Assembly (NCBI GenBank): GCA_022925895.1
Contig: JAKSYS010000068.1
Coordinates: forward strand, 1-64,000
Length of the DNA: 64,000 bases
Direction: 5' to 3'
DNA from: Fragilaria crotonensis
Lineage: Eukaryota > Bacillariophyta > Fragilariophyceae > Fragilariales > Fragilariaceae
Below the pieces are notes generated by a model that was not told where the DNA came from, made no database searches, and saw nothing but the letters and a program-made list of their open reading frames with translations. Shown one piece after another: positions 1 through 64,000 of this stretch; position 1 is the stretch's first letter; the number at the start of each line of letters is the position of its first letter. Made by a program: the position numbers and the translations under genes.

Positions 1-126
1 ATCATCATCATCATCATTATCCTTCTTGTTCTTGCTGCCCTCCTCTTGTTGCTTCTCTACCGGCGCCAACAGCACTGGCAGCTGTGGCATGAGCCATAAG
101 CTGTTCCATGTTGAAGTCACTGTACA

Positions 127-1566
127 CTACAACAACACGATTTTCAGGATTTGCTTGATCATCTTCTCCTCGTGCTGGATTTGCGCTGTCATTTTGTTTG
201 CCATACCTTTGATCATCTCCTCTCTGAAAATGTTGTCAAAGTTGGCCCCATTTGCCTGTCGGTCCCGATAAACATCAACCATAAGCCCATTGAATCGCTC
301 TAATCCATCCTTTGACCAGCTGCGCTTTGTTCCTCGGCTTCTCCCTGTACAATGCGTCTTCACCGTCGCCTTCTTTTGCTCTCCTTCTTGTTGCCGTTCT
401 GCTGCTGCTGCTATCGGAGCACGAGAACTTTGAGCCCATTCCCGATTCCACTTCGGTACATACGACTCTAGGCACAACAGTAGAAATGCCTCGTCTGTCA
501 GTGTAAACCATTCACTCAATGGTTTAGTCATCCTGTTATCAACGTACACTTTACGTCCAACCACTGCCCTCGCAAGACAATCCAACAACTCTACATATGC
601 TGGCCTTGATGGGAGATCATTCCCATGATGCTCCGCAAGCGGAATTCCCGGTTTGTTACAGCTAGTATATTATCTGTGGTAATATCAGCCAGAGAAGAGT
701 AGGGTGTTAGAAGAAATAGTGCATTGCCAGCATGATGTCACAGAAATCAGTCGCCACCATCTCACCGTTGAATTTTGTTTTTATTGTTTTGATCACATTG
801 TTCCTATGGTTTTTCAGTTTCTTATGGACAGCTTTTCGAACTCCCACCAACCTTCCACATCCGCTTCCTGAACTTTCATTTTTTCCGCCATGAATCTGCA
901 GATGGAATTACGGTTGTTGCTGAAGTCAAGATCACCATTCAAATTTGCAAACTTCTGCTTGGGAAACACATCCTCTTTCACACACTTCTCAAGCAACCAA
1001 TCTTTTTCCACATTTGTCAGTCTGTTCCCATATTGCATGACCCCTTCGTGACCAACTTGTCGCCCGTCTGTTGCTGGAGCATGAATGGGAGCTGCAACAA
1101 CAGCAGGTTCATCATAAGCAGGGTCGTCTTCTCCATCATCATCCTCCTCCTCACTTCCGTCTGTGTCGGCAAACAATCTTCGCATCATATGAGCATTAGC
1201 GGGAGGAGCACTTACATGAGAAGCTGCAGCAAGTCGTTGACGCGTCCTTCTTCTAGTTGAAGAATCTTCTGTGACATCAGCAGCACGACCGCGACCCTCA
1301 CGACCACCATCATGACAATCAGCAGAATTAGAACCTGCTTGAAGCGCAAGCATCAGTTGTCGTCGTGTTCGTGTAGCTGGAGAATCTTCAACTCTGTTGG
1401 CAGCAGCAGCCGCATCCGGTGGAGCAGGTGGAGGAGGTGGAGGAGGCGGAGGAGGCGGAGGAGGAGGCGGAGGACGAGGCGGAGGACCACCTCTAGCTCC
1501 TCGACCACTTCTCCCAGCACCTCCACCACGTTGTCGTCGTCCTGCTCGACCACGACCTCCTGCCAT
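127..1566 (-). CDS. two-exon gene of unknown family with RGG/poly-proline N-terminus
   Basis: I do not recognise a named family. The first exon starts at the ATG at 1566 (the frame is open upstream but only from a TTG) and runs to about 836. Its product begins MAGGRGRAGRRQRGGG, then a proline run encoded by a GGA/GGC microsatellite, then an acidic stretch, then a folded-looking end with NRLTNVEKDWLLEKCVKE. A second open block from about 660 to 127 carries DLPSRPAYVELLDCL and TDEAFLLLCLESYVPKWNREW, joined plausibly by a roughly 175-nt intron (donor near 836, acceptor CTAG near 661), though the donor is a weak GTCCAT. A second frame continues open to the window edge past 127 (with VVVVYSDFNMEQLMAH), so the 3' end is uncertain. 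The last part is basic and helical and could bind DNA. Nearness to transposase genes makes a transposon accessory protein possible; this is inference. Confidence 0.5.
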
Positions 1567-1689
1567 AGAGACTACCCCTGATCTTTGGGTGTGTTCTTTA
1601 AACGCGAGGACAAAAAGCCAGCATATGGCAAGATCACTCGGCTGACATGTGTTCTGTTTTGTTTTCGTGCGAGCACAAGACTTGTTCAA

Positions 1690-2600
1690 TATTTCGAAGT
1701 CTTGACAAAGTTATTCACATGCGTTTCAAAAATCTGCATATCCTTAGGGGAAGATGATTTATACTGAACGTTACACATAAGTATTCACATTCAATATACT
1801 TCTTCAAATGATCAGTTTAAATATGCATGAATATGTAGATGTTTTGAATTTTCGTTTTTGTCATTTGAATATGCATATTATACATATATCCGTATGTATA
1901 ACATACATTTCGCTAAATGAATCGATATGCGCATACATAATCATATGCGTTGAATTAAAATGGTTGCATGTTATGCTTATATTCATATATATAACATACA
2001 TTTCTCGCTAAATGAATTGATATGCGCATATATAATCATATGCATTTAATAAAAATGTGGTTGTTTGGAATTAATAATGTTCATCATACATTGTATGTAA
2101 TTCTTGGTATATTAAACAGGTGTTAATGTAGCATACACTCACCAACATGTACTTTCTTAGACAAAGTAGCCGTTTACGCGAAGTAGCGAGTCAATTTCCC
2201 GCTCGCAGTATCGCTATGAACATTCATAGTGTCTATACTGGCGATTCAATGGTATAAGACGACATCCTAGTAGTACTGAATACTTCGCAGGATGGACAAA
2301 TTTTTCTCAATAAAAAACAAGCACCAAAAGTACTGTCACATTCTACATGTGAATCATATCAGTAAATATTAGTGTACTTATATGTTCAATTTGCAATTAT
2401 GCTTTGCATAGTGAAGCTTTGTATGTATTCCTGCTCGCAACGTGATGCACAAGTTTTTGGTATGTTTTCTACAACGAATGTATTTGGCGATTCGGTTGTC
2501 TCTTTTTGTCAAATTTTCTCAACTAGAACACACTCACTGTTAGGCACTGACCCCGACAACCTTGTCACACTCATTGCCTTTCGTATCGCATTGATGTTTT
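1690..2600. other. AT-rich intergenic stretch without a gene
   Basis: About 900 bp with no convincing coding region. It is AT-rich from 1740 to 2100 and contains a tandem duplication (separate entry). The right part runs into the promoter-like repeats from about 2607. The edge of the DNA transposon to the right may lie here, but I could not find terminal inverted repeats by eye. Confidence 0.5.
1896..2058. repeat. AT-rich tandem duplication, period about 93 bp
   Basis: The segment beginning TATAACATACATTTCGCTAA at about 1897 recurs, slightly changed, from 1990. Both copies continue into TGATATGCGCATA-like and AATCATATGC words, and the TATGCGCATA core is itself a 10-bp palindrome. No function is visible. 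Confidence 0.7.
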
Positions 2601-2606
2601 GGAAGC

Positions 2607-3265
2607 TCCACCATCAACGAGCAGCAGATTTTGCAAGACTGTCGTTGTCTTGATCCACACCGGTCACTGGCTTCCAATTTTGCGTTCAGCTTTGCGTTTA
2701 CATCTATAAAGCTCAGCTGACGTCGATTTGGTTGTTAACGGCTGGCTGTTGGTGACAACGACGACGACAGGTCGTTGCATATTTGTTCTTCTTCGTTGGC
2801 TGTCACGTTGCAGAATTCTCGTCGGCGATCGCTCCGCCACTGATAACAGATATTGCGAGACTGTCGTCATTGTCTTGATCCACGCCGATTGCTGGCTTCA
2901 ATTTCGCGTTCAGCTTTGCGTTTACATCTATAAAGCTCAGCTGACGTCAATTTGGTTGTTCACGGCTGGCTGTTGGTGACAACGACGACGACAGGTCGTT
3001 GCATATTTGTTCTTCGTTGGCTGTCACGTTGCAGAATTCTCGTCGCTCCGCCACTGATAACAGATATTGCGAGACTGTCATTGTCTGGATCCACGCCGAT
3101 TGCTGGCTTCCAATTTCGCGTTCAGCTTTGCGTTTACATCTATAAAGCTCAGCTGACGTCGATTTGGTTGTTCCTGGCTGGCTGTTGGTTACGACAACGA
3201 CCGGTCGTGTTCGCGTGTTGCTCGCTGTTGGCTTCCTTGCTCCACCGTTGACGACAAATTTTGTG
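2607..3265 (+). promoter_or_regulatory. three tandem promoter-like repeats with TATA box and CRE
   Basis: Three copies of a 212-224 bp unit lie head to tail just before the dioxygenase-like gene. Each holds TATAAAG (TATAAA at 2705, 2929 and 3141) followed 13 bp downstream of the TATA start by a CRE-type TGACGTC core (2718, 2942, 3154). The middle copy has the full palindrome TGACGTCA. Each copy then has a CGACGACGACAGGTCG-like stretch and GATCCACGCCGATTGCTGG-like text. The last TATA lies 158 bp before the chosen ATG at 3299, a sensible promoter distance. CRE/bZIP sites are known CO2/cAMP response elements in diatoms; that these are used is inference. Confidence 0.65.
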
Positions 3266-3298
3266 AGGCCCATTCACTTTGATTGGCTCCAGTTGTCT

Positions 3299-5842
3299 AT
3301 GATGGCAGAGACTTCGTGCTCAACGACTTCATGTTCGACGTTGACAAAGGAATGGTTTGAGGATTCATCGTCGGAAGACGAGGCGGAGTTTTCTCAAAAC
3401 TGCTACCATGTTCGGCTATTCAAGAAGGGAAAGACCTCTACTTTGGCAAGAAGGTCTGATTCGTTGAGGAAGGACAAGGATCTGATGGTTGAGCTCAAAG
3501 TTAAAGTGAAGATTGAGTTGAAGGTTGTGTCTACTAAGGCTGTCTTGATGGCAAATGTGAGTGGTGGATTGAAGAACGCTGGTTCATCGACTAGTGCTGT
3601 TGATGATGCTGTGACCACGTTGCCATCTTCATCCCAAAGCACCAAACCACAGCAGAAGAAAAAAAAGAGTGGGAAGGCAGAAAACAATTGGCGTGAACGC
3701 CCAATTCGTGCTCGCCCTCATGGACCATTTCAACGCACTCTGCCAGGTGAGCTCTCCCGTGCCATTATTTTGGCAAGAGTGAACAATCGACAGACCATTC
3801 CGTTGACGGAAAACACCATGTCTGTGCCTATTGCCACACTTGGCGGTACCACAGAAGCTGATGCTGCTGTCGGCAGCAATTTTCCTGATCAGGGGACAGG
3901 GAGAACGAGGAAAGAAGTCAAGGCTGCGAGGAAGATAATCAAGGAAACAAAAGGTTTGGAGATTGGATTGCTTCGAGAGCATCCATCACTTTCTATGGCA
4001 AGTCACACTCAAGTTGCGAATGTAATAGCCAAGTGTCTGCCTTTGCAGTCTGTTGCTCCTTTCATGGTCAAGTTCAACAATTTTCGACCACCTCCTCTCC
4101 AAAAACGGAAGAAGCAAAAGCGGAAGAAGGGCAACGCCGCGTCTGTTCCAATACCACCTGCAGTTGTGGCGGCGGCGTCAGCTCTAGGTCCATCGGCATT
4201 TTGTGACGAGAAGATTTGCAAGACTCCCATCCAGTGGGTTGACTCATCCCTGAAACATGTGTTTGGTACTGAGTATGTCATGCTCAAGCGCTGCAAACAT
4301 CCTGATGAAATGTATAGTCATGGGGAAAGTCATTCCGATCTTGACCTGATTGTCATGGATTGTGTTCTCTCGAGAAGTGGTCCTATGGATTTGAAAAGGA
4401 AAAGGAAAGATGACGCCCATGCATGTGACAGTCCCGTGCATGTCTGTCTATTCGATGATGTTGATGCTGTCAATTTGGCAATCGCTGTTAGAGATGGAAA
4501 TGCCTTTTCTCGCCCTTCGGGGAAGAAGAACAGCGATAACTTCTACCGTGCATGCATTGTCCTCCTTCCCCAAGCTGGCATATTCTATTGCCACAGGGAG
4601 AGGCGCTCACGATCGACTGGGGTCCTTAATTCGCATGTCCCAATGGACATAAACTGGTTACGACTTCAGCATGATTCTCATGGTAACTTCTTCGGTGATG
4701 GATCTTATGTTTCACACCTTGCGAATGCTGATAAGTGTTCCATTTGGAAGTGGACAATTCGGCGCTCCGCCACAAACCTCTTGCCAATTCCCAATGCGAT
4801 CATGGGGGTGATGCCAAGATCACTTGTGAGATCTATTCACTGCACGAAGCAACTGATGGATGAGGAAGGACCTGGACTTCCTCCTGACTATGTTGTGGGT
4901 GAGAAGGATGAGTTGTTGAGTGCTGATCATAAGTTTCGAGCTGAGACATTCCAAGATGCGTTCTCGCGATCAAGGTCAGCCAAACGTGGAGGTCGCCATT
5001 ATGCACCGGGATTTCTGCACAAGACCATTGACCCGTTAACGACATTTGTTATCAATCCAATCAAATATGGTGAGCTTGACTTGCACGTTGATGTCACTGT
5101 ACCCGCAAATGCGGGCGAAGTTGCTTTCCATCGGTGTTCTGTGGTTCAAATCCGGTACCTCCCAAACGTTGTTGGATCAGGTTGTGAGGACCTTCTGACC
5201 GACATCAACAGGCATTGCAACTTGGTGAGAAAACAGAAGAGCAGCACGGGAGCAAGGGCTGGCAATGGAGACCTCGGATCAATGCATCCAATTGGAAGCC
5301 GCATCACAAAATGCTGGAACAAGGTGCCGTATGTGACATCATCAACTGTGGATGCTGCCCCGGTATTGTTGAAGGCTGTGCAAGCTGCGGCAAAGCTTGC
5401 ATCAGTGACTATCCCGGCTGCCCTCAGAGTGATGCAGGACTTGGAAAATGATTCTGAAATGAAGCATGTTGGTGGCATGGACGGAGGCATGTGCCGCGTT
5501 ACGCACAGCATGGACTTGTCAATTAATTTGGCAAATTCAACGCATTACGATGTGAACGATGCCAGTCAGGGGTTTACGATCTGGACTGAAGATCACCCTG
5601 GGACAACTGAGGATTGGTACTTTGTCCTTCCGAACATGAAGGGGAAATTCCCAGGATCGGATCGGGACTACAACGGAATTGCCATCAAATTGTCTGATGG
5701 TGTCCTGATTGGATGGGATGGCCGCCTGATCAGGCATGGTACATCCATGACAGGTTCCCGGAGTGGAAATATCTATGGTACGTTCTTTGCCCCAAAGACA
5801 CGGATCATCATGTATGGAATGTCCCAGTTACCAATGGTTTAA
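3299..5842 (+). CDS. large protein with C-terminal TET/JBP-like 2OG-Fe(II) dioxygenase domain
   Basis: The ATG at 3299 is the first in frame; the frame is open further 5' only through promoter repeats. The product is 847 aa. Residues 1-330 are low-complexity and basic, with KKKKS and lysine/arginine runs (QKRKKQKRKKG) that could be nuclear signals. The last 110 residues carry H749-x-D751 (THYDVNDAS), a following FVLP strand, a distal H813 in LIRHGTSM and R821 eight residues later, then IYGTFFA. H-x-D...H...R is the metal and 2-oxoglutarate site of the double-stranded beta-helix dioxygenases, and the spacing and flanks resemble TET/JBP proteins carried by fungal KDZ transposons. Those enzymes oxidise 5-methylcytosine or thymine in DNA. 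The stop lies 12 bp from the stop of a convergent Plavaka-like transposase, suggesting a shared mobile element. Substrate and activity are inferred; another 2OG oxygenase is the main alternative. Confidence 0.6.
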   Translation: MMAETSCSTTSCSTLTKEWFEDSSSEDEAEFSQNCYHVRLFKKGKTSTLARRSDSLRKDKDLMVELKVKVKIELKVVSTKAVLMANVSGGLKNAGSSTSAVDDAVTTLPSSSQSTKPQQKKKKSGKAENNWRERPIRARPHGPFQRTLPGELSRAIILARVNNRQTIPLTENTMSVPIATLGGTTEADAAVGSNFPDQGTGRTRKEVKAARKIIKETKGLEIGLLREHPSLSMASHTQVANVIAKCLPLQSVAPFMVKFNNFRPPPLQKRKKQKRKKGNAASVPIPPAVVAAASALGPSAFCDEKICKTPIQWVDSSLKHVFGTEYVMLKRCKHPDEMYSHGESHSDLDLIVMDCVLSRSGPMDLKRKRKDDAHACDSPVHVCLFDDVDAVNLAIAVRDGNAFSRPSGKKNSDNFYRACIVLLPQAGIFYCHRERRSRSTGVLNSHVPMDINWLRLQHDSHGNFFGDGSYVSHLANADKCSIWKWTIRRSATNLLPIPNAIMGVMPRSLVRSIHCTKQLMDEEGPGLPPDYVVGEKDELLSADHKFRAETFQDAFSRSRSAKRGGRHYAPGFLHKTIDPLTTFVINPIKYGELDLHVDVTVPANAGEVAFHRCSVVQIRYLPNVVGSGCEDLLTDINRHCNLVRKQKSSTGARAGNGDLGSMHPIGSRITKCWNKVPYVTSSTVDAAPVLLKAVQAAAKLASVTIPAALRVMQDLENDSEMKHVGGMDGGMCRVTHSMDLSINLANSTHYDVNDASQGFTIWTEDHPGTTEDWYFVLPNMKGKFPGSDRDYNGIAIKLSDGVLIGWDGRLIRHGTSMTGSRSGNIYGTFFAPKTRIIMYGMSQLPMV

Positions 5843-5854
5843 TATTGTTTCTAC

Positions 5855-8824
5855 TTAATTTTGACCATTGATGGTGTAATCAACCATTGCTGAATCGTAG
5901 AACATTGATGCCCATTTGTCCCTATCTGTTACAACAAGGACATCAGAGTCAGCGAGGTCAGGGTTGCTTAGGACAAAACACAAGCCAACAATGGCTTCTG
6001 AGGAGACAACATGAAACTCCTTCTCGAATGTCCACTCAGTGAACAGGAAGGACTCACGCCCAGTTGGTTTGCCACAACATTGAATAATGAGGTCAAACGT
6101 GGTGGTTTCAATTCCACCAAAGCAACTGTGGCGTGGTATGCAACTCACAATGCGAGATGGGTACTCCATCTCATTTCCCTCATCATCTTCATAGCGGATG
6201 AGAGCCCAATCATACCAGGAATACCCCTTTCCCCGGAAGTTGGGATGACAGCGAACAGAAACCATCTCCTCCTTTGTTTCAATGTTGTACTTATGGTACT
6301 CTGTGCGGCACCAGATACCGCCCACCCCATTGTCGTCAAGATCGGAGTCACTGTAAGTCTGCAAAATGAACAGTGCAAGATTATCTTCCAGTTCGATGTC
6401 TCCCCCTGGTCTGAGTGTCAAAGATTACATCACGACACAATCGATTATCATCCATAGGGTCAACGTATGACCTTACGTAATATGACGTTCCAGACCCTGA
6501 CTCACTCGTCAGAGGATCTTGGACATCGTCAGCAGCCAGTAATTGACTACGGTTAGTATGCTGTGATGATGTCTTCAAAACAGGTCGTTCTTGGAACATC
6601 GCGTGCATAGTATCAATCACGAGTGCGTCCGCAATTCTTTGGCCACACTGCTGGTCAATGGTGTCCACATTCTTCTGTGCACGTCTACCAGGACGTTTGG
6701 CGTGTGCCTTGTGATGTTCCTCAGGACGGGAGGCATTGTAACCACGCGGTGCTCCAAACGCAGCAATAAATCGTACGATGTGCTTGATCTCGTGAAATTT
6801 TGACAGTTTCCATCCATTGCCAGCGTGTCTCGGAAGATGTGTGTGATGAGATTCATCAGAGAAGCAATTGCTGCTTCAGCTTGTGATGCCTCTCCGTCTG
6901 GATCTCCAATATCCCAAAAGGTGTACTGATCAAGCCAGGCCTCAAAGCATAAAAGGCTTTCCATAGTCCCCAACACGGCATCCAATTTGAAGAAAATGCT
7001 CATCGAAGACTTCCCAACCTTCCGCTTGCATAATGAAGTAAGAAATGAGGAACAACGCCCCCGACTGTTCAGAGCATTCCACCATGGTGAGGTTTGTTAT
7101 TCCTCTGGAAAAATCAGTTCTGGGGAAAGAGGTGCGAATACTCTGACAGCACGTTGTGTCAAATATGAAAGCCATTTTGTCAAGCGTCGCCAGTGACTGA
7201 ACACTGAGGCTTTTTTTGAAGCAATCGAGAACATACATGATGATGCCATGTTGAATTGTATGCATCACATCAATAACTGCACACATGAAGATGCCGTGGG
7301 GGTTTTGCCCCATCTGAACACGATTGAAGGCATTGTCACATCTGTAAATTGAAAGCTGGCGGAGCTCCTCTTGTGAGCCATGTTGAGATGTGTAGTTGAT
7401 TGTCTCAGTCGATAGGAATGTGCACTCAACATCAGGATTATCTAGATCTTCATACAAGCAATCACATGAACGACGATGGTGACGCAATGTACTGCTGTGA
7501 TGGCCATTGATTCGGCAACAAAGTTGGTCACCTTGTTTGCCATCGTTGATGACAAACAACAGGGGCAAACAAGTTCGACAACAAACCACCTGTCACCAAG
7601 TTTCAGTGGTACGTGTTTTAAACGATCATCTAAACCAGCTTGACACTTCACCCAACCTGCCATCATCACATCCATGACCTTATGGAAATTACGAGTAGTG
7701 CGACCTTTCTCTTCAGCACATGCATTTGCAAAGCTATTCATTGCTGCAGAGCGCCCACAGTTCAGGTCTGGAACATAGCCCAGCAGACGCCATGCTTTTA
7801 CATCACGACGAACTTTCTCAGTGAAAAGAGATGTTGTGAATGACACAGGACAGATATCAATATGCCCCTTGCTGTCAATGACGGTGCCATCAAGGTACAT
7901 TATAATTGGTACAAGCAGCTGATCCTTCCCTTGTGCAAGTTGTTGGTACAATTCTCGATAACGTGAACCACTGTTTGCCTCGCCAACTTTGCTGTCAGTT
8001 GGTATGTACATTGACATTGGATACTCCTTATTGATGACAAGATTTTCCATCACCATCAATGACTCGTCTTGCAGCATTGACAATAATGCAGGTACAAAGT
8101 CAAAGCAAATAATATCTTGAGCCTTGTCGTGATCTTCAAGATTCGCTGTCAGTACCTTAGGAAGTCCTCTGTGTGAGTGTTCCAAAGCTTTGTACATCCA
8201 CTGGATGTTGGCTTTCCGTGTTGTAGCTTTTGGGTTGAAATCAAAGCCCTCTAACTTAGCATTGTATGCCCATTGCAGTACCTTCTGCAACATGTAGTCA
8301 GGACATTGGGCATCCTCCAAAAGCTTGAGGAGATTCACAATATTTCGATGTTCAACATCATGATGCAATACCATGATTGCATGGCGATCACCCGCTTGAA
8401 GGCGTTCCATCATGGCATGAAAAACTGGGCAAGATATAGCAATGTCACCGATGCCTGTTCTTGTAGACGAGTTCTGGTTCATTTCAACCTCCTGTTCATG
8501 AATGCCATCATCTGCGTCAAAATTACAACTAGCCGAGTAGTCAAAAACTTCGTAAGGCTCATACGATGGAGGATCTGCACTCATAAAAGGATTTAGACGT
8601 GAAGATTCAACGCCGTATCCCAAGCGCCGGGACCATGTACTCTCATGAACTACGTCAAGGCTAGCAGCAAGAGGCCTTGGTTCCGACATATAATCGCGAC
8701 ATGGAGCACTTCGCCATAAATGTTGACGAAGACCTCGTTCGGTTTTGAACGTAGCATAGCAGTTGACATTGAAACATGTGAAGGCTCCACTTTGAGATGC
8801 TGATGATGTGCTGCTTGGTGCCAT
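5855..8824 (-). pseudogene. Plavaka/CACTA-like DDE transposase, frame-broken
   Basis: The gene reads on the minus strand from the ATG at 8824. An N-terminal C2H2 finger (CFNVNCYATFKTERGLRQH) precedes a long transposase body. The first catalytic Asp is D312 in MYLDGTVIDSKGH, in a block closely matching fungal Plavaka proteins (LLGYVPDLN follows). The second is in IDVMHTIQHGI near 7255. The catalytic Glu is in RPEEHHKAHAKRPGRRAQKN near 6700, again a Plavaka hallmark. The acidic tail ends at 5855. The frame changes at about 7555, 6985, 6825 and 6415, each a one- or two-base slip with no GT-AG intron to explain it, so the copy is inactive. Plavaka elements are cut-and-paste transposons. Convergent with the dioxygenase gene. 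Confidence 0.8.
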
Positions 8825-9326
8825 TATGAAAACTGATCAACTTCCACGTCTTGCTTACTAATGGCAGTGGCTGGTGATGATGCCAAGTCAGTAAGATGGT
8901 TTACACCAAAAATGAAATTAAGCCTTCTGTTGGAAAATATGGCGCGAAGATTGTATCATACTAGTAGGAGATACACGGAAAGCATGAACAACAACCGATG
9001 AAAAAAGGGAAGCACGTCTGTCAAGCTTACGAACGTGCGGAAAGGATGTAGAAGATACATAACATCTGACCAATAGAGAGGATAGTATGTAAACTTTCCG
9101 AGGAATCATACAGTAATAGGATATTGTTGTGAAAGTATTTCTATCATAGATACAAATAAGTATAAAAAGACCTTTGTAAATGTAACCATGTACAAAACAA
9201 AGATATCATGTTTACAGACCTAAACAAACCTAAGTGATTTTCAAATCGAATAAATTTTGTTAGATATATGCGGTCAATACATATTTTCTTGGTGCATGAC
9301 CACAGATTTATGTCCAAACCACAGAT
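8825..9326. other. intergenic between two transposase genes
   Basis: About 500 bp without a gene. A TATAAAA at about 9162 lies some 165 bp before the PiggyBac ATG and could serve it. One TTAA occurs at 8918; I could not match it to a PiggyBac terminal repeat. Confidence 0.4.
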
Positions 9327-11090
9327 ATGGGCTTCCTGATGTGGGTAAGGGCATCAATTGATGATCCTCCATTGAATGGTATGGTCCCAAAACGAATGTG
9401 GAGCGTTCGTAACTCGGTTGGTGAGGCATTCACGCCTGGTGTCAACGTTCGTCTTACACAAGATGTTTCACCTCTCGAATTTTTTCTTTTGATGTTTCCT
9501 CCAAAACAATTGACTGATATGGTGCGCTGGACCAATCTTCAACTTCTCAGATCGTCTCTGAAACTGACCGATGCCAGTGAGCTGTTAAAGTTCTTTGGAG
9601 TACTCATTCTGACAACAAAGTTTGAGTTTACAACACGAGCATCGTTGTGGAGTACAACGGCATGGTCGAAGTATCGACCAGCTCCTCAATTCGGGATGAC
9701 CGGCATGTCCAAGCACAGGTTTGAAGAGCTCTTTATTCATACCAGATGGAGTCACCAGCCTGAAGAACGCATTGATTGTACTTCTGAAGAATATAGGTGG
9801 ATGCTGGTTGATGATTTTGTGACAAACTTTAATGAGCATCGCCAGAACTTTTTCTATCCATCCGAAATGATTTGTGTGGATGAAAGCATGAGCCGATGGT
9901 ATGGACAGGGAGGCCACTGGATCAACCACGGCCTCCCACAGTATGTTGCACTTGATAGGAAGCCTGAGAACGGTTGTGAGATTCAGAATGCGGCATGTGG
10001 AGTAAGTGGAGTCATGCTGCGACTCAAGCTTGTTAAAGGAGCAAACTTGCCGGGAGTTGAGGACGAAGACTTCGCCGACAACAGCAACAGCTTGCTACAT
10101 GGTACACGGGTGCTGAAGCATCTAGTGTCACCGTGGTTTGGTTCACATCGTATTGTGTGTGCTGATTCCTATTTTGCATCTGTTGGAGCAGCCAATGAGC
10201 TGTTTCGCAACGGCTTGAGATTCATTGGCGTTGTCAAGACTGCGACACGAGGGTTCCCAAAACAAATCTTGACAAGCGTGGAACTTCAAAACCGCGGAGA
10301 CTTTTTTGCTCTCAAAGCCAATGCTACAGCCCGTACGCCAGCGCTTGGAGCAATGGTGTGGATGGATCGGGAGCGCCGATACTTTATATCGACGGCAGGT
10401 TCGTTTGAAGCGGGAACGCCGTATCAGCGATCCCGATGGCGACAAGTTGACCAGACACCAAATGCAGCGCCAGAGCAAGTGGTGTTTACAATACCACAAC
10501 CAAAGATTGCTGAGATATATTACTCTACATGTGGTTCAATTGACAGGCACAACCGACTTCGACAGGATGATCTTTGCATCGAGAAAAAGGTTGAAACAAA
10601 GGATTGGTCGCGGCGGGTGAATTTATCAATTTTTTCCATGATTGTTGTCGACACGTGGTTGGTGTTCAATGCCTTAAGGAACACTCCACAATTGGAACTC
10701 AATCAAAAAGAGTTCTATTCTGTGCTTTCTGAGGAGTTGATTGACAACTCCTACCTTTCTAGAGGTCGCCCATCAAGTCAGTCTCGATCCTCACCAAACA
10801 ATCCATCCTATCAGGAAGCATGTCGCAGAGCATTGGAAAGCGGAGGCCCAAGGTCAGGTGTTCTTGCTCATCTCACTCCTGTTAAGCGTCTAAAGAAAAG
10901 TAAAGGTGAGGAAACAAGTTTTAGGTACCAAGGGAGATGCAAGGAGTGCCAGAACAAGACAACATGGCAATGCTCCGAGTGCGAGGATAATGAAAAAACC
11001 GTCTTTCTTTGTTCCACAAAAAATGGGAAACGATGCTTCGTTGACCACCTGTCTCGCAACCATGCACACTTTGATACCTTCTTAGACTAA
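9327..11090 (+). CDS. PiggyBac-type transposase (DDE_Tnp_1_7)
   Basis: A 587-aa uninterrupted protein starting at ATG 9327. It shows the PiggyBac catalytic triad: D185 in ICVDESMSRWYG, D280 in VCADSYFASV and D406 in GSIDRHNRLRQDDL, with the family's FFGVLI-like start of the core near residue 90 and RVNLSIFSMIVVDTWL after the third Asp. The C-terminus holds a cysteine-rich finger (CKECQNKTTWQCSEC, then FLCSTKNGKRCF), as in many PiggyBac proteins where it binds the element's ends. PiggyBac enzymes cut and paste at TTAA. No frame breaks are visible, so it may be recently active or domesticated. An additional short 5' exon cannot be excluded. It is on the opposite strand to the Plavaka gene. Confidence 0.9.
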   Translation: MGFLMWVRASIDDPPLNGMVPKRMWSVRNSVGEAFTPGVNVRLTQDVSPLEFFLLMFPPKQLTDMVRWTNLQLLRSSLKLTDASELLKFFGVLILTTKFEFTTRASLWSTTAWSKYRPAPQFGMTGMSKHRFEELFIHTRWSHQPEERIDCTSEEYRWMLVDDFVTNFNEHRQNFFYPSEMICVDESMSRWYGQGGHWINHGLPQYVALDRKPENGCEIQNAACGVSGVMLRLKLVKGANLPGVEDEDFADNSNSLLHGTRVLKHLVSPWFGSHRIVCADSYFASVGAANELFRNGLRFIGVVKTATRGFPKQILTSVELQNRGDFFALKANATARTPALGAMVWMDRERRYFISTAGSFEAGTPYQRSRWRQVDQTPNAAPEQVVFTIPQPKIAEIYYSTCGSIDRHNRLRQDDLCIEKKVETKDWSRRVNLSIFSMIVVDTWLVFNALRNTPQLELNQKEFYSVLSEELIDNSYLSRGRPSSQSRSSPNNPSYQEACRRALESGGPRSGVLAHLTPVKRLKKSKGEETSFRYQGRCKECQNKTTWQCSECEDNEKTVFLCSTKNGKRCFVDHLSRNHAHFDTFLD

Positions 11091-11492
11091 TCCTAATAGT
11101 TCAATGTGCTTTCATGAGTGTCAACACTTCCATCTTGACCGTCATGGTCAACACCATTTTTGAGTAGATGGCAGTATTTTTTGTACGCACGATCGAAAAA
11201 AATGATTGGATTAATTAAGGCAAATGAGTGGATTAATTAAGGCACATGGACCGGGTGGGGTAGACACTAGTACTGCCAACTGAGAGGCACTATCATACTG
11301 TAGTACTTCAGTACAGCGTTTCAGTACTACTACTTCGAACTTTGAAGTTTAGTAGGGTCCAGGTACTCGAGTACTTGCATAAATTCCTGGGGTCGTCGTA
11401 TATTGGGTGTAAAATCGATTCCATGCATTGTAAGTTGTAAGCCAAAGTCAACTGTCACCTGACAACGATCAACGCTTTTGGAAAAGCTCTCC
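11091..11492. other. intergenic with short TTAATTAA duplication
   Basis: About 400 bp with no gene. GGATTAATTAAGGCA occurs twice, at 11208 and 11230 (22-bp period), a candidate scar or end of the neighbouring TTAA-targeting PiggyBac element. From 11260 to 11370 the text is rich in AGTACT/GTAC words like other intergenic parts of the window. Confidence 0.45.
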
Positions 11493-14221
11493 ATGTTGGT
11501 TCCACCTCTCCGAGTTCCCCTCGCTGTTGACCTTAGGGAATCGTTTGTTAACTGGTTGGTCGAGGCACAGCAGCAACAACAGCATCAGCAACAACAACGA
11601 AAACGACCGATCCCTGTTTTCACGGCCATTGATTGTCACGATGATCTTGCCACGATGAACCATCTTCGATCACAGCTTTCGGATCGCATTACCACATCTC
11701 ATTCGTATGAAGAAGCCAGTCAGTTGGTGAGCGTGATGCATGAATATTATGCCATGCTGAAGGAATGCGAAGAACGAGGTTTTCCGTCGGAACAAACTCA
11801 AGAATCATCTGCATCATCGACTATTCGATTGGAATGGAGCGTGGCATTTGTCGAAGATGACACAAATGGCACAAGTAGAAATGTAGATGTTCATTCTGGT
11901 CTCCTATTGGAACGGGCATCGATTCTTTGGAACCTAGCAGCGCTCGAAGCCCATGTTGCTTCAAAACACGAACAAATTGCTAATGCAAAGGGGTGGATGC
12001 AAGCGAACAAGCATTTACAAAATGCGTTCTCATTCATCCATCATTTAAAAGATATCATTGGTGAGGATCAGGGGCAGCACTCTACCGATTTCCAATCACA
12101 TGTGGTCGATTTTTGGGAGATTGCACTCCAAGCTCACGCTCAAATGGCAGGCTACGAAAAAGCAAAAGCTACAACCCGACCCAAACATGCACTGCTATCC
12201 AAATTAGCGCAGGCTTCGGTTCCACTCTGGGATGCAGCAAGCGAAGCAAGTGCCGCCTTATCAACACGCGAAGCGACTCATTGGAATGTACGTTCAAAAG
12301 TCTTGTCGTCGTATATGAGCTGCAGGGCGGAATGGCATGAATCAATGACACATTTTGAAAAGAATCAGACGGGTCATGAGCTAGTGCGTCTTGAAAAAAG
12401 TCTTTCCTATGGAACCATTTGCTACGACACTATCAATTCCGGCCAGACGCATGATCGTGCCAACATTGGCATGCTCGAAGACCGCATAAAAGAGGAATTG
12501 CCCGCGTTTCTCAATGAGCTGCACAAACGATATACGGAAGCAGTGGAGCGGTTGGGCGACGACCCCGTTCCAAATGATTTGCGTGACATTCGCGGTGAAC
12601 TGCTGAGCAAGGGCGTTGTCCCTCTCCCCAAGACCATGCTGGAGCCACCGTTTCCCATGTTCACCAACATTTTGTCACCTGCTGCTCGAAGTGCCATTGC
12701 AATGTTCCAGAGTGAAATGGACAAGTTTGTCCTTTCAATCTCAGCCATGGTGAATGAGAAGACCGAGATTGCTCGACAAACACTGGCCTCAGTTAACCTG
12801 CCACACTCACTCACGGCGTACAACCAAGAGCAATCGGGTGGTGGTATTCCCATGGAGCTGTGGGCGCGGGTGGAAAACATTCAACGCGAGCGTACAATGG
12901 AGTTCGTGACGAAAGAGCGGTGGCGACTGCGCGATGTGGCGGAGCAGGCAAGGACAATCTACGTCAAGATTCAAAAGCAGTTGATAGAAGATGTCGAAAT
13001 GGATAAACTTTTTCGGCAGCAGCATCCATCCTTTGATGGCCATAGTGTGCAAGAATTTCAAACGAGCTTTCGCCGGTCCTTAGCAAAATACGAGAAGTTG
13101 CTGGGCGAATCACAAGCTGGTGATGCCGTGCTCTTACGTCGTCTTGGTGAGTAACTTTATCTCTGATTGCACTCATGCCGTTACGAGTAGTGTCTTACAT
13201 TCTTCCTTGCGATTGCCCCGGAACAGAGGTTCTTGATCAGGACTCCAAATTCAAGCTATTGCAATTTGGGAAGTCGCAACTCGATAGGTTGTTACCAGGC
13301 AAGGGTGGTGCAAGAGCACCTGCCGTCGATACAACCAACCTTAGTAGCCTTGTCGTGGCTCTTTCCACCCTATTTCAAGATCGAGAAGTGACACTGGGAT
13401 TTCTAAAAGCGGAAGTCAAAAACTTCAACATTCGAGAAAGAATGCTGAATATCAACCCCGAATCGCCCACCGCCGATGAAGAGTATTTGTTAGCAGTCAA
13501 GAAATCACAAAAATCCTTCTCTGGTATTGCATATGAGATCCAACGTAACATCAGGAATCAGACAGACCTCTTGGATGCAATCATGGAGGAAAATGAGCTA
13601 TTTATTGCGGCACGAACATCCGGAAGAAGCTCTGCCGCCAGTGAATCATGCATCGCCTTGATCGAAGAAGCACTGGAAGAAATCGACCAAATGGCCAAGC
13701 ATCTAAAGGAAGGGACGGAATTTTACGAGCTTGTCATTCCCAAACTTGAATATCTCAAGCAACAAGTGGGTGATGCATCGGTCCGATTCACTGTGGATCG
13801 TTGCGAATATGAAGACAATCACACAACTTCGATTGGTCGGCGCCGACAAGAATTAGACGATGCTCGAATGGCAGCCTCTCTTGCAGACAACAACAGCAGC
13901 CGCAACATCAATGATACCAACAACAACGATGGTGGTGGTAGTAGTAATGGAGAGACAGGAGGAGATCGGGATCGAGGTGACTCTGAGCATCTTTTGGCGA
14001 ATCAGCCTGGTTTGGACTACCAAGTTCGTGGAGATCACATGGTTGCAGCGAGTCATCCCGGTGCAGTGAACGTGAATCATAGCGAGCCGCAGGTTCGAGT
14101 CGATGATGAAAAGGTTGCATCTCTCGTTGCCATGGACTTTGACCCTGACAAGGTGGTGGCTGCATTAAGAAAGTATGACAACAATTTGGAGCAAGCATTG
14201 AATGAATTGCTGTCGTGTTGA
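11493..14221 (+). CDS. ALIX/Bro1-domain ESCRT adaptor with C-terminal UBA domain
   Basis: Two exons, 11493-13146 and 13227-14221, joined by an 80-nt GT-AG intron (GTGAGT...GAACAG), give 882 aa. Start is the first ATG, since the upstream open frame begins only at TTG. Residues 1 to about 380 are a Bro1 domain (ASILWNLAALE, HLKDIIGE, LSSYMSCRAEWHESM) with an internal glutamine run. The middle is the helical V-domain (VEMDKLFRQQHPSFDGHSVQEF; TRSGRSSAAS region). ALIX links ESCRT-III to cargo in endosomal sorting, membrane repair and cytokinesis. Instead of the usual proline-rich tail, it has an Asn/Gly-rich linker and ends in VASLVAMDFDPDKVVAAL...ALNELLS, a clear UBA (ubiquitin-binding) domain at about 842-880. 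The family call is firm; the UBA fusion is unusual. Confidence 0.92.
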
Positions 14222-14977
14222 CAGCATCGTGGTTTTTTGTGCTGCGTATAATCAGATAGAATCAGTTCGTATATTCATATAGTTTCAAAATTGTGCAGAA
14301 GCTCGGCATTACTTTGACTACCCAAAACAGTGCTGCAACGTTCCAGCAAATCGATGCATGTTAGCTCGGTAAAGAAAAAAAGTACATCAATGATGTTGAT
14401 AAAGGTAATCGCAAATTGGAGCTACCCTGTTCTTCGCTGTACACGTTTGGGCAAACTTGCTGGAAATCCCGTTCGTCCTCCGGCGTAACAGAGCGTTTTA
14501 TCACAGTGGCAGAATGTTCATCCAGGATGTTCCAGTTTGCCACGATACATCCCATGGCTCAAACATTTGTTTTGCTCCCATTTCTTCTTGCCAAAAAAAA
14601 AAGGATAAGCACAAGCTATGGTAGAGAGTGCTCCGTTCGCCATATACTGGTGCAATAACCAAGGATGCAGACTTGCAACAGTCAATGGAGATTAATTAGG
14701 TGTAGCAGGGTGGCATGGACTGTAACGTTCGCTTCGAACTTCGAACTAAGAACACCTTAAAGTATCTGGTAGTGGTGGGCTGGATCGTGAAGCGCGATGT
14801 TTTCCACTACGAGTTCATTCTAAAACTTTCACGTAAAATGCATAATGAAATACTGAAAATTTCTAAAAGAGACTAAACCAATGTCCTCGCTTCTCAACCT
14901 TGTTGTCAAGCGCGAGAATGCGTCGTTCCACGCTATAACGTCATATAACAGCGTGCATGGAGACCGGAACTTGCATC
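14222..14977. other. intergenic between ALIX and UBE2Q genes
   Basis: Roughly 750 bp separating convergent genes. I see no gene or RNA here; it presumably holds both 3' untranslated regions. Confidence 0.5.
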
Positions 14978-15982
14978 CTAACCCTTCTTTCGCCACCATC
15001 CCGAGTTATCCCAGCCTTTCTTTTGGTGATAATCAGACAGGTGGCTGTATGCAGCTTGGGCTTCAGCCATGCTGTACGAACCGGATGCGGTTTTGCTGAC
15101 TTTGGCCACGGGTTTTTGCACTTCATCGCTCTCAGATTCGTCGCGTTTATGTTTGTTTGATGCAGCAGCGAGAATAGCGTCTCGCTGCGAGGCAGGCATT
15201 TCTACCGCAGCTTGTAATCGTCCATCACCAACCACCAAGAGGGATCGAATACTGACAATAACACTCTCAATGTCATTGACGGGGTTCCAACCCTCCTTAG
15301 TGAGCAATTCCATGCACAATGCACCATTCATAACGAATCCACTCTGCTTCTTGAATTTGGGACGGACCACCCGAACAAATGGTGGTTCAAACGGATACTG
15401 ATCAGGAAAGGACATTTCCAATTCAATATGATCCAATCCCAATACCAGCATATCCTTGTGAAGATTGGAATCCTCGTCAAACTGAAATAACTTAATCGTC
15501 CATTTGTCCATGCTATCCGCCGAGCTGGGTTCCAAACGAAAACCTGCTTCGACTGTATCACGAAGCATAATCTTGTACAGATCCGATGCCAGTCTTCGTT
15601 TGCCACCAGTCGTTTCTCGTTCCGCCCGTAAGGACATGGTGACTGCTTCCTTACTCGGTTCCTTATAGGAAGGGAACGTGTCATCTTCTATCCGTGCCGG
15701 TTGCTGGAGTTGAGGTTCCAAAAAGCCACCATAGGCTGTCTCGTCTTCATCTTCATATTCGTACTCACTTTCATCACCTTCTTCGTCATCCATGTCGTTG
15801 CCATCTTCGTGTTCGGAAACCAACGATTTATCCACCGTATCCGTTTCTACGACAGATGGTACGGCAGACAATACCACGGACCCGGATGTGGGAGCACCGC
15901 GATCGTTGAATAGCTCTGGATCGCCTTCTTCTGGAAGGACAACATTGTCGATCTGGTTAATATTCTCGTTCATGGACTCCAT
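14978..15982 (-). CDS. UBE2Q-type ubiquitin-conjugating enzyme E2
   Basis: Single exon, 334 aa from the ATG at 15982 (a second in-frame ATG follows 9 bp later). Residues 1-110 are highly acidic (EDGNDMDDEEGDESEYE). The UBC fold follows: YPFEPPFVRVVRPKF, then the active-site cysteine C223 in MNGALCMELLTKEGW, then NDIESVIVSIRSLLV. The wording around the cysteine (ALCMELLTK-GW) is typical of the UBE2Q group rather than classical E2s, where HPN precedes the cysteine. It would carry ubiquitin as a thioester for transfer to substrates or E3s. The C-terminus has a lysine-rich stretch and a tail ending GWWRKKG. It is convergent with the ALIX-like gene, another ubiquitin-linked protein; no direct link is shown. 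Confidence 0.88.
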   Translation of the reverse strand: MESMNENINQIDNVVLPEEGDPELFNDRGAPTSGSVVLSAVPSVVETDTVDKSLVSEHEDGNDMDDEEGDESEYEYEDEDETAYGGFLEPQLQQPARIEDDTFPSYKEPSKEAVTMSLRAERETTGGKRRLASDLYKIMLRDTVEAGFRLEPSSADSMDKWTIKLFQFDEDSNLHKDMLVLGLDHIELEMSFPDQYPFEPPFVRVVRPKFKKQSGFVMNGALCMELLTKEGWNPVNDIESVIVSIRSLLVVGDGRLQAAVEMPASQRDAILAAASNKHKRDESESDEVQKPVAKVSKTASGSYSMAEAQAAYSHLSDYHQKKGWDNSGWWRKKG

Positions 15983-17046
15983 TAGATTGATAATGTATGA
16001 ATGGTGAATGGATTGATAAGCGTCTGAGCTTGCTGGATGAATGCAGCGCTTCCAGTAATAGGTCAATTGTAACAAACAACAAAATAGAAATCAGCTGTCT
16101 TCCCACGAAAATTTTCCTGCAGGAACTCCGTTTCGTCGTTTTAGATTACTCGGCTCCTCCGTGTCAAAAACGCTTGAGAGACGGAGTATTTGTCTCTCGT
16201 GCAACGTTGCTTGGAGCGGGGATAAAAATTTACTCCAGTACCAGTTTCAAAAATGTCTTCGAAATGATTCCACACCTTCCTTCTTGTATGAGGCACGTCA
16301 TCGCACAAGTTTGAGACGGGAAAAGTGGCATTTTGCCAATATATATACATGTAGACATATCCTACTATATTATAAATTAATTGTGTGCGTGTGTGCGTGT
16401 GTGCGCGTGTGTGCGTCTGTTACGGAGTATGACCACTCTGGGGTACTGGATCAAATGTTGCACTGTTACGTGGATTACATGTACTACAGGTCTACAGTAC
16501 ATAAACGGACGGTAATTTATGTTGAAACGACAGTGTGTTACGTTACTGAACTACAATACTGTACGAATTCAAAGTTACTGGATGGAATACTCATTGAATT
16601 TGCTGTGAACAGGTTGCTTGACAAATGCTACTGTAAAATATACCGTGCGATGAACTGCAATACTGGGGCATGATAAGTACCAGGTACCTGGTACTGTACT
16701 TCATGAAGTTTCCTACGTGGGTACCATGGTACTGCATACTGTAGGGGAAAAAGTAGTGATACGGAGTACGACCAGGTTGGGGGTACTGTACGTCCAGTTT
16801 CCTGTAGTAGACACTCCGATCAAATGTGAGGCACCCACTAGTATAACTTAATACTATCGTGCGTCATCCGCACCAAGTAACAAACTGCACGAGCACGACA
16901 TCAATTGTCACTGTGTCCGACGTTGATTCGAGCTCCTCGTAACTATAGATGTAAGGTTTTTGAAGTAAAGTTGTTGGTGTCACAATTTGACGGATGTATG
17001 GATGCGCGACACAACCGTTCCAAGTCAATGCTATAAGGCACATCAA
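15983..17046. repeat. intergenic with left part of a segmental duplication
   Basis: A GT/GC microsatellite (16382-16415) is followed by TACGGAGTATGACCACTCTG and about 420 bp closely matching 35063-35520, including TACTACAGGTCTACAGTACA and GATGAACTGCAATACTGGGG. No coding region is supported. It forms one block with the duplicated gene fragment that follows. Confidence 0.75.
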
Positions 17047-17120
17047 TGATCCAGAGTAAAAGCATGTCTATCGATTGTGCAGTATTAAGGATAATACCAT
17101 GATTCATTCACATTTCATCA

Positions 17121-17766
17121 TCAGGCTCTCGTATTGGCAAATTCGGATTTCCAGCTTTCGTTCGTGCCCTCAAGTCCCGACTGCCTGAAAAACGACCCTC
17201 GCTTGTTGAGTCCAGCATCCTTCAAATCATTCAGATCCAAGTTTTGAACCATCTCAACAGCACTATGGGCGATATCGCCCACATCTATGGACTTGAACTT
17301 ATCTTTCGCTGCATTCATCAAGTCAATCACTGCTAACAGGAGACGCTTGATTTGGTCTGCAAACTGCTTCATCATCTCACCAAGCTTAACGATTCGACAC
17401 ATTTCTTGAATCCTGTCAATGGCCGATTGAATATCACAAACACCCATAAAGGACTCGATAGTCTTCATGCACATCTCCGCAAACTCTTGTAACATGACTA
17501 ACAATTCCTTCGCAATACCGACTTTGTCCGAAACATTGGAAAATCCAGCCGATCCAACATTGACGGTAGCAACAATATTGGCATTGTTAATCGCTTCACG
17601 GCTGGCTTCAAGGTCGATAATGTTGTCTTCCACGTTGGCAGGTTCGGGATCGCGGTTGCTCACACCTGCATTCTCGGCAATTCCTTCTGTCACCATGGGT
17701 GGCAGATTCGAGAACCCTTCTCGGACTCGATCCACCATGGCCATTGCCTTTGTGGCACACTCCAAC
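17121..17766 (-). pseudogene. truncated duplicate of the helical-protein gene at 36 kb
   Basis: This minus-strand stretch encodes about 215 residues nearly identical to the C-terminal part of the gene at 36062-37827 (MVDRVREGFSNLPPMVTEG; IDRIQEMCRIVKLGEMMKQF). Similarity stops abruptly at about 17766, five codons into a shared LECATKAM block, where unrelated sequence next to the LRR gene begins. There is no start region, so it is a 5'-truncated copy from segmental duplication of about 35.0-36.65 kb. Here the frame reads past the point where the 36 kb copy stops (FFR) and ends EFANTRA, so the two copies disagree on the true C-terminus. Confidence 0.8.
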
Positions 17767-17816
17767 ACACGGCTTGTCAGCGACCAAACAGGCACAGGGT
17801 TGGAACCAAGCTAAGA

Positions 17817-19634
17817 CTAGATTGGCTCGCAGCATTCGGGCATTGTTTCTGGGCAAGTAAGGCCTCCAAAATCAACGCAGGAACGTAGCGACCCAAATGC
17901 AGTCATGTTGCCTTGCGATTTGAGAGCACACAACTCCGCCGGTATTGTGCCAGTCAGCTGGTTGTTACCAAAGTATAGATATTGAATACTCGTCAACTCG
18001 CCCATCTCGGTAGGCATTTGACCTGTCAGCTTGTTGTTAAGCACAGACAGAGCAGTGAGTTGTGTCAAACGACCCAACTCACTCGGAATTGTCCCTACCA
18101 GTGAGTTGTCATCGACGTTCAATTCTTGAATACTTGCGAGGTCGCCCAAGTCTGAAGAGATTGTTCCGTTGAACACATTGTAGCTCAAATCTAGGTGTTT
18201 GAGATTCAACATCTCGCCTAATTCGGACGGCAGCGTCCCTGTCAGCTTATTCGTTGGCATCAGCAAGTTTTCCAGGTTCGTCAAGCTGGACATCAGCTTA
18301 GGGAACGTGCCGGTCAGGTCCATATATCCCATATCAAGGTACACAAGGTTCGTCAACAACAGCAGTTCAGTTGGAACTGCACCAGATTGATAGTCCACTC
18401 CGTCAAGACCCAAAGATTGCCATTGGGTGCCACTAAAGAACGGCTGGTCGCGGCTCAATCTTAGATTGGCATTGCCTGAAACAGCAAAGCCAGTCAGAGT
18501 CTTGGACTCGGTGAATGCAGAGGAAATCGTCCCAGTCAATAAGTTCGTGGCGGCCGACAAGTAAGATAAACTAGCCAGATCTGAGGGGAGAGTGCTGATC
18601 AACAAGTTGTTGCTAACGACCAGAGTTTCCAAGTAGGGCAGGAACAGCGGTAGGTTAGAGGGGAGATATCCTTGAAGGTCGCTCGAAGCTAGCCAAATAG
18701 TAGTAACTTGATCTGGATCTCCTGAATTGCAGCATTCGACTTGTAGCAGCCGCGCACCCCAATCGCAGTGTGGCATGTCGGATGTCCAGCCTTCCGTCGT
18801 CAACATGGGACTGCTGCCAGTAGCGAAGTAGAGGACCGACAGGCCGAACCGATTGGATATGATCGTGTCAGACGTTGTCTCGTTCGTGTGCTGTGCCGTA
18901 GAAAGCAAGGCCAGATTTTCCGGAGAGCAGGATTTTTCTTCCGGGGCGGCGATGCGGAATTGGTTGGTATATGTGTTTCTCAAGATCTCATATTGATCTG
19001 CCACACACCTGGGAATGTCGGATTGGAAGGTCGACAACGGGTTCCCAGAACATTCGTCGAGGACAGTATCAAGAGAACAAGAAGCAGGCGGCGGTGGCGG
19101 ACCAGGCTCTGTTTTGTTTCCTGACATGGCAAGCCCGACTCCAGTTCCTATTCCGACCACCAGTAAAAGCGAAAGAATGCCTGCCCAAATGAGCCAGCGC
19201 ACTCGATATTTGGACTTAAAGGTGCCGCAACGTAGGGAACCAAAAGAATCTTCGACGTGAACAGACGACGACTGTCGCAAATGAGCGGAAAGCATAGGAT
19301 TGCGTCTCGCGGACGCGATGATGACTGACTCATTATTCATCGCTGCTGATAACTCAGGTCGTCGAGACCCCAAATCGTTGTCGCTGCTCGTCGAGGGCAT
19401 ATCTGGTGCACTGCTCGCTTCTACATCGTGGGACCCTTCAGGTATCGAATTCGTACGATTGCTCGAGTCCAAAGTGTCATCGACAACATTTCGAAGTCCT
19501 CGGACAGCAAAGGCTCCAGGTACAGGACATCCCGCTTCTGGTGGTTCCTTCGTGACTCCTTGGCTCGGCTGCAATAAGTCGGAATCGACTGGGGTCGTCG
19601 GTGTTCGCACTGGAGCCCGATCGAGGTGCGGCAT
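17817..19634 (-). CDS. single-pass membrane LRR protein (diatom LRR receptor-like)
   Basis: 605 aa from the ATG at 19634; the open frame extends upstream only to a GTG and is very arginine-rich there, so I chose the ATG. Residues 1-145 are a Ser/Pro-rich cytosolic tail, 147-170 are one membrane helix (WLIWAGILSLLLVVGIGTGV), then a Pro-rich stalk and an extracellular region. That region has a CDWGARLLQVECC cap and about eight plant-type leucine-rich repeats (NLKHLDLSYNVFNGTISSDL; LGRLTQLTALSVLNNKLTGQ), ending in a cysteine cap (CVDFGGLTCPETMPECC). There is no kinase. This architecture is a large family in pennate diatoms, presumed to sense or bind at the cell surface. The 3' end lies 50 bp from a segmental duplication edge. 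Confidence 0.88.
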   Translation of the reverse strand: MPHLDRAPVRTPTTPVDSDLLQPSQGVTKEPPEAGCPVPGAFAVRGLRNVVDDTLDSSNRTNSIPEGSHDVEASSAPDMPSTSSDNDLGSRRPELSAAMNNESVIIASARRNPMLSAHLRQSSSVHVEDSFGSLRCGTFKSKYRVRWLIWAGILSLLLVVGIGTGVGLAMSGNKTEPGPPPPPASCSLDTVLDECSGNPLSTFQSDIPRCVADQYEILRNTYTNQFRIAAPEEKSCSPENLALLSTAQHTNETTSDTIISNRFGLSVLYFATGSSPMLTTEGWTSDMPHCDWGARLLQVECCNSGDPDQVTTIWLASSDLQGYLPSNLPLFLPYLETLVVSNNLLISTLPSDLASLSYLSAATNLLTGTISSAFTESKTLTGFAVSGNANLRLSRDQPFFSGTQWQSLGLDGVDYQSGAVPTELLLLTNLVYLDMGYMDLTGTFPKLMSSLTNLENLLMPTNKLTGTLPSELGEMLNLKHLDLSYNVFNGTISSDLGDLASIQELNVDDNSLVGTIPSELGRLTQLTALSVLNNKLTGQMPTEMGELTSIQYLYFGNNQLTGTIPAELCALKSQGNMTAFGSLRSCVDFGGLTCPETMPECCEPI

Positions 19635-22384
19635 GGAGAAGATTACGCTCACGTCTTCGTCGTTAGGGCGACTAAGCCACCACTGACATCGTCGTCGTCG
19701 TCGACGACTCTGTTCTGATTGTTGAGCAACCACAAGAGAGCCGGCGCTGAAACCAACTGTCGCGCAAACGCGTATTGCCTTCTCCTTTAGCGTTTCGGAG
19801 CAGACAAGACCGATTTTTTTCTTTATCACTTCCGCGTTATGACATATGCCCAGATCTCTCCGCGTGAACCCGAGTTAAGCCAAAAACGTGCTACTTGTAC
19901 CAGTATCGGAGATAGGGACCTGCGTATCGTTGCACTCAGTGAGTACGCTACTAGCTAGTCCGCTACTACCGGTAGATAGTCACTACAGTAGCTAGTAGCG
20001 TTGACTATACTAATGGAGCCTACTGCTGGAGTAAATCTCACATTACACATTACACTACTGTGACGCACCTATCTCGAGGACAAAACTCGATGGTCAAAAC
20101 TGGCCCCCCGAGTTTTGTTTTGAAAAAACTACCGGCCTTATCCGAGCAAAGTTGGTGACAAATGTAAAATTCGTAGATTTTCAACTTTACCTGTCTAAGC
20201 TGGTTGACAAGAAAGTTGGGGGTCAACTTTGACAACCAACCTTGGCAAACAATGTTGACAATTCTGTGTTGATTCAATCAGAAATTGTATCTTTCTTCAC
20301 ATTAGAATCCTTTGCAATCGTCACACAAAACAAGAACAGCAACAGCCACCGCATCTTTTGGAATTGGTGGCCATGCTTGCCGAATCCTCCCAACTAGCTA
20401 TTTGAACGGTGGAGGGAAGGGAAATCGGAGACCTTTTACCGACTCTCGACACCATTACCGCTGCTTATCCTATGTTGTCTTCATTACATTGGATGTGGAT
20501 ACTGCTGGGATCTCTGATGGAAGCATGCAAGTCTTTTTTCACCAACAATCCATCGAATTCGGTAGTTGCACCAGAATCTGCCAATGACGACGCTGCGACG
20601 GAAAGGTGACAATGGCAGGATAGTGCACCATTACTGCTGGTTCGCTGAGTGCCAGAGGCTGCACTTGCAGCCTTTTTCTTTACTTGTTGCCTACTATTTG
20701 CTCCCTTTCCTTCACGAAAGCTGACACCCATTTGAAATTGTTTAGATTGGTAGACAGGCAGCATACTGCTGGGGATCCTCAATAGTGAAACCCCGAAGAA
20801 AAAAGCAATCATGCGCGAGAGAAACAATAATCCTCTGGCATTTCTTCGGGATTCACCACATCCAAATGTGAAGAAGAATCATGCTGCTGATCATCTTTAT
20901 CAGCTGTTGTTGACATAACATTGTCATTGCCTTCAATTTCACCACCAGTCGAACCTCAAAGTTTTACGTACATACACTTGCAAATGTAAGAATGGTGGTA
21001 CTAGTCTTCGATTGTTTTCCGTGAATTAAGATTCTCCTCCTTGAGGGCCACCATTACGTAAAAACGATTCACCAAAACAAGAAGTTTTGACTAATGCTCG
21101 TCCCCAGCCGCGTTACGTAAAGAGCAGACCACAAATACAAAAACATCAAGTTGACTGAGTCAAAATAGGAATCTTGATGTGAAACACAGATGTGTTTCAA
21201 TTGTTCCATCCTGGTTGTACTGTGTACTGGGTATGTCTACAGATACCGTAAAGTTGTACGAATCGGAACCAAAAATTATTAGATTGTCGCTCATCGGAAT
21301 GCGACAATGACGACAATTTTGACAATGTTCCTCATGTGGAACCACCACACAACACCGCACTAGCATCGATTGTCGTTTCTACGGCGCATGCAACGGTAGA
21401 AATGACGTCTTCATCTGATGATCCTCTGGCGAGAAAACCACGTTGATGTTTGATCCAGAAATATGGACAGGGTTACTAAGATTCATGTCAACCAACCACA
21501 ATGTGGTTATACCATTGGACTTATTGGCATAGACTTTGAGTTTGCCACCAGAGCTTCTCTGCAGGAAATAACAATCCTTGAGTATTACCTTGTCGTGGTT
21601 GTTCCAAGATTACTGTGATGACTGGTTGCATCAATACCATTCATGCATGTTTGATGATTGATTTGTCATATCAACTTTGCAACCAGCAATAGATATCAAC
21701 CACAGATCAGTCCTACTTCAGAATAGCCTACTATTTCCTTAGTCGCATTTGAAAGCTTACTATGAGTGGGCTGGTCTAATGCTTCCTGGAAGTTGAAACC
21801 CACACTGCACTGGAGTACAATTCCATGAGTCTAGCTACTGTGCTACGCTGAGGCCATCCACAAAAATGAGAAACATGATTCTTGCCCTATTTTTCTAAAA
21901 GTGGTTTCGCACAAAGTGCCAGGGACGAGTTTGTCTTTTATGCGATCAGCAACACCCTGGAATGGAAATTCTAGTAGCTCGTCCCATTTAATAGTTCTCA
22001 GTAGCTATGCCTCGTACCGGTGCCAACATCACTTTTTGTGGAACCCTCCTTTAACGTAATTTTTGTGCAGTACTGCGTACTAAACTCAAATTAGAGATTA
22101 GAGATGAGAGTCTCATATCCTACAAGCATAAACATAGTATCTGGACAACCCTTATTACGACAGTACCAGGACAGATTGAGAAATGATCGATTTGACCCTA
22201 TTCATTCACGAAGATCTATCATTTGGCTCACTAGAGAGTTACAGTACAAGCAAAACGATAGGGGGTTACCGTAGCTAGTTTGTGTACAGGAGGTACTCTT
22301 CAAAAGATGGCGCGGTTCAAAAAAGTGACGCTAGTCTGTTAGTTGAAATTTTAAGTTCGTAATTTAATTGCTCATTACTGCATC
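19635..22384. other. 2.7 kb gene-poor intergenic region
   Basis: No gene can be supported. It includes the likely 5' untranslated region of the LRR gene, repeated CTAGCTAGT/GTAC words (19900-20050), a 10-bp hairpin (20080-20118) and short open stretches. One of these, 21160-21366 on the minus strand (CQNCRHCRIPMSDNLIIFGS), looks like a small relic with paired cysteines but has no partner exon. Confidence 0.45.
20080..20118. repeat. 10-bp perfect inverted repeat (hairpin)
   Basis: ACAAAACTCG at 20080-20089 is the exact reverse complement of CGAGTTTTGT at 20109-20118, with a 19-nt loop. It could be a structured 5'-region element or chance. Confidence 0.4.
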
Positions 22385-23008
22385 ATGATAAGAAATAAAA
22401 AGGAGCACAGCAGTGCTTCTGTGACCCAGTCAGTATGTGCTGGTAGAAGGCCAAAGGAATACACGGTCGAAGATGTGGTCAAATTGGTACGTATTTCATT
22501 TCTAGCGGCAACCGCAAAGATTGACATGGTGGAGGACAAAATCACTCAGAAAAAAATATTTTTGTCCCACCGATAGATTTTTCCCCTACGGCAATTTTGT
22601 ACTAACTAAATATATCGCTCTGATACTTCACATAATCAACGCAGGTGATTGTCAATGGTATCAGCGTTGATATGGCTCTTATGGCTTGTTCTCTACAAGC
22701 CACCGTTCCCGCTAGTACAATCTACTCACGTGTGAAGACTAGGAGGGAGAAAGGTACATACAATGCTCTTATACTTAAACGAGTAGAGGAAGCAAGACAA
22801 GTCGGCCTTATCATAGATATTACTAAAGATGACGACGACAGCTCCATGAACGTATCGCCCATCACTATGAATACCAATGAAGCATCATACTGTCGTAGCA
22901 CGGCAACAACAACCTCGATGCAGTTATCTGCGTCACAGTCGACAAGAAAGAAGACACGACGCTCTCCCAAGCAAACAAGCATTGTTCGACTTGAAGCCAA
23001 GCGATTGA
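22385..23008 (+). pseudogene. 5' part of DDE transposase gene, two exons
   Basis: Exon 1 (22385-22486, ATG start) ends at GTACGT; exon 2 starts at 22645 after ACGCAG, a 158-nt phase-0 intron. The spliced product reads RPKEYTVEDVVKL then VIVNGISVDMALMACS and IYSRVKTRREKG, which looks like an N-terminal helix-turn-helix DNA-binding module. A Ser/Thr-rich linker and KKTRRSPKQ follow. The coding sequence is interrupted at 23008 by the LINE; beyond that point it reads seven or so codons of LINE sequence to a stop. The host gene can no longer make the full protein unless the LINE is excised, which LINEs do not do. Confidence 0.7.
22993..23008 (+). repeat. target-site duplication, left copy
   Basis: GAAGCCAAGCGATTGA here is repeated exactly at 32455-32470. 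With two preceding T residues the match is 18 bp. It bounds the LINE insertion. Confidence 0.88.
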
Positions 23009-23113
23009 TTGACACAATTTTCTAATTTAAATTTACGAGTGAACGGTCTGTCCGCAGCCCGAACGTACGTACTTTAAATAGGAAATCGTAGCGTAACCAA
23101 CCGTTGATTGACC

Positions 23114-26100
23114 ATGACCGACGAAGCGGCGATGCCGCCACCCCCAGCGTATCCTACCTTCGAGGAAGTAGAGCACTCTGTGTATGGGTTCGAATGCGAC
23201 CAGTGGGAAGAAATTCCATATCCAGATGGTCCGGATTGGTTTACGGACAGTGAACGCAACCGTCGAAACGAAAATGCCAATCGATACCAGAAATATGGAG
23301 GAACGCCGACGGGATGGGCTCGTTATCTGGAATTAGGATTCTTTGGGTACGAAGATTGTAGCGAATTTGAAGAATTGTGGAGTAACTTTGACAACAATCC
23401 TTTGGCGGTACACAAAGCCATCTGGTACCAATTCATGTATCACTTGGATAGAGAGTTCGAGATCTCAGAAAAGTTGCAAGAATGGACGACAAACTATAGC
23501 CACATCTACGTCGCATATCATGAACCCGAATCGTTGCAAGTCGATACTCTCGCAACATTGAAGGAATGGAAAATTCTAAAAGATGCGGATACCTCCATGG
23601 AAGACGTTAGCACAGGAAACAAAGACCTGATGGATGGATTGATGTACCTGAACGCGGCAGGCGTAGAGGCAAAAGTCCACCTAAAGAAACGGAAATCGCA
23701 ACGCCAACCCAAACCACAGAACTGCAAATTAACGGAACGAAAGCACAACGACATATCAGTGACATGGAAAACACAGCAACATTCCGGCCAGGCAAGCAAT
23801 CAAAGAGCTCCATAACCAGCTCAAGCAATCGAAGCGATATCAAAAGCATATGAAACCAGCTTCTAAACTACCACAAGTGTCTACAGTTCAGGAAGAAGAT
23901 GAAGATGCGGTTCTTATGGAGGAAGATCATAGTAAAGGAACCACAACAGCGACATGGTCGGACGCACTACCAAAGCTGCAAGCTTTTCACAATGTACCAG
24001 TAAATGATGGCACACATCGGCTGACGGTAAAGTGGAAACCAGTGGGAGGCATCCAACAGTATGAACAAGATAAGGAAAGCTCAACACAACGATTCAAACC
24101 CTGCTCTCTTCGGTTCTCGACGACAAGGAAGGTATGCTGTATCGTTGGGAAAGCAAAGATCTTAAGGCATCAGCGGTTGTATCAAACCTGACAGGAGCGG
24201 AACTTAGAGATTACGTCTCCCCACATCTCGTTTATTAAAATGACATCACAGATAGTTTTTGGAGTTCGAGTGGGCTTTAATGATAATCCAATCAAATGGC
24301 AAACCACACCCGGGAAGAAACAGACATTGAAAGATAACAATGTGGAAATAAAATCTCTAATTCCAGCAGTACTGAGGGAAATCGGTCGTCGCAGGGTATA
24401 TCTTACTAAAGGCGCCAAACACAACGTCGACACATCGCTATACTCAATACCTTCGCAGTGAGATGCCAGACGTCACACCATACTTCGATATTGAGCGCCA
24501 CAAGAAAACCCCAATGGATCAAGTCATTCCGCATTTAGCAATCCACTGTGGAGAACGCCATGTAACTCCTGTGTGTCAAGCATTATTAAAAGTCCTAAAT
24601 GGCAACGGCACGGCTACTTTTCTCCCGCGATATATATTCAGCGCTATGACAGAGGACCAAATCAACAACCAGTTTAAGTTTCATGAAAATGGCTACATTC
24701 TGTCAAAGCTTTACAACTGTCCCCTTCTATCTTTCATCTGGATCAACAACGTATCGAATACTGCAACGATGGCAGTATCCAAAAACGGTCAACACGGGAA
24801 TGGGCCACGACATTAAAACTCAGCGACGGATCATCTGCGTTGTGCGATGTTGTTAATGGAACAAAGAGAGAAAGGCATATTTCTTGGCACCAGTCCACTA
24901 CCACGAACAAGCAACGGAAGAGCTCAGGCAGTATCGCATGAGACTCTCACCCCAAGCCATAGGGAAGCCCGGTTCCGAGATAGCGTCCGGACCTCCCAGA
25001 CGAGATACACATCAAGACGGCAGCGGACTCCAATGTCCTACTGATTGGAAATCTCTCGACCGCCGCGGTATGGCAGAAGTTACCATCGTATGAGATAAAA
25101 CATAACCCTTCGAAGTCGGCAGATGGAAAACAGAACCGAAAGAAAATGTCTTCTACGAGCCAGCCTTCAAAGAATGCATGGAAAACCTCCTGAGGCACGA
25201 GCTGCGCAACAACAACAAGTGAACGAAGAAGACTCGTCAAGTACGGAGGGTCGCACTTCAGTGGGCACGGACGAACTCAGTACAGCATCAACACAATCGC
25301 TGACATTGGCATCTGAATCCAAGTATCAGGCAAAACTTCGAGAATTGGAAAATGCAACGAAGAAAAAGCTGGAAAGTTTGCAACTAGCTGGACGAGCAGC
25401 ATCAAGGCAATTGGAATCATTAGAAGATAAGTTCCACACCTTTGCAACGGATACCATTCAAAAGATCGACGCGGTTCAGACAGAACTGAAACATGTGCTG
25501 AAAAGATTAGAAGATTCTGTCAACACCCAGGGAAAAATTTCGAGTAGCCTGTCGGAGATTCAGGAAAACACAGCAATGCAATTCGAACAAATAGGAGAAC
25601 ACCTACTAACATCGGGTGAGAATGTGAGTATCTTGACAAACTCAATGACGGATATACGAGCAGAAATTGCCAGAATGTTTGGGCTGATGGCGCAAGATAT
25701 CGCGGCGCGAAATGAGTCCCACGCTGCGTCCCAATTCATGCCGACGCATGTTCCAGGTTGCATAGGCATGATAAACCGAGATCATATGTTGTCTTCCAGC
25801 TCACAAAGATCAGGAAGCACCAGCGTACCAGAGCACTTTGGAGAGATTGATGCGACTATTGTCCGATCTCCGCCACCAAAAAGAACCCGCAAAGGAATTA
25901 CACTCTCCCAACGTGACTACCGCGGCGAACAAGAACATGGCATGCTCCTAGACCTGACAGACGAGTCGATTGATGTAAACGACACGACATTTGAGGATGT
26001 TGAGGACAATATTCAAGATACCACAGAAGAGGAGTTCGAACATGACCTGTCCACTCAACAAAGCGACGAAGTCAGCAGAAACCTAACTGCAAGATTCGAT

Positions 26101-26127
26101 GATGTCGATAGGACGAACTCTCGGTGA
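23114..26127 (+). pseudogene. LINE ORF1 (frame-broken)
   Basis: Starts at ATG 23114. The first 234 residues are acidic, with a proline cluster (EAAMPPPPAYPTFEE) and YGGTPTGWARYLELGFFGYED. The frame is then lost in several steps between about 23800 and 25120; pieces such as NDGTHRLTVKWKP and TSQIVFGVRVGF read in successive frames. The last open block (25123-26127) is a coiled coil (KYQAKLRELENATKKKLESL; LESLEDKFHTFATDTI) with an acidic tail. LINE ORF1 proteins coat the RNA. No zinc knuckle is seen. Confidence 0.6.
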
Positions 26128-26559
26128 CTGGAACTCCACTCAGCGACGAATTGACGTCACCATCTGGTGAGGATCCATTGAGGCTCACAAACGAACATGC
26201 CAACCAAACACGAGAACAAAATAGGACGTCACATTCATCCAAGCCAGCTCCCCTGGATCCCCAATACACATCAGAAACGGGTCCAGTTGGGGCGAAAACT
26301 CCATGAATCGGGTGTACGATCGCGTACCCGAAGGAGGAGGTCGGCGAACGACTCTTCCTTCACCAGAACCACAACAAGCAGTACCAGTCCAGCGAGAAGA
26401 TACGAGGGTGCCTCCGACGCCTCTGCTTACAACATTACAGAAAGCACAAGCTCAATGGCACCGTCTTCTGTCGCGGACGAACAAAACAGAAGAGGAAACC
26501 GTCACTACCACGCCAAGATCAACAGCACTTACCGTGGAGAACAGCCGCACAAATAACCC

Positions 26560-29500
26560 TTGGGGCGACGAATGCCAAGGCAAAGAACCAATGTTACTCG
26601 AGTTTATGCAATAAACTTAAACGGGTTACAATTAGATAAAAAAGGGGGCAAGTTTGACTCCGTGTGTCGATATATCAAAGAGATACAGGCTGATGTTTTT
26701 TGCGGGCAAGAACATAGCGTGGATACTACACAAGCATCAGTCAGAAACATACTGTTTAATTGGGAACGCAGTCGCATCGTGGTGGGCACCTCACCAATTC
26801 CATTCCAAACGCCGTTTAAACCTGGAGGCACTATGGTTATGACAGTTGGCTCACTAACTGGTCGCTTGTGTAAACAAGACCGAGACAAGTGGGGTAGGTG
26901 GTCAAGTCAAGTCTTCCAAGGTCGAGCTGGGAGGAAAGTGGCAATTATATCCGCATATCAACCTATTGTCAAAGGTGGCATCGCAGGAAAGATAACAGTC
27001 GCAGCACAACATGTTAGCTTATTGCTTCAATCGGAAGATAAAATTTCAAATCCTAGAGTAGCGTTTCGACGCGACTTATCAAAGTGGTTGAAAGAGTATC
27101 AAGACGACGGATGTGAAATTCTACTCATTGGTGACTTCAATGAAACTCTGGGAACGGATCCCGACGGCATGAGTAAAATTGCAAGTGATCATCACTTACT
27201 GGACATTATGGCCAGCCGCCATTCCTCAGCACCACCGGCAACGTATGCACGAGGATCGAAGCGACTAGATTATGCACTCGCGAGTCCTCAGTATGCAACG
27301 CAGTACTCAGAGCTGGGTATGAAGCCTTCAACAACGGTGTGGCGACCGATCATCGGGGATATTTTATGGATTTCAAGACGGACGTATTGTTCGGATCGGA
27401 CACCCAAACTCTGGTAAACCGCACCACACGGGAACTCTCGTCACGCCACCATAAACAGGTAACAGCATATATCCGCAGGAAACACGAACTGCTCACAAAA
27501 TGTAATGCGTTTGAACGATCGGATCGACTCCAAACACCAGGTGATCGCCACGCATTTGCGGAGCGTTTAGATCGCGACATTCTGGATGCAAGCCTGAACG
27601 CTGAAAAGGATCTCCCAAAGGTATTCGAACCAGCCTGGTCGGTTGCACTGGCCCAGGCTCGTAAGAAAAAGCTCGTCCTCACCAAACAATTAACAGCCCT
27701 GAAGACTGGCTTGAACCATCACGAAATACTGCGTAAGGACGCGAGGTCATTGGATAACCCTTCGAACTCCCTGAAACAGTTCAGACATGCTCGAGTGCAA
27801 TGCGAGCCATGGATCAGGAAATCAAAGAACTGGTGGCGACGAGCACGGAAAGACGAGATCAAGAACTCAAACAGAAGCTTCACAACTTGGAGCAATCAAT
27901 GGATTCGGCTGATCGGAAAACGGCAATTCAGATACGACGGCTAAAAAGGCGGAGGACATAAAAATATGTTCAAGAAATTGGCAAATGTGCGGAAAACTCA
28001 CACGAGACAAGGAGTAACAAGAGTGGAAGTTCCCGGTTAGAAGGTGAGGACCCAAAACATGTACGGACTGGATCCAAATTGATGTCCCTACCGAAGTCCT
28101 GGAAAGATTGCAACAACGGAATCGCAACCATTTCGGCCAAGCGTTCGAACACCGTTCACGGTACCACCCTTGCCACCGACTTGGGAATGGATGGAGCAAC
28201 TCTGCACGGTCAACAGATCTTAGATGGCGTATACAATAGTACTACCTTACATGGTAACGTACAACTTTGTTGAGCCACATGAAACAAGTACACGACATCC
28301 GTCAAAATCCATCGAAGCCAACCATCACAGAAGAAGAGTTTGAAGGCAAACTTCGGGTATGGACAGAGTCGACGACAACATCTCCCTCTGGACTTCACCT
28401 TGGTCACTACAAGGCACTGATTGCCAAGCACAGCTACAAGACGGACGCCTCAGATGATGAACTCACGTCTGAATTTAAACAACAAAGGGAGGAACTGGAC
28501 TTCAAACAGCACGAGTTGTTCTGCTTGCATCTCAACATGCTGAATTATGCACTGAAGAGAGGGTATTCATACAAACGATGGCAAATCATCGCGAATACCA
28601 TTTTATTCAAAGACCCCGATAACGTTCATCTTCATCGTACAAGAGTTATTCATATATATGAAGCAGACTTTAATTTGGCACTCGGAGTTAAGTGGCGAGA
28701 GGCGATGCAGAAAGCAGAAGACAGCCAGGCGTTGAATGATGGGCAATATGGTTCCCGGGCTGCCCGATGCGCTCCGGATCCAGTCTTCATCGAAGAGTTA
28801 CAATGCGAAATCTCCAGAGCAACCAGGAAACCGGTAATCTTAACAAACTACGACGCCACCGCGTGCTACGATCGCATCATTCCCAATTTGGGCATGCTAG
28901 CAAGTCGGAAGTTCGGAGTCCCAGTGGAGGTGACGCAGACAAATGTTACAACCTTGTCAACGGCGGAGTATAGGATACGTACCGAATTGGGATTGGCATC
29001 CACGGGGTATCGACACGAAGACTCGTTCCCGATCTATGGGACAGGCCAAGGAAGCGCAAATTCTCCAGGGATCTGGTGTATGTTGTCAAGTGCTTTGTTG
29101 GATGGGTACGATCAAGTCGCCGTTCCCGCGCAGTATGTCGGAACCGAGAATGAGAAAGAAACCACAGCAACGCTTGGACTGATCAGCTTTGTCGACGATT
29201 GCAACGGCCAAACGAATCAGTTTGAATCGGATGGCTCCACAACTACAGTGAAACAACTGTTTACTCAAACCCAGAAGAATGCGCAAGAATGGAGCGATCT
29301 GTTACACGCTAGTGGCGGTGCATTAGAGCTGTCTAAATGCTCGAGTCATGTCATGCAATGGAAATTCTCGCGTCAAGGCGCCCCAGTGCTAGTCCCTTTC
29401 CACGAAGAGTTTCAAGATATCTTACAAGTACAAGATCAACAAACAAACGAAACCCATCAACTCAAATTACTCTCGGTATATGATGCGCATAAAACCTTGG

Positions 29501-32329
29501 GACACTACAAAGCACCGGTAGGAAACCAAATGGAACAGTTTCGCCAACTAAAAAGAAAAAGCGACGACGCTGTGGCGTTCCTGTGGACATGCCCATTGTC
29601 GCAACTGGAAGCTTGGACATACTACTACGCATGTTACCTTCCTAGCGTGGGTTACCCGCTGGCGTGTTCGTCTCTTAAAAAGCAGCAACTCGCGACTATT
29701 CAACGGAAAGCAATGTCTATCATAGTGGCGCGATGCGGATATAATCGTAATACAAAACGGGAAATCCTTTATGGGCCATTGGACTTGGGTGGAGCAAATT
29801 TCCGACACTTGTACGTGCAACAAGGAGCAGGGCAGGTTACGATGTTCCTTCGCCATTGGAGACTCAAGTCCACAGCCGGCAAACTTCTTCGAATTGCGGT
29901 ATCGTGGTTTCAACAGCAAACAGGCGTGTCATACTCTATTCTGGAAAACGTAAAAACATCCCTCCCCCACCTTGAATCCAAATGGTTGGGATCACTCAGA
30001 ACATTCTTAGCTGAAACGGACATGTATTTACAGGTGGATGCTCCATCCATACCAAAGCTCCAACGACGGTACGACCACCACTTGATGGACGCAATTTTGG
30101 ATTCACACAAATTTACCGATGCGGAAATACGGAGGTTAAACTATTGTCGATTGTATCTGAAAGCGGTGACGTTAGCGGATATCTCGAGCATTAATGGGAA
30201 GTATCTGGACAAACCGAAATGGACTGGGGAATCCTCACTTGTGGCAAGCACAACACATGGTAACGTTATCTATCAAGAGCGGCCATCGGACCAAGAGTGG
30301 ACGTTATGGCGGCGAATGTGTAAGACGTTGTGGAGCGACAAGGAAGGGAAGTTGCACGAACCATTAGGCCATTGGACCCAACCCACGCCATCTCAACGGC
30401 AACAACATCACGCATACTTGGAACACGAAGCGTTATGCGGATCAGATACTATCCTATGGGTCCGCATAAATAGCGAGGAATATACAAGGTGTATCCAAAC
30501 GGAAAGTCCGTGGGTATACTGGGAAACAACGCAGTGTCGAGCGTGGAAAGACTTACCACCTCATGCGTCTCCCAGCAATGTCGACCTTCGAGCCCCAAAC
30601 CTCTGGAATTTAGTCTATCGCGCGGCCACGGACTTCTCAACCAATAACGTACAACCGGTGGCGACGTTTGAAGCTTTTGTGAACAGTCTCCCGTCATGGG
30701 AAGCTGAATTGTTACAACACGTAGATATGTCGGAAGATGCCTTTACAGTAAGCGAGGTCTTGTCTCATGGTATTCAGGCGGTAAGCGATGGTTCCGTGTG
30801 GACGGACAACCAAGGAGCATATGGATGGATGATCAGCTCGGATCTAGGGGACAGAGCTGTTCGAGGTATGGGACCAGCACGGGGCGCCAAGGTTGACTCG
30901 TACAGAGCAGAAGCATACGGTATGCTCGCTATTTTATGCTACCTTCGAAGACTGGCAGAGTTCACAACCCAAACGGAGCCATGGACGGAATCTTAGCAAC
31001 CGATAGTCAAAGTCTGTTGGAATCTATCACAGTGCCGCCATCACCACAGGACGAACCAGCATGCGGAACAATGTATTCAACATTGAAACAAGTCAAGCAT
31101 CTTGACGTGAAGTGCCCCGAATGGGACCTGCTAAGTAGCGTCCTCACGGAACTTCAGCGTTGGCCAGGAATAACTCTTCAACACGTGAGGGGACATCAAG
31201 ATCGGAAAGTTGCGTACGCACGTCTTCCTCTTTTAGCACAACTCAACGTGGACGCAGATCTAATGGCTACCACGTACCAGTGCGAGCAAGGCATGTCACG
31301 ACCCATCGTTCTCCTCACAGACACTGCAGGAGTGCACCTGGTTACGCCAAATGGCAGCATGACAAAAAACTACGAATCCGCCATAAGATATCAGGCGACG
31401 AAACCAGGTTTAGCAAAGCATATCCAAGAACGATATGGGTGGTCCGCAAGCGTCATGAATAACGTGAACTGGAGAGCGCACGGTTCAAGTCTACGGAAAC
31501 AAATTAAACGGAAGACACACTACACTAAATTGGTCCACGAGATCCTTCCCACAGGAAAATGTACATCGGAGAGATCCACTGAAACCAGTGCCCGCTATGT
31601 CATGCAGTTGCGGAAGATTGGTGTCATATACTCCGATGTCCCCACGCGAATCGAGGGACCTGGCGAGCTCAAGTGATACAAAAAGTCGACGAGCGCTGTG
31701 AGGCCCTTAGAACCAGACCGTTGTTAAAGACAGTTCTCCGGGATGCACTCACCGGATGGCTCCAAAGTGATACCGATGAGTACCAATTGAATCCTCAGCA
31801 GTATCCAAAAGATGTCCACCGCTTAATCCGTCAGCAGAATGATATTGGATGGCAGCAGCTATTCTTAGGACGGTTCAGTAACGAATGGAGCGACATACAA
31901 GAGAACTACTATGCAAAGACGGCAGCAGAAACGGCTCCGGCTGCGAAGAAGACTGCGAAACAGACTGGTCTCCGATGGCAAGTTGCCATTATTGGGATAA
32001 TTTGGGAGCAATGGTGGGCCCTATGGGAGATTCGAAATAAGGACCTCCATGGAGAAGACGAACGATCGAGGACACAGGCGGAGACACGAGAGGTACATCG
32101 GAAACTGACGGAACTATATGACCTTCGGCCACGATTAAGCAACGAAGTTCAAGCGTTAATGTACGAAGAAGTCACGGAGCACTATGATCGGCCAAATTGG
32201 GTCAATAAAAATTGGATCGCAATCCACGAGCCGCTTATAAAGGCGGATTTGAAACGAGTGACAACACGGATAAAAGCAGGGACGCGATCTATTCGGCAAT
32301 ATCTGATATCACGAGTAGTGGGAACATAG
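26560..32329 (+). pseudogene. LINE ORF2: endonuclease, reverse transcriptase, RNase H (broken)
   Basis: The endonuclease shows GQEHS, IGDFNET (near 27135), KRLDYAL (near 27275) and, one frame over, DHRGYFMDF (27345), the four landmark motifs of APE-type enzymes. The reverse transcriptase (28267-30996) has LTNYDATACYDRI (motif A), YGTGQGSANSP (motif B) and ISFVDDCNG with the catalytic Asp pair at 29194-29199. RNase H follows: AVSDGSVWTDNQGAYGW near 30785, then TDSQSLLES and HVRGHQD in the next frame. A conserved C-terminal tail (31673-32329, WWALWEIRNKDLHGED) ends the protein. Frames change near 27340, 27945-28270, 30960 and 31675, so the copy cannot be autonomous. Confidence 0.88.
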
Positions 32330-32454
32330 GTGTATGGTACTATGGATGTGGGGGCTTGCCTGCGCAAGAAGGCAAGGTTTCACCGTGTGGGTCGAATGTT
32401 CCTGGTATGAACATCGCGGCAATACGTTAACATAGAGTTCGAGTTTTTTTTTTT

Positions 32455-32470
32455 GAAGCCAAGCGATTGA
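32455..32470 (+). repeat. target-site duplication, right copy
   Basis: Exact repeat of the 16 bp at 22993-23008, immediately after the LINE's 3' T-run. Confidence 0.88.
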
Positions 32471-34457
32471 AGATGGATTATGAAGGAAGGTACAAGGCTG
32501 CATTTAAGGATGCCACAAATCTCATAGCTGCTGGAAAGACCGCCGTCGAACCAGTTAAGAGTATGTGCTTGAGATTGAACAAGGAGTACAACCTCGATGG
32601 GAAGCGTCAGTTGACGCGAAGCACAGTGTATCAAGCCGCTAAGGATGGTCTCGCAGGGACCAGTCCCAAGAAAAAGGGACCGGCGCCCAAAATTCCTGTA
32701 ACACTTCTGAAGGTCGTAGCAACACATGCAGAAGTGTGCCAGGTTGGAGACGGCGAGTTAAAGGGCCGGGATTTGAAGCGCTTGATAGGGGCATCGATTG
32801 TTGGAACGCCGCACGCGGCGTCATTCCAAATCGAGTCAGTTTGGAGGAAGGTTCGCAGCGAGTTTCCAGCTGCTCTTCAAGCGGCCAACAAGATTTCGGT
32901 GGAGGATGCACGTGCACAATGGACAACATACGACAACCTGGATCAATGGTTTGACGACGTCAAGAAAGATTTGATTGGGACAGGACTTGTTGAGGATAAA
33001 GTGGTTCTGGATGAAGACGGACAATTGGTGTCAGAGGTTTGCTTTAAAGGTGATTCGCAGCGACGCATCATTAACATGGACGAGACTCACCATAATTTAG
33101 CTATCACTGGAGACAGAGGAGGATCACGAGCTGTATCATATCACAACCCTGACTTTCAGCGGGGTGCAGCAAGAGGAGTGAAGTCAGGACGACATGTCAC
33201 AGGTGTTTATGCAACAAACGCCGCCGGAGAGGCCTTACCTCCGTTCTACATCTTCGATTCGACAGCCAAATCAGAAGAGAACTTTCGCGTCAAGATGGAT
33301 TGGCTTGTAGGTTTGCCTTCGATCACAGGCAGGTTCGGCTGCCCAACTCAGGTTGAATCCGACAGTTTCTATGCAGTTCGCTCGCGTGGATCAATGGACG
33401 AGGAGTTGCTCAATCAGTACATCGAAGCGGTGATCATTCCGTTGTATCCCAATATGAATAAGACAGCAATATTTGACGCCAGAACAGGAAGACTCAACCA
33501 AGGTCCAGTTATCTTAAAACTCGACGCGGGGCCTGGAAGGATAGTGTCGTCAGAAGTTGTTTTGGCAAAGAGAGAAGCACTGTTTGAACGAGGATTGATC
33601 ATCATCCTTGGCTTACCTAATGCCACGAGCGTCCAACAAGAAATGGACGCATTGTATGGCCCATTCAAGTCTGCCACCTACTCTCGAGGCGAGAAGGTGG
33701 TACAGCAGAAATTGAAGGACAGAGGTCTTGCAAGACGGAACGGCCGGCAACTTAGCTCTGCTGCTCTCAACCTCGATTTCGGTGACCTCGCAACAATCGT
33801 TAACGGCACAACAGCTGACACAATCCAGGACAAACCATTCGATCTTCACTTCACTAAGGACAAGATTCTTTGGTCGTGGGCGAAGATTGGTTTCGTTCCT
33901 TTTACTCGAAGCTGTTTGCAAAACAAAAGGGTGAGAAAGGAGCTTGGACAACACAACAAGGATGCAGCACTCGAAGACTTACAGTTGCGATACAATTTGC
34001 TCGTTGATGACATTGAAGGCGCAGGATTCAACGTTGGAATATTTGACGCTGCGATTCCAACAGCAACTCATGTTGACAGGGCAACAACGAAGAAAGCGCA
34101 GGTTGCACAGCTGCTCAGCAGTGGAAAAGCCTTCTCGGCGGGTGGACTGTGGACTATGTGCGAATCACGTATTGGGAATGCAGGAGTGGCGCTGCAAGCT
34201 CAGAAGGAGCATCTGGAACTGAATGAAACTGCAAGAAAGGATGTCGCGAACAAGAAGAGTGAGGCACAGTTGAAGACATTGAAAGAGCACAAGCAGCGCT
34301 GGCAAAACATGAAATTGATGCAGGGTCACTTACCGAGAAGGATTGGGGCGATGTAGTTCGCTGGGTGCTTCCTGAGGCGAAAGTGCCCTTTCGCTTGAAA
34401 GATCTCAAGAAGCGAGATCAAATTCTCGCAAAACTTGCAACTTTACCCAATAATTGA
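32471..34457 (+). pseudogene. 3' part of DDE transposase (catalytic domain)
   Basis: Open in the same frame as the 5' part. It opens with helical segments (TRSTVYQAAKDGLAG), a basic KKKGPAPKIP, and then the catalytic core: first Asp in INMDETHHNL (33079), second in LKLDAGPGRI (33523) and third in QQEMDALYGPF (33646), 41 residues after the second. The LPNATSVQQEMDALYGPFK block matches the Tc1/mariner-pogo pattern where a 'QP-D--F--K' motif ends the triad. A one-base slip near 34318 moves the last 45 codons (LTEKDWGDVVRWVLPEAKV) into another frame; the original stop would be at 34457. The family looks like a stramenopile-specific branch; I cannot name it. Confidence 0.7.
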
Positions 34458-35030
34458 CCACTTACATTCCTCGTATTGATCAGGTGGTCCCTGTTGTCCC
34501 ACCAACACAAGTATAACAATGGGTATCAATGAAACAATTAAGCATCAATGGACTAGATTGTAAGCTTCACAATCGCCCTCAAATGAGAATTATGCGCATC
34601 CGGGATTTCAATTACGAAGTCCCACGAAATTTCTGATGCAAGCAATAACGGGAAATTGAAGATCTTAAAAATCGAATATTGCATTTCTAACAATGCAGCC
34701 CCATAGCCGACTCGCTCATTATTAACATCTTAGTGCACAATAACAGTGAAAGATCAACGGATTGATGAAAGGGATTCGATTTGCTCCATTAGTGACTCAC
34801 CTGTCCGGATACTATGTTAAGGAAAATCTTGGGGGAAAAAAATCGACTAATCATATCTCCATCATTATACATCACACATAAACTCTAAATAGCTAGAAAG
34901 TATGCCCGACATCATATCTATATTATTTAACTTGAGGAAAAAGGGTAAGAAGTGGGCCGTTAAAGCGAATAATTTTTCTAGTCCAGGTACTATGTTTATG
35001 CTTGTACTCCTTTTTAAATTTGCTTTGTGC

Positions 35031-35065
<35 letters not shown>

Positions 35066-36061
35066 TTACGGAGTATGACCACTCTGGGGTACTGTTGTAC
35101 TGTTACGTGGATTCCATGTACTACAGGTCTACAGTACATAAATCGATGGTAATTCATGTTGAAACGACAGTGAGTTACTTTACTGAAATACAGTACTGTA
35201 CGAATTCAAAGTTACTGGATGGAATACTCACGGAATTTGGTGTGAGCAGGGGTTGCTTCACAAATGCTACCATGGTACTGTAAAACATACCGTGCGATGA
35301 ACTGCAATACTGGGGCATGATAGCACAACTCTGGGGGGTCTGTGGGTACTGTATACTGTACGTCATGAAATAGCTTACGTTGGTACCAAAAAGTATGCTA
35401 CTGTAGTAGGTCTGATGGGCTACGGAACTACGGAGTATGACCAGTTTTGGGTACTGCGTGCGTCCTGTATCCTGTAGACCTGTAGTATATATCATGCTCC
35501 GATCAGTTGTGAGGAACCCACTAGTCTTTTCAATTTGTACGTGACGGCGAATTCGTACCTTTGACAGGGGAAAGGCTACAATGATATAGAGTAACGAACA
35601 CGGTACTGGTAGCAAAAGGATAAGTCTTGTGAACTCTAGACTCTATCCTCTATACTGTACATACACGTTCCGTTACGACCGTAGAACAGCCCGTATTTCA
35701 TACCGTACCGTACATACTTAAACGATACCTCATACATCCCGCGTGATAGTCTCAAGTCTGCACTTCCGATATGGGGTTCCCAGTTGCCAGTTGCCAGTGA
35801 CACTAGCTAGCTAGTACTCCGAGTAGCTAGTATACAGTATAGACCTAGGAAACTCGGAGACATCGCGATGGCATTGCTGGACTTAGAAGGAATGGTGTAC
35901 AAGGTCACGCACAAAGTCCATTAACGATTCAGAATAATAGCATGTCTATCAATTAAGCAATATCAGAAGGACGATGTCATGATTCAAGTTTCACTATCAG
36001 GCTCTCGTATTGGCGACGTCCGAATTTCCAGCCTTTCGTTCGTGCCGTTTTGAAGTCCCAA
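34458..36061. repeat. intergenic; source of the duplicated block, with GT microsatellite
   Basis: AT-rich and empty from 34458 to 35020. A (GT)n tract at 35026-35063 leads into about 460 bp duplicated at 16416-16830. The rest is GTAC-rich intergenic DNA with ACTAGCTAGCTAGT words. No gene is supported. Confidence 0.6.
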
Positions 36062-37827
36062 CTACCTGAAAAACGACCCTAGCTTGTTGAGTCCGGCATC
36101 CTTCAAATCATTCAGATCCAAGTTTTGAACCATCTCAACAGCACCATGGGCGATATCGCCCACATCTATGGACTTGAACTTATCGATCGCTGCATTCATC
36201 AAGTCAATCACTGCCAACAGGAGACGCTTGATTTGATCTGCAAACTGCTTCATCATCTCACCCAGCTTGACGATTCGACACATTTCTTGAATCCTGTCAA
36301 TGGCCGATTGGATATCCCAAACACCCATAAAGGACTCGATAGTCTTCATGCACGTTTGCGCAAACTCTTGTAACATGACTAACAATTCCTTCGCGATACC
36401 GACTTTGTCCGAAACATTGGAAAATCCAGCCGATCCAACATTGACGGCAGCAACAATATTGGCATTGTTAATCGCTTCACGACTGGCTTCAAGGTCGACA
36501 ATGTTGTCTTCCACGTTGGCAGGTTCGGGGTCGCGGTCGCTCACACCTGCATTTTCGGCAATGCCTTCCGTCACCATGGGTGGCAGATTCGAGAACCCTT
36601 CTCTGACTCGATCCACCATGGCCATTGCCTTTGTGGCACACTCGAGCACAATGTCATCCATCTCAGTGGCGATCGAAATAGCTGTCCTGATTTCCTCACC
36701 ATCGGCTAAATCGCGGATCGCCGGTAGCGATCCCGCATTCAAATCTCCTATATCCAGTAACAAGTCCTTCACTCGCACGCTTTGTTCAATGAGATTGGCG
36801 CTCTTGGACTTGGCATTGTCGCACAATCCCGTCGCCTGCAAGGCGTGCTCGATGCAATCCTTCATGCAGTCCTTCGCAAACGCGAGTGCCTTCCAAAGTC
36901 CGGCAACCTTACTCGAGGTCGCTTCAAAGAGGTCAACGACCAACTGAATGAGCCGTCCGAGTCCTTCTGCCAGTGACTTGATGAGAGTCGACAATTTGAG
37001 ACACTTCCAAATCGCCTTGACTTTGTGAAGGATAATCTTTTTAAAATCCATATTGACAAAGGCATCTGTTATATCTGCAATTTCTCGTGCATATCCCGAA
37101 ACAGACTCAAACAAGTCACGAGATACCTTGGCCTTGAGCGAAAACTGTTCGAGGGCCTGCATTCCAACTTTGAGTGCAGTCATGAGATTGAGTTCCCCAA
37201 TCGCCGTGAGACATTCTTGAACATCGGCAATGTCTCGGTCCATGGTGGTGAGATGCGTCGAAGCATCTGTGGATTCGTCTCCCTCAGGGGTGGCTTTTCG
37301 CTCAAGGCCGTGTCAATGGCCTTTTGTAGGGGATCCGGCAAGGCATCCATGGCATTTTCCATAATGGAAACCTTGGTTTTTGTTGTGGGTTAGATGTAGT
37401 GAGCGATGGATATCATCTGCCACATGGGGCAACGTCAAACGAAAGAACATACCATTTGAACACTCTTTTCCACGCACGCCTTGGCATGATCACTCATTTC
37501 CTTGGCCAAACCCATGGCCGTTTGTACTTTTTCTCCCGACAGTAGATCTTGAATCGTATCCAAAGTATCCGCCGTAATACCTCCCTCCGTACTGGTGGCC
37601 AGTGTACCTTTTAAATCAGTACAGAATTCCATCATTTGATCCGATTTCACAAAAGTCGATTCGCACAAATCTGTCGTTTCTCGGGCCAATGTATTGGTGG
37701 ACTGACCCGCACCTTGAAGCGATTCCATCAGTTCCGGGCCAAAGTCCAAACCATCCATGACATTATCGGCAAGATCATCGACGGCATTCCCCACGGTGTG
37801 CAGCGCATTCTGAATCCAATTCGGCAT
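36062..37827 (-). CDS. all-helical protein of unknown family, two exons, one frame discontinuity
   Basis: Exon 1 (37827-37453, ATG start, MPNWIQNALHTVGNAVDD) ends at GTATGT; exon 2 starts at 37371 after CCAAG (81-nt intron, phase 0) and reads VSIMENAMDALPDPLQKAID. About 60 nt in, near 37310, the frame slips by one base in an AAAA/CCCC context and continues as DASTHLTTMDRDIADVQECL to 36062. The protein is about 560 residues of amphipathic helices, with repeated MDDIVLECATKAM-like and IRDLADGEEIRTA-like text, rather like exchangeable helical bundles. I do not recognise the family and assign no function. The 3' part is duplicated at 17121-17766. The slip may be a real lesion, or the main open block may start at the internal ATG at 37243. 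Confidence 0.6.
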
Positions 37828-38417
37828 CTTTAGGAGTAGTGGATGTTTTTCAAAAGTTAATTGGATTGGTAAACTGTCGATTCAGGAATGGAGAACGAGA
37901 GTGGAGTATGACGCGAGTGGAAGTCGAGTTGAAATGCGTTGTAGTTCTGCACAAATCAATGACACAGAACACAGAGTATCCAGTTGTTGCCGATCCCGGG
38001 TTTTGCGGCGGTGTGCCTACCACGAATACACACATGTAATCAGCGATGCCATGGTTTTGTCAAAATCGATACAAAAGTGAGCTCTCGACCAAGCCAAAAA
38101 GGATCATTGGAACACGTTTTTTGAATACGGAAAGCACAGGATTTCTCGATGCGAAACACATCTTTGTTGAGTGCGTGGAATCCAACGTTTTGGCGGGAGG
38201 TGCCTGTCCTTCGATGGAGTGCGATGACACAAACTATTCACTTGCTTGGAACGAGAACTCAAACATCTCCAAGAAGGGAACAGGACTTCTCCTCTCAAGC
38301 GGCGTTAGAACTGCTGCTATTCCAACAAGTTGTGTTTTGAGCAACTGCATCAGTCTCAGTATTCAGCATTATTGATTAATCCGACGATCAATTCGTAACA
38401 TAATACGGAGTACAAAA
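37828..38417. promoter_or_regulatory. intergenic between divergent genes
   Basis: About 590 bp separating the helical-protein gene (minus) and the PTPA gene (plus), so it presumably holds both promoters. A CGGAGTAC word sits at 38406-38413, five bases before the PTPA ATG. Confidence 0.4.
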
Positions 38418-39659
38418 ATGGAACAAGACAACAGAAACATGGCACTGCCCAAACGAGCGATTTACAACGCTTCGGATCTTCATAAGTTCCTCTCCTCTCG
38501 CACCAAGGATGATTTGTTAAAATTCATCATGGCATCGGGTCAGTCTTGTGCTACGCCAAGTGATTCGTCTGAATCGACTGCTTCTGCGTCTCTTCTCGAT
38601 TTCCAGGCCCTATCACCAGGTCTTGCCGGTTGGGTGGGAGCACTACGCGGGATGAAGGAATGGCTAACGGAACTGCCACCACTGACTAATGTTGAAATGA
38701 GATTTGGGAATCCAGTCTTTAAACAATGGCATCAGAGATTGGTGGACCGAGCGCCGACCATCATGGCGACGGTATTGAAGTTGACGAGAGACCACCCTCC
38801 TCAAGATGACGATTATGATCTACAACTTTTGAAGGACTGTGAAGAACAAGGTCGACTAGCGGCTGGAACTGTATCAACTGCATCAATTGACAATCATCAT
38901 GACCACGATGACAAGGATCATGAAACTGTCTTGGAATTGTGTTCGTACTTAAACGATGCCTTTGGCCATTGCATCCGACTCGACTATGGTACCGGCCACG
39001 AATCTTCCTTCCAAGTTACGATATACGCACTCTTCCAAATTGGTGTCTTTGGGAATCCACCCCAAAAAACACCTCCCACCAAACGACGATTGAAGGCGGC
39101 CACTCTCTTGATTTGGAATGCCTATTTGGACGTGACGCGTGGATTGCAGCGAGACTACCGATTGGAACCCGCCGGATCGCACGGCGTTTGGGGTTTGGAC
39201 GATTATCACTGTCTCCCCTTTTATTACGGTGCGCAGCAATTGGTACCCGTGGAGAATTCCATTCCAAGTGATATTTACAAATCAAGACATGACCGTCATC
39301 ACAACAATAGCAATCCTGAAAATGATGTTGACAATCATGAATCCTATTTTCTCTATTTCAGTTGCATTGATTTCATCATGGAATTGAAATCGTCGGCACC
39401 ATTTTTTGAAACATCACCCATGTTGCATGACATTTCAGGTCTGCCCAGTTGGACCAAGGTTGCGGCAGGTCTCTACAAACTCTATCAGGGAGAAGTCCTT
39501 TCGAAATTGCCGGTTGTGCAGCATTGGGTCTTTGGAACGCACTTTCCAGCAACGTGGACGCCGTCCCAATCGCATCCCACAGAAGCACCGACCGAGACAT
39601 TTCGAGGAATGCCAACGCCACCGCCACTGCAAACCACAAAAGCGCCCTGGGCGAAGTAA
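38418..39659 (+). CDS. PP2A phosphatase activator (PTPA/Rrd family)
   Basis: Single exon, 413 aa from ATG 38418. The signature blocks are all present in order: LAGWVGALRGMKEWL (69-83), EMRFGNPVFKQWH (93-105), DYGTGHESSF (189-198), GSHGVWGLDDYHCLPF (253-268) and LHDISGLPSWTKV with VLSKLPVVQHWVFG near the end. PTPA is a peptidyl-prolyl isomerase-like, ATP-dependent activator that helps load metals into and fold the PP2A catalytic subunit, acting in cytosol and nucleus. Two insertions rich in His/Asp (NHHDHDDKDHE; SRHDRHHNNSN) interrupt the family's usual length. The C-terminus is Pro/Thr-rich. No defects seen. Confidence 0.94.
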   Translation: MEQDNRNMALPKRAIYNASDLHKFLSSRTKDDLLKFIMASGQSCATPSDSSESTASASLLDFQALSPGLAGWVGALRGMKEWLTELPPLTNVEMRFGNPVFKQWHQRLVDRAPTIMATVLKLTRDHPPQDDDYDLQLLKDCEEQGRLAAGTVSTASIDNHHDHDDKDHETVLELCSYLNDAFGHCIRLDYGTGHESSFQVTIYALFQIGVFGNPPQKTPPTKRRLKAATLLIWNAYLDVTRGLQRDYRLEPAGSHGVWGLDDYHCLPFYYGAQQLVPVENSIPSDIYKSRHDRHHNNSNPENDVDNHESYFLYFSCIDFIMELKSSAPFFETSPMLHDISGLPSWTKVAAGLYKLYQGEVLSKLPVVQHWVFGTHFPATWTPSQSHPTEAPTETFRGMPTPPPLQTTKAPWAK

Positions 39660-39808
39660 AGTATAGGGATTATTTATGAAAGTCATGGCTCCATCTATGT
39701 TATTATAAGTCTCTAGAACAAGCGTAAATACACAACTGGCCTACTCGCCGTCGTATTGCAACACAAAAGCACTGTCTCGTCTTATCTCATTTCATCACCC
39801 CGCCGCAG

Positions 39809-40696
39809 TCACCAAGGATTGGGTTGTCGTACAGTCGTTGGCGAAGGCACTTCTACTTCTAATTCCGTGGGAAATTCAAAATGGCGAGGTGCACCCTGAC
39901 GCACCGAATCGTCACCATCACGAGGAGTGGGTTTCGCATAATCGCAATTGCAAGCGCATTCTGAAAAGGCGGTGGAGACTGAGGCACACGCGAGTTAGAA
40001 AAGGGGATGCAAAAGTCTTGGCATGACAAACAAATACTCACGTTCGCCGATACGATTCGCCACAAGATTGAGCTTTCGCATCACCTTCTCTGTCATGGTT
40101 TCAGCTTCCACTCGTCTCTGCATGCGGGTCGCAGTCAATGTTTCAACATCAAACGATTCCGAACATGCATCTAGCGGGGTTGAACAAGCACAGATGATAC
40201 GCTCGTACGGAAGTGAATTGGTCAAGAATGCCAGAAACACGTCATGAGCATTGGATGTGTTAAAGCTGAATTCGTAATATCCCGCGGACTGAGTCGTCAG
40301 GAAAATTGGACTGTTACATCCCATGCTATCAACAACGACAATATCGTAAACAGGAATTGCGAAGGGTTGAGGCGGTGGCTTCTCCTCTTCTTGCTGACGC
40401 GCATCGTCAACACACATTTCGTTCCATATCCGTCGTCGAGAAACTGAATTGGATCTCGATCTTGGACCTGAACTCGAACGTTGTTCACCTGCACTTCCAG
40501 AAGACCGTGCTCGATCTTGTATTACCATTGGATACTTGTCCGTTGTTATGGATGGCGAGAGTACCAACTCAGGCCCTTCATGAAGTGACGAGTACCTGTC
40601 GCGCTTCGCATTGGTTGGATCCGAAGAGTCTGAATTAACCTTGACGATATTGTATTTCCGACCATGCCTCGCCCAATTTCGCAGCGTACAAGTCAT
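39809..40696 (-). CDS. unknown conserved-looking protein, at least two exons
   Basis: The block from 40696 to 40042 ends at a good donor (GTGAGT); after a 63-nt intron, exon 2 (39978-39809, acceptor CCTCAG) continues as LSTAFSECACNCDYAKPTPRD to a stop. The minimum product is about 274 aa. It starts with a Ser/Arg-rich disordered region (SRSNSVSRRR), then a folded-looking part with FAIPVYDIVVVDSMG, YYEFSFNTSNAHDVFLAFL and RRVEAETMTEKVMRK. The frame is open upstream of the ATG (DPEFDEYVDM) back to a CTCAG acceptor near 40752, so a 5' exon probably exists around 40840 and the real start is unresolved. No family is recognised. Confidence 0.6.
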
Positions 40697-40752
40697 GTCA
40701 ACGTATTCGTCGAATTCCGGGTCTGATGCCGTCTCTGATCGTCTGACACGCT

Positions 40753-42397
40753 GAGCATACGAGAAAACGCAGGGAATTCGTTAGTTTCGAGAATTCTGAT
40801 GGGCGTGATTCAACGTTCACAAGCAACCAAGGTCCATTCATCCTTCCAAAAAGTCCCTGAACGCTCCGTAATGGTCGAATTTCTTCACACGGCACGCTTG
40901 TCACAACCCTGCATGATTGCGTGAACCGTGATATATCACGCTCGTCCTGATGAAAACTTCCATCAAATTTTCATCGTTCAGAATGCTTGAATGCATCCCG
41001 ACAGCGTCGGTGTCCACCAGAGTCATCAGGTGTCGTTGCATCATGATACAGGTTCAAGGTCCATCGTTCGCATTTGCGTAACATGATTTTTTATCCATTG
41101 GATATCTCGTAACGGTTGATTTACCCGTAATTTCTTTGCCTAAATACAACGAACATCACGGCATCGCCATTTTCCAAACGACGGAACAAAACATTCGTTC
41201 ACTTACGCATGAAACACTGAGATCATCCGCCGTCGACGCAGCACATGGTTCAATCATCTTCTATCTCAATGGTAGCACCTTGTTGGAGGGATGCCCAAGG
41301 ATTATTTGGGGAGGACCACGAAATTTAATGGAAGAATTGGCGTAATAAATTATATGAGGAGGCAAAGTCGCAGTGTGTGTTGTCCTCTGAGTTTCGGAAA
41401 AAAGTCTGTGGCAAACTGGGTGTCACAAAAACACGACGTTGCACGATGTGAAATTCCCCTTATCGTGGGAAGTCCCAAAATTTTTGCTTTCGGTTTGGCG
41501 CCCGCAAGGTTGCCTATGTTATGTATTCATCTTTGTAGATCTCATAAGTTAGGCCAACCAGTGGAAATTCTCCAGTATCGCCTTAACTGAGTCACGATCC
41601 ATGATAGTACCGTAAATAATACACATGAATTTTCATCCCGCGTACCGCGCACTCGAAGTGGTCAGAAATACTTAGTACTTCTGTACCAGTAGCTGGTACT
41701 GGAAGCTAGAGACACTAAACGACGCCGGCACCACAGAAAATAGATCTCACACGCATTCACACATATAACGATGATAGATTTATAGCGTTACGAGGAAAGG
41801 AACAAAACATCGCTGCAACGTGAATTGAAACCTGAAACACGCGTACTGGTACTGTACCCAAATCGTGTGCCCATTGCCGCCGATTGCCCACGCTGTTGGC
41901 AAAGTGGGGAGTTATTGGTCTCGTACCAAGTAATCCATACTCCAAGTATAAGCCACTAGAAGTGTTGTTGTTGTGTTCACAATTATGGTGCACTCTCCCA
42001 GGACCAGGTACAAGGTTCGATGCCGGAACTCTAATAAACGGCACCTGTACATGAGCTTGATTCTTGATCAACGTAATCTCCTGTAATGGAATTTACAAAA
42101 AAGTTTATAGCATTGTCATGCGATCACGTTCGTTTCACCTAAGTGTAGGGAAAGTGCTCTTCTTGATTTGGAGACCTCACGTCGAGACACGTTCGTGACA
42201 TTGTCCGCCCCCCTAGGTCGACTACAGTGGCATTGCTAAGCGCAAGTCAGAGTTTAAGATAGTTTGTACTACGTCGAGTCCCAACCGGAACCCAGACATC
42301 GACACCCTGCAGCGTTTTCAAAAAGTCATGTATCTCTCATCTCAGCGTTTTGATCCATCCTAATCCAGTACTCCGAGTACCACAGAAGGGAACTAAT
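40753..42397. other. 1.6 kb intergenic region
   Basis: No gene supported apart from a possible first exon of the preceding minus-strand gene near 40840 (MNGPWLLVNVESRP). The rest contains GTACCAG/TACTGG words (41680-41700) and short open stretches with no recognisable product. Confidence 0.4.
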
Positions 42398-43120
42398 TCA
42401 CGCCAATGTTTCGTCAAAGAACTTCACCAGAATATCAATCGCTTCATTCGTGCGCCTTCGGTTCAACTCATCATTAAAGTTGGCTCTTGCCGAACAAAAA
42501 CCATGATGGACATCATCAAAATACTGGTACACTACCTTGTGTCCCGTCGATTCCGCTGCCTCCTTCATATCCAACAGTTCCGTATCATCCTTGGTGGGTA
42601 GCAAACAGACGGGTCCCTGAACACTCTTCATCAAATCCGTCGTCAAGAAGCTCGGATGTGGCGATGCCGCCGAAACCACAAGTCCCTCCGCAAGTGCTCG
42701 CATGGCAATAGCACCACCCCAACAGAATCCGATGGCACCAATCTTTGTGTTATTACTATCACTACCATTACTACTCATCAACCCTCGAAGAATTGAAATT
42801 CCCTGTTGAACACGCGATTCCAATTGTTCATATGTGAGATTGGACAAAAAGTTGGCCCAGGTGGGACTGGCAAAGCCATCGGCTGGTGGAAAGTGGTCAA
42901 GCGTCCAATGCGTGCCACGGAAAAAATCGGGCATGACGACGAGGAATCCACGTCCGGCCAGCGTATCGGCAACTTGGTAGGCATTCGGATGAGGACCGAA
43001 AATGTCAGGAATAAAGAGAATGCCTTTTGTAGAAGACGAATCACCCGCAATGTAGACAAGATCGGATTTTGCCTTGTACGTAGATTCGACGGGAAGGATT
43101 TCAGTCGGACAACAGCTCAC
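42398..43120 (-). CDS. dienelactone hydrolase family protein
   Basis: About 240 aa of an alpha/beta hydrolase. The catalytic Cys is C133 in IGFCWGGAIAM, the Asp is in LPTKDD (178/179) and the His in DVHHGFC (205/206), the Cys-Asp-His triad of dienelactone hydrolases, with GPHPNAYQVADTLA and GFLVVMPDFFRG upstream. Such enzymes open lactone or ester rings; many eukaryotic members are of unknown substrate. The frame opens at a GTG at 43120 with no ATG before the strongly conserved start, and CCGCAG just before it looks like an intron acceptor, so a short first exon probably lies upstream. It is divergent from the gene at 43276. Confidence 0.85.
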   Translation of the reverse strand: MSCCPTEILPVESTYKAKSDLVYIAGDSSSTKGILFIPDIFGPHPNAYQVADTLAGRGFLVVMPDFFRGTHWTLDHFPPADGFASPTWANFLSNLTYEQLESRVQQGISILRGLMSSNGSDSNNTKIGAIGFCWGGAIAMRALAEGLVVSAASPHPSFLTTDLMKSVQGPVCLLPTKDDTELLDMKEAAESTGHKVVYQYFDDVHHGFCSARANFNDELNRRRTNEAIDILVKFFDETLA

Positions 43121-43275
43121 TGCGGTTTTGTTTTTTCGAAAATGCGTTCATTTGTCATTTGTGTCAGTCAAGCATGGTAAGATGAATGCAATCGTTTCCA
43201 CAAGCCTTCACTTACTCTTGTTGTGATGCAATGCTGCTGATGTGGAGTGTGGAGTACTACCTGATAATATAAAGT

Positions 43276-44121
43276 ATGAGACGAAAGCGGATGAGGCGTG
43301 AGTCACTTATCGGTCTCGCTGCTGTCGCTCCGTACGTAGAATTTGTACTGAGGTTCGTAGTAGACACAAAAAATAGCACGTCTGCTATGGGTGGATACTA
43401 CGCTGAACCACAGGAGGATGCAACTCTTGACAATCAACATCCTCGAAGGCACATGATGTTTGGCATCAATTGTTTCGAACGGAAACTTGTGTGGCAGTCA
43501 AGAGAAGGAGATGATGATGATGGTGATTTTGGTGGAAGCATCACTTATTTGGAACCAGTTGAAGATTATAATGATGTTGTACAACAAAAACGAGAACGAG
43601 AACTATTGGCCCAACAGATTGTGAATCAACAATTCGATCTTTCGAGCTGTCGTACCATTGTGGAATTGGGTGCCAGTGTTGTCTCCTTGGCGGCAGCAAG
43701 AATCCAACCATTGCATCTGCCCACATCCTTCGGGGTTGTGGCCTATGATTTTGATGAAATTCGTCTCCGCATCTTGCAATATGCGGATTGTTACTTGAAT
43801 CCTCTCCAAACTATGCAGCACGTCCGACCATTCCAATTCAAACAATCCACGCACATTCCTTCGTTGGGATCCGATGCCGAAAATAGTAATGATCATCACA
43901 GGTCACCTTTGGAATTGCCAGAAACGACGGATTTGGTGATTGTCACAACAAGCATGATGCGACACGACTTTTATCTGGAGGAAAATGGCAATGACCACCA
44001 AGCAGAACACAACACGGCAGAACGACAACAGGTTAAAATATTACAACAACTCCTTCATCAAGCCACCGAACGGTCAATTCCGATTGTCTATACAGCATCT
44101 ACAAACCCATCGTTCCCTTGA
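43276..44121 (+). CDS. methyltransferase-like protein (degenerate Methyltransf_16 type)
   Basis: 281 aa from ATG 43276. The middle reads DLSSCRTIVELGASVVSLAAAR, which sits where protein-lysine methyltransferases have their SAM-binding ELGAGxG loop, but the second glycine-rich part is absent. FGVVAYDFDEIRLRIL could be the motif II acidic strand, and TTDLVIVTTSMMRHDFY the post-II strand. The loop change suggests SAM binding may be weak or lost. The N-terminus is basic (MRRKRMRRESL) and might be a targeting sequence. It shares a short divergent interval with the hydrolase gene. The family assignment is tentative; a plain hypothetical protein is the alternative. Confidence 0.5.
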   Translation: MRRKRMRRESLIGLAAVAPYVEFVLRFVVDTKNSTSAMGGYYAEPQEDATLDNQHPRRHMMFGINCFERKLVWQSREGDDDDGDFGGSITYLEPVEDYNDVVQQKRERELLAQQIVNQQFDLSSCRTIVELGASVVSLAAARIQPLHLPTSFGVVAYDFDEIRLRILQYADCYLNPLQTMQHVRPFQFKQSTHIPSLGSDAENSNDHHRSPLELPETTDLVIVTTSMMRHDFYLEENGNDHQAEHNTAERQQVKILQQLLHQATERSIPIVYTASTNPSFP

Positions 44122-44496
44122 GAATGTAAGGGCTATGGATTCTATACATGAAATGGTGCAAGCAAAATGACGAGTAGGCCGTCGCAAGAATTGCATGCCT
44201 AATAGAGATGAGTTGCGATGTTTCCATCATCATTGATACCGTAGTTACTTTTAGGCTGCCGTCGCTCTAGTATTTGGGTCAAAATCATTTCAAATGTATG
44301 TACAGGCAGGTGTGCGACGGGGAAAGCAGAGTTATGTCGTTAGTGTGCATTCCATTTCAATGAAAAAATGCAGCTTCTCGTGTGTTCAACATCGAACAAA
44401 ATGCACCCCGCAAACACCGACCGACGCAGTCATACTCCATAAAGTCATGCCAGTGAATACTAGCAGCGGAATGAATGACCGATCTCAACATGACGG

Positions 44497-46446
44497 CTAG
44501 TTTTCAGCTGTTCCATTACCGTTGACGTACAATCCGGTCAATGACGATGTACTAGTATTCCTTTTGGCTTCCGCATACTGCCACCAGTCATAATGTTTTG
44601 CTGTCTTTTGTAAGAAATGAAAGAAGGCTCCAAAGAGTACCATCACAAGCACATATAGGTATGTCATTTTGGAGGCAACCATCATGACGAATATAGCGAT
44701 ACAGCACGATGGTAAAACCAAGAGAACGCATCCGACAGTCCCGAAAGGCAATCGAAAGGGTCGACGCAAATCCCGGTGTGTAATGCGAAGCTTGACAAAG
44801 GCGGCATACTCCATTAGAAGTGCAACGGAAAAGGAAAAGTTGAGCATTTCGACAAGGGCGTCGAACTTGGCGACGGAAAGACAAAAAATGACGAGCGTGC
44901 CAAGCAAAATCCCATTCGTGGGGGTATCAAAGCGACTGCGGCGACAAAAGAATTTCGGGATCAACCCCCGATCGGCCATGCCAAGAAGCTGCCATGCGTC
45001 CCCTGACATTTCGGCTAAGAAGAGAGCAATGCAACTGACAGCGGCTCCAATGACAGTCCATGAGGCCAACCACTCGCCGCCCACCTCTTTCGCCACGACT
45101 GTCAAGTGACCGGCCTTCCAGGATTCTTGAGGCGTGTCGCTGACTCCAAGTGCGACCAAGAGGGGTAGCAAGTACGCAAGTACGACGAACACCACTGACA
45201 TCATCATCGCCTTAGGAAAAACAACATCTGGGTTTTGAACTTCGCCTGCAAAACTAGCACCAACATCAAAGGAATTGAGATTCCAAAACAAGTTGTTCAC
45301 GAATGGTCGCCAAGCAATGCCAGCAAATGTGACGGCAGGGAAGAAGGTGGCACCAATGGGAACGTCGTCGTCGGACACGATAATCCCAGAAGCAGGCAAG
45401 GTGAGCCATCGGGCAGGATCCACATGGGGTAGGCCGAAGATTATAAGCAGAATAAAGGGACTCATTGAGATGATGGACACGATGATTGAAACATTGCCGA
45501 CAACTTCCAGACCGGTGAATGTCGTAAAGGCTAGCGCAGCAGTAATGGCAACTGTGAATGCAAATCGAACGTAGTGGTTGGCCAAAATCGAATGCTCCGC
45601 GTCTGAGTCTGCATCCATGGAGGCAGCCGCTGCTCCACCATAGATGAAGGATGAAACATACTCTAAAAACAAGGAAGGATAAATGGCATTGTCCGTTGCT
45701 CCTGAAACCCAATGGAAGTATCCACACAGGAGTCCTGCCTTTGGTCCGAATGCTTCTTCAATCCATGCCACTGCGCCCGATGGTTCGGGGTATGCTGTTC
45801 CCAATTCCGCCGTGACGAGTGCTTCTGGCAAGGACCATAGCAAAGGAAAAATGATGAATCCCAGCAATGAATAAAAGGGACCTGCCGCTCGAATCGTTGG
45901 TTCGCATCCGAAAGGGCCACCCGACACTTTGTAAAATACAATAATAGCCAAGGCCAGCGCGCTGAGCTTTTCTCTCACCAATGCTTTTTCTCTCGGACAG
46001 ACTGGTAATATCTCCTCATGGATGACTTCTTGCACTTCCGAAATCCCCTCAACAACAACTTCCTTCACGTCTGAAATAACATCCAAAGTATCCAAGACAA
46101 TGTTTTCAATCGACAAGGATCGCGTCCGAGTCCGAACGAAGAGCGGGTGACCAATGCCATGACCTTCATGATGATCCGACAATTCATATGGATGATGATG
46201 ATGCAAATCACCGTCATCATCTGGATGGAATAAGTGAGGATTGTCCCATTCCTGTGCTTCCTTCCGTTCTGGGATTGGTGACAACGCTTGGAACCCAACA
46301 CTGCCATTGCAGGCTTCCAGCATGTCATCATCATCGGTGTGGTCTGACGATACTGACGAATCATTCCCACATATCCTTGATGCTGGTGCCATCGTTGTTG
46401 CAGACTTGTTGAGCAGATTCGCGATCAAGGGACTGCATTCATCCAT
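44497..46446 (-). CDS. APC-superfamily polyamine/amino-acid permease
   Basis: 649 aa from the ATG at 46446; the open frame upstream lacks an ATG. A 170-residue acidic and His-rich cytosolic head (DDDGDLHHHHPY) precedes about twelve membrane helices. The first transporter block reads YKVSGGPFGCEPTIRAAGP and the next WSLPEALVTAELGTAYPE, GAVAWIEEAFGP and FHWVSGATDNAIYPSLFL. These match plant and protist PUT/RMV1 polyamine uptake transporters of the LAT-like group. WNLNSFDVGASFAGEVQNPD and LLMEYAAFVKLR are further family marks. It would import polyamines or amino acids across the plasma membrane or an endomembrane. No defects are seen. Substrate is inferred from family resemblance. Confidence 0.9.
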   Translation of the reverse strand: MDECSPLIANLLNKSATTMAPASRICGNDSSVSSDHTDDDDMLEACNGSVGFQALSPIPERKEAQEWDNPHLFHPDDDGDLHHHHPYELSDHHEGHGIGHPLFVRTRTRSLSIENIVLDTLDVISDVKEVVVEGISEVQEVIHEEILPVCPREKALVREKLSALALAIIVFYKVSGGPFGCEPTIRAAGPFYSLLGFIIFPLLWSLPEALVTAELGTAYPEPSGAVAWIEEAFGPKAGLLCGYFHWVSGATDNAIYPSLFLEYVSSFIYGGAAAASMDADSDAEHSILANHYVRFAFTVAITAALAFTTFTGLEVVGNVSIIVSIISMSPFILLIIFGLPHVDPARWLTLPASGIIVSDDDVPIGATFFPAVTFAGIAWRPFVNNLFWNLNSFDVGASFAGEVQNPDVVFPKAMMMSVVFVVLAYLLPLLVALGVSDTPQESWKAGHLTVVAKEVGGEWLASWTVIGAAVSCIALFLAEMSGDAWQLLGMADRGLIPKFFCRRSRFDTPTNGILLGTLVIFCLSVAKFDALVEMLNFSFSVALLMEYAAFVKLRITHRDLRRPFRLPFGTVGCVLLVLPSCCIAIFVMMVASKMTYLYVLVMVLFGAFFHFLQKTAKHYDWWQYAEAKRNTSTSSLTGLYVNGNGTAEN

Positions 46447-48357
46447 GGTTGTTGCGTTTTGTGAATGTTTCAAAATGGGAAAGGATGGTATATATCTATA
46501 CAACAGTAAACTGTATCGGAGATTGGAGTACTCCTATAGTCTAGAGAAGAGAATTGAGGATGGAAGGAGACCCAACTCTTGTGTGTGTTGTTGCGTTGCA
46601 GGAGTGTTGTGTCAGAAGGTCAAACGTGTGGAACGCAGATTCGAGACTCACGCACACACAAAATGATTCACGTTCACGGTTTGCCGGTCGATGATGGGCG
46701 CGTCTGATGCCGGGTCGCTGTCAGATGCGAGAGAAAATGCTGCGATGTGGGACGAATACAACTTGTGTGTGGTGTTGGTTTTTCGTTATGACAAGGTTTC
46801 GAAGTTTCCAAGTCCTATTTGAACCATATTAACGCAGACTTGTACTGGAGTACTGGAAGTCCGCACACAACGAATTACCGCATTCCTACCCCCGACACAA
46901 CTTCCCTCATTCATGGTTGAAATTGAACTATTGGTCTTTGAAGTCTTTATATGATATTATGTGTTTCGCATTATCGTATACGTATACATATACTCTGTAT
47001 AAAATGCCCAACGCTGTCGGATCAACGCACGACACACCACCGTTCTGAACAAGGTTACTGGGTACTGTTCGTGTTGTTTCAGTACAGCAGCAAGCATCAC
47101 AAACACGTCCATTAGAAAAGCCATCTCGACCAAGACTATGTGCGCGAAGTCCTTCGAGAGTAAGTTACTGATACGCACATGGACCAATCTTCCTGGCACA
47201 CAGCAATGTCAAAGATTCCTGACGCTGTCCAAGTCTTCCCGGCACAGTCAGTCTGTGGATCAACTGCACGACGTAAAACCACAAGACAGACGGCGAACCA
47301 GCAATTCACTACCTCCTACTGGATTGCAGCCGTCGCAAGGAACGAACACCAGACAAGGTGACGAAACAAAGAAGTCCCATGATCAAGAAGATGTGCCATT
47401 CGAGTCTCGTCACAGCAGTTCATTCGTTTCCAACTCATACAAATGAGCACCAACATGCGCATCCATTCTGAAAAGAAGAAGGGTAGCAAGCTTGCCAATT
47501 GAGTATCAGTAATTCACTTGAAACTTGAAATGCTTTCACACACACAACACATCAACACAAAATGCCAGACGCAGGAACCAAAGGATGAACATTTCCATTT
47601 TCTCAACAAGACATGAGGCAAAATGACTCGGATTGCAGTTAAAAAATTGTTGTGACTCTCATGGACGTCGAGACTAAATAGGTTTGGCAGCATGCCACTT
47701 TCGTCATTGTCATCCTTATTGCTGCCCTTATCTCATTGTTTGGAAAATTCTCATCCTTCCGGACGTGCACGTCTGCCGTTGTTGTTGTTGTAGGAACTCC
47801 ATCATCAATCTTTCACGTACCTGGATAACAACACAATGAAATGCCTAATGGTTCCCAAGTCATGTCTTGAGCAACCAGCCGGTATTGCTCCTTACTTTAC
47901 AAACAAAGTGTTGTTGATGGAGAGGAGGAGCAGAACATGGATTATGAGTTACTCGGGTGCGTCTCACGACGTCGTTTCACACTTGACATTTTGAATATTC
48001 AATTGCGGATAAAGAGTTGAAATGCAACCCAATGAACCGACAAGAGAACCAATGGAACTGGAAGTGCAGAAAGAATCATCAAGGAAATGTTGCTGTAGTA
48101 CGTCGACGCCATTACAACGATTGCTGCTCCTGCGAGAAACAACGTCGCCCGCCATGGTGATGAACCCCAAACGCTGCGACTACATTGTCTCGTCATTCCA
48201 TCGACACTTGGTACACTTGATATCAAAGAATGAGTGTCGGTACGGGTGTGCCCTACTGGTGGAGTAGATAACGATAAAATGCATGTAGTTTCACCATCGT
48301 CGCAAATGACTTACGGGATGTGATGGTGAATCAAACGAACCGGATTGGATGGCGATG
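46447..48357. other. 1.9 kb intergenic region
   Basis: Presumed 5' region of the permease gene, then AT/CA-rich DNA. One plus-strand open stretch of 102 codons from ATG 47138 has no recognisable features, and I do not call it a gene. Confidence 0.4.
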
Positions 48358-48362
48358 GACAG

Positions 48363-48768
48363 AATTGAGAGTCGCTGCCGGAGGCTGTACTCTAAACGTA
48401 GCTACTGGTATTCGGTACCGTACCGTAGGACGATGAATTCGTGAGAGTTTCTCTACACTAACAGTAAGTGCTTGGGAGAGCCTTTCACAAATAGTAGGTC
48501 CTAAGATTATAAACTAAAATGTAGCAAATAAAGTGAGCTTTGAAATGGCTCAAGAGATATGTCAGGTAGATCATATCAAATTGAATTCACCTCATTGGAT
48601 GAGGTGAGATGAGCACCATTTCATATCTTGTCGGTCTTGACAAGTAGCTAATTATACCGTCCACATTTAGAATCGTGCATTGTTCTGTTTCACATGTATG
48701 ACCTTACAGTACGATGACGTACGCTGCGGAGCAGCACAGTACGGTCGTTACAGTCGTCAGTTTTAACT
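48363..48768 (-). repeat. Copia 3' LTR
   Basis: About 405 bp, nearly identical to the copy at 55213-55616. It contains a 9-bp stem hairpin TCACCTCAT-TGG-ATGAGGTGA (48587-48607). A purine tract (GAAAGGGAG on the minus strand) adjoins its inner edge, fitting a polypurine tract. Confidence 0.9.
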
Positions 48769-51700
48769 CTCCCTTTCATTCATGGAAGCAGACAATGATT
48801 AATATGCAATAGATACGAGTTGAACAACGGATGCAGTCCAAACAAGAGCACAGAGTTGAAGGGTAAGTTACCATCCTTGAACGAGTCGGCGAACTCGTTC
48901 GAAGCTTTCGCGATTCAGGCCTTTGGTGAGCATGTCAGCCCACTGTTCCTGAGTATCGACTTTGATGATTGCGATGGTGCCGTCGCGAACGTGTGCCCAA
49001 AGAAATGCCATTTGACTTGAAAGTACTTCGTTCGATTGGTAATTCGTTGGTTGGTTGCCAAAGAAGTGCACCATTGTTGTCCTCAAACACACGGCACTTG
49101 ACGGTAGACGTGAGAGTATCAGGAAGTTGCAAGCCATTAATGAGTTCGATGAGCATGGTCCGCAATGGAAGGAGCGTTCGCATGGCAGAGCTGAGCGCGG
49201 AGTACTCAGCTTCGAGCGTCGACAGAGATATTTCAGACTGGAGATGCGATTTCCAAAGGATCGGGCACCCTCCGAGTGATGATATAACCTGTCCTCGACT
49301 TTGCGGAGCTTGGCGAGGAGTCGGGGTCGCGACGATGCAATCCTGCGAAGTCTGCGTCCACATAGCAGTCCAAAGTGAGATCGCCGGTTGGCTTGACGAT
49401 CATGCCCTTGTCGTACGTCCTTTGGAGATAACGAACGATCGTCTTAATTGCGGAGGCGTGACTCTTCTTCGGGTTGTGAGAGAATCGAGCAACCTGACTG
49501 ACTGCGAACGCGATATCGGGGCGAGTGTTCGTCGAAAGGTAAAGGAGCATCCCAACCACAGAGCGATAGCTCCAAGACTCCTGCATCGGAGGACCATCGG
49601 GTCGATTCCCAAAGCGGCTTGTCCAGCGGGAGTCCAATTGCTGTTGCTCATCTTCATCCCTGTCGCCTCTTGAATCTTCTGAATTAGGCCTTTCTGTGTG
49701 AGCGTCAGGGTGCCGTTCTTGGGATCCTTCACGAAGTTGATGCCCAAGAAATCAGTGAAGGTTCCTTCCTTCGTGAAACTGAAACCTTTGGCGTCGAGAT
49801 TCGCAAATAATTCGTCGAGATCGCGTTGATTTGAAAGCGATGCCCAAATCGTCAACGTAGATAACCACCATGATAGTGTCCTTGTAAAGAAGGCAAGGGT
49901 CATTTGCACAGCTCTTGAACCCTTCATCGCGTAGTGCATCGGACAGATGTTCATACCAGAGTCGCGGTGCGACACTCAAACCGTAGAGACTTTTCAAGAG
50001 TTGCAGACACGTAGATGACCCACGTTCGGAACGAAAGCCTCGAGGCAAGTGAATCCATACTGGATCGGTGAGTGGGGCCTGTACAAATGCACTGCTGAAA
50101 TCGATAGTGCAAGTTTGCCAAGCAAGTGTGAGTGACAGTACCAGAAACAACCGTACCGTACTCCAAGCCACGACTGGGGCAAACGTTTCTTGCTCAGTTT
50201 CCTGCAAGTCACCTCGTACGCAGTACCGTGCCTTGTACTTGCTTATGGCACCGTCAGGCGTGCGTTTACGCCGAAAGACCCAAGTACCTGGCAGGATTCG
50301 TGACTTGGCATCGGCAGTTGGTACTTCTTTCCAAGTCCCATTTTCTCCAACGACTTGATTTCGGCCTCTGCAGCCCTCAACCAATTTTGGATGTTCTCGA
50401 CGTCCGACATGGCTTCTTCGAAGGTCAAAGTGTCGGGGTCGCTCACGCTTGCCTTGTTCGCTTGTGACATGGCGCTGCTGTCTTCAATGGCTTCGGTGAG
50501 GAGCCAATCGAAGATGATGTCATCCATTGTAAACAAGTAACCTCTCCCTTGTTGGCCGTCGTATCCGAGACGATCGGGAGCCTTGCGAGTGCGAGTTGAA
50601 CGACGAGGTGAGTGCCTTTGCTGTTCGTTGGGTGCCTGCCTTGTGACGGCTTCAATCTCATCGTGCGTTTCGATTGAAGCAGCTGGGGATGGAATGTCAT
50701 GAGATGCAGGACGAAGTGGAGACTGGAACAGTTGCGTCGGTGTCGGAGGCTGAGGATCCTGAATCAAGTGAGGCGGAGGCGCCATGTTGGAGTTGATGGA
50801 GGGGACTCTCCTTGGAGTTAACAATGGTGTCGAGGGAACTGGAGGTTGCGTCGTCGTCTCGTTGACTGGAAGCTGTCGTTGCGTTGCGTCAACAGGAGTT
50901 CTTGTCGGAGGAGGTCGACGGGTAGCGCTGACGGTGGAGTTGCTGCGTCGATGGCGGTCGCGATGCGTTGCTGTTGTGAGAGTACATCTTGCTCTCTCTC
51001 GAAATTTTCAGTCTCAACAATCAACCGCTCTTGGTCCTCGTCATCCAGAATGTACTGGTAGGTCGAGTCGCGGAACATACGTTTCCAGCTGTCTGCGTTG
51101 AAGTTCGGAAGGTCGTCGACGGAGGCCGGAACAGTGGCAAACCAATCGTCGAAGACGACGTGGAATTGCGGCGTTATGTAACCCGTTTGAGGGTTGAGGA
51201 CAATTGGGACTGTGATGGCGTGCTTCGGTGAGAAGCCCATGTTGATCGTTCGAGTTGATCGCGGAGTCCAGCGAGGCAACTTTTGCCATCGGATATCATC
51301 TTGTCCAAGACGTAGACAGGGCAACCCCAAACGTGGAGATTGTTCAGCTTTCGCTGCTCCCATCGTGTTTTGGTGAACAGGTCGGCAGGACAAGCCAGTT
51401 CTTGGATCAGGAACATGGTTGACCAAAAGACTGCGTGATTGACTGCCAAGGGCCAAAGTGTTGCGTCCGCGATCGATGGCCAATGAATCGCTGCGTGAAG
51501 CATCATCGTGCGAGCGATCGCCATGATTGTTCGGATGTTTCGCTCAGCGATGCCATTGTGGTGTGTGCACCAACGCCAGCGAACCTCATGATTTGTGCGA
51601 ATGTCGAGGTTGCGAGTGAATTCGGCGGATGTGAAAATCTTGGAGTTGTCGGCCAAATACTCTTGCGGCACAACTCCATACTGGCGGCAGGTAAGTTCGA

Positions 51701-54700
51701 ACTTTTCCTTTGCTTTCAACGTCTCGTGTGTGTGAGGTTGACTTGGAGTTCGACATGGACGAAACCGGAGGCGTGGTCCACGAAGATGCAACCTCCCGTA
51801 CATCTCGTCGGCTTTGGTTTTCCAGCGGAGGTAGAAGTCGTCCTCGCGTGCTGCAGATGAAGTGATCGACAGAGATTCGATGCCCGGGATAACGTTGTCG
51901 GCCTTGAGGATGTTCGTTCGGTCGCGAATGATGGTTGACGGCGTTGAACCAGGGATAGGACGTCGATGCTGCTTGCCGTACTGGCAAGCTGCACACTTTG
52001 AAGGTTCGTCAGCTTGCAGGCTGCGGAATGAAGTCGGCGACTTGCTTCCGTTTGACTCAAGACTCCAGTTCTCAACAAGAACTGGATCTTCTTGAATCCA
52101 ATGTGTCCGAGGCGATAATGCCATCGCAGAAGTTCCTTTTCGGCTTCGCTGAGGTTGTGATTCGTCTCATGGACCTCAGTGATCGTTGCGACGAGTGCGT
52201 CGGCCGCTTTGAAAGGATCCTGACCGTTGAAGGCGTCGGACGTTGGCAGGTTGTTCTGCGGGTTCACGAGTACCATAACTGCTCCTCGACTTGAGTCTCC
52301 AGGAACGCCGCTCAAGGTAAGTCGATTCGATTCGACTTTGATCGTCTCGCCTTGATAAGTTTGCAGAGACTTGTGGTTGAGAGGAGCGAACCTTAATGCC
52401 GGGTACGTAGAAAGCGGGAACCTTGATCATTCGCAGGTTGCCGTTCGTGTCGTGAACCGCCCAAGTGACTTCGCCTTGACCCTTGATTTGAAGTCCGCGG
52501 GCTATTCCTTGAGTTGGGTGATAGTGCCGGGGCTTCGCATCGTGCCCTGAAAGTCTTCAGGGTCGGGCGAAATGGAGATGCTCGCGCCAGAATCCCAAAT
52601 GATGGGAGCACTGTTCGTCGCACTTCCAAGAGCGTTTCGCATGCGTGCTGGCGCTTGCAATGCCATTCGAAGCGTGGCGGTGCAAGCGAGATTGACGTGG
52701 GAGATGATCTTGTGAGCAGCGTTGCGTTGCTGTGTTGTCCATGGTGCAGGGACGAATGCATCAGGGGCGCCGTCGGCAGGAACGGGATGGTATTTCGGTC
52801 GACGTGCTGGCTTTTTGCGTTGAGTTTGCGAGCGACGACTCGAAGTTCCGAACTCTCCCTTGTTGAGCGCATTCGTTGCGTACGGAGAGCGACGCGTGCG
52901 AAGGCGTTGCGTCTGACGTTGGAGCAACAACGTTCGCGTCTTCAATTCGTCAAGGTCGCGAAGACTTGTCTGCCTTTCGAGGGTCGGTGCGTTGAATGCG
53001 TTCTGATGACGTCGTTTGCGAAGACGATAGGGAAGAGGAGCCACAGCCTTGCGATGTTGAACTTCGCGTTGAGGCTTGAGTGAAGTCTTCAAGAGCTTAG
53101 CGAAGCGTCGGCGTTGCTTGCGAGTGAACGAAGTGCTTGTGGTTGCGTTCGTTTCTTGTTGGCAGGCTTCTGGCTTCCAAAAGGAGGCCAGGAGTGCGAG
53201 CCAAAGGGCAGGAGCAAGGAACAGCGTTGGTTGCTCGAGGAGCACTTGACGAAGCGTGTCAACAATCGACGTCAGCAACAATGTCCATGGAATCGATCGT
53301 AGCATGGACTGCCAAGTTTGAACACTTTGGGATGACAAGACAAAACGCCACAGAGTAGACGATAGAACCATAGCCTTCGAAAATAAAAACGTATAGATTG
53401 ATTCGAGCGCCGTAGACTGTAGTTTCTTGGCTGGGTTGTCGAAATCAATCATCCACACAGACGGGTCGGCAACAGAGAATGCGGAAAGGTTGGCTTGAGC
53501 TGCCTGCGCAGGGGCTGTCGTGTTGTTACGGCGTTGTCCTGTGTGGGTTGCGGTCGTGTGCGTCGTTGTCCAACGACGACATTTCTCACACAATTGAACG
53601 CCTTGTCCTTCACCTTTTGGACGTCGCAGTTCCAGGAGGTGGGGGTACCGTGCGCCAAGACTGAGTTTTGTGAGCTCCAATTGCGTTGGTTGGAGTTCCG
53701 TTTCCAGGGACATTCTTGCGACCATTTTTATTCCTTTCCGGACACTTGTTGGACCAATGACCTGGTTTGCCACAGTTGTGACAATTGCCCTTCTTCGGCG
53801 TGTCCTGGCGAGGCGTCTGAGATTGGATCAGATTTAGGACTTCAGCTCGCGTGATCGCAGAACCTTCTGGCAGAGCGACATTTCCAAACGTCGCTGACGG
53901 AACACGAGTGTCAGTGGCATGACTGGCTGGTGGCCATTCCTTCCTGTCGTACTGGAGGCGATATGCGTCTTCAGCTTGTCGACAAACATCTTGGTAAGTC
54001 AACTTTCGGTCACCATGTGTGCTTGCGCCGCTGACTTCTCCTTGTACCCGATATCGAGCAAAGCCTGATCAAGCTTTTGCTTCGTCGCACGCAGCTGAAA
54101 GCGAAAGTCTTCATTGCCTGATCCGCCGGCGAGGAGGAATGTCTTCAACATCGTAAGTGTCAAGTTGTGGTCGTATTGACCAGCCGTTGTCAACTCACGA
54201 GCGTCCTTGCGGAAATCAGATGCGAGCAGTTCGAGATTCTCTCCGGCATACTGCGATGGATGGCGGGCCTTGATCGCAGCCTTCAGGTCTTCAAAACGTT
54301 CGATGGATGTGGATTGATGGTTTTGATGAGTTGCAACCATACGATGTGGAATGAATCGAGTCCTCTGTCTTTCTTGGATTTTGCTCATGAGAGCAGGTGA
54401 GAGCGACGAGAGCACAAACTTGACGGCGGCGCGATCATTGCTCTTGTCGTACTTGTCGTACAACATGAGTTGCTCAGCGCTGAGGTCTTGGCGGTTTGGA
54501 TCGTGTAACGAGAATGGCTTTTGACGACGTTCGTCATCAGCAGTTCATTTTCGGGGTCGGGAAGGTACGCGATGCTGTCCATTCCGCAATCAGTGAGATG
54601 ATCCCAAACGGCGTTTTGGAAATCAATGAGGCTGCTGGTCGGGAAAAGGGTGTTGGTAAGCCAGTGCGGCGGTAGTTGTAACCTTTCTGCGAAGCACCAG

Positions 54701-55212
54701 CGTGGACGGGTCGGAGTTGATTCGGGAAGTGAGCTCGTCGCTGGCACTTGGATCAAGGCCGATCCAGCCAGCGAGCGGTTTCCTCCGGTCCAGGCGGACC
54801 AGTCATCTTTAGAGAGTGAGATGACGTTACCCATAATGGGCTTTACGGGTCTGTCGGAGGTGACGGGGTCACTGACAGGTGTCGGAGACGTGGTGGTGAC
54901 GGGATCACCAGTAGGAGTCGGAGACGCCATCTTAGACTAACGCGGTGCGTGTCTTGGGGTGCTGGGAGCAATGAACACGGAGTGTTGACGTTGGAGAACG
55001 TGCGTCGCTAGGTCGACGGTAGTAGAGTAGTCGGAGACTTAGATCGACAGTCGAACGGAGTTGACTGGGCTGCAGCGGAGAGCGACGAGTACTGTCGAGT
55101 ACTTCGTTAGATCGGAGATCGGTGGGGAGCTTTGGTAAAGCTCTGTAGTCCTTGGGAAGGAGTTGGCTTGAAGAAGCGTTAGGTGTTAGCCTATAATTTG
55201 GGCAAAATAACC

Positions 55213-55616
55213 ACTTGAGAGTCGCTGCCGGAGGCTGTACTCTAAACGTAGCTACTGGTATTCGGTACCGTACCGTAGGACGATGAATTCGTGAGAGTTT
55301 CTACACTAACAGTAAGTGCTTGGGAGAGCCTTTCACAAATAGTAGGTCCTAAGATTATAAACTAAAATGTAGCAAATAAAGTGAGCTTTGAAATGGCTCA
55401 AGAGATATGTCAGGTAGATCATATCAAATTGAATTCACCTCATTGGATGAGGTGAGATGAGCACCATTTCATATCTTGTCGGTCTTGACAAGTAGCTAAT
55501 TATACCGTCCACATTTAGAATCGTGCATTGTTCTGTTTCACATGTATGACCTTACAGTACGATGGCGTACGCTGCGGAGCAGCACAGTACGGTCGTTACA
55601 GTCGTCAGTTTTAACT
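55213..55616 (-). repeat. Copia 5' LTR
   Basis: Partner of 48363-48768, differing at only a few positions. The minus-strand sequence just inside it, GGTTATTTTGCCCAAATTAT, is in the primer-binding-site position; I cannot name the matching tRNA. Confidence 0.9.
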
Positions 55617-55621
55617 GACAG

Positions 55622-56055
55622 TTTTTATAGTTTATAGTTTATAGGCCAGATTTTTTTACTTGTACTGTACACAGAAAGTCGTACTTGCAGTATCCGGTAC
55701 TCGTACAGGCGTCTTCCGTATCATTAACTCTATCATACTAATAAAAGAACAAGAAATTAGCGCTCAGAGACTACCTGGTACCTGGTAGCTAGTCGCATGC
55801 TATTATATTATTGTGTATGCATAGAAAGAATCATGCGAGTTTTCATATGCTGTAGACCTACAGTACAAGTACCCTGAGTCTCCGATGCAACAGTCACCTC
55901 CTACTAGTACTATATATTATGTACAGTACGTGAACTCCTGCTGTATCTGATTTGACCAGAGTCATTCGATTTCCGATTAAGATTTCTCTTCAAAATGTCC
56001 TCTTTATTTCATTGTATTCGTGACTCTCCCACTCCACATTGAACGTTGTATCCCC
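55622..56055. other. intergenic, GTAC-rich
   Basis: Begins with TTTATAGTTTATAGTTTATAG, a 7-bp triplet repeat, then many GTACAGTAC/TACTG words. It presumably holds the promoter of the first FkbM-type gene. Confidence 0.4.
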
Positions 56056-57773
56056 ATGAGATTTTTCCTTAGCATCGGACTCGGCGCATCATGTGGCTTC
56101 CTCTTGGCATCGATCGTGAGAGAAAGTGCACGCCTATTCCATTTGGAAGAAGTGATGATGGAGACACATCGTTACGTCACTACTAGGGCACTCAACACAA
56201 CCAGAGGACAATGGGCGTTGCGTTCGCGACCGATGCCAGTCAAGACAAGTGACCCTGCTGCTTTTTCACCACCGTCCTGTTCTTCAGAACAGCTTGATAT
56301 GATCTATCAACGACTTCCCGAATTTGGACAGAATTGTGGCAACCAGGCAGGTCTCTGTCCCATTACGTTGTTGACACGCTGTCCTCACTCGAGTTGGTTA
56401 GAGAACTATTACGCCGACCAACAGGAGCAAGATGCGACAAAGAAATCGTTTCTGGCTATTACTGTGGGTGCGGCAACGGTTATGATGCTGTCAAGTTGTT
56501 GCGCATGGGCTCCAACAATCCAACAATTGGTCAACTTGCTTGGAAGGATGCCATGCCCGAAAGTCACCTCGGAATCTGTGGTCCAGAGAGTGAAATATCT
56601 ACGCCATTGACCTCGTCTACATCCTCCGAAGGAGGTGCAGAGTCTAGTAGTGCCTTGGTCTACTGCATTGAGCCAATGACGTCGGCCTTTCAAGCCCTGC
56701 AAAATGCCGTAAGCACGACGGGATGGACTAATCAGCTCAAGGTCGTACAACTAGCATTGAACAATGAAGATCCTTCCACAGTGCTCTTTCCCAAGCCCAC
56801 GCCGGACAACGAAGGAAGTGAAGCCGTAGGAATTTCGATCGATTGCAACGAGAGTCCAGATCAGTGCATAGAAGTTGAGTCCTCACGTCTTGACTTCATG
56901 ATGAGCAAAGAGCAGCTCACCGACAAGCGAGTCAACGTGTTGCTTATTAATGTGGAGGGTAATGATTTTGATGTGCTGCAGGGAGGCAACGCGACACTTC
57001 GCAATACAGAATACGTCGAATTCGGGTTTCATGAGGCTGGCAAGGTACGTTCCCAGGCATTGTTTTTCCGTTCTGGTTGGGCTGTCCATATAAATTTCTC
57101 GTGACTCATCCTCTTTTGCTTTGATTAGTGGGGAAGTGAGTTCAAGCTGGGAAAGAAGCCACTCAAGGAAGCCATTGACATTATGGACGAATTGGGCTTT
57201 ACGTGCTATTGGGCAGGTCGCGGTGAACTGTGGAGAATCACTGGATGTTGGCAGCTCCTCTATGGTGGTGCCTTCCGGGCCAATGTTGCATGCGCGAATC
57301 GACAACTCGCGCCATTCCTGTTACAGAAAATGGAAACAGTGTTTCTAGAGACTGTGAGCACACTCGTGTACCCCAAATCCCCGATTGACGTTTCGGCGTT
57401 TCAGGAGCATAACAGGTTTCGTTATGACACGATAGTTCTTCTCGACGTTGACGGAAATGAAAGGTACCAACTTGTTGTCGTCGATCGCCCTCTGGGACGA
57501 TCACGTGTAGTAACATACCCTACATGTGTGTGGCTGAACCCACCTGTTGAACAACAAACCGATCGAAGAGGAGAGTTACAAGCAGCTGCCAACCGCGTGG
57601 GTTGCGCTCGAATTATTGCTGTGGACCGGAAACCTCCGGACGTCGGTGTCAATATTGTGGAAAAAGAACTTCACCACGTGGTTCGTGTTATTGCGCAAAA
57701 AGGTTTCTTTTTAGGAGATAGGTTGGAACCTTCATTCAAAGATGTCCATTTCTTCAGCGAAGGCGGAAGGTGA
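56056..57773 (+). pseudogene. FkbM-type methyltransferase paralogue A, one-base frame break
   Basis: Exon 1 (56056-57044, ATG start MRFFLSIGLGASCGFLL, a signal anchor) ends AAG|GTACGT; exon 2 (57129-57773) follows a GATTAG acceptor and is 645 nt, exactly as in paralogue C. Near 56468 one base is missing, just at the SAM-binding motif: the text before reads KKSFLAITVG and after, in the next frame, CGNGYDAVKLLRMGSNN. Exon 1 is 989 nt, not a multiple of three with the phase needed. Downstream are LVYCIEPMTSAFQAL, RLDFMMSKE and VNVLLINVEGNDFDVLQGG, the FkbM (Methyltransf_21) core. Probably a type II Golgi or secreted methyltransferase acting on sugars before it broke. A sequencing slip is the alternative. 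Confidence 0.72.
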
Positions 57774-58361
57774 TACGTAGTACTGCCTGTTTTTGGAGCT
57801 GCGAACGGCGAGATGCTCTATGTTGAATGCATCTCATGAACTTGGCTAATGTTCCTTGCAATTGAGACTGCTATGATGCAAAAAGATTCGCCTTCAAGAT
57901 TATCGAGAATCGAGACTACACGGAGGCATTCCCTTTCTTCTTCATTAAGGGAGAGCGAACAGTTTTGTTTCACTACCGTAGTGAAGATCTGGTGTGCACC
58001 GTTCCGATCCGTCGGCTTCGTGCATCTGCTCGTAATCCATTTTGTGACCTTCCGATGATTTTTGTGTGACATTAGATCAAATGTACTGTACTACTAAGGT
58101 AGTTCCCGTATCTGGACGATCACTTACTACTGGCTACTGGTACCGCTACCAACACAACGAATAAAAGGAATTCCGTAAATGTGTGATCGTTTACTTGGAG
58201 TATTTCTACTGGTATGAATGTATGAATAGCAGTTATAACATAATCAGAATGCTTGTTTCGTTATGATCGACGTCATGTTTGTGATACTCCAAGTACATCG
58301 TCGAATCCAATAGCCATTGCGTCGCGTATCATCAACTTCTTCCTTTCGCATTCGACAACTG

Positions 58362-60087
58362 CTCGGATGTGTCACGAAATTTTTCGTTGCCGGGCTCGGG
58401 GTATTATCTTTCTTCGTGCTCGTGGTATTAGTGAGGGAAACCCTACGCTTATTCCAAACAGAAGCCACTACATTGTTGCTCGACCCTAACATCCGAAATG
58501 TGACTACTACGAAGCCGCTGAAATTGAACGCGAGTGACGGTGACGCCGAAGTCTCGACCTTTTCACCACCGTCCTGCACTGCAGATCAGCTAGTAGACAT
58601 GATCTATCAGCGACTTCCAGATGGCGGCGACTTGTGGCAACGGGACAGGTCTCTGCCCCATTTCGTTGTCGACGAGCTGTCCGCAGGCCAGTTGGTTAGA
58701 GGACTATTACGCCTCCCAGCATAAACAGCAAGCGACGAAAAAATCATTTTTGGCCATTAATGCCGGGTGCAACAAAGGTTACGATGCTGTCAACTTGTTG
58801 CGCATGGGGTCCAACAACGCAACCTTCAGTCGAATTGCTTGGAAAAATGCCATGCCACCCAACACCAAGCCAGGAGTATGTGGTCAAGATAAAGAATCGC
58901 CGACGGCGTCCTCGCCTTCATCCTTCGACGACGATGCAGAAGCTAGTGCCTTGGTATACTGCATTGAGCCAATGACGTCGACCTTTCTGGCACTTCAAAA
59001 TGCCGCACGGAAGACGGGATGGGATAGTCAACTCAAGGTCTTACAACTAGCAGTGAACAATGAAGATCCTTCCACAGTGCTCTTTCCCAAGCCCGCACCG
59101 GGCAACTTAGGAGTTGAAGGTGTTGGAATTTCGAACGATTGCCGCGTGAGACCTGATAAGTGCATTGAAGTTGACTCCTCGCGCCTTGATTTCATGATGA
59201 GCAAGGAGCATCTCACCAATAAACAAGTCAATGCGTTGCTCATCGATGTGGAGGGCTTCGACTTTGACGTGCTGCAGGGAGGGAACGCGACACTTCGCAA
59301 TACGGAATACGTTGAGTTTGAGTTTCATCAGGTTGGCAAGGTAAGTTCCCAAGTACTTTAATATCGTTCTCCGCTTCTCGTCGAGAAGAGAAAGGGAAGC
59401 GCTTGACTAATCCAGTTCTCCTTCAATTAGTGGGAAAGGGAGTTTAAGCTGGGAAAGAAGCCTCTCAAGGTAGCCATTAACTTTATGGACGAGTTGGGCT
59501 TCACTTGCTACTGGGCCGGTCGCGGTGAGCTGTGGAGAATTACTGGATGTTGGCTGCCCCACTACGGTGGTGCCTTTTGGTCCAACGTTGCATGCGCGAA
59601 TCGTCGACTCGCTCCATCCTTGCTGCAGAAAATGGAAGCCTTATTTCTAGATACTGTGAGTACACCGGTTTACCCGAAATCCCCGCTGAACGTATCGAAG
59701 TTTCTGGTCAGTGACAGTAATCGCTATGACACGATCTTGCTTCTCGACGTTGACGGACTTGAACGGTACCAACTTGTTGTTGTCGATCGTTTTCTTGGTC
59801 AATCAATAAACGTTACGCACCATACATGTGTGTGGCTAGATCCACCTCGAGAATCGCAACCCAATAGAAGAGGCGAGTTACAAGCAGCTTCTGAACGCGT
59901 CGGTTGCGCTCGGATGATTGCAGTGGACAGAAGACCTTCTGGAGTAGGCGATGATATTGTGGAAAACGAGCTTCACCATGTGGTTCGTGTCATCGCACAG
60001 AACGCATACTTCATGAAAGAACAGCGGAACAGGTATAGCAGATTCGAAGTCCATTACTTCAAATCAAATCAGAAGGTGATGTTATGA
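58362..60087 (+). pseudogene. FkbM-type methyltransferase paralogue B, start lost and frame broken
   Basis: The membrane-anchor region reads CVTKFFVAGLGVLSFFVLVV but has no in-frame ATG before it; a stop (TAG at 58311) precedes. The frame then slips near 58625, between MIYQRLPDGG and CGNGTGLCPISLSTSC. After that it is open: FLAINAGCNKGYDAVNLL (SAM motif), CIEPMTSTFLALQ, VNALLIDVEGFDFDVLQGG. Exon 1 ends AAG|GTAAGT at 59340; exon 2 (59431-60087) begins WEREFKLGKKPLK, keeps GELWRITGCW and ends in a divergent tail KSNQKVML. Same family and intron position as A and C. Two lesions make it a likely pseudogene. Confidence 0.7.
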
Positions 60088-60854
60088 ACTCGTTGCTCTG
60101 GAGCTTGGAACAGCACGATGCTTTATGGTCAATGCAAGTAATTTAATTGTCCAAAAAATGGTTTGCCTTTTGGATTACCGAGACTGCACGGATGCATTCG
60201 CTTTCTTCTTAAGTTAAGAAATGACGTGCTTAATATGTTGCGTCTCCATTCGTTGCAGCTAAGCAGGGATCAACACGATCCAGGATCTCCAGGTTCCGTG
60301 CCCAGTGCCCAGGTACGCTGCGAAAGCTGGTTTAGCCGTTGCGATGTGTTGGACCTGTTGGATGATAATCTGTAATCTGTTCTACCGGCAGGATGTGCCA
60401 CGCACGCCTATTTCCCGTTTTGGGTGCTCTGTCGCGCCCTCAAATTGTCGATGCTGCACTGATGGATCCGGCAACCCCAATCACAACGCATTTTTTCGCT
60501 GCGACTCGAAAGAATTGGAGATAGAAAGTTTCAAAAAAGTACTGCCTAGTGAAAGAATTGCGCTATTCGTCACCAAAGCACCTTGATATAGAATAATTCC
60601 GAGTTTCAGAAGGGCATTGCCCCAAGTGATTAATGATGGATTAAGAATAAGACCCTTTTCCCACGTCGTGAGTGCTTTTGTTGGAACTTGAAGCACACGG
60701 TTCCATTATGGAATGCCTCAAGTCTATATTGACGACAATCCAAAAGGCAAACCCTCCTTTCATCCTAACGTTCTCCATTCAAAGGCAACTGGACAAGTTC
60801 ATGATTCGCATTTACCTCGATGCACGTAGCTTCAGAGCACTAGCCGTCAAAATT
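60088..60854. other. intergenic between convergent paralogues B and C
   Basis: About 770 bp with no supported gene. The first 60 bp after paralogue B (GAACTCGTTGCTCTGGAGCT) recur near 63220. Confidence 0.45.
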
Positions 60855-62589
60855 TTACCTTCGGCTCTCACTGTAGAAATGCACATCGTTGAATGACAAT
60901 TTCAACATGTCTCCTAGAAAGAAGCCATTTTGCGCAATGACACGAACCACATGGTGAAGTTCTTTTTCGACACCATCCATGCTAACGCCTAGAGGTTGGC
61001 GGTCCACTGCAATGATCCGAGCGCAACCCATGCGTTCAGCAGCTACTTGTAACTCCCCTTTTCTGTCGGGTTGTGGTTCACGCGGAGGGTCTAGCAACAC
61101 ACATGTAGGGTACGTAATTGAAGTTGATCGTCCAAGAGAACGATCGACAACAATAAGTTGGTACCGTTGGTTTCCGTCAACGTCAAGTAGCAAGATCATG
61201 TCATATCGATCACTGTCACTGACCAGAAACTTCGATACGTCAATCGGGGGTTTAGGATACAAGGGTGTGCTCACAGTATCCAGAAACACTGCTTCCATTT
61301 TCTGTAACAAGGATGGAGCGAGCCGTCGATTCGCGCAAGCAACGTTGGACCAAAAGGCGCCACCATAGTGGGGCAGCCAACATCCAGTAATTCTCCACAG
61401 CTCACCGCGACCTGCCCAATAGCACGTGAAGTCCAACTCGTCCAAATATTCAATGGCTATCTTAAGAGGCTTTTTTCCTAGCTTGAAGTCACTTCCCCAC
61501 TAATTTAAGCACAAGAGGATGAGTAATGCCCTTTTTTAAACTGAATCACCAGCAAAGCGGCAAACGATAGTGGAGTACTATTTGGGAACTTACCTTGCCA
61601 ACCTTGTGAAACTCAAATTCGACGTATTCCGTATTTCGAAGTGTCGTGCTGCCTCCCTGCAGCACGTCAAAGTCAAAGCCCTCCACATCGATGAGCAACA
61701 CATTGACTCGGTTATCGGTGAGATGCTCCTTGCTCATCATGAAATCAAGGCGTGAGGACTCAACATCAACGCAGTCATCTGGTTTCGCGGGGCAATTGTT
61801 GAATATTCCTACAGCTTCAACTCCTACGTTGCCCAGTGTGGGCTTGGGAAAGAGCACTGTGGAAGGATCTTCATTGTTCATTGCTAGTTGCAAGATCTTG
61901 AGCTGACTATCCCATCCAGTACTTTGTGCGGCACTTTGCAGGGCTTGAAAGGTCGACGTCATGGGCTCAATGCAATACACCAGTAAATTGGATTCTGTAA
62001 ATTCTTCGGAGGATGGCGGCGGGGTCAACGGCGTCGATAATTCATTATCTTGACCACAGATTCCAGGTCTAGTGTTTATTGGCATTGCCTCTTTCCAAGC
62101 AAGTCGATTGATCGCTGGGTTGTTGGACCCCATGCGCAACAATTTGACAGCGTCGTATCCCTTGTTGCACCCAATATTAATGGCCAAAAACGATTTCTTC
62201 GTCGCACGTTGTTCATGTTGGGCGACGTAGTGGTCTTCTAACCAACTCGAGTGAGGACAGCCTGTGATGAATGAAATGGGGCAGAGACCTGTCTGGTTGC
62301 CACAATTTTCTCCGACTTCGGGAAGTCGTTGATAGATCATGTCTAGCTGATCAGCAGTACAGGACGGTGGCGAAAAGGTAGAGAGTTCGGCGTCGGTGCC
62401 ATTCGCCTTCTGTTGCAGCGGGCTCAAATGCAACGCCCTCATTCCTCTGGTCGTGTTGAGTTCCGTGGTGACGTAGCGATCCGCATTAGTCACCTCTTCC
62501 AAATGGAATAGGCTTGCACTTTCTCTCATTAACGAAGCCATGAGGAAGCCACATGATGCGCTGAGTCCGATGCTAGTGAACAATCTCAT
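60855..62589 (-). CDS. FkbM-type methyltransferase paralogue C, intact
   Basis: Two exons: 62589-61594 (ATG, 332 codons, ending AAG|GTAAGT) and 61499-60855 (214 codons after AATTAG), total 546 aa. Residues 1-25 are a signal anchor (MRLFTSIGLSASCGFLMASL). A cysteine-bearing luminal stretch (FSPPSCTADQLDMIYQRLPE; GNQTGLCPI) leads to the SAM site LAINIGCNKGYDAVKLL, then LLVYCIEPMTSTFQAL and VNVLLIDVEGFDFDVLQGG, the FkbM core. Exon 2 has TCYWAGRGELWRITGCWLPH and MILLLDVDGNQRYQLIVVD, shared by all three paralogues. FkbM enzymes methylate sugar or polyketide hydroxyls; a Golgi or secreted role on glycans is inferred. It is the only whole member of the local cluster and lies inverted relative to A and B. 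Confidence 0.85.
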
Positions 62590-64000
62590 GATACATTAAA
62601 CGAGGTGTGTGTTTCGAATGTACCCGGCGTATGGTACAAGATAAAAGTGAAGCGAGGCGACTATTTCGCCTGTCAGTTAACGCAGAAAGGGAAGGCCACA
62701 ACCTTGTGTCGAGACATTAGACACATGTAAAACGTCTCACTTCACTTGGTCTGTAACTCTCCACCTTTGTACTTGTAACACGTGTTACAGGAGTCGAAAC
62801 AAGAACTTTCGCGGCAAAAATCGCTCGTCGGCGATTTCGAAATCGACGGCGACGAATTAAAATCGCCACTCGTTATCCTTATGAATGATCCTTTGTGTAG
62901 CATCAATATAGTTTCTACCTTAAATTCGCACGATAAGCTCGTTTCACCTCGATTGAACGAGTTCGACCGTATCACCGTTGGTACCTTCGATACTCAGAAG
63001 TTGAAGCCATTAGGGATACAGCGCTTGGCAGTCACAAATGACGAGCAACCTGCGTCAAAATTAGATTATTTAACGTCAAGGATCATTCATAGGACATAAT
63101 ATTTCACGACATGGAAGCTGTCGACGTGCCCCGTGTTGAAGTGTACATACCAGTACAAAGCCAGTACTTGTACCACGATTACTGATCGAACAGAATGCAG
63201 TCAAATCAAGAAGGTGATGTTATGAACTTGCTGCTCTGGAGCTTGGTACAGCGATATACTTGATGGATAACGGCTCTCATGAAATTGACCAATTTCCCTA
63301 GAATTGAGAGTGCCATGATTCATAAACGGATTACCGAGGTTAGGTAAACCGGGTTACAGCAGCCAGGATTGACCTGCTCGGATCAACATTAAGCGTTGCC
63401 GCGCCCAAGCACGATGCGAAATGTGGTTGAGGGGCGTTCTGATGCTCTATAGACTTTTCTTGACGATTCCCAAGTCGGGGTTTGATAGGTACAACGACTC
63501 TGTCGGCTAGATAGTCGCACAGCTACACTTTATAGAGGAGAACTGTCGACGATGGAATTGACTATTCAGTTTTGATGCGTACCTCGTAGTACTCCAGTAG
63601 CGTGAAAAGTGTGACGACAGTAGCTTTCCTGGTGGAGTATTTTGGTTGTGGTGCGTGTAGAGAGTAGGATAAATGTGTGTGCCATTAATCCACACTTTTG
63701 GGAAACGGATATCGCCTGGAGAAGATACTTGTTAGGTGCTGGAGTGCGGAGTAAGAGAGTGAGAGTTACTTGGAAGTGCTGTTGCGGGGACGAGTGAGAT
63801 TTAGTTGTTTGTATATTGTGAGCTAGTATTAATTAGTATGCTAGTTCTATGAAGTTGACGCCTCCCTTGACACCTATCATATTGCATTTGCCGACACTTG
63901 AAAGAGGGGATAGCCGATAGCCCTTTCTCGCTGGAATCAGTGTTGGTGCCACAAGAACGTTGACCAAAAGACGGTACGAGCACACCAATACACCTCAACC
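62590..64000. repeat. gene-free right end with relic of FkbM 3' flank
   Basis: No gene supported. From about 63205 to 63330 the sequence (AGAAGGTGATGTTATGAACT; CTCTGGAGCTTGG) matches the end and 3' flank of paralogue B at 60068-60110, and CTCATGAA...CAATTGAGA-like text matches the flank of paralogue A near 57830. It looks like the remnant of another copy. The rest is intergenic, including the 14-bp palindrome CGATTTCGAAATCG (62832-62845). Confidence 0.5.

Follow-up and report, generated by a model that had tools for sequence, protein, structure and literature searches.

A Plavaka-type transposon of the diatom Fragilaria crotonensis with a convergent dioxygenase-like gene that may counter CpG methylation

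Results

Structure of the element

The window analyzed here (the whole stretch of 64,000 nucleotides at the start of contig JAKSYS010000068.1 of Fragilaria crotonensis) contains a dioxygenase-like gene of 847 aa on the plus strand (3299..5842) and a broken Plavaka-type transposase gene on the minus strand (5855..8824). The dioxygenase-like ORF extends from the ATG at 3299 to the TAA at 5840-5842 (the next ATG, at 3302, would give 846 aa), the stop of the transposase gene is the TAA at 5855-5857 on the minus strand, and 12 bp separate the two stops; the ORF coordinates thus confirmed the placement of both genes by the sequence-only reading of this DNA. That reading needs correction on the state of the transposase. 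In the window, the transposase consists of three overlapping pieces in different frames (ORFs 5855-6421, 6942-7589 and 7442-8824), while the dioxygenase-like ORF of the same copy is intact. In the C30 copy the transposase is intact, forming a single open frame of 993 aa.

Alignment of the window with copies from the same genome showed that the gene pair is part of a single mobile element, which occupies positions 1..9341 of the window, its ends being defined by the other copies. The right end is base 9341, where L021, L022, L026, L027 and L039 all break and beyond which the flanks are unrelated. The left end lies about 310 bp beyond the start of the window, which is also the start of its contig (C659), and is visible in C26, C487, C674, C30 and C594. 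Clearly, the extent of 2607-8824 proposed earlier was too small. The C487 copy has both ends and measures 9663 bp, and the C26 copy has an internal deletion and measures 6740 bp. The element ends are CATCAGGAAGCCCAT...ATGGGCTTCCTGATG, with an inverted match of 21 out of 22 terminal bases; the right terminal inverted repeat, CACAGATATGGGCTTCCTGATG, lies at 9320..9341 of the plus strand and shares 21 of its 22 bases with the left end of other copies. Target duplications fitting 2-3 bp were found in two of the three copies checked (AAT/AAT in C26 and AT/AT in C487), and the flanks of the third, C30, where the end of the contig leaves only four flanking bases, showed no 2-3 bp duplication.

The 22-bp terminal repeats (CATCAGG...CCTGATG) flank not only this gene pair but also a third gene. 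As the ends enclose all three, the element holds this gene, divergent from the dioxygenase-like gene, together with the convergent pair. It is represented on the minus strand by a C-terminal ORF piece (127..588) and an Arg/Gly- and Pro-rich N-terminal ORF piece (814..1689). Homologues of the C-terminal piece were present in L021, L022, L024, L026, L028 and L033; clear homologues of the gene occur in the window family, L025 and L033, with weak matches (26-33%) in L036 and L040, and a search against Pfam gave no notable match. The element is abutted by a piggyBac-type transposase ORF on the plus strand (DDE_Tnp_1_7, 9327..11090), of which the initial 15 bp as called are element sequence. The third gene, the tandem arrays and the pairing with MULE-like transposases described below were additional to the sequence-only reading.

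Assignment of the transposase

The Pfam Plavaka profile PF18759 matched neither the window pieces nor the intact C30 copy. A profile search matched it at related loci, in at least 92 places of the genome (best E 2.6e-14), 15 of which lie within 8 kb of a dioxygenase-like locus; 13 of these are convergent with it (8 of the 13 over the cut-off) and two are on the same strand. The core of the window transposase is about 34-37% identical to several of the lineages matching PF18759 best. Of the D-D-E, C(2)C plus H(3-4)H signature of PlavakaB transposases, a scan located two Asp, a Glu with an E..H surrounding, HTIQH (in C30) and CRAC (in C829), though not all motifs in each member. According to Kojima 2025, PlavakaB elements are marked by CATCA..TGATG termini and 2-3 bp duplications (PMC12730594), and the termini of the present element are of the CATCA..TGATG form. 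Taken together, the termini and the PF18759 matches on related loci support the Plavaka lineage of the transposase; the earlier naming as Plavaka-type was borne out by these, although the window copy itself gave no PF18759 match.

The dioxygenase-like protein

The residues named earlier as H749-x-D751, H813 and R821 are all present when numbered from the ATG at 3299. H749 and D751, the putative Fe ligands, belong to an H749-Y-D751-V-N753-D754 motif (5543..5560, plus strand), and a GVLIxWDGRLIRH813 block with R821 (5699..5761, plus strand) would supply the third Fe ligand and the Arg that binds 2OG. Both HxDVND and WDGRxIRH occur in 20 of 21 loci (the window and L021-L040), L026 being deleted there. 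The H, D and H are invariant across the loci examined, and the last His is followed, 7 or 8 residues on, by an Arg in 19 of 20 loci, not in one alignment column; in L021, the frame breaks at this place. An HxD...H facial triad with a basic residue downstream is a feature of TET/JBP dioxygenases. The spacing, HxD with H about 62 residues later and R 7-8 residues further, is a usual layout of 2OG-Fe(II) dioxygenases. The residue five past the first His is Asp in every case (D754 in the window), which we take to correspond to D234 of NgTet1, as H229 of that protein plus five. In NgTet1, the mutant with Ala in place of D234 is inactive (PMC11404850).

The conserved core of the protein (about 435 aa, ~4523-5827) reaches far upstream of the HxD...H part, with conserved YCHRERR, RHYxxGxLH and GDxGxMHPxGTRI, and its N-terminal half is long and without a known counterpart. 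Ten aligned cores, from the window and nine loci, are 46-74% identical to that of the window. The five pairs of cores whose dS is below 1 had dN/dS values of 0.10-0.23; of the 45 pairs in total, dS was saturated in 18, and the others with dS above 1 gave 0.11-0.26. The core is under purifying selection.

Tet_JBP (PF12851) matched neither the window protein nor the 10 aligned members; its search of the genome gave no match either, which is weak evidence as the controls gave a single sub-threshold match, and a search with PF20515, run without a positive control, gave none. Nothing above chance was found for the window or family protein in Pfam (including 2OG-FeII_Oxy_6), PHROGs or PDB chains, and viral contigs and GTDB genomes held no homologues. 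Two AlphaFold models from single window sequences reached pLDDT of 33 and 31, too low to show a fold. Of the earlier description as a TET/JBP-like dioxygenase, the motif residues were confirmed; for the double-stranded beta-helix of TET/JBP, neither profiles nor models gave evidence. With motif evidence alone and no profile match, we regard the protein as TET/JBP-like in its probable action but not as belonging to the TET/JBP family; to judge from the motifs, it likely belongs to the 2OG-Fe(II) dioxygenase class.

Pairing of the two genes across the genome

The search covered the genome of the host itself (62.1 Mb in 881 contigs). This genome contains 19 matches, 18 of them over the cut-off, to PF03842, the silicon transporter family that marks diatoms, which identifies the host as a diatom. 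Two dioxygenase-like queries, with their matches clustered, gave at least 94 loci (some allelic or fragmentary, and four of them under 600 bp in length), and the transposase places clustered into at least 181. For 57 of the 94 dioxygenase-like loci listed, a listed transposase was situated no more than 6 kb away, and all 57 pairs were convergent. The search for MULE-like transposases added 10 further loci, all convergent, and the PF18759 matches, with a limit of 8 kb, another four convergent loci and one on the same strand (C317). Convergent order was thus found in 71 (61 Plavaka-type and 10 MULE-like) of the 72 dioxygenase-like loci with a detected transposase neighbor, C317 having a same-strand one only; 22 of the 94 had no transposase among the matches listed. 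Among the 181 transposase loci, a convergent partner was present at 57, 123 had no dioxygenase-like locus among the matches listed, and the one at C518:33399 had only a same-strand neighbor, 4.3 kb away.

Under equal odds of the four possible arrangements, 71 of 72 would have a probability of about 1e-41, a figure to be read with the relatedness of the copies, some of them seemingly allelic. C487 and C674, for instance, are 98.8% identical over 2448 bp, of which about 2.2 kb is flank. As copies are related and some contigs seemingly allelic, the loci are not independent events. A chance neighborhood of the two genes was rejected on the 71 of 72 convergent loci. The idea that close transposase relatives without a match in the first dioxygenase-like search lack the gene was rejected too, C17, C43, C137, C471 and others having a diverged convergent copy. 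In line with the sequence-only reading, the genes travel together inside common terminal repeats, in several copies as well as across diverged families, and with few exceptions tail-to-tail. We regard both the pairing and its conservation as nearly certain.

MULE-like transposases as alternative partners

In L030 and L031, the convergent partner contains MULE (PF10551) and SWIM domains in this order, with E values from 5e-4 to 0.014, below the curated cut-offs. The other eight MULE-like partners were assigned through similarity to the L030 ORF, those of C80 and C353 at 30% only. A dioxygenase-like partner was found for 10 of the 21 MULE-like loci, and the remaining 11 had none among the matches listed. 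In a midpoint-rooted tree of the ten cores, one group (support 100/100) united the window and L025 with L029, L030 and L031, which are MULE-linked, and the other five Plavaka-linked sequences were separate from it. The MULE-linked fragments C80 and C353 are 72-73% identical to C829; other Plavaka-linked sequences are 70-74% identical to it, and the MULE-linked L029-L031 60-64%. By identity alone, these fragments would belong with the other, Plavaka-linked group and would represent a second switch to a MULE-like partner. The linkage to both transposase types is observed, and together with the grouping in the tree it indicates that the cargo was probably exchanged between Plavaka-type and MULE-like elements.

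CpG signature and upstream tandem arrays

In a comparison of nine window-family copies, transitions were found at 52 of 5152 CpG positions and at 60 of 24,963 other C/G sites, a fourfold excess (Fisher P 6e-13, an optimistic value since minority states common to two copies were counted twice). Transversions at CpG were not raised in these copies (7/5152 vs. 46/24,963, P 0.58). The observed/expected CpG ratio was 0.77 in the element, 0.69 and 0.66 in the two genes, and 1.01 over the remainder of the window, from 11.4 kb onwards. Searches of the genome gave 15 matches to DNA C5-methyltransferase domains, some of which are pieces of one gene. Taken together, the excess of transitions, the low CpG ratio and the C5-methyltransferase domains make the elements look CpG-methylated.

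Upstream of the dioxygenase-like gene of the window lies a tandem array (2625..3189, found with TRF) with a period of about 224 bp, 2.6 copies and a CpG ratio of 1.32, which ends 113 bp before the gene. An array within about 500 bp upstream of this gene was present in 16 of the 20 loci scanned, which did not include L023, and absent from L032, L034, L038 and L040. The periods range between about 94 and 224 bp, and each family has units of a different kind. In eight of nine loci, some of the same family, the CpG ratio of the array was at the 96-100th percentile of the sub-windows of the element (81st in L031), although in several of the nine, including the window copy, some other sub-window exceeds it. 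The 1.32 of the window copy is reached by 5% of host sub-windows and surpassed by another sub-window of the element (1.46). In the array of the window family, CpG transitions were found at 2 of 618 positions vs. 50 of 4534 elsewhere, which is only a trend (P 0.08), and non-CpG transitions at 0 of 1516 vs. 61 of 23,619 (P 0.05). As transitions of every kind are scarce in the array, repeat homogenization or general conservation could account for the few CpG transitions in it. We infer that the array may be a cis-target or promoter kept open by the dioxygenase.

Discussion

Our main reading, to which we give a probability of about 0.58, is that the element is a Plavaka-type (PlavakaB-like) transposon with a lasting convergent cargo, a 2OG-Fe(II) dioxygenase with TET/JBP-like motifs that would counter silencing by CpG methylation. 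The host would methylate the element at CpG, as the observed substitution signature suggests, and thereby silence it. The dioxygenase would then oxidize 5-methylcytosine of the element, above all in the CpG-rich array that precedes the dioxygenase gene itself, and this oxidation would keep the element transcribed until transposition, with the cargo able to function with more than one transposase. Such a 5mC anti-silencing role is plausible. The difference in arrays between families, as in VANDAL/VANC, suggests that each element might protect itself. Tentatively, and with less confidence, we also consider a wider-reaching version, in which the protein would represent a transposon-borne DNA-dioxygenase family peculiar to diatoms, not detectably TET/JBP by sequence, carried as a 3' cassette, tail-to-tail with the transposase, between unrelated superfamilies and keeping the family-specific CpG-rich array before its gene unmethylated as an enzymatic counterpart of VANC.

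The pairing as such is hardly a matter of chance. The window copy by itself could be read as a host gene hit or captured accidentally, in which case the pairing would be meaningless, but at least 94 loci, common terminal inverted repeats, 71 of 72 convergent arrangements and purifying selection make this extremely improbable. What the protein does leaves more room for alternatives. The absence of any profile or PDB match above chance, the conserved core extending far upstream of the HxD...H part, and the adjoining transposase in 72 of the 94 listed loci would all suit a protein that is no oxygenase, its conserved His, Asp and Arg belonging to a new nuclease or a DNA-binding accessory of transposition, with a role like that of the second protein of CACTA elements. 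The HxD...H...R spacing, which is a usual 2OG layout, argues against it, as does the pairing also with a MULE-like transposase, which would hardly be expected of a specific complex partner; we regard this explanation as unlikely.

If the protein is a true 2OG-Fe(II) dioxygenase, it could still aid the element otherwise, through a target other than 5mC, such as 6mA, RNA or a host protein. The motifs suit the entire superfamily and any of these substrates equally well, base specificity is not readable from sequence, and the fungal CcTET oxidizes 6mA as well (PMC12730594). That the elements show signs of CpG deamination and carry CpG-rich arrays, in a genome with C5-methyltransferase domains, points away from such a target, and we consider it quite unlikely. 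These same observations favor the preferred reading, a dioxygenase cargo directed against CpG methylation.

If this is true, transposon-encoded DNA-modifying dioxygenases arose or spread beyond fungi, into stramenopile algae, and one gene serves two transposase superfamilies. Enzymatic counter-methylation would then be a recurrent strategy of transposons, and diatom epigenetics would gain a testable enzyme. The window copy, with its broken transposase and intact dioxygenase-like ORF, and its about 90 listed relatives are natural comparisons for methylome data.

Comparison with known systems

In open-licence full texts we found no report of a TET-like gene on a transposon of diatoms or stramenopiles, and no transposon-borne demethylase of diatoms in open-licence papers. 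In the portions of the texts available, a paper on Ectocarpus transposable elements merely cites the fungal TET/JBP work, giant repeats of Amoebidium are described with a flanking Plavaka transposase and tyrosine recombinases, no dioxygenase being named, and Plavaka is reported from a green alga, again with no dioxygenase named. The fungal work places all TET+ fungal Plavaka families in PlavakaB, with TET+ PlavakaB in the Agaricales Agaricus bisporus and Gymnopus confluens (PMC12730594). As TET+ Plavaka elements are thus already published in fungi, this kind of element is not new, and the pairing is less novel than supposed in the sequence-only reading, which saw in it a candidate for an undescribed system. 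As far as searched, novelty lies in the diatom host, the family of the protein, the pairing with MULE-like transposases and the arrays rich in CpG.

The protein shares with NgTet1, TET2 and CMD1 the HxD...H triad and an Asp five past the first His (D234 of NgTet1), and differs from them in that no profile similarity was found. TET/JBP genes were reportedly described on KDZ and other fungal transposons by Iyer in 2014. The present elements resemble these in transposon-borne expansions of dioxygenases and in the exchange of the gene between superfamilies, though the partners here are Plavaka-type and MULE-like, and MULE is not among the lineages named in the abstract of the 2025 paper (PMC12730594). 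With the fungal TET+ PlavakaB elements they share a Plavaka-type transposase, CATCA..TGATG termini, a dioxygenase-type cargo and, in two of the three copies checked here, 2-3 bp duplications, whereas the active-site motif is HxD here and HxE in the fungal PE type (PMC12730594). Further differences from the fungal elements are the diatom host, the lack of a detectable TET/JBP sequence match, the near-constant convergent order, the third gene and the upstream array. In comparison with VANC, which is not known as an oxygenase, the protein has an enzyme motif, and it would act on the array. As in VANDAL/VANC, a candidate anti-silencing gene encoded by the transposon itself is combined with tandem repeats that are variable among related elements, as the targets of Arabidopsis VANC are too (PMC5735166).

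A tandem array lies upstream of the dioxygenase-like gene in the window (2625-3189), and such arrays also precede the dioxygenase-like genes at other loci of the same genome (L025, L029, L030, L031, L033, L035, L036 and L037). The repeat units of these upstream arrays vary from family to family, and the majority of the arrays tested were CpG-rich. In some Plavaka-linked families (L034, L035, L036 and L040), the dioxygenase-like ORF, 1099-1291 aa long, continues for about 400-570 aa C-terminal of the conserved core; the comparison of the long extension of L036 with Pfam gave no match.

The element and its flanks are near-identical between contigs C487 and C674 (L021/L041, L028/L043). These contigs are therefore probably allelic, and so the locus counts of the assembly may be inflated. 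Outside the window, its contig (C659) carries a broken MULE-like transposase (C659:142551-145815) akin to that paired with dioxygenase-like genes, with no adjoining dioxygenase-like locus among the loci listed.

At the right end of the Plavaka-type element, a piggyBac-type transposase ORF (9327-11090, + strand) shares 15 bp of its called 5' end with the element, whose insertion probably interrupted the piggyBac gene. An ORF at 28267-30996 (+) encodes a reverse transcriptase (RVT_1, E 2.3e-5, under the curated cut-off), and is probably a retroelement. The ALIX/BRO1-like gene with a UBA domain (11478-14221, +) is divided into two ORFs, perhaps by an intron.
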